Source of the DNA: Thermoproteota archaeon
GTDB taxonomy: Archaea; Korarchaeota; Korarchaeia; B14-G2
Length of the DNA: 26,177 nucleotides
NCBI GenBank assembly: GCA_003661385.1
Contig: QMWA01000007.1
Span: forward strand, 1 to 26,177
Reading direction: 5' to 3'
Shown here: positions 1 through 26,177 of the stretch, in pieces
Layout: the number at the start of each line of letters is the position of its first letter
Position numbering within the stretch: the stretch's first letter is position 1
Translations under genes and position numbers: made by a program
Notes under the pieces: model-generated
Told to the model about the DNA's origin: nothing
Databases searched by the model: none
The model's input: only the letters and a program-made list of their open reading frames with translations

Positions 1-1
1 A

Positions 2-217
2 GTAGTCAAGGTGAGAGCACAGGTGCACTTCGCAGAGCTCTCTGCGCACGCTGACCAGAAGCAGATCCTCCAGTTTACATCCAGGCTTAAGGGCGTAAAG
101 AGGGCTGTCATCGTGCATGGTGAACTGGAGAAATCTATGCAGCTAGCTAGGAAGCTTGAAAAGCTCAGGGGGTATAGCGTACACGTCCCCAAAGTAGGTG
201 ATGTCATCAAGGTGTAG
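2..217 (+). CDS. beta-CASP metallo-beta-lactamase-fold nuclease, C-terminal end (5' part outside window)
   Basis: The reading frame is open from the left edge of the window to TAG at 215-217, so only about the last 71 codons are visible. They contain ELSAHADQKQ followed by AVIVHGE and then VHVPKVGDVIKV. This is the usual C-terminal signature of metallo-beta-lactamase/beta-CASP RNases (CPSF-like or RNase J-like): a SxHAD histidine-aspartate metal motif, a VHGE motif, and a short closing strand. Known family members cleave or trim RNA. A GTG at position 11 could be mistaken for the start, but the conserved SAHAD motif lies only about 10 residues after it, whereas the full enzyme needs several hundred residues upstream. 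The next gene starts three bases after the stop, which implies a shared transcript. Which beta-CASP subfamily it belongs to cannot be decided from this fragment. Confidence 0.8.
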   Translation, partial: VVKVRAQVHFAELSAHADQKQILQFTSRLKGVKRAVIVHGELEKSMQLARKLEKLRGYSVHVPKVGDVIKV

Positions 218-220
218 CAG

Positions 221-931
221 TTGCTGCTAGCTGCAGTTGGAGACATCCACGCACCAAAGTACCTCTCCATGTTCGAGGAAGCTGTATCTAGACTAGGTGA
301 AAAGCCTGACATGCTAGCCCTGCTCGGAGACCTGATATACAGAGGACAATACCAGTGGCTCAAGAGGGTAGTCGAGGTAGCTGAGACCATAGGCTGCCCG
401 ATGATAGCTGTCCCTGGAAACGAGGAGTTCTCTGAGCGTAGGTTCTCCAGTGAGATGGCAGATCATGCAATTGTACTGAATGACACTCTAGTCACTGTGA
501 GAGCTCACGGCATAGAGCTCTGCATAGTCGGGACCAAGGGCTCTCTAGACAAGCCAACAAGCTGGCAAGCCAGGAATATACCAGGCATAGCTGAGAGGTA
601 CAGGAGGAGAGCTACCCTGGTCTGTGAGCTAGCTAAGGCCTCTAGAGCACAGGTGAAGGTCTTGCTATCCCACTATGCTCCAACCTACAGGACGATGAGG
701 GGAGAGCCCCCCTCAATATACCCCCAGCTCGGCTCCAGAATGCTAGAGAACTGCCTTAAGGCTGGTGTATTCGATGCTGCTATACATGCGCACGTGCACC
801 GTGGCAAGCCTAGTGCTCAGGTAGGCTCCTGCCCAGTCTATAATGTCAGTCTTCCATGCACTAGGGAGGTTTCACTGATAGAGCTCAAGCCAGCAATGAG
901 GAAAGCCGGGTTAGAGCTCTTCATAGGCTAG
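221..931 (+). CDS. calcineurin-like metallophosphoesterase
   Basis: This 236-residue protein has the ordered metal-binding motifs of calcineurin-type phosphoesterases: GDIH (Asp8, His10), LLGDLIYRG (Asp37), PGNEE (Asn67), SHYAPT, and HAHVHRG near residue 190. These residues normally hold two metal ions in the active site and hydrolyse phosphoesters. The substrate is not predictable from sequence; family members act on nucleotides, nucleic acids or proteins. The chosen start is TTG at 221, because the first strand (LLAAVGDIH) would otherwise be lost. The stop of the upstream nuclease is at 215-217, so the two genes are probably co-transcribed and translationally coupled. No signal peptide is seen, so a cytoplasmic location is likely. 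Confidence 0.85.
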   Translation: MLLAAVGDIHAPKYLSMFEEAVSRLGEKPDMLALLGDLIYRGQYQWLKRVVEVAETIGCPMIAVPGNEEFSERRFSSEMADHAIVLNDTLVTVRAHGIELCIVGTKGSLDKPTSWQARNIPGIAERYRRRATLVCELAKASRAQVKVLLSHYAPTYRTMRGEPPSIYPQLGSRMLENCLKAGVFDAAIHAHVHRGKPSAQVGSCPVYNVSLPCTREVSLIELKPAMRKAGLELFIG

Positions 932-972
932 CTGGCTAAAGCAGAGTCCTCTGTGAGGGATGATGACGGAAA

Positions 973-980
973 GCTTATAA
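973..980 (+). promoter_or_regulatory. TATA box of the tes gene
   Basis: The octamer GCTTATAA lies in the 78-base gap between the phosphoesterase and tes. Its centre is about 33 bases before the ATG at 1010, so transcription would start a few bases before the start codon. No ribosome binding site is visible in that leader. The message is therefore probably leaderless or nearly so. Confidence 0.5.
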
Positions 981-1009
981 GCCAAGTGCATTAGGCAGCC
1001 TAGATTCAC

Positions 1010-2554
1010 ATGTCTTCAGAGTCAAAACTCCTATACAAGACTAAGAGCCTATGCCCAGAGTGCCTTAAGCTTATCGATGCAGCAGTGGTTGAGCGAGATG
1101 GGAAAGTCTACATAGAAAAGACATGCGACGAGCACGGCTTCTTCTCCCACATATACTGGAGTGATGCTGAGATGTTCAAGAGAGTCGAGAAGTACGCTAG
1201 AGACGGCAGTGGTGTGGAGAACCCAGCTATAAAGAAGATGAGTAAGGGCTGCCCATTCGACTGCGGCTTATGCCCAATTCATAAGTCGCACACTGCACTG
1301 GGGATAGTAGATGTGACAAACCGATGTAACCTCAGATGCCCCGTGTGCTTCGATGCAGCATTCGCTACAGGATACGTGTACGAGCCTACACTAGAGCAGA
1401 TCAAGTACCTCTTCAGCATACTAAGGTCAAACAAGCCAGTACCATGCCCAGCTGTCCAGATAACTGGGGGTGAGCCTACAGTCAGAGAAGACCTCCTTGA
1501 CATCATTAAGGCTGCTAAGGAAGCAGGCTTCGCTCACATCGAGCTCAACACCAACGGCCTAAAGCTAGCTGAAAGCCTAGAGTACACAATGAAGATAGCT
1601 GAGGCAGGCTGCACCACTGTCTATCTGTCGTTTGAGGGCTTCAGCGACAAGGCTTACGAGCACAAGGGCAGGAACCTCCTGAAAGAGAAGCTGAAAGCTA
1701 TAGAGAACTGCAGAAAGGCGAAGATAAACGTTGTCCTCGTGCCAACTCTGGTCAAAGAGATAAATGATGGGGAAATTGGAAGAATCATAGAGTTCGCAGT
1801 GGAGAACATAGATGTGATCCGCTGCGTCAACTTCCAGCCAATATCCTTTGTAGGAAGGTGTGAGCTCGAGGAGATAGAGAGGCATAGGATTACCATCCCA
1901 GAAGCTATAGAGAAGATAGAGGAGCAGACCAATGGGAGGATAAAAAAGGAGGACTTCTATCCAGTACCAACTGTAGTAGACATAGCTAGGTTCATAGGCT
2001 TGCTTGAAGGGAGCCCTAAAGTCGAGTTTACAACAAATGTCCACTGCGGGATGGCAACCTACCTCTACGTCAGCAGGGATGGAAGCTACAAGCCCATTCC
2101 AAGGTTCATTAACGTAGATAGGTTCTTAGATGGGCTTAGGGAGGCTTCAGAGATCCTCAAGAGGAGAGGCTTCTTAGCTAAAACCAGAGCTCGGCTGAAA
2201 GCTCTATCAGCGCTCAGAAACTCTGTAATCAAAGAGGAGCTTCCACCAGAGTTGGATGTCCTGAACCTGCTCAAGCAGGTACTGATCAGAAGAGACTATT
2301 CAGCTTTAGCGGAGTTTCACATGGGCAGAGTGCTCATGATAGGGATGATGCACTTCCAGGACTCATTTAACGTTGACTTAGAGAGGCTAAAGAGGTGTGC
2401 AATCCACTATCCAACTTTAGATGGCAGGCTCATCCCCTTCTGTGCGATGAACATGACAGACAGGCATGGTAGATCCCTCTACAGGAAGCAGATTGAGACA
2501 AAGTACTCCATTCCAATCGAGGAGTGGAGGAAGCTCAGAGGAGCTAGCGCCTAG
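1010..2554 (+). CDS. tes: tetraether lipid synthase Tes (radical SAM)
   Basis: The protein has 514 residues, close to the size I recall for the Methanocaldococcus enzyme MJ0619. An N-terminal rubredoxin-like site is visible (CPEC at 15-18, Cys39 followed by DEHG). Next comes a second cysteine cluster, CPFDCGLCP (Cys81, 85, 88), and then the radical-SAM motif CNLRCPVC (Cys106, 110, 113). GGEPT at about 153-157 is the usual SAM-binding segment. This order of cofactor sites is characteristic of Tes, which joins the tails of two archaeol lipids by C-C bonds to make membrane-spanning tetraethers. It therefore predicts GDGT lipids in this organism. The gene has its own TATA box and appears monocistronic. 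Its 3' end overlaps the convergent TRAM gene by 11 bases. A close radical-SAM paralogue of other function is the main alternative. Confidence 0.85.
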   Translation: MSSESKLLYKTKSLCPECLKLIDAAVVERDGKVYIEKTCDEHGFFSHIYWSDAEMFKRVEKYARDGSGVENPAIKKMSKGCPFDCGLCPIHKSHTALGIVDVTNRCNLRCPVCFDAAFATGYVYEPTLEQIKYLFSILRSNKPVPCPAVQITGGEPTVREDLLDIIKAAKEAGFAHIELNTNGLKLAESLEYTMKIAEAGCTTVYLSFEGFSDKAYEHKGRNLLKEKLKAIENCRKAKINVVLVPTLVKEINDGEIGRIIEFAVENIDVIRCVNFQPISFVGRCELEEIERHRITIPEAIEKIEEQTNGRIKKEDFYPVPTVVDIARFIGLLEGSPKVEFTTNVHCGMATYLYVSRDGSYKPIPRFINVDRFLDGLREASEILKRRGFLAKTRARLKALSALRNSVIKEELPPELDVLNLLKQVLIRRDYSALAEFHMGRVLMIGMMHFQDSFNVDLERLKRCAIHYPTLDGRLIPFCAMNMTDRHGRSLYRKQIETKYSIPIEEWRKLRGASA

Positions 2555-2864
2555 CAACCACCTGAGCTATCGCATATGTAGCTTTCCTCTTAACTATTTT
2601 GACTCTAACCCTCTCTCCAGGCTCAGAGCCATTCACATAGACAACCAGCTCACCTACCCTAGCAATCCCCTGTCCTCTGTCGTTTACATCTGTTATCGTG
2701 ACCTCAATCTCATCTCCCACATCAATATCCTCATCCCTCTCTCCAACAAATCTTGCATAATCCTGCTCAGCGAGCATGTAGTTAACGTACTTCCTGAGCC
2801 TCCTCCTATCCTTAGGCTTAGCTACAAGCTCTCTCGGCTTCCTTCTAGGCAAGCTCTCTACCAC
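2544..2864 (-). CDS. TRAM-domain RNA-binding protein
   Basis: The C-terminal 60 or so residues form a TRAM domain: VGDEIEVTITDVNDRGQG, then ARVGELVVYVNGSEPGERVRV, then the closing strand ATYAIAQVV. TRAM is a small beta-barrel that binds RNA; stand-alone archaeal TRAM proteins have been described as RNA chaperones. Before it lies a basic, Lys/Arg-rich stretch of about 45 residues (PRRKPRELVAKPKDRRRLRK) that could also contact RNA. I choose the GTG at 2864-2862, which starts 13 bases after the stop of the glycerate kinase. The frame is also open to an ATG at 2921, but that would put 44 bases inside the kinase gene and add a Cys-rich peptide that does not look conserved. It is the last gene of the 4667-2544 operon. 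Confidence 0.75.
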   Translation of the reverse strand: MVESLPRRKPRELVAKPKDRRRLRKYVNYMLAEQDYARFVGERDEDIDVGDEIEVTITDVNDRGQGIARVGELVVYVNGSEPGERVRVKIVKRKATYAIAQVVARR

Positions 2865-2877
2865 GCTATACTTGTAG

Positions 2878-4290
2878 TCAGTTAAAAGCGTTTCTGACAA
2901 CTGACACCAACATGATGTCATTTACATTTGTTAAGGTAGGTCCAGTGAATACAAGCCCTCCCACCCTAGAGAAGAAACCGTAGCTATCATTCCTGTCAAG
3001 AGCCTCCTGAGGGTCTATTCCCATTAACATTCCTCTCTCAGCTGTGTTGCCATACGCTATGGCTCCAGCTGCATCGGTATCTCCATCAACCCCGTCAGTT
3101 CCAATAGAGCACACGACAACCCCTACCTCTCCCCTGATCTTAAGGGATGCTGCCAGCGTGAGCTCTTGGTTTCTTCCTCCTCTGCCCTCCCCTTTCACGG
3201 TGACTGTTGTCTCCCCACCTGCAACGACTAGCACAGGGGGCTCAGCTGGAACCTTACTGTGAGCTGCTGCTCTCCCTATGGACGCCAGCACCTTACCCAC
3301 TTCTCTAGCCTCCCCCTCGATGTAGGATCCAAGTACAACAGCTCTAGCCCCCCTCTTCTCTGCTACTCTGGCTGCAGTCTCAAGTGCACTAGCATTATTG
3401 CACACTATGATGTTCTTCACCTTCCTAAATAAAGGGTCTCCTGGCTTTGGCGTCTCGGGTATAGCCCCACTAGCTCCAGCCTCCAGCATTCTCCTTACCC
3501 GGCTGCTAACCTTATTGAGGAGCCTGTATCTCTCAAGCACCTCTAATGCATCTCTGAATGTGGTTCCATCGGGTGCCGTAGGCCCTGACGCGATCGTGTC
3601 AAGTCTATCTCCGACTACATCTGACACTATCATGCTGACTACAGTAGCTGGGTAGGCATACCTAGCAAGCCACCCCCCCTTCACAGCAGACAGGTGCTTT
3701 CTGACAGCATTGAGCTCACGTATATCTGCCCCAGCTTTGAGCAGCTGCCTTGTAACCTCAACTATGTCTTCAAGCTCAACTCCTTCTCTAGGAAGGGTCA
3801 TTAAAGCTGATCCTCCCCCAGATACAAGGAATAGCACCAGGTCTCTTTCCCCGAGTCTCTTAAGCTGCTTGACTATGGCTTCAGCTCCCCTAACGCTTTT
3901 ATCACCAGGTAGGGGGTGGCTGGCTCCCATGACTTCAACTAAGCTTGTTCTGATCCTGTCCTCAGTCCCCTCCAACACCAGCACTAAGCCTCCTGCTATC
4001 CTATCTCCGAGTATGTCCTCTAACGCAGATGCCATCAAGCCACTTGCCTTACCGCACCCAAACACCCATATCCTATCATAGCGGCTTAGGTCTATCTCGC
4101 TGCTTTCATAGACGCCTCTAACCACCAGCTTATCTTCTCTTAAGCTTATACTCCTCTTAACAACCTTATCAGGCAGCACATCCCTTATAGCCTCACTTGC
4201 AGCTGTTAAAGCCAGCTCAGCTGCCTCCCTATCCTCACTACCCTCTGCCAACCTAAGGAGTTCTTCTAGGTTTTTGATCAGGTGCTCCAT
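2878..4290 (-). CDS. glycerate 2-kinase (MOFRL family)
   Basis: This 470-residue protein matches the GckA/TtuD class of glycerate kinases, which use ATP to phosphorylate glycerate at C2. In archaea they feed glycerate from branched or non-phosphorylative sugar breakdown into lower glycolysis. Visible family segments are VFGCGKASGLMA near residue 75, the nucleotide-binding LVSGGGSALM, the KHLSAVKGG segment, SDVVGDRLDTIASGPT, and a C-terminal MOFRL domain with GGETTVTVKGEGRGGRNQE and GTDGVDGDTDAAGA. Length and motif order are as expected for an intact enzyme. The ATG at 4290-4288 abuts the TAA of the 70-residue gene, so the two are translationally coupled. The adjacent TRAM and zinc-ribbon genes do not suggest a specific pathway. 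Confidence 0.88.
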   Translation of the reverse strand: MEHLIKNLEELLRLAEGSEDREAAELALTAASEAIRDVLPDKVVKRSISLREDKLVVRGVYESSEIDLSRYDRIWVFGCGKASGLMASALEDILGDRIAGGLVLVLEGTEDRIRTSLVEVMGASHPLPGDKSVRGAEAIVKQLKRLGERDLVLFLVSGGGSALMTLPREGVELEDIVEVTRQLLKAGADIRELNAVRKHLSAVKGGWLARYAYPATVVSMIVSDVVGDRLDTIASGPTAPDGTTFRDALEVLERYRLLNKVSSRVRRMLEAGASGAIPETPKPGDPLFRKVKNIIVCNNASALETAARVAEKRGARAVVLGSYIEGEAREVGKVLASIGRAAAHSKVPAEPPVLVVAGGETTVTVKGEGRGGRNQELTLAASLKIRGEVGVVVCSIGTDGVDGDTDAAGAIAYGNTAERGMLMGIDPQEALDRNDSYGFFSRVGGLVFTGPTLTNVNDIMLVSVVRNAFN

Positions 4291-4503
4291 TTAAAGCCCC
4301 ATGATCTCTCTAATCAGCTTCTTAGCCCTCTCAGGCCCAAGCTTCTCCTCAAGCTTCCTCTTGGCCTTCTCCAGGTCATCAGCTGACTCGATGATCCCCA
4401 AGACCTCCTCCTGTAGTCCTGGAGATAGGTCTCTAAGGGCCTCTCTGAGAAGCGTTTTCCTCTTAAGCTTATGTGGAGGTGGAGCTATAGCCAAACGCAT
4501 CAC
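4291..4503 (-). CDS. small helical protein of unknown function
   Basis: I do not recognise a family. The 70-residue product has a basic N-terminus (PPPHKLKRKTLLREALRDL) and then two predicted amphipathic helices rich in Glu, Lys and Leu, ending in KKLIREIMGL. It has no cysteines and no membrane segment. The start is GTG at 4503 or ATG at 4500; the ATG overlaps the TGA of the zinc-ribbon gene, and the TAA stop directly abuts the ATG of glycerate kinase. This tight packing on both sides is the main evidence that it is a real gene. The charged, helical composition would suit a nucleic-acid or protein adaptor, but that is a guess. Confidence 0.6.
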   Translation of the reverse strand: MMRLAIAPPPHKLKRKTLLREALRDLSPGLQEEVLGIIESADDLEKAKRKLEEKLGPERAKKLIREIMGL

Positions 4504-4667
4504 CTCATAAACTCATGCCCACACTTAGGGCACTTCACGTAAGAGCAGGATAGCTGGGAAGACAGGGTCGGGCATCCCCTGCAGGCAACCATCCTACTGT
4601 ATGTGACGCTGAATGAGTGCCCACATGAGGGGCACACTATGATGTCATCACCTCTTATTCGCACCAT
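4500..4667 (-). CDS. 55-residue zinc-ribbon protein
   Basis: A short reading frame from ATG at 4667-4665 to TGA at 4502-4500 encodes 55 residues with seven cysteines in ribbon-like pairs. They are CPSCGH (Cys12, Cys15), CRGC (Cys29, Cys32), Cys41, and CPKCGH (Cys46, Cys49). The first and last pairs resemble zinc knuckles and could hold one zinc ion. The middle pair and Cys41 could form a second metal or disulphide site. The TGA overlaps the start of the next gene (TGATG), and a TATA-like box sits about 29 bases before the ATG, making this the leaderless first gene of the operon. Small archaeal zinc ribbons are often nucleic-acid or transcription accessory factors; no specific partner can be named. 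Confidence 0.75.
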   Translation of the reverse strand: MVRIRGDDIIVCPSCGHSFSVTYSRMVACRGCPTLSSQLSCSYVKCPKCGHEFMR

Positions 4668-4692
4668 CCCGCCTACATGCTAGGCCCTGCAG

Positions 4693-4700
4693 AATTAAAA
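4693..4700 (-). promoter_or_regulatory. TATA-like box of the zinc-ribbon/glycerate kinase operon
   Basis: On the minus strand TTTTAATT lies about 29 bases upstream of the ATG at 4667. That spacing fits transcription starting at or next to the start codon, and no ribosome binding site is visible upstream of that ATG. Confidence 0.45.
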
Positions 4701-4997
4701 CAGTTTCTACGTCCAACAGGCTCTGATGCACGGTATGCCATCTCCTCCCCAAAGCCCCATAGGTGCCATGTCATGCAAGCTCCACCTCATTCCCAGGTGC
4801 TATGAGCCTCTAATAAGTAGAGGAGCCACCTACCTACATGCAGGCAGCTCTAAGGCAGCTACAGCCCCCCAACTAGCAGACTGCATCAGCACTGTGCATC
4901 AGCTGCGATTCCTATGGCTGCAAAGGCTGAAGCTGGCTAGCGTACTGCTTGGAATAAGACTTTTCAATACGAGGAGCGCATACACAGTGGGATCTCA
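4701..4997 (+). other. 297-base region with no convincing gene upstream of hsp20; contains a stable hairpin
   Basis: I see no convincing protein gene here. A reading frame starting at 4726 runs into hsp20 in another frame and has no recognisable features. The notable element is an inverted repeat at 4796-4830: CCTCTA (4807-4812), loop ATAAG, TAGAGG (4818-4823). It is extended outward by GGTGCT (4796-4801) pairing with AGC and ACC (4824-4826, 4828-4830) across a five-base bulge ATGAG. A weak TATA-like TTTTCAAT at 4961-4968 is about 33 bases before the hsp20 ATG. The region could hold a small RNA or a long control region for the heat-shock operon. Confidence 0.4.
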
Positions 4998-5528
4998 ATG
5001 TCAGAGAGGAGACGCAGGAAGCCTTGGTCAGATATCTTCGAGTTCTTTGAGCGAATAGACGAGCTCTTCGACGAGCTGATGGAAAGAAGCTTTGAGAGAG
5101 CATTTGAAAGGGAAGCTGAAGGAGTTAGAGTAGAAGGCCCCTATGTCTATGGGTTCAGCATGCGAATAGGCCCTGATGGAAAGCCTATCATACACGAGTT
5201 TGGTAACATAAGGAGGATGAGAGGCCGCCCTGTTATAGTCCCCGAGAGGGAGCCGCTAGTAGACGTGGTAGAGACCGACGAGGAGATAATAGTCACAATA
5301 GAGGTTCCTGGCGTAGAAAAGAACCAGATAAACTTAAACTGCACAGATAAAGAGCTATATGTTTCAGTTAAGCACCCTGAGAGGGGATTTGATAAGACAA
5401 TAGAGCTTCCAGCTAAGGTGAGGCCTGAGGAAGCTAAAGCCTCTTACAGGAACGGCATCTTGGAAGTAAGGCTCCCACGAGCTGAGAAAAAGCCAAAGAA
5501 GCCTGGAAAGGAGATAAAAATAGAGTAG
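4998..5528 (+). CDS. Hsp20/alpha-crystallin small heat-shock protein
   Basis: The 176-residue protein begins with an acidic/basic N-terminal arm of about 80 residues. It continues with an alpha-crystallin domain (PLVDVVETDEEIIVTIEVPGVEKNQI, with ASYRNGILEVRLPRA as the conserved closing strands). The C-terminal tail ends in IKIE, an I-x-I type motif that in this family docks onto neighbouring subunits during oligomer assembly. Small heat-shock proteins hold unfolding proteins in a soluble state. The N-terminal arm has conserved GP and GFSMRIGPDGKP segments often seen in archaeal members. Only 12 bases separate its stop from cdc48, so a holdase and an unfoldase are likely co-expressed. Confidence 0.92.
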   Translation: MSERRRRKPWSDIFEFFERIDELFDELMERSFERAFEREAEGVRVEGPYVYGFSMRIGPDGKPIIHEFGNIRRMRGRPVIVPEREPLVDVVETDEEIIVTIEVPGVEKNQINLNCTDKELYVSVKHPERGFDKTIELPAKVRPEEAKASYRNGILEVRLPRAEKKPKKPGKEIKIE

Positions 5529-5537
5529 CTAGGTTAA

Positions 5538-7706
<2,169 letters not shown>

Positions 7707-7849
7707 CACATTGCCTTCTCGAGCGATTAACCAGCTCCACCTATAGATTCACTGAGTGCCGCTAGCCAAGGGCTTCTGCATCTGCTCTCCAGTATAATCC
7801 TCTCCCCCTCCTTAGATACCCTTATAACTGTGTGATCCAGTAGCAGCTA
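7707..7849 (+). other. 143-base gap between cdc48 and tRNA-Pro
   Basis: Apart from the tRNA promoter near its right end I see nothing coding or structured here. A pyrimidine-rich run (CTCTCCCCCTCCTT, about 7800-7813) follows cdc48, but there is no clear T-tract terminator. Confidence 0.4.
7821..7827 (+). promoter_or_regulatory. TATA box of tRNA-Pro
   Basis: CTTATAA at 7821-7827 is centred 26 bases before the first base of the mature tRNA at 7850. With the usual archaeal spacing of about 25-27 bases, transcription would begin at or beside the tRNA 5' end, leaving almost no leader for RNase P to remove. Confidence 0.5.
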
Positions 7850-7880
7850 GGGGCCGTGGCCCAGCTTGGCCAGGGCGCCA

Positions 7881-7892
7881 ATGTAAGCGTGA
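7881..7892 (+). other. 12-base tRNA intron at non-canonical position 29/30
   Basis: The exon-intron fold supports this intron directly. Upstream CCAGG (7871-7875) pairs with CCTGG (7894-7898), and GCGC (7875-7878 region) pairs with GCGT (7887-7890 region, one G-T pair). This leaves the three-base bulge GAG on the 3' side and the loop starting CAA on the 5' side, with the cuts CA^A and GA^G. This is a bulge-helix-loop, a relaxed form of the bulge-helix-bulge splice motif. Base positions of the two helices are as read by eye; a one-base shift to the left gives the same mature tRNA. Confidence 0.7.
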
Positions 7893-7900
7893 GCCTGGGG

Positions 7901-7914
7901 GTGCTTCAGTGGAG
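7901..7914 (+). other. 14-base tRNA intron at canonical position 37/38
   Basis: This segment must be removed to give a seven-base anticodon loop and the GC...GC pairs that close the CCAGC/GCTGG stem. The 5' exon end CTGGGG can pair with CTTCAG (7904-7909) around a GTG loop, but the 3' bulge is then about six bases, so the splice motif is irregular. A cut one base to the left gives the same product. The boundary is less certain than that of the first intron. Confidence 0.55.
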
Positions 7915-9372
7915 CGCTGGAGGTCGCGGGTTCAAGTCCCGCCGGCCCCACCTAACATACTGTGGTGTTCTATCTATTACTTTAGTTAAGAAGGCCTCTA
8001 GTCTTGTCCCCTTGAGTTCAAGTATGTTCTTCTCTGTAAAGAGCTTGTAGCCTTCCTCTATACTTCCAGCTATCCTAGATGGGACTCCGATCGACTTCAT
8101 GGTGCTGCTATCGGATAGCAGCCGCTTTAAGACCTTAAGAACGTCGCTTTCTCTCTTTTTTACTACGACCCACCTGAAGTCCTGTATGAACGGCCCTTCT
8201 GCTGTGTCCTCTCTTCCAAGGTGCCTTTCTATGAACTTCATGCTTGCTTCCCTCTGCCAGACGAACGGCCCATAGTGTACCCTAGCCTCTGGTATCTGCC
8301 AGCTAGCCAGCTTAAATGCCAAAGCACCTGTGTCTACTTCATCTGTCCAGAAGCCAGATCCCAGTATCTGGGCTCCATGCTCCTCCATATATGCCCTGAT
8401 CTTGCTACATGCCTTCTCAAGCTGGCTCCACTGGACATCTGGAGGGGCCTTAGGCAGCTTGAAGACTACTACAGCAATGTGCTCACTTACCTCATTAGGC
8501 AGCCTCCTTTGTGGAGGCTTGAAGAAAAGGATGCTGGGCTTTGCTAGGAACACAGAGGAGGCAGCTATGAATGCTGATAGTGCCTGCCTGCCTACTGCTG
8601 CAGCGGCGTTTCTTCTTCTATCTACTGGATCTACTACTATTATCGGGGCATCAAACACCTCTCTAGCTTCTCTCGGAGTATAATACCTCTCTATATCGAT
8701 TATTATAGGAGGCTTCCATCTTGATGCTGCCCTGACAGCCTCCAGGAAGCTACCATAGTAGAGGACTAGCAGCTCCAGAAGGTACCCTGAGAAGCCTCTA
8801 GTCTTAGTTTCAGCTCCATATACTCCTATTCCTTTAGCAAAAGCTTTCATTAGCCTGATCTCGCCGCATAGCCTTGGGGTCAGCTTCTCCTTCAGGTACC
8901 TTTGGTGCAGCTGTGTCCTATCCACTGCACTTCTGAGCTGTGACGCATTTGACACTTTATAGCATGGTACAATGTCTATTTCAAAGCCCATGTGCTCTAT
9001 CCTGACATATGGGTGGCTTGAGTAAAGTAGCTCGTATCTGCCCTCTGAGACCTCTATCCCAGCTTTAACCCCTACCTCCTCCAGCGTCCTCTCATCTTCA
9101 CTTAGAGGAAATGCTAGGAAGATGTCTATGTCCCTGCTTCCAGAAAGCCACGTGTCTCTTGCTGTCGATCCGAGATGCATCACATCATAACTCCACCCAT
9201 GCTTGTCTCTCACATCTAGTAGCTTCCTTATGATGTCTGATACAGCCCGCTCTAGGGCTTTCTTCTCCTCTGGCTTTGGAGTCACTTCCTCTAGTACAAG
9301 CTTCAGGATGCTGTCCAAGCTCACCCCTAAGACCTTATATACATCCAGGGTTTTAACATGCTGATGTCTCAA
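7906..9372 (-). CDS. cca: CCA-adding enzyme (archaeal class I tRNA nucleotidyltransferase)
   Basis: The 488-residue protein carries the nucleotidyltransferase signature HLGSTARDTWLSGSRDIDIF, with Gly68-Ser69 and the metal-binding Asp81 and Asp83. Further archaeal CCA-enzyme segments are EIDIVPCYKV, SAVDRTQLHQRYL, VRLMKAF-type sequence, RGFSGYLLELLVLYYGSF, VVDPVDRRRNAAAAV and the FFKP motif. It adds CCA to tRNA 3' ends without a template, which is needed here because the neighbouring tRNA lacks an encoded CCA. The start is taken as TTG at 9372; GTG at 9324 is an alternative. The protein is somewhat longer than the Archaeoglobus enzyme. Its last 14 or so residues (WGRRDLNPRPPALH) are read antisense through the T arm of tRNA-Pro, and the stop codon lies in the tRNA's second intron. 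Confidence 0.92.
   Translation of the reverse strand: MRHQHVKTLDVYKVLGVSLDSILKLVLEEVTPKPEEKKALERAVSDIIRKLLDVRDKHGWSYDVMHLGSTARDTWLSGSRDIDIFLAFPLSEDERTLEEVGVKAGIEVSEGRYELLYSSHPYVRIEHMGFEIDIVPCYKVSNASQLRSAVDRTQLHQRYLKEKLTPRLCGEIRLMKAFAKGIGVYGAETKTRGFSGYLLELLVLYYGSFLEAVRAASRWKPPIIIDIERYYTPREAREVFDAPIIVVDPVDRRRNAAAAVGRQALSAFIAASSVFLAKPSILFFKPPQRRLPNEVSEHIAVVVFKLPKAPPDVQWSQLEKACSKIRAYMEEHGAQILGSGFWTDEVDTGALAFKLASWQIPEARVHYGPFVWQREASMKFIERHLGREDTAEGPFIQDFRWVVVKKRESDVLKVLKRLLSDSSTMKSIGVPSRIAGSIEEGYKLFTEKNILELKGTRLEAFLTKVIDRTPQYVRWGRRDLNPRPPALH
9334..9341 (+). promoter_or_regulatory. TATA box of the UPF0201 gene, inside the cca coding region
   Basis: CTTATATA is centred 26 bases upstream of the ATG at 9364, the spacing expected for a leaderless message. 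It lies within codons of the oppositely oriented cca gene. Confidence 0.5.
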
Positions 9373-9804
9373 ATAGTTGTAAGGGTTAGAACCCCCGTAT
9401 ATCCAACTGAAGACAGGGGCAAAGTAGAGAAAGCTGTGCTAAACGTCGCTAGTGGTGAGGTAAGGCACGCTGAGTCCTCCGTAATCCTGGTTGGGAGCGG
9501 TAAACATGCTCTTGAGAAGCTCTATAAGAGCTTTAGGGACAGGAGGATACTAGCTGCAGCTAGAAGGCTTCTGCTTGAAGGAAGAAGCCCTGATGGTAAG
9601 ACAATATGCTTCGAGCTAAACAAGCAAGCAGCATACCATGGTGTGATAAACTTTTCGCCGATACATTCACCTCCTCTTGGTGTCATAGAGGTCGTAATTG
9701 AGTGTGATGACGCCCTTGAAGTCATAAACTGGCTTTGCCCGCCTGCTATCGCATACCAGCCTCGACAACACGACAAGCACCGGAAAAATCGATCTCGACG
9801 GTAG
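9364..9804 (+). CDS. UPF0201 family protein (COG1931)
   Basis: The roughly 146-residue product matches the archaeal UPF0201 family. It shows VRVRTPVYPTEDRGKVEKAVLNV at the start, then RDRRILAAARRLLLEG, FELNKQAAYHGVINFS, and PLGVIEVVIECDDALEVINWLCPP at the end of the conserved part. The function is unknown; the family is small, cytoplasmic and largely archaeal. I prefer ATG at 9364 because it sits 26 bases after a TATA box; an in-frame ATG at 9358 is also possible. Both overlap the divergent cca start. The last 15 residues are very basic (QPRQHDKHRKNRSRR), lie past the conserved domain, and are encoded opposite the end of the RNase Z gene. They are probably a lineage-specific extension. Confidence 0.85.
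   Translation: MSQIVVRVRTPVYPTEDRGKVEKAVLNVASGEVRHAESSVILVGSGKHALEKLYKSFRDRRILAAARRLLLEGRSPDGKTICFELNKQAAYHGVINFSPIHSPPLGVIEVVIECDDALEVINWLCPPAIAYQPRQHDKHRKNRSRR
9397..9402 (-). promoter_or_regulatory. possible TATA element of cca, inside the UPF0201 coding region
   Basis: On the minus strand ATATAC lies about 27 bases before the TTG at 9372, consistent with a leaderless cca transcript. The match to a TATA box is only fair. Confidence 0.3.
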
Positions 9805-10696
9805 TGAAGTCTCTGCACGCCACAACTCTAGGGAAGTACTTCTTAGCTGCCTCTTCTGCCTCTTCTATGTCCTTGTTCCTGTACCTTGGGCTGAAGTGTG
9901 TTAGCAGTAGGAGGCCTACGCCACAGAGCTCAGCTACTTCACATGCATCCCGGTAACTGCTGTGTACACCTTCTTCAGCCAGCTTCTCGTCTCCAACTAG
10001 GTACATTGAGTCATGTATTAGCAGATTTGCTCCCTTTGCTTCTCTAACAACCCTATCACAGGGGGATGTATCTCCTGTGTAGACGACCTTCCTTCCTGGC
10101 TTAGCTTCTCCAAGAACTTCCTCTGGATGCACTACCCTCCCAGATGGCGTTCTGACAGCTTTGCCAAGTTGCAGCCTCTTCCTGAGGTGAACTGGAACAC
10201 CTAGCCTGTCAGCTTTCTCGACATCAAGCCTCCCTGGCCTGGGCTTCTCCTCTACTACTATACCGAATGCTGGAACACCGTGGTTCACTGGAAAAAGCCT
10301 GACATAATGCGTGTCGAACTCGAAGACTCTCTCATCTCTGACCTCTATTACTGAGAGCTCGTAACTGGGCTTCAGCCAAGTCCATCTGCCGACCTCCTCG
10401 ATTAAGCTTCTTATCCCCTCAGGGCCGACTATATACAGCGGCTTTTGTCTGTCTAGTAGTGTTAGAGTCTGAAGCAGCCCAAAGACTCCGAAGATGTGGT
10501 CTCCATGCAGGTGGGTTATGAAGATGTGGGTGAGGGGGCCTATCTTAAGCTTGCTTTTGAAGATCTGCCTCTGAGTGCAGCCTCCGCAGTCTAGCAGGTA
10601 AAGCCTCCCAGGCATCCTAACAGCTATAGCTGGCAGCCCTCTCTCTGGAGTAGGATAGGTGCCTCCTGAGCCCAGTATTGTCACTCTAATGGACAT
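9746..10696 (-). CDS. rnz: ribonuclease Z (tRNA 3' processing endonuclease)
   Basis: This 316-residue metallo-beta-lactamase-fold protein has the RNase Z zinc motif THLHGDH (His62, His64, Asp66, His67), the N-terminal ILGSGGTYPTPERG, VNHGVPAFGIVVEE, VVYTGDTSPCD and the late LLTHFSPRY. It cuts pre-tRNA just after the discriminator base, producing the end to which CCA is added. The enzyme is the short form found in archaea and bacteria. The segment GRLDVEKADRLGVP in the middle belongs to the flexible arm region that contacts tRNA. ATG at 10696-10694 is about 26 bases from a TATA element shared with the divergent aminotransferase. Its 3' end overlaps the convergent UPF0201 gene by 59 bases. Its close neighbour, cca, performs the next maturation step. 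Confidence 0.93.
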   Translation of the reverse strand: MSIRVTILGSGGTYPTPERGLPAIAVRMPGRLYLLDCGGCTQRQIFKSKLKIGPLTHIFITHLHGDHIFGVFGLLQTLTLLDRQKPLYIVGPEGIRSLIEEVGRWTWLKPSYELSVIEVRDERVFEFDTHYVRLFPVNHGVPAFGIVVEEKPRPGRLDVEKADRLGVPVHLRKRLQLGKAVRTPSGRVVHPEEVLGEAKPGRKVVYTGDTSPCDRVVREAKGANLLIHDSMYLVGDEKLAEEGVHSSYRDACEVAELCGVGLLLLTHFSPRYRNKDIEEAEEAAKKYFPRVVACRDFTTVEIDFSGACRVVEAGMR

Positions 10697-10716
10697 GAAA
10701 GCCAGCTGATAGCAAC

Positions 10717-10727
10717 CTTTATATTAT
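10717..10727. promoter_or_regulatory. bidirectional TATA element between rnz and the aminotransferase gene
   Basis: CTTTATATTAT can serve both strands. Leftwards its centre is 26 bases from the rnz ATG (10696), giving a leaderless message. Rightwards transcription would start near 10747, leaving about 15 bases of leader that contain AGGTG (10753-10757) five bases before the ATG at 10763. Confidence 0.5.
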
Positions 10728-10762
10728 TAGGCTGCTCCATCCGGTCTAAGTTAGGTGCTGCC

Positions 10763-12043
10763 ATGCGTAGTTCTTCTTCCATCTACGACTTTGCTGCCTG
10801 GACTCAGCTCATTCCTGAGTCTGAGATTAGAAGGCTCCTAAGGTACAATGTAAGGTACTACTTCGCTGGTGGGAAGCCTGGAAAGATCCCCATAGAGGCT
10901 ATGGCTAAGATACTGATTGAAATAGGACAGGAGCAGCTTGGGATGCTAGAGGAGGGGAGGTACGAGGAAGCCTTGGAGCAGTACAACTACGGCCCAACTG
11001 AGGGCATACCTGCTCTCAGAGAGGTCTTAGCTAAGAGGATGAAGGAGAAAGATGGGATAGAAGTAGATCCAGGCGACTTAGTGATAACCTCTGGCTCCCA
11101 GCAGGCACTATATGCCATCTTAGACACCCTCATAGACAAGGGAGACGTGATAATGGTTTCTTCACCAGCCTACTTAGGTTTTGTGATGCCTGCTGTAAAG
11201 CTTGGGGCTAGAATAGTGATAGTACCATCTGATAGAGAAGGAATCATCCCAGAGTATATTGATGAGGCATTTGAAGCTGCAGTTAAGGAGCTTGGCAAGA
11301 AGCCTGAGATTCTCTACCTGATCCCAGACTCAAACAACCCAACTGGCTCTACTCTACCAGAGAAGAGGAGGAAGCAGGTGTTCGATATATGTGCTGAAAA
11401 AGAGATTCTGATCATAGAGGATGCTGCATACAGGGAGATGCAGTTCACGGAGAGCAGGCTCCCACCGCTTAAGGCATATGACAGGGACAACCAGTATGTA
11501 GCTTACATAAGGTCATCATCCAAGGAAGCTGCTCCGCTCAGAATAGGGTACATACTTGTCCCTACTCCAGTAAGAGAGCAGGTAATCAAGGCTAAAGGCT
11601 ACTATGACCTATGCTCCTCAACTCTGGTGCAGTACATACTAGCCAGGTACTATAGCAAGTACATAGACAAGTACCTACCCGAGATACTAGCTGAGTACAA
11701 GAAGAGATGTGATGCCTTGAAGAAGGCTATGGATGAGAGCTTTCCCACAGGGTGGAGAACAGACCCGACTGGAGGGTTCTTCATCTGGTGGGAGTCAGAG
11801 AGGAAGGACTTTGACTCAAAGAGGTTCCTTGAGGAGGTGGCTCTGAAAAATGACATAATCTACGTGCCAAGCCGCGCATTCTATCCCCCAACAGGCTATC
11901 AGTATGATCCGTCCAGCAGGAAGCTCTCCCCAAGCTGCCCAAAGAGCAATGGGATGAGGCTGTGCTTCGTCTATAAGCCTCCTGAAGTTCTCACAGAGGG
12001 CGCACTGAAGCTAGGCCGGCTACTGTCCCAGCACCTCTCCTAG
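10763..12043 (+). CDS. class I/II PLP-dependent aminotransferase
   Basis: The 426-residue protein has all the hallmarks of fold-type I aminotransferases. YNYGPTEGIPALREVLA is at about 74-90, TSGSQQALYAI at about 109-119, PDSNNPTG with the PLP-contacting Asn, and EDAAY (Asp220, Tyr223). SSSKEAAPLRIGY supplies the Schiff-base Lys254. A C-terminal arginine in NGMRLCFVY probably binds the substrate carboxylate. The overall pattern resembles the archaeal LysN/aromatic aminotransferase group, which is related to the catalytic part of MocR regulators. The amino donor and acceptor cannot be told apart from sequence. A ribosome binding site AGGTG precedes the ATG. Its TAG stop shares the palindrome CTAG (12040-12043) with the stop of the convergent UbiA gene. 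Confidence 0.9.
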   Translation: MRSSSSIYDFAAWTQLIPESEIRRLLRYNVRYYFAGGKPGKIPIEAMAKILIEIGQEQLGMLEEGRYEEALEQYNYGPTEGIPALREVLAKRMKEKDGIEVDPGDLVITSGSQQALYAILDTLIDKGDVIMVSSPAYLGFVMPAVKLGARIVIVPSDREGIIPEYIDEAFEAAVKELGKKPEILYLIPDSNNPTGSTLPEKRRKQVFDICAEKEILIIEDAAYREMQFTESRLPPLKAYDRDNQYVAYIRSSSKEAAPLRIGYILVPTPVREQVIKAKGYYDLCSSTLVQYILARYYSKYIDKYLPEILAEYKKRCDALKKAMDESFPTGWRTDPTGGFFIWWESERKDFDSKRFLEEVALKNDIIYVPSRAFYPPTGYQYDPSSRKLSPSCPKSNGMRLCFVYKPPEVLTEGALKLGRLLSQHLS

Positions 12044-12921
12044 ATGCTCAGCGCTCCCACCGTGTAAGCTAGTATACCGAGCCCCATTACTATTATTGAG
12101 TAGTTCCTGCTCCTTCTAAGGCTTTCTCTGCTGCATCTAAGTGCTAGCATGGCTGTCACAACAGCTATTGAATCCGCCACTGCTATGATAGCTGCATACC
12201 ATATGCTCCTCAGTAGAGAGATGTATGGCACTATGCTCATGACTACTGCCATCAGGAAGAATGCAGCAGCAATCTGAGATGCTCTTCTAGCTCCCACTAC
12301 CATGGCTGCTGTCCTTATCCCTCTTAGCTTGTCTCCCTCCAGGTCAATTATGTCCTTCATTACCTCTCTGCCAAACCCATAGAGGAACGCTATCATACCC
12401 AATACTAGCATGTTAATCCATACAATACCGCTGGCTTCTTTCACCATAAAGCAGCCATAAACGCATGGAACCATGTAGCTTAGTCCTACTACCACATTCT
12501 TGACGCTCCAATGCAGCTCCTTTAGCTTCCAGCTGTAGAGTGCTCCAATGCCAGTAGCAAACACCAGCGCTGCTGCGAATGCTTTTATCGAGATTAGCGC
12601 TGCCACACCTACTCCTACTGCATACGCTACCATGGATCCATAGAGCGCTGCACTTGGGCTTATTTCACCGGATACAAGGGGCCTATCAAGCCTTCTATTA
12701 GCCCTATCGACCTCGATGTCAAAGTAGTCGTTTATCGCGAAGCTGGCTGCCGTAATCAGCACACCTACCAGGAATCCTGTAATGGAGTTTGCTGCGCTTA
12801 GCTCAGCATGCGTTAGCTTACAGACCACTGTGTAGCTTGCTACTACAGCTAGCCCAGCTATCAACGCATGTTCGAACCTAGTCAGCCTCCATGCTCCTAC
12901 AAAGACTCTAGCTGCTCTCAA
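12040..12921 (-). CDS. UbiA-family prenyltransferase, probably digeranylgeranylglyceryl phosphate synthase
   Basis: This 293-residue membrane protein has about eight hydrophobic segments and both Asp-rich prenyl-diphosphate motifs of the UbiA family: NDYFDIEVDRANRRLDRP (Asn64 to about 81) and DIIDLEGDKLRGIRTAA near residue 195. The loop following the first motif (RPLVSGEIS) is typical of archaeal DGGGP synthase, which attaches the second geranylgeranyl chain to the glycerol phosphate backbone of ether lipids. That fits with Tes elsewhere in the window, which acts later on finished archaeol lipids. UbiA relatives that make quinones or hemes remain possible. The start is TTG at 12921, overlapping the upstream nucleotidyltransferase by 14 bases. 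It is the last gene of the Sua5-Kae1 operon. Confidence 0.85.
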   Translation of the reverse strand: MRAARVFVGAWRLTRFEHALIAGLAVVASYTVVCKLTHAELSAANSITGFLVGVLITAASFAINDYFDIEVDRANRRLDRPLVSGEISPSAALYGSMVAYAVGVGVAALISIKAFAAALVFATGIGALYSWKLKELHWSVKNVVVGLSYMVPCVYGCFMVKEASGIVWINMLVLGMIAFLYGFGREVMKDIIDLEGDKLRGIRTAAMVVGARRASQIAAAFFLMAVVMSIVPYISLLRSIWYAAIIAVADSIAVVTAMLALRCSRESLRRSRNYSIIVMGLGILAYTVGALSI

Positions 12922-13351
12922 GTAGCTGCTTCACCCTGCTGAGTATTTCTGTCGTGCTGTTTGGTTTAGCGTTGTACTTTGGGAGTCTGATTACCTCTAC
13001 TTCAAGCCCTCTTGCGAGAAGTGCTTGCTTCAGCTCGTTTTCATCAAATGGCTGGTCATATCCAAGTGCTATCACATCAGGCTTTATCTCACATACTATC
13101 TTAAGCAGGTCGTCTCCGCTGCTACCTAGCACAGCCTTGTCAACAGGCTTAAGATTCTCTACAATGAACCTCCTAGATTCCTCTGGGACTATGGGGTCTC
13201 TACCCTTTAGCCGCCTCACATTCCTGTCTCTGGCAATAACTACTATTAGCTCTCCTCCTTCTCCTGCTATCTCTCTTGCCTTAGTGAGCATCTTGATGTG
13301 AGCTGGGTGTATTATGTCAAAGCACCCTCCTACCAGAACCCTCTTTCCCAT
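12908..13351 (-). CDS. nucleotidyltransferase of the RibL/TagD family (probable FAD synthase)
   Basis: The 147-residue protein is a single Rossmann-like cytidylyltransferase fold. LVGGCFDIIHPAHIKML is the nucleotide-binding loop, RRLKGRDPIVPEESRRFIVENLKPVDKAVLG is the middle, and DVIALGYDQPFDENELKQ is the end, with NSTTEILSRV in the place of the family's C-terminal motif. This matches archaeal RibL, which uses CTP or ATP to make FAD from FMN. The canonical HxGH motif reads HPAH, with Ala in place of Gly; the two histidines are intact. Glycerol-phosphate cytidylyltransferase is an alternative, and the neighbouring ether-lipid gene makes it worth considering. The start is ATG at 13351, seven bases after the PF04008 gene. 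Confidence 0.8.
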   Translation of the reverse strand: MGKRVLVGGCFDIIHPAHIKMLTKAREIAGEGGELIVVIARDRNVRRLKGRDPIVPEESRRFIVENLKPVDKAVLGSSGDDLLKIVCEIKPDVIALGYDQPFDENELKQALLARGLEVEVIRLPKYNAKPNSTTEILSRVKQLLESS

Positions 13352-13358
13352 CCTCCTT

Positions 13359-13844
13359 CTACCTCTTGTACCCTATTTCTCTCAGGAACTTGTGTCTCTC
13401 CTCCTTGTCCTTTTCTGTTTCAACGCCTTTCGTCTTGATGCCGTCTATTACGCCGAGCAATCCCCTGCCTTGCTCTGTTTCTGCTACTATTGCCTGAACT
13501 GGGTTTGCTGTGGCGCAGAAGAGGGTAACTAGCTCATCTACGACCCTCAGCCTGGCTAAGACGTTTATTGGGTATGCGTTCTTGAAGAGGATGACGAAGC
13601 AGTGCCCTGCTGACAGCTTAAGAGCGTGCTCTACAGCTTTCTTGGTGAGCTCCTCATCATTTCCGTCGTACCTCACTAAGGCAGGTCCACTAGACTCGCA
13701 GAACGCTATGCCGAACTTTACACCTGGTACAGAGTTCACCATGGCCTCATATAGGTCCTCTACGGTCTTTATGAAGTGGGACATCCCGACTATCATCTGG
13801 CAGCCTTCCGGAGGTGTGAGGTCCACAACCTCTATCTTGACCAT
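13359..13844 (-). CDS. adenosine-specific kinase family protein (PF04008)
   Basis: The product, about 161 residues, matches the COG1839/PF04008 family. It starts with VKIEVVDLTPPEGCQMIVGMSHFIKTVEDLYEA, followed by GVKFGIAFCESSGPALVRYDGND and AGHCFVILFKNAYPINVL, and ends with CATANPVQAIVAETEQGRGLLGVIDG. A crystal structure of a Pyrobaculum homologue led to the adenosine-kinase name, but the biochemical role is thinly supported. I chose ATG at 13844 because GGGGGGAG ends one base before it and family similarity begins there. An upstream in-frame GTG at 13886 would overlap cytidylate kinase and add 14 unconserved residues. It sits in the middle of the Sua5-Kae1 operon. Confidence 0.85.
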   Translation of the reverse strand: MVKIEVVDLTPPEGCQMIVGMSHFIKTVEDLYEAMVNSVPGVKFGIAFCESSGPALVRYDGNDEELTKKAVEHALKLSAGHCFVILFKNAYPINVLARLRVVDELVTLFCATANPVQAIVAETEQGRGLLGVIDGIKTKGVETEKDKEERHKFLREIGYKR

Positions 13845-13875
13845 GCTCCCCCCTATAGCTCTCCTAAAGCTGCTC

Positions 13876-14460
13876 TTAACTATCACGCTCGAAGAAGTAC
13901 TGGATGTAGCTCTTCACTATGTAGAACACTTGGTCAGCTGTCAGTCTGCTTGTGTCCACTACGAGGTTGAAGGGTTCTAGATCCCTTCCTATGGTGAAGC
14001 CGTAGAGCTCTCTGTAGATCTCTCTTGTCATCTCCTCTTTTCTTCTGATTGCTTCCAGAGCCTCGCTTACGGTTATACCATCTCTCCTAGCCACTCTTTC
14101 TGCTCTAACCTCGAGTTCCCCCTTGAGGAACACCTTGACGGCGTCTTTTCCATCGTATAAGTAGGGGAGGGCCCACCCGTCTACTACTATGCTGCTTGCC
14201 GCCTTAACCTTCATGAGCAGGTGTCTGTCAACTTCTCTATCAAGCTCTAGCCTTTCCCTCCTTTCCCTCAGGAATCTCAGCCCCTCCTCGCTCTCCCACC
14301 AGCCTACCTGGGACACCTTGTAGCCCAGCCTTGATGCGACTTCCTTCAGAGCATCTCCGCCAGAGTAGTACTCTAGCTCAAACTCAGATGCAAGCCTCCT
14401 ACATAGGGTAGTTTTCCCTGTGCCTGCTAGCCCGCTTACAAGTATCTTCAAGCTAACCAC
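13876..14460 (-). CDS. cytidylate kinase-type nucleotide kinase
   Basis: The 194-residue P-loop protein begins KILVSGLAGTGKTTLCRRLA, a Walker A motif at about 9-17. This is followed by YYSGGDALKEVASRLG, IVVDGWALPYL, RAERVARRDGITVSEALEAIRRKEEMTREIYRELYG and a closing FNLVVDTSRLTADQV. This order is that of archaeal CMP/dCMP kinases, which phosphorylate CMP for RNA, DNA and CDP-lipid synthesis. AMP or other NMP specificity cannot be excluded. The annotated start is GTG at 14460, but TTG at 14451 is attractive because AGGTGG (14462-14457) lies exactly five bases before it. The start region overlaps or abuts the end of kae1, whose TAG is at 14455-14453. Confidence 0.82.
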   Translation of the reverse strand: MVSLKILVSGLAGTGKTTLCRRLASEFELEYYSGGDALKEVASRLGYKVSQVGWWESEEGLRFLRERRERLELDREVDRHLLMKVKAASSIVVDGWALPYLYDGKDAVKVFLKGELEVRAERVARRDGITVSEALEAIRRKEEMTREIYRELYGFTIGRDLEPFNLVVDTSRLTADQVFYIVKSYIQYFFERDS

Positions 14461-15448
14461 CTGCCTGCTCCTCTCTTAACGTGCTTAAGTCTATGAGCTC
14501 CCAGCTGTCATCATCTATCCTCCAGTTTGGCATTATCCAGCTTTCACCCTCCCACTTGCCCTGCATATATGCTAGTATGCCGGTCCAGGCTATCATAACC
14601 CCATTATCTCTGGCTAGCTTCGGCTCTACTGCATAAAACTCAGCTCCCCGCTCTCTGCACATTAACCTGAATTTCTCTCTTAGCTTAGGTGAGGCTGCGA
14701 CTCCTCCCGTGAGCACAAGCTGTTTTTTCCCTATGTGAGCCAGTGCTCTCTCAGCTACCTCAACCAGCATGGAGAAGCTCACCTCCATGAAGCTGTAGAT
14801 GACATCCTCCATCTTAGCCCCCTGTTTAGCTCTCTTAATGGCCTCTGTGACCAAACCGCTGTAAGCGAGGTTCATTCCCTTCACCGTGTAAGGTAGGTCT
14901 ATCCACCTTCCAACGACTCTATCCATGTACGGTCCCGGTGGGTTTGGGATCCCAAGCTCTCTAGCAAGCTTATCTTGGGCGTTTCCTAGCCCTATGTCCT
15001 CAGTTTCACCTAGCACCCTATACCTTCCCTCAGAGTATGCAATGACCTGTGTGTTCCCCCCTGATACGTAGACGACAACTGGGTCGTGGAAGCCTGAGAG
15101 CAGCCTAGCTAGCTCAACGTGCGCGGTGCAGTGGTTGACGCCAATCAGCGGCTTCTTGAGGATGTACGCCAGCGTTCTAGCTACTATAGCCCCAATGCTG
15201 AGGCATGGAGGCAGCCCTGGCCCTCTCGAGAAGCACACTATGTCTATCTCCTCTGGGCTGATCAAGCTGAAGACCCTGCTAATGAGCTTGTCTGCAGCAT
15301 GATAGTGGTGCTCACTTGCCTCCTGAGGCTTTATCCCTCCTGACGGGGGTGTGTAGACTGCTCGTTCATCAGCTACTATCCTACCTCTGCTATCCACTAC
15401 AGCTACTCCAAGCGTGTGTGCAGTGGATTCAATGCCTAGCGAGAGCAT
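14453..15448 (-). CDS. kae1: KEOPS catalytic subunit Kae1 (tRNA t6A37 threonylcarbamoyltransferase)
   Basis: This 331-residue ASKHA-fold protein begins LSLGIESTAHTLGVAVVD. It carries the metal-binding histidines in NHCTAHVE (His106, His110), VVYVSGGNTQVIAY, ETEDIGLGNAQDKLARELGIP, LTGGVAASPKLREK and ARDNGVMIAW with the third metal ligand Asp. It transfers threonylcarbamoyl from TC-AMP to A37 of tRNAs that read ANN codons. There is no Bud32 kinase fused at the C-terminus, unlike many euryarchaeal homologues. The ATG at 15448-15446 has a strong ribosome binding site (GGAGGTG) ending four or five bases upstream and overlaps the end of sua5 by 20 bases. The preceding enzyme makes its substrate, so the operon pairs the two catalytic steps. 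Confidence 0.95.
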   Translation of the reverse strand: MLSLGIESTAHTLGVAVVDSRGRIVADERAVYTPPSGGIKPQEASEHHYHAADKLISRVFSLISPEEIDIVCFSRGPGLPPCLSIGAIVARTLAYILKKPLIGVNHCTAHVELARLLSGFHDPVVVYVSGGNTQVIAYSEGRYRVLGETEDIGLGNAQDKLARELGIPNPPGPYMDRVVGRWIDLPYTVKGMNLAYSGLVTEAIKRAKQGAKMEDVIYSFMEVSFSMLVEVAERALAHIGKKQLVLTGGVAASPKLREKFRLMCRERGAEFYAVEPKLARDNGVMIAWTGILAYMQGKWEGESWIMPNWRIDDDSWELIDLSTLREEQAGG

Positions 15449-16067
15449 CCCTCACCTCCCTGAGGACCTCTGAGAAGGGTATAGGTCCTTCTCTCACTAA
15501 GACTGGTGTAGCTCCAGTTACATCTATTATGGTTGAAGGCTTTCTGATTGGCAGCTGGCCTGCATCCAGTACTAGGTGAACTAGGCTTCCGAGCTGCCTA
15601 TAGGCTTCGAGGGCAGAGTATGGGGGAGGCATTCCTGTTATGTTGGCGCTGGTGGCTACAACAGGCCTGCCAAGCTTCTCAGCTAGCTCTAGTGCGACTT
15701 TGCAGCCGGGAATTCTCACACCGATGCCCCTAGGGTTCACCACGCTTGGTATGCTCCTTCTCTTCGGCAATATCACTGTGAGCGGTCCAGGCATGAATTT
15801 CTCCATGATAACCCTAGCTACATCGGTTACTATGGCATAGTCTTCTGCCATCTTCATGTTTGAGACTGTGACTGTAAGGTACTTGTTGAGGGGCCTCCTC
15901 TTCACCGCATAAACATCTAGGACAGCTCTGGTATTAAAGGCGTCTGCTCCAAGCGCATATGCTGTGTCTGTTGGGTATATTACAAGCCCACCGAGCTTCA
16001 GCACTTCAACAGCCTTCTCGATGGCTCTGATATCTGGCTTATCATAGTCTACTCTAACTACCCTCAT
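15429..16067 (-). CDS. threonylcarbamoyl-AMP synthase (Sua5/YwlC/TsaC)
   Basis: The 212-residue protein is a YrdC-domain enzyme. It shows GGLVIYPTDTAYALGADAFN, YAVKRRPLNKYLTVTVS, FMPGPLTVILP, IGVRIPGCKVALELAEKLGRPVVATSANITG and RKPSTIIDVTG. It joins threonine, bicarbonate and ATP to make TC-AMP, the donor used by Kae1. The C-terminal Sua5 domain found in the long form (total about 340 residues) is absent, so this is the short TsaC-like version. ATG is at 16067-16065. It is the first gene of a six-gene minus-strand operon reaching to 12040, with a TATA-like TTTTA about 27 bases upstream. Confidence 0.93.
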   Translation of the reverse strand: MRVVRVDYDKPDIRAIEKAVEVLKLGGLVIYPTDTAYALGADAFNTRAVLDVYAVKRRPLNKYLTVTVSNMKMAEDYAIVTDVARVIMEKFMPGPLTVILPKRRSIPSVVNPRGIGVRIPGCKVALELAEKLGRPVVATSANITGMPPPYSALEAYRQLGSLVHLVLDAGQLPIRKPSTIIDVTGATPVLVREGPIPFSEVLREVRDALARH

Positions 16068-16089
16068 ACCTTAGGTTAAGGTGCTGCTC

Positions 16090-16108
16090 TCTAAAAGAAT
16101 ATATTTTC
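16090..16108. promoter_or_regulatory. divergent promoter region between sua5 and map
   Basis: Rightwards, AATATATTTT (16099-16107 region) is centred about 26 bases before the ATG at 16128. Leftwards, TCTTTTAG on the minus strand is centred about 27 bases before the sua5 ATG at 16067. Both genes therefore look leaderless and their core promoters sit side by side within about 20 bases. Confidence 0.5.
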
Positions 16109-16127
16109 ATGTGGCTGGATACCCTTG

Positions 16128-17036
16128 ATGGAACCTGATGTGATCGAAGGCTATGCTAAAGCTGGGGCTGTTCTATCAGATCTTCTGCTAAAGCACTCTA
16201 GAGGCATCTCTCAGGGCACTTCCATCTTAGACGTGTGCGAGAGAATAGAGCATGAGATACTTGAAGCAGGGTGTAAGCCGGCTTTCCCAGTGAACTTCTC
16301 AGTTAACAGCGTGGCAGCTCACTATACGGCAAAGCCTGGAGACGGCTTAAGGGTCGAGGGGCTCGCGCTCGTAAAGTTGGATGTTGGTGTGCACTATGAC
16401 GGCTACATAGCGGATGCAGCTGTCTCAGTTTGCGTCGATGGCTATGGGCTGGAGCTTAAGGAAGCCTGTGAAAGTGCTCTTGAGAAGGCTTTGTCTCGTG
16501 TGCGGGAAGGTACAAGAGTCCGCGAGATAAGCTCTGTAATAGACGAAGAAATAAGGAGGCTTGGTGCAAAACCGATCTCAAACCTAACAGGCCATATGAT
16601 AGGGAGATATAAGCTTCATGCTGGGGTATCTATTCCAAATGTCAAGTCCTGGTCTCCACTGTATAGGCTAAAGACGGGAGATGTCCTCGCTATCGAGCCG
16701 TTTGCTACGTTCCCTGATGCAGCTGGTGTTGTTGTGGAGCAGCCTCCAGCGCAGATATTCTCTCTAGCTAGACGTAGGAAGCCTAGGGGGAGGGTAGAGG
16801 CTGCAATCTTGTCCTATGCCTCCGAGCTCAAGGGGCTGCCCTTCTGTAGGCGGTGGGTTAAGGGAAGGCTTGGAGCAATGTATGCTGCTGAGCTAGATAG
16901 GCTGGCTAGGATAGGTGTTCTCCGCGCTTATCCTCCTCTGCTTGAGGCTTCAGGAGCTCCTGTAGCTCAAGCTGAGGCCACAGTTGTGGTTGACGGGGAC
17001 GGGGCTCATGTTGTAGCTGCTCCATTCAGGTGGTAG
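16128..17036 (+). CDS. map: methionine aminopeptidase, type II
   Basis: The 302-residue pita-bread-fold enzyme removes N-terminal Met from new proteins. Two-metal ligands are visible in order: LDVGVHYDGYIADAA (two Asp), TGHMIGRYKLHAG (His), LAIEPFAT (Glu) and AQAEATVVV (Glu). The insertion between the His and the last Glu, including a helical domain (ILSYASELKGLPFCRRWV...LARIGVLRAYPPLLE), is the type II hallmark. The last motif reads AQAEATV where QAEHT is more usual; the metal ligand Glu is kept. Start: ATG at 16128, which is 26 bases from a TATA box; a TTG at 16125 directly precedes it. One base separates its stop from the hjc start. Confidence 0.93.
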   Translation: MEPDVIEGYAKAGAVLSDLLLKHSRGISQGTSILDVCERIEHEILEAGCKPAFPVNFSVNSVAAHYTAKPGDGLRVEGLALVKLDVGVHYDGYIADAAVSVCVDGYGLELKEACESALEKALSRVREGTRVREISSVIDEEIRRLGAKPISNLTGHMIGRYKLHAGVSIPNVKSWSPLYRLKTGDVLAIEPFATFPDAAGVVVEQPPAQIFSLARRRKPRGRVEAAILSYASELKGLPFCRRWVKGRLGAMYAAELDRLARIGVLRAYPPLLEASGAPVAQAEATVVVDGDGAHVVAAPFRW

Positions 17037-17037
17037 C

Positions 17038-17463
17038 TTGCCTAAGAGAGGGGACTACATAGAGCGTAAGCTCGTGGACATCATGTGGAGGGAGGGGCAT
17101 GGAGCTATCAGGAGCCCTGGAAGCGGAGCTTCCACGCATCCATCTCCAGATGTTCTTGCTTGCATAAATGGCAAGCTGTATGCTTTCCAAGTGAAGTCCA
17201 CAGCCAGCGATAGAATCGTATACACCTGGGAGGAGATAGCTCAGCTAGCTACATTCTGTGAGAGGTTTAGTGCAGAACCTTGGCTGGTAGCTGCCTTTAC
17301 GAGGCTAGCTCCAGGTGAGCTTTTTTTCATGAAAGCTGCTAATCTCCCAGAGAAAAGGGGTAAGACCTTCTCCATCCGGCTGGCTGAGGCTAAAAAGTCT
17401 TGGATGAGGCTCAAGGACTTTCTAGACCAAGCATCTGGGAGAGTGCCTCCACTACCGCTCTAA
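17038..17463 (+). CDS. hjc: Holliday junction resolvase Hjc, with an altered metal-binding residue
   Basis: The 141-residue protein has the archaeal Hjc layout: KRGDYIERKLVDIMWREGHGAIRSPGSGAS with the conserved Glu9 and Ser-rich loop, PSPDVLA with Asp38, then KLYAFQVKST. The enzyme normally cuts four-way junctions symmetrically using Glu, Asp and Glu-x-Lys as metal ligands and catalytic residues. Here the third position is Gln51 (QVK) rather than Glu; Lys53 is kept. The nuclease superfamily contains active QxK variants, so activity is not ruled out. The start is TTG at 17038, with AGGTGG (17028-17033) four bases before it. The stop overlaps that of the convergent EndA gene by four bases. It is co-transcribed with map. 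Confidence 0.87.
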   Translation: MPKRGDYIERKLVDIMWREGHGAIRSPGSGASTHPSPDVLACINGKLYAFQVKSTASDRIVYTWEEIAQLATFCERFSAEPWLVAAFTRLAPGELFFMKAANLPEKRGKTFSIRLAEAKKSWMRLKDFLDQASGRVPPLPL

Positions 17464-18563
17464 AGCTTCCTCCAGCTGAACTTATAGTTAACTACTCTGT
17501 CCCCGTCGACTACAGTCACTACAAACGTCTTTCTCACCGATGTTGCTATACGCCCTGCTCTGATGAGCTCGACTGGAAGTATCATCTCATCAGGGGTTGA
17601 AACCAGGCACATGTATGGTCCATGATCTATTCCTGGGCCAAGCTCATAGAACATGAAGTCCACTCCATACTTTGATGCCGGCTTGACTATGTACCCCTTA
17701 TCCCTCCAGTACGTGTATGCTGCTATCTTCTCTGCTCCCTTCATCCTGCTTCTAGCATGCAGGTCAATTATCTCCTTGACGCTGATCACAGTGTGTGTAC
17801 CTGCCTTATACAGCTTTATCTTACCTTTCTCAGCTAGGTAGCATGCTTCGGTTAAAGAGAGCTGTAGTGGCCTCTCATAGTACTGGCCATGCTTCGGCTT
17901 GGCTATCCCTATGAAATGCCCCCAGAACCCTGCCTTGTATATGGCATTTCCAGCTTTATGGTCCCACACTATGACTCTGTCATGCATTACTATACCTTCA
18001 ACTTCAGGGAAAGATAGGTCGACTTCACGTATCTTCCTTGGCTGGAACTCCTCTGCAGCATAGTAGCTTATGTTCATTTCATCATCGATTACTGCGAATA
18101 CTAGGCTTTTTCTAGCTACCTGGGCGTACTTTATCTTCTCTAGTATCTCACTTTGTCTCACAGGCTTATCCTCTGAAATGCAGTATATCAGGGTGGTTGC
18201 TGGCGTCTCTCCTACCCTCCCTCCTCTCGGGTAAAGCCTGATGAACGGGGTGTTAAGCTCCACCTTTGCCAGTCTCCCCTTGGTTCTTAGGTCTTTGAAG
18301 ACAAAGTACCTGAGTATATTGTCTGGGCTAGCTCTCACAGAGTCCTCTAGGATCTCCAGTGCAGTAACTTCTCTGTTATCCTGCTTTACCGCTATCTTGT
18401 CCTGCTCAAGTAGGTGGACTGCTGTCACCGAAGGCATTACGTACTCTCCACTTGGCACTCTTTCGACATATCCCTTTTCATATAGCTCCTCCACGTCTCC
18501 TCCGCTCCTGTAGTATATTTCGTTGAAGCCTTTGTACTCGAAAATAGCTTTTCCACCCTCCAT
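17460..18563 (-). CDS. endA: tRNA-splicing endonuclease EndA (two-repeat form)
   Basis: The 367-residue protein contains two endonuclease repeats. The N-terminal one (about 27-170: LYEKGYVERVPSGEYVMPSVTAVHLLEQDK, then YFVFKDLRTKGRLAKV) lacks catalytic residues. The C-terminal one (about 233-360: LSLTEACYLAEKGKIKL, YTYWRDKGYIVKPASKYGVDF) carries the triad Tyr306, His314 and Lys345, spaced much as in the Methanocaldococcus enzyme. This is the alpha2 homodimer type. It excises introns from tRNA precursors such as the tRNA-Pro in this window. The start ATG at 18563 is supported because LYEKG...YLSP-like N-terminal residues match known homologues. A second in-frame ATG at 18437 (residue 43) overlaps the stop of the upstream membrane protein. 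Confidence 0.88.
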   Translation of the reverse strand: MEGGKAIFEYKGFNEIYYRSGGDVEELYEKGYVERVPSGEYVMPSVTAVHLLEQDKIAVKQDNREVTALEILEDSVRASPDNILRYFVFKDLRTKGRLAKVELNTPFIRLYPRGGRVGETPATTLIYCISEDKPVRQSEILEKIKYAQVARKSLVFAVIDDEMNISYYAAEEFQPRKIREVDLSFPEVEGIVMHDRVIVWDHKAGNAIYKAGFWGHFIGIAKPKHGQYYERPLQLSLTEACYLAEKGKIKLYKAGTHTVISVKEIIDLHARSRMKGAEKIAAYTYWRDKGYIVKPASKYGVDFMFYELGPGIDHGPYMCLVSTPDEMILPVELIRAGRIATSVRKTFVVTVVDGDRVVNYKFSWRKL

Positions 18564-19108
18564 CTCATCACCTCAACGGCTGCTGGTAGAGCTGGTATTG
18601 CTATGAGGACAGCCGCTTCGGGAGCTACTCTGGCTACATACTCTGCTCTAACATAGAAGACCTGTACATTAATCTTGCCCAGCTCTGCTAGCAGCAGGTG
18701 AGCCAGCTGGGAGGCGCCTCCAAATGCTAGCCCAATCAAAGTAGACTCAGCCTTCCCTCTATAACCCTCAGTCTGAAGCCTTAGGAGCATGGCACCACAT
18801 ACCAGCATGACTCCCGTGTATGCTAGCGTGTACTGTGTTCTAGCTGCCAGTAAGCTTGTGACCGAATATGCCCCAGCTCTCCTAGTGTACTCCACTCTAT
18901 ACCCTGCTATCGCGCATGCTGCCAGGAGATACGGCTTATACCCCGGTACTCCCATGATCTTCATGGTGTAGAGCCCTGCTGTTGTGAATGGGTTCTCTTC
19001 ACCTGGAGCTGAAATGACGTGGTCTAAAAGCGTGGCTGAAGTCGCTATGCTGAATGCCACTGGTACTGCTAGTAAGGCCGCCACCCACAGGCTGCAGCCA
19101 GCCCTCAA
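18437..19108 (-). CDS. membrane protein of unknown function
   Basis: I do not recognise a family. The 223-residue product has about five hydrophobic segments: roughly 7-30, 58-72, 90-112, 122-150 and 165-178. It ends in a polar tail rich in Lys, Thr and Ser. Hydrophobic runs include LWVAALLAVPVAFSIATSAT, LAYTGVMLVCGAMLL and APEAAVLIAIPALPAAVEV. The start is TTG at 19108, overlapping the TGA of the oxidoreductase (TTGA). The final 42 or so residues are read in another frame through the start of endA, a 127-base overlap on the same strand. They are polar and unlikely to be part of the membrane domain, so the tail may be a recent extension. No function can be inferred from the neighbours. Confidence 0.6.
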   Translation of the reverse strand: MRAGCSLWVAALLAVPVAFSIATSATLLDHVISAPGEENPFTTAGLYTMKIMGVPGYKPYLLAACAIAGYRVEYTRRAGAYSVTSLLAARTQYTLAYTGVMLVCGAMLLRLQTEGYRGKAESTLIGLAFGGASQLAHLLLAELGKINVQVFYVRAEYVARVAPEAAVLIAIPALPAAVEVMRWRVEKLFSSTKASTKYTTGAEETWRSYMKRDMSKECQVEST

Positions 19109-20031
19109 AGCCTCTCCCTTGCTGCATCTATAGCCTGCTGTAAGATCTTCCAGACCGACAGCCCGTCCTCCTCATTTAAGTCGGCTTCTCCTCTTCTGAT
19201 GCCATCTATGAACGCTTGGAGCTCTACTCTAAGTGGCTCTTCCCTCCTTATGTGAGGCTTCACAGTCCTCTCTCTGAACTTGATATCTAAGCTCTGTGCT
19301 AGGAAGTCGACTTCAGCTGACCCCTTAGACCCTGTTGCTCTAAGCGTCCTTTCTCCTGTAGGCGTCAGCCAGTTTGTCTCAATTATCCCTAGGACACCAC
19401 TTGGGAACTCCATTGTTATGACTGCTATGTCCTCGAATTTGCTGTTAAGTATGTATCCTGCTCTACAGCTTATCTTAGATGGCTCTCCGCATATGTCTCT
19501 GAACAGGTAGATATCATGTATCGCAAGGTCATGGATGACTCCAACCTCCCACTTAACCTCTCTCTTCGGGTTCCATCCTATTCTCTTTGAGCTAAGCAGA
19601 TACAGCTCCCCTATTTCGCATCTGATGGCGTTCTTCAGAGCCCTATACGCTGGGTTAAAGAGCTCTATGAAGCCTGGCATGAGCATGCAACCAGCTTTCT
19701 TGACCACCTTATATAGCTCCTCATACTCGCTTAGGCTGGTTGCAAGAGGCTTCTCTAGGAGTATTCCCACCCCCTCTCTGGCTGCCTCTATCGCTACTCT
19801 GGTGAGCATCTGAGGTGTCACTGCTATGCTCACTGCATCTAGCTTCTCTCTCTTCAGCATCTCCTCTAGGCTGCTGTATGCTCTACAGGAGTAGTCTCTA
19901 GCTGCCTCCAAGGCTTTTTGCTTGTTTCTGTCTGCTACCGCGGCTAGCTCGACTCCACTTAGTGTCTTATAGGTTCTGCAGTGTGCTCTACCGAACCAGC
20001 CACAGCCCACTACTCCAACTCTGATTACCAT
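19105..20031 (-). CDS. Gfo/Idh/MocA-family NAD(P)-dependent oxidoreductase
   Basis: The protein, about 308 residues, starts IRVGVVGCGWFGRAHCRTY, a Rossmann dinucleotide-binding GxGxxG-type motif. It continues with ILLEKPLATSLSEYEEL (the conserved EKP active-site motif) and WEVGVIHDLAIHDIYLFRDI, where the catalytic His lies in the GxHDxxD-like segment. The C-terminal sheet domain follows (FPSGVLGIIETNWLTP, LRATGSKGSAEVDF). Relatives oxidise or reduce sugars, inositol and related polyols; the substrate is unknown. The chosen start is ATG at 20031, where similarity begins and GAGGGGA lies seven bases upstream. The frame is open to 20088, which would add 19 unconserved residues. It is the first gene of a three-gene run ending with endA. 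Confidence 0.87.
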   Translation of the reverse strand: MVIRVGVVGCGWFGRAHCRTYKTLSGVELAAVADRNKQKALEAARDYSCRAYSSLEEMLKREKLDAVSIAVTPQMLTRVAIEAAREGVGILLEKPLATSLSEYEELYKVVKKAGCMLMPGFIELFNPAYRALKNAIRCEIGELYLLSSKRIGWNPKREVKWEVGVIHDLAIHDIYLFRDICGEPSKISCRAGYILNSKFEDIAVITMEFPSGVLGIIETNWLTPTGERTLRATGSKGSAEVDFLAQSLDIKFRERTVKPHIRREEPLRVELQAFIDGIRRGEADLNEEDGLSVWKILQQAIDAARERL

Positions 20032-20140
20032 CCATGTCCCCTCAGTCAAATGCCTTTGCATCATCGCTATGCTCAGTCCCGGAAGCACTCATCATCAGTT
20101 CACCAGCTGCCCTTGAGCTAATTAAGGTTTCCCTGTCTGT
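20032..20140. other. short divergent intergenic region
   Basis: This stretch separates the oxidoreductase from the rightward operon. CTAATTAAGG at 20118-20127 is TATA-like. If used rightwards, transcription would begin near 20147, slightly after the GTG of the small ORF at 20141, which argues that either the promoter or that start is misassigned. I see nothing else here. Confidence 0.3.
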
Positions 20141-20305
20141 GTGCTGAGCCTAGGGCTTCTGTTCCTTGCTACAACTCTAGTGCTAAGTTCTCCACTTTCC
20201 AATACCACGGAGGCAATGCCTGCAAAAGCCTCTACTGCTAACCTAAGGACGCATCTAATGCAGCTGGAGGCTTTCAGTAGCCTTCTTCTCCCTGGTGGTG
20301 TTTGA
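20141..20305 (+). CDS. possible 54-residue secreted or membrane-anchored peptide
   Basis: A short frame from GTG at 20141 to TGA at 20303-20305 encodes 54 residues. The N-terminus is strongly hydrophobic (MLSLGLLFLATTLVLSSPLS, reading GTG as Met), like a signal peptide or single membrane anchor. It is followed by a polar segment with NTTEAMPAKAST. I do not recognise it. In favour: its TGA overlaps the TTG start of the DHH gene (TTGA), the same junction type as at 19105-19108, and GGTGGTG lies just before that TTG. Against: the nearest TATA-like element would start transcription about six bases after the GTG, and no homologue comes to mind. It may be non-coding leader. Confidence 0.35.
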   Translation: MLSLGLLFLATTLVLSSPLSNTTEAMPAKASTANLRTHLMQLEAFSSLLLPGGV

Positions 20306-21549
20306 CTGTATGGGTGAAAGTTTTTTGTCTTCCATGCCCTCAGATCTGGGGTTTCACGTTGCCGACCTCCAGCTTTCTAGCAGCTGTTAAAAGAGCTTCT
20401 GATGTCGTGAGGAGCGGCAGGTGGAGTAATGTAGCCTTAGTCTATCATGATGATGCAGATGGCTTGTCTTCTGCTGCTATCCTGGTAGATGCCCTAGAGA
20501 AGCTGGGCTTATCTCCAAGGCTCATATGCCTAGAGAGGCTAAGCTTAAGCGCTCTCAGGCTGCTTCACAAAGAGCCCTTTGATCTACTTATCTACGCTGA
20601 TATAGCCTCCCCTCACGCTGACCTCATTGAGAAGATGCTATCTGATGAGGTTGTCGTGATACTAGATCACCACAATACTAGTTATCCAGGTAGCCGTGTG
20701 CTAAACGTTAATCCTGAGCTACATGGCTTTCGAGGTGAAGTCGATGCTAGCGGGAGCATAGTGGCCTACTTGTTTGCTAAAGAGCTGGTTGGCTCTTCTC
20801 TTCCTCATATAGCTCTCATTGGAGCACACGAGCTTCCGAGGATGGATGGAGTGTTTACTAAGCTTGTCTTTGATGAGGCGCTATCCTCTGGAGAAGTTAA
20901 GAAGTCAGGTAAGCAGCTGCTGTCCACAAGCTTAGGCATGCCTCTTTCTAAGGCATTCTCGATGCTTCAAGTCTTAGGCCCTGTAGGGTACTATAGAGGC
21001 GGACCTGAAGCCGGTATCAAGGCTCTCCTGGAGGGATTTAGCAGCAGAGTTGCTGCTATGGTGGAGTCCTTCAGAAACGAACGCAAGAAGGCGTTTAAGC
21101 GGCTTATAGCTATCCTAGCGAGAAAGGGGCTTTCTTCAACTGATAGCATACAGTACTTCAATGCTGGCCGCATTTTCAAGGGGATGGGGAGCAAGGTCAT
21201 TGGAAGCTTCTGCTCTATGCTATCCAACTACAAGCTGGTTGACCAGGATAAGTACCTGCTTGGAGTCATGGAGTTGGAGCCGCTTATCCCAGGGCTCGGT
21301 GAGCATGGAAGAGGTCTCCTAAAGGCGTCCATGAGAGCTCCTAGAGAGCTTAGGAGGAGGATAGAGTCAGGTGATAAGCCTCCCATAAGCCTAGTCATCT
21401 CGGCAGCTGCTAAGGCAGCTGGAGAACTAGGTGATGGCCACGACTTTGCAGGCTCAGCTATCTTGCTGAGAGGTATGCTCCATAGATTCCTAGAGGAAGC
21501 TGAGCGTAAAATAGCTGGGTGGTCTCTGGGAAAAGGTTTTCAGCAGTGA
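20302..21549 (+). CDS. DHH-family phosphoesterase (RecJ-like)
   Basis: The 415-residue protein has the DHH-superfamily motifs: LVYHDDADGLSSAAI (His49, Asp50, Asp51, Asp53), YADIASP (Asp100) and DHHNTSYPG (Asp122-His123-His124). In the C-terminal DHHA1 domain, GDGHDFAGSAIL stands in for the usual GGH motif. Family members include archaeal RecJ/GAN exonucleases that associate with the replisome, RNA exonucleases and small-nucleotide phosphodiesterases. The exact substrate is not fixed by sequence. I use TTG at 20302, because GGTGGTG precedes it and it overlaps the stop of the small ORF; TTG at 20359, nearer to the conserved part, is also possible. SHMT follows after 15 bases. Confidence 0.83.
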   Translation: MTVWVKVFCLPCPQIWGFTLPTSSFLAAVKRASDVVRSGRWSNVALVYHDDADGLSSAAILVDALEKLGLSPRLICLERLSLSALRLLHKEPFDLLIYADIASPHADLIEKMLSDEVVVILDHHNTSYPGSRVLNVNPELHGFRGEVDASGSIVAYLFAKELVGSSLPHIALIGAHELPRMDGVFTKLVFDEALSSGEVKKSGKQLLSTSLGMPLSKAFSMLQVLGPVGYYRGGPEAGIKALLEGFSSRVAAMVESFRNERKKAFKRLIAILARKGLSSTDSIQYFNAGRIFKGMGSKVIGSFCSMLSNYKLVDQDKYLLGVMELEPLIPGLGEHGRGLLKASMRAPRELRRRIESGDKPPISLVISAAAKAAGELGDGHDFAGSAILLRGMLHRFLEEAERKIAGWSLGKGFQQ

Positions 21550-21564
21550 GCGTAGGAGCCACCT

Positions 21565-22893
21565 ATGAGGCATAAAGAAGCGTATGAGAAGGTTTTTAGG
21601 CTTCTAGAGGAGCATCACAGGTGGTTTGACAGGGTTATACCTCTGATAGCTAGCGAGAACATAGTCAGCCCGGCTGTGAAGGAGGCTATGATCTCTGATT
21701 TTGGCCATAGGTATGCTGAGGGCTGGCCTGGGGAGCGTGTCTATGCTGGCTGCAGGTTCATAGACGAAGTCGAGCTCCTCTGCATAGACCTAATGAAGGA
21801 GCTATTTCACTGCAGGCATGCAGATGTCAGGCCGACATCTGGTGTAGCAGCTAACCTAGCCATCTATACTGCTTTCACTAAAGCTGGAGATGTCATGCTT
21901 GCCCAGTCGATACCGAGTGGAGGCCACATATCAATGGGCCCTGACATCGGCAAGACTGGAGCTAAAATTGGAGGTACTGCTGGAGCTGTAGCTAGGCTGA
22001 AGGTAGAGTACCTGCCTTTTGATGAGGAGAACTTTACAGTAGATGCAGATCGCGCTGCTAAGGCCATAGAAGAGCATGAGCCCAAGCTTGTAATGCTTGG
22101 TGCAAGTGTGTTCCTGTTCCCTGCGCCTGTCCGCGAGATATCAGAGGCAGCACATGCTGTTGGAGCTGTGGTGAACTATGATGCAGCTCATGTAGCAGGC
22201 CTTATTGGAGCAGGCTTCTTTCAAGACCCTCTAGGTGAGGGGGCTGACACGGTCAGCATGTCCACGCATAAGACACTACCTGGCCCACAGCACGGTGCCA
22301 TAATAACTAACAGCGAAGAGCACTTTGAGAAGATAAAGAAGGCGGTCTTCCCCGGTGTAACTAGTAACCACCACTTGCATAATGTAGCTGCACTAGCAGT
22401 TGCTCTAGCTGAGATGCTTGAGTTTGGGAGGGAGTACTGCAGCCAGATCATAAGGAATGCCAAGAGGCTAGCTGAAGCTCTATGTGGAGAGGGCTTTAAG
22501 GTAGTAGGAGAGAAGAGAGGCTTTACAGAAAGCCATACCATACTGGTTGACATATGGGAGCATGGGAATGGAGCTTGGGCTGAGAAAGCTCTAGAAGAAG
22601 CTGGGATAATAGTGAATAGGAACCTGCTTCCATGGGATATCAGGCTTGGGAGAAGTTTCAGGGAGCCTGGAGGAATAAGGCTGGGTGTCTCCGAGGTGAC
22701 TAGGCTTGGCATGAAGGAAAGCGACATGGATGAGGTAGCTCGCTTCATCAGAGAAGTCATAATAGACAAGAGGGAGCCTAAGGAGGTATTTCAGAGAGTA
22801 TCCGAATTCAGGAAGGAATTCCGGAACATACACTACTGCTTCGAGAGCGGGAGACTAGCTTACGAGTACATAAATCTCAGGCTACAGAGCTAG
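21565..22893 (+). CDS. glyA: serine hydroxymethyltransferase
   Basis: The 442-residue PLP enzyme interconverts serine and glycine, passing a one-carbon unit to a pterin cofactor (tetrahydromethanopterin in many archaea). Visible features are VIPLIASENIVSPAVKEAM, YAEGWPGERVYAGC, RPTSGVAANLAIY, NYDAAHVAGLIGAG (Asp206, His209) and STHKTLPGPQHGAI with the Schiff-base Lys236. PGGIRLGVSEVTRLGM near the C-terminus carries the substrate-binding Arg. Length is close to other archaeal enzymes. The ATG at 21565 follows the DHH gene by 15 bases with GGAG upstream. The 3' end overlaps the convergent prepilin peptidase by 17 bases. Confidence 0.95.
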   Translation: MRHKEAYEKVFRLLEEHHRWFDRVIPLIASENIVSPAVKEAMISDFGHRYAEGWPGERVYAGCRFIDEVELLCIDLMKELFHCRHADVRPTSGVAANLAIYTAFTKAGDVMLAQSIPSGGHISMGPDIGKTGAKIGGTAGAVARLKVEYLPFDEENFTVDADRAAKAIEEHEPKLVMLGASVFLFPAPVREISEAAHAVGAVVNYDAAHVAGLIGAGFFQDPLGEGADTVSMSTHKTLPGPQHGAIITNSEEHFEKIKKAVFPGVTSNHHLHNVAALAVALAEMLEFGREYCSQIIRNAKRLAEALCGEGFKVVGEKRGFTESHTILVDIWEHGNGAWAEKALEEAGIIVNRNLLPWDIRLGRSFREPGGIRLGVSEVTRLGMKESDMDEVARFIREVIIDKREPKEVFQRVSEFRKEFRNIHYCFESGRLAYEYINLRLQS

Positions 22894-23371
22894 CTGCCAC
22901 AATGTAAGCCAGCATGATCAATGGTGCTGCCAGCACTCCTCTTTTGTTGAGTGCTGAAATAGCAAGCAGCACCGGGTATGCACATAGTGCTAGCTTTGAA
23001 AGCGGTATGGCAGCCAACACCGCTGAGATAGCTCCTATCTTCCTTTTTCTATGCAGGCACCAGGCTGGGTGAAGTAGCGCCAGGAAGTACATGCACATAT
23101 ACACTCCAGCCTTCAGGCTTAAAGTGGATAAGAGAGCCGATGCTACTAGCAGTAGCTTGCAGTCTCCTCCTCCAAGTCCAGCTGAGAATAACGCCATTGA
23201 AAATGGGAGAAGGGCTAACAGGTATACGATGCTGATGTACCTACCGGTAGCATATACTGCTGCTGCTAACAATACCAGCTCAAGCACTACAGCAATGTTG
23301 TACACCTTTCCACGGGCTATGTCTGTTACGATTGAGCATGCCACTGGGATGCCTCCCAAAGCTAATAGCAC
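22877..23371 (-). CDS. prepilin peptidase (A24 family)
   Basis: The chosen frame, about 164 residues from GTG at 23371, is a polytopic membrane protein with about six hydrophobic segments. Two aspartates are in the expected places for the aspartic protease that cleaves type IV pilin and archaellin leader peptides. The first is in SIVTDIARGKVYN after the first membrane segment and the second is in AGLGGGDCKLLL, the GxGD motif. The frame is open to 23512, but that extra part overlaps the platform protein and is polar and His-rich. The GTG lies three bases after that gene's TGA, supporting the shorter form. It is the last gene of the pilus-assembly operon, which is where its substrate pilins would be expected; none is seen in this window. 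Confidence 0.82.
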   Translation of the reverse strand: MLLALGGIPVACSIVTDIARGKVYNIAVVLELVLLAAAVYATGRYISIVYLLALLPFSMALFSAGLGGGDCKLLLVASALLSTLSLKAGVYMCMYFLALLHPAWCLHRKRKIGAISAVLAAIPLSKLALCAYPVLLAISALNKRGVLAAPLIMLAYIVAASSVA

Positions 23372-23373
23372 AT

Positions 23374-24033
23374 TCAGAGTACCACCCAGAACAGCATGTA
23401 CCCTGCAGCTGCACCTAAAGCTGTAGCTAGCAGAGATTTGATTATGTTGAGTTGACAGAGTCTTGATAGCACCATGATATTGAGTGCTGTGATAATGGCT
23501 AGCACGTGCCATGGTACACTTGGAGCTATGCTAAGGAAGCTGATTCCGGCTAGCACCGTTTTCATCTTAAATAACCCCATAGATGAGGCAGTCAAGAGGA
23601 ACAAGATCAGAAGCGCCCGCCTATGCATCTCCTTAAGCGAAGCTGCCAGCTTTTTGGCTACAACTACTTCGCTAAGCAGCATTACATGCAGCTCTCTGAT
23701 GTTCCTGGTAAGCTCCTCTGCGTCTACTTTGCTCAGGAGAAGGAGCCTAAGCACCTTTCCTCTCTTTGGAAATATCTCCTCCAGCTTAGCTATGAATTCC
23801 TCCAGTGTGTACTCTCCTGAGCTAGCTCTAGCAGCTATCCTGTGGACCTCCTCTCTCCTATACCCTTTATACTCCATGCAGCTAGCTATCAGAGAGGCAT
23901 AGAAGCTTATATTCCTGCTCATGTGAGCTGCTATCCTCTCTACGATCTCCGCGACCCCTAGAATCTCCTCAGCATCAGGTACCTCCCATACAAATAGCTT
24001 ACCTCCCAGCTTCAACTCTACTCCAGTACTCAA
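23374..24033 (-). CDS. type II secretion F / TadC-like platform protein, second half-size subunit
   Basis: The 219-residue protein has a cytoplasmic N-terminal half. Helical segments such as ISFYASLIASCMEYKGYRRE and VLRLLLLSKVDAEELTRNI, with amphipathic character, resemble a T2SSF domain. Three or four C-terminal membrane segments follow (ALLILFLLTASSMGLF, VLAGISFLSIA, VLAIITALNIMVL, LLATALGAAAGYMLFWVVL). Such proteins form the inner-membrane platform that the motor ATPase turns during pilus assembly. At about 200 residues it carries only one such domain, whereas archaeal FlaJ/TadC homologues are often about 500 with two. It overlaps the preceding subunit by 35 bases. The assignment leans on gene order as much as on sequence. 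Confidence 0.7.
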   Translation of the reverse strand: MSTGVELKLGGKLFVWEVPDAEEILGVAEIVERIAAHMSRNISFYASLIASCMEYKGYRREEVHRIAARASSGEYTLEEFIAKLEEIFPKRGKVLRLLLLSKVDAEELTRNIRELHVMLLSEVVVAKKLAASLKEMHRRALLILFLLTASSMGLFKMKTVLAGISFLSIAPSVPWHVLAIITALNIMVLSRLCQLNIIKSLLATALGAAAGYMLFWVVL

Positions 24034-24613
24034 GTGCAGCTACCTCCATAACAGATGCTGAGACAGCTGCTAACAAGATCTCATGAGCTCCTAGCCTACC
24101 TAGAGTAAACAGCATCAGTAGCATGAGCAGTAGAAGGTAGTTGCCTATTATAGCAAGCGAGGCTGCAGCTAGGTAAGCGGATATCCTCTCCTTCATCTCC
24201 AGGATTACGAGCTCCCTGATGTAGTTAAGCTTCTCTCTCTTGCTCAGTGGAGACAGCAATGCTATCTTAGATGGAAGCGCTGGTAACTTCTCTGCGTACT
24301 CTCCTATAACCCCATGGAGCGGCTTGCCTCTTAGCACCTCGAGTCTAAGCTTCTTGAAGTCAGCTGCATAAGGCTCTATGCGTGTAGCCAGCACTGCATT
24401 GAGTGCAGCTGGCATGCCTCTCTCTAACCCTGTTAGATAGGCGAATGCGAAGGCATACGCTGACATCAAGTAGGATATCTCCCTCTTCTTGGCTATAGTA
24501 CTCTCAAGCACCTTGAAGAGCAGCTTAGCGGCTATAACAGCTGCTGAGAGAGCTGGCGCGACAGCGAGCGTCGATGCGAATGCCACTATGAACAAGACAT
24601 CCAGCTTTCTCAA
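23999..24613 (-). CDS. type II secretion F / TadB-like platform protein, first half-size subunit
   Basis: The 204-residue protein begins with two membrane segments (VLFIVAFASTLAVAPALSAA, VIAAKLLFKVL). A cytoplasmic helical domain of about 90 residues follows (YLTGLERGMPAALNAVLA, EVLRGKPLHGVIGEYAEKLP), typical of T2SSF proteins. A cluster of C-terminal membrane segments follows (AYLAAASLAIIGNYLLLLMLLMLF, ILLAAVSASVMEVAALEYW). It probably pairs with the next gene to make the membrane platform. The start is taken as ATG at 24613, overlapping the ATPase stop by four bases, so translation is likely coupled. Sequence motifs in this family are weak; the ATPase before it and the prepilin peptidase after it support the call. 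Confidence 0.68.
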   Translation of the reverse strand: MRKLDVLFIVAFASTLAVAPALSAAVIAAKLLFKVLESTIAKKREISYLMSAYAFAFAYLTGLERGMPAALNAVLATRIEPYAADFKKLRLEVLRGKPLHGVIGEYAEKLPALPSKIALLSPLSKREKLNYIRELVILEMKERISAYLAAASLAIIGNYLLLLMLLMLFTLGRLGAHEILLAAVSASVMEVAALEYWSRVEAGR

Positions 24614-26177
24614 GCCCCCACACCATGATAAGCCTCGTTTACGATCTTAGCGCACTCCGTGTTAGGTATTTCTCCCTTCTCCAGCACTTGAAGCAGCTTT
24701 TCCACTATATGAGCTCTGTTTTCAGCTCTTAGCCCCCCTCCTTGCTTGACTGCTGCAACTCTACGTGTTCCACTGTTCTTCTCCATGATGACTACTACAT
24801 CTACTTTATGGGGATCAAACTGGCTTCTCCATCTGGTCCACTTTTCCCTCAGCTCCCTAAGCGACCTAGCATGGGTTGTAGCTATCACCTGGAACCCGCT
24901 TTCCACTGCAGTGAAGAATGCCTCTACATGCATCTGGTGCTGAAGCTCTCCCAAGAAGACTACATCTGGATTCCTGTGAAGGAGCTTGAGAACCTCCTCC
25001 CACTTGCCCTCTCTGTCCCCGCTCTCAATTGGAGGAACAACATACATGTGGTGCTTTTTCCCATACCTGTTCATGTCCTCGATTTCTCTGCTGTCCTCGA
25101 CACTAACTATCCTAGCAGATGGGCTTACGAAGACAAGCAGAGCGTTGCATAGTGTTGTCTTCCCACTCCCTGTTGGCCCAGCTACAAGGACGCTAGCTCC
25201 TGATACCATAGCTCTAAGCAGCTTTGCAGCATCAATGTAGCTTATGGTTCCGATGCTGACCAGCGTGGGTAGGGATAAGAGCTGTATGCTGGTGAGGTTT
25301 CTGATGTCTACTGACGGCTCTGCTAAAGGCGCCCCATCTACCGTGATTCTAAGCTTGAAGTACCTTGTTTCGACGCTGGTCTTGAGAGAGGGGCTCCTTT
25401 CGTCTAGCCAGCTATGTGGATCAAGCTCAGCTATGGAGAGAATCCTATCGTATAGCTCGCTTGTCAGCTGTATCCTGCTATCACACCTTCCCAGAGGTAT
25501 ATGGTCAAAGTACAGCTCATGCCCAAGGGTTCCATAGACTTCTGTCACTCTAGGATTTGCTATCAGTGGATAGAGCTCATGTAGCCTGAAGTACCTCATG
25601 ACAGCTTCAAGTGCTACTTCATTAAACCAGTTATAGCCAGCTAGCCTGCACAGCTCCTCTCTGATCGTCTGCATCCCTGACTCTATAGCCTCACCGATCC
25701 CGTGCCCATTGGGCGGTTTTTCAAAGAGAACTCGCAGACACGACTTTAGGGCCTCAGCCTGCAGGTAGCTACGCGCTTTCCGCTGGAATACCGCATACAC
25801 CTTCCCTCCCAGCTTCAGATAGCCTATTTTAGCGAAGCCAACGTGCTCTACCCGTATCAGCTCTTTCTCCTCAGGCTGCCATATGCTAGCACTTGCTGAG
25901 CTTAACGCATGCCACAGCTCAAGTAGCTTGCGGCATAGTTCACACTGCTCAGCACGCCTACAAAAGGCACAGAATAGGTTAGCTAGCCTGCTTGTCTCCA
26001 CAATACGCCCGATCAGATATCTGCATCCCCCTATACGCAGCAGCTCACAGTCTGGTGGCGCCTTAAGCATGCTGCTCAAAGCCTCCACCACCGCCTTAGC
26101 TATCGCGTCTGCCTGCTCTTCCCCCTGGAGTTTAGCTTCAAACTTCTCTAATCGCGGGCATACCCCCTGTAAGAGGC
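24610..26177 (-). CDS. TadA/FlaI-type secretion ATPase of a type IV pilus-like system, N-terminal end possibly beyond the window
   Basis: The visible protein has Walker A VLVAGPTGSGKTTLCNALL (counting from the GTG at 26091, about residues 302-320). IVSVEDSREIE follows as the Asp-box-like segment, then RNPDVVFLGELQHQMHVEA as Walker B, and VIATTHA as the His box. It powers extrusion and assembly of pilin filaments. The canonical GExRxxEA reads GELQHQMHVEA, and the TGH before the His box reads SGF. Near the N-terminus CAFCRRAEQCELC (Cys41, 44, 50, 53) resembles a metal-binding cluster. GTG at 26091 is the first start codon in the window, but the frame stays open for 28 more codons to the right edge with a protein-like acidic-basic composition, so the gene is probably longer. 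Confidence 0.8.
   Translation of the reverse strand, partial: LLQGVCPRLEKFEAKLQGEEQADAIAKAVVEALSSMLKAPPDCELLRIGGCRYLIGRIVETSRLANLFCAFCRRAEQCELCRKLLELWHALSSASASIWQPEEKELIRVEHVGFAKIGYLKLGGKVYAVFQRKARSYLQAEALKSCLRVLFEKPPNGHGIGEAIESGMQTIREELCRLAGYNWFNEVALEAVMRYFRLHELYPLIANPRVTEVYGTLGHELYFDHIPLGRCDSRIQLTSELYDRILSIAELDPHSWLDERSPSLKTSVETRYFKLRITVDGAPLAEPSVDIRNLTSIQLLSLPTLVSIGTISYIDAAKLLRAMVSGASVLVAGPTGSGKTTLCNALLVFVSPSARIVSVEDSREIEDMNRYGKKHHMYVVPPIESGDREGKWEEVLKLLHRNPDVVFLGELQHQMHVEAFFTAVESGFQVIATTHARSLRELREKWTRWRSQFDPHKVDVVVIMEKNSGTRRVAAVKQGGGLRAENRAHIVEKLLQVLEKGEIPNTECAKIVNEAYHGVGA

Follow-up and report, generated by a model that had tools for sequence, protein, structure and literature searches.

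The window analysed here, a stretch of 26,177 nt from an archaeal genome, contains at 7850-7950 a predicted tRNA-Pro(GGG) gene, which our sequence analysis confirms as interrupted at positions 29/30 and 37/38 (counted from the first tRNA base, 7850). Exon 1 (7850..7880, plus strand; positions 1-29) carries the acceptor 5' strand, the D arm and the 5' part of the anticodon stem, and is followed by a 12-nt intron at the non-canonical site 29/30 (intron 1, 7881..7892, plus strand, ATGTAAGCGTGA). Exon 2 (7893..7900, plus strand; positions 30-37) holds the anticodon GGG at 7897-7899 and is separated by a 14-nt intron at the canonical site 37/38 (intron 2, 7901..7914, plus strand, GTGCTTCAGTGGAG) from exon 3 (7915..7950, plus strand; positions 38-73), which supplies the anticodon stem 3' strand, the variable loop, the T arm, the acceptor 3' strand and A73. 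Unspliced, the region scores 46.7 bits with the Rfam tRNA model RF00005 (cut-off 29). Removal of 7881-7892 and 7901-7914 leaves a 74-nt body plus the discriminator A73, with perfect acceptor (GGGGCCG/CGGCCCC), D (GCCC/GGGC), anticodon and T (GCGGG/CCCGC) stems, and thus, once spliced, the cloverleaf, anticodon and four paired stems of an archaeal tRNA-Pro(GGG). A likely box A (TATA), TTATAA, lies at 7822..7827 on the plus strand, at -28 to -23 relative to the start of the tRNA. This spacing is that of the genome's other tRNA genes, for which 37 readable upstream regions have an A+T content of 73-89% at -30 to -24 and of about 50% elsewhere. ARAGORN reported no tRNA in the window, this gene included, presumably because it cannot handle introns such as 7881-7892 and 7901-7914, and the scan for the gene with Rfam at the gathering threshold and with fast filters gave no match. 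Low-threshold Rfam matches, either partial tmRNA-like ones or due to chance, were dismissed, as the 3' half of the tRNA accounts for them.

The 3' part of the tRNA gene overlaps, at 7906-7950, the antisense 3' end of a gene for a CCA-adding enzyme (archaeal CCA tRNA nucleotidyltransferase; 7906..9372, minus strand; TIGR03671, 422.9 bits, cut-off 281.3). The stop codon of this gene, TGA (7906-7908), falls within intron 2, its last residues, GRRDLNPRPPALH, are read from the antisense of the tRNA, and its C-terminus is about 15-20 residues longer than those of its relatives; a scan of the genome contigs with the CCA-adding enzyme gave no match. Both genes lie in a cluster of tRNA-maturation genes at 7850-18563, identified with NCBIfam, that also encodes RNase Z (9746-10696), Kae1 (14453-15448), threonylcarbamoyladenylate synthase (15429-16067) and the tRNA-splicing endonuclease EndA (17460-18563).

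The extent of the two introns is fixed by comparison with relatives. We searched 26 genomes of the class, the source genome among them, with the spliced tRNA-Pro(GGG), and 22 contain it at full length and uninterrupted. Because the same tRNA is uninterrupted in these 22 relatives, deletion of 7881-7892 and 7901-7914 is forced; the excess over the relatives is exactly 12 plus 14 bases. The anticodon arm of 21 of the 22, GCCAGCCTGGGGCGCTGG (CCAGC-CTGGGGC-GCTGG), agrees in every base with the product expected after splicing, and in the 22nd, G006, a single anticodon-stem pair is altered on both sides, so that pairing is compensated. Aligned to the tRNA-Pro(GGG) of G002, which we take to be Korarchaeum cryptofilum OPF8, the spliced sequence scores 78 and the unspliced sequence 38; the best of 300 shuffles of the middle scored 67. 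No second tRNA-Pro(GGG) came up when the source genome was searched with the spliced sequence. The site of intron 2 is independently supported, since 37/38 is also interrupted in the tRNA-Pro(GGG) genes of two genomes that belong to other families of the phylum, by 13 nt with four of four central pairs in G026 and by 11 nt with three of four in G028. Exact copies of intron 1 were not found elsewhere in the phylum, where matches had 2-3 mismatches. The first-pass annotation, made from the letters of the window, had proposed a tRNA-Pro(GGG), introns of 12 and 14 nt at these coordinates, a perfect CCAGC/GCTGG anticodon stem after their removal and an archaeal setting. The RF00005 score, the spliced cloverleaf and the uninterrupted relatives bear out the identity, the introns and the stem, and the source genome belongs to the class Korarchaeia.

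Intron 1 is embedded in a motif of the kind expected for the archaeal splicing endonuclease. This motif (7870..7898, plus strand) consists of an outer helix of five pairs between CCAGG of the D arm (7870-7874) and CCTGG (7894-7898, bases 31-35), a central helix of four pairs between GCGC (7875-7878) and GCGT (7887-7890; G-U, C-G, G-C, C-G), the bulges CAA (7879-7881) and GAG (7891-7893), and a 5-nt terminal loop (7882-7886). With this loop on its inner side it is a bulge-helix-bulge-type motif in bulge-helix-loop form, the clean one anticipated by the first-pass annotation. The intron 2 motif is relaxed. Its bulges are GGG and AGC, its outer helix is the anticodon stem (five of five pairs after removal of intron 1, three before), and its central helix, CUGG (32-35) with GUGG (7909-7912), has C-G, U-G and G-U pairs and one G-G mismatch. 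An irregular CTGGGG/CTTCAG pairing had earlier been placed at this second site. That pairing is real, but it forms a competing hairpin, predicted to be more stable than the motif, and the splice motif is CUGG/GUGG; on the hairpin, the 4-bp ruler would place the cut at 7911/7912, and the anticodon loop would come out 10 nt long.

Since bases 31-35 are used in both motifs, the two are mutually exclusive, and this may affect the order of splicing. When the acceptor and T arms are constrained to form, the folding energy of the full precursor is -48.1 kcal/mol with motif 1 and -32.9 kcal/mol with motif 2, and motif 2 reaches -41.1 kcal/mol once intron 1 has been removed; these values, obtained with 37 C parameters and for an unusual motif, are just indicative. 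The folding thus speaks for intron 1 being removed first, and the earlier remark that the order may matter holds energetically. Order dependence between closely spaced introns is known from other archaea (PMC8450103). A free order, or excision of intron 2 first, is unlikely but deserves some weight. While intron 1 is present, A7892-G7893-C7894 can pair with G39-C40-U41 to give intron 2 three outer pairs, and the minimum-energy fold of the precursor lacking intron 2 contains the intron 1 motif; against this, motif 2 is about 15 kcal/mol worse than motif 1 in the full precursor.

The exact borders leave a one-base ambiguity by sequence at each intron, 28/29 or 29/30 for the first and 36/37 or 37/38 for the second. 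Intron 1 could be placed at 28/29 (7880-7891), intron 2 at 36/37 (7900-7913), or both, as A7880 and A7892 and likewise G7900 and G7914 are interchangeable, which sequence alone does not decide; the mature tRNA-Pro(GGG) would be identical. We consider such a shift very improbable, as the shifted motifs have just two of four central pairs and at most one outer pair: 29/30 gives 4/4 central and 5/5 outer pairs against 2/4 and 0/5 for 28/29, and 37/38 gives 3/4 and 5/5 against 2/4 and 1/5 for 36/37. The sites 29/30 and 37/38 were chosen because the bulge-helix-bulge geometry is better there than one base over. The presence of two insertions within one small gene and the imperfect intron 2 motif might suggest a pseudogene in decay that has taken up two insertions at random. 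This is scarcely credible given that splicing leaves no mispaired position in any of the four stems, the exons give exactly the anticodon arm of the relatives, the source genome yielded no other tRNA-Pro(GGG), the promoter box is in place, the insertions lie at motif-defined sites, and insertions of this type occur in 35 of 41 tRNA genes.

With high confidence we predict a functional tRNA-Pro(GGG) gene at 7850-7950. Its two introns would be excised by EndA, probably intron 1 first, with joining by RtcB and subsequent CCA addition. In the proposed pathway, the one-chain EndA encoded 10 kb away would act as a dimer and cut the bulge-helix-loop that pairing of the D arm with bases 31-35 creates around intron 1 at 29/30, and RtcB would ligate the exons. 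The released bases 31-35 could then refold into the anticodon stem-loop, from which both helices, outer and central, of the relaxed intron 2 motif would be built. Intron 2 would be excised next, at 37/38, and the CCA end added afterwards. The gene, both introns, the geometry of the motifs and the genes for EndA, RtcB and the CCA-adding enzyme are findings of this analysis, from which we infer cleavage by the window's EndA, the precedence of intron 1 over intron 2, and dimer formation.

EndA (17460..18563, minus strand; 367 aa) combines structural and catalytic halves in one chain, with two matches to PF01974, one to PF02778, and TIGR00324 above its cut-off. The C-terminal half is closest to the catalytic subunit of Aeropyrum pernix (115 bits), and a Crenarchaea-type specific loop, GFWGHFIGIAKPKHG, aligns with GYYGQPLDVEKPRG of A. 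pernix, such that K221-P222-K223 (P0002 numbering, Met1 omitted) align with K44-P45-R46 of its broad-specificity loop. In the A. pernix endonuclease P45A and R46A drastically reduced cleavage, and the lysine is a proposed RNA-binding residue (PMC12397907, PMC6379350). The K-P of the loop and the likely catalytic triad Y305, H313 and K344 are invariant in the class alignment, and EndA thus has the fused units, the conserved catalytic region and the Lys-Pro-basic loop of a korarchaeal one-chain enzyme. Its AlphaFold model (pLDDT 88.9) gives structural matches to the M. kandleri fused enzyme (Z 33.5), to a broad-specificity A. fulgidus chimera (Z 28.2) and to the A. fulgidus enzyme (Z 27.9), and the predicted fold agrees with those of homodimeric archaeal endonucleases. 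The window's EndA may also cut relaxed and non-canonical motifs. Elsewhere in the source genome, RtcB matches (L193 and L194, G000:C181:2538-3718) identify a likely tRNA ligase gene; its frame is broken by a frame change near the 5' third, possibly an assembly error.

The first-pass annotation had described two introns of this size in one tRNA, one of them at a non-canonical site in the anticodon stem, as seen in only some archaeal groups. Within the source genome the layout of tRNA-Pro(GGG) is not special: two or three introns occur in 14 of 41 tRNA genes. The census covers the 41 readable tRNA genes detected by RF00005; each was aligned, with splicing allowed, to the tRNAs of G002, most of which are uninterrupted, and seven genes were corrected by hand. 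Of the 41, 35 are interrupted, by about 51 introns of 10-47 nt (median 13), at sites that include the canonical 37/38, the D arm, 25/26, 29/30-31/32 and the T-loop. A full 4-bp central helix accompanies 27 of 51 introns against 4.3% in intron shuffles, a control that slightly favours the observed set, since only real introns were scored in two contexts with the better one kept. The intron density is about 1.2 per tRNA gene; published values are 0.21 for archaea and 0.84 for Thermoproteales (PMC8450103).

Relatives differ widely in this respect. In G002 (1,590,757 bp), whose tRNA-Pro(GGG) is uninterrupted, clear interruptions affect just 4 of about 45 tRNA genes, and in other members of the Korarchaeum family most tRNA matches, among those listed, are of uninterrupted length. 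Automatic calls, taken as they stand and among the matches listed, give 19 of 27 interrupted tRNA genes in G021, from another family of the class, and 29 of 38 in G026, 12 of 16 in G027 and 17 of 21 in G028, all of the same phylum. Because these four genomes are rich as well, intron abundance is not unique to the source genome, and we dropped the idea of an intron burst confined to its lineage.

Several other tRNA genes have unusual features. Our first search pattern for tRNA-Pro in relatives, GGGGCCGTGGCCCAGCYTGG, was abandoned, as it matched another Korarchaeum tRNA, which we read as tRNA-Trp. In Korarchaeum relatives this gene has a D-loop insert and a 37/38 intron (L002, L003, L004, L007, L008 and L012 at about 1500); the inserts contain complementary runs, GTCCCCC/GGGGGAC in G002 and CTCCCCC/GGGGGAG in G016, a possible compensatory change which suggests that the two introns may pair. 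The first insert also has a box C-like ATGATA/ATGATT. In the source genome, a tRNA-Thr(TGT)-like gene (L074, G000:C25, about 6680-6780) has an apparent insert of 14-22 nt directly behind the acceptor stem (about 8/9), preceded by a repeat of the 5' acceptor strand, GCCCCGGT. A tRNA-Ala(CGC) gene (L019, G000:C2:18416-18513) has a first intron of 10-11 nt that seems to lie in the anticodon loop on the 5' side of the anticodon (32/33 or 33/34), and a second at 37/38.

We compared intron content with the third residue of the EndA loop, which is K in the source genome, G026, G027 and G028, R in G007 and G009, and E, D or Q in Korarchaeum-like and Methanodesulfokora enzymes. All intron-rich genomes in which EndA was found have K-P-K; in G021 none turned up. 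The link between loop and introns is only partial, because G009 has K-P-R yet mostly tRNA matches of uninterrupted length. A tentative reading, to which we give a little less than even weight, is that Korarchaeota outside the Korarchaeum family are broadly rich in micro-introns, a condition perhaps ancestral and lost in Korarchaeum relatives, and that they process these introns with a natural one-chain EndA bearing the loop, whose second basic residue (K-P-K) gave way to K-P-E where introns are few.

Much of this has precedents. The site 29/30, multi-intron tRNAs and introns from 11 nt up have been published (PMC4090602); Pyrobaculum islandicum tRNA-Pro(UGG) has introns at 25/26, 37/38 and 56/57 (PMC4090602, PMC8450103), and P. 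calidifontis has 71 introns in 46 tRNA genes (PMC8450103). The multi-intron tRNAs of Thermoproteales resemble ours in their short endonuclease introns at canonical and non-canonical sites, including 29/30, in their strict and relaxed motifs and in order dependence (PMC4090602, PMC8450103). They belong, however, to another phylum and go with an (alpha-beta)2 enzyme, whereas here 29/30 and 37/38 are combined in tRNA-Pro(GGG) and processing seems to rely on a one-chain enzyme. Closer to our case, multi-intron tRNAs and a proposed korarchaeal homodimeric endonuclease with the specific loop were described for K. cryptofilum (Fujishima and Kanai 2014, PMC4033280), then the only archaeon with a homodimeric looped enzyme type known to have non-canonical introns. 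It shares with the source genome the class, the two-domain looped endonuclease and non-canonical introns (PMC4033280), and differs in the small number of interrupted tRNA genes noted above, set against 35 of 41 here. PDB 3p1y, an engineered broad-specificity A. fulgidus endonuclease with an inserted Crenarchaea-specific loop (PMC6379350), is the second-best structural match: it aligns with the EndA model over 310 residues (Z 28.2, rmsd 3.4) and is, as predicted for EndA, a homodimer plus loop. That enzyme was made in the laboratory; the window's EndA appears to be its natural counterpart. Micro-introns, site 29/30, two-intron tRNAs and the looped korarchaeal endonuclease are thus already described. 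What is new is that deep korarchaeotal genomes are so rich in tRNA introns, and that a loop motif follows this richness in part; neither the intron-rich deep lineages nor the loop contrast was found in the open-licence literature searched.

Taken alone, the tRNA-Pro(GGG) gene is one more two-intron archaeal tRNA, and it illustrates why annotation programs may miss such genes, as ARAGORN did in this window. The source genome offers a natural setting in which to test whether an extra endonuclease loop lets tRNA introns spread, with the same one-chain enzyme present both in intron-rich genomes (the source genome, G026, G027 and G028) and in the intron-poor genomes of Korarchaeum relatives.
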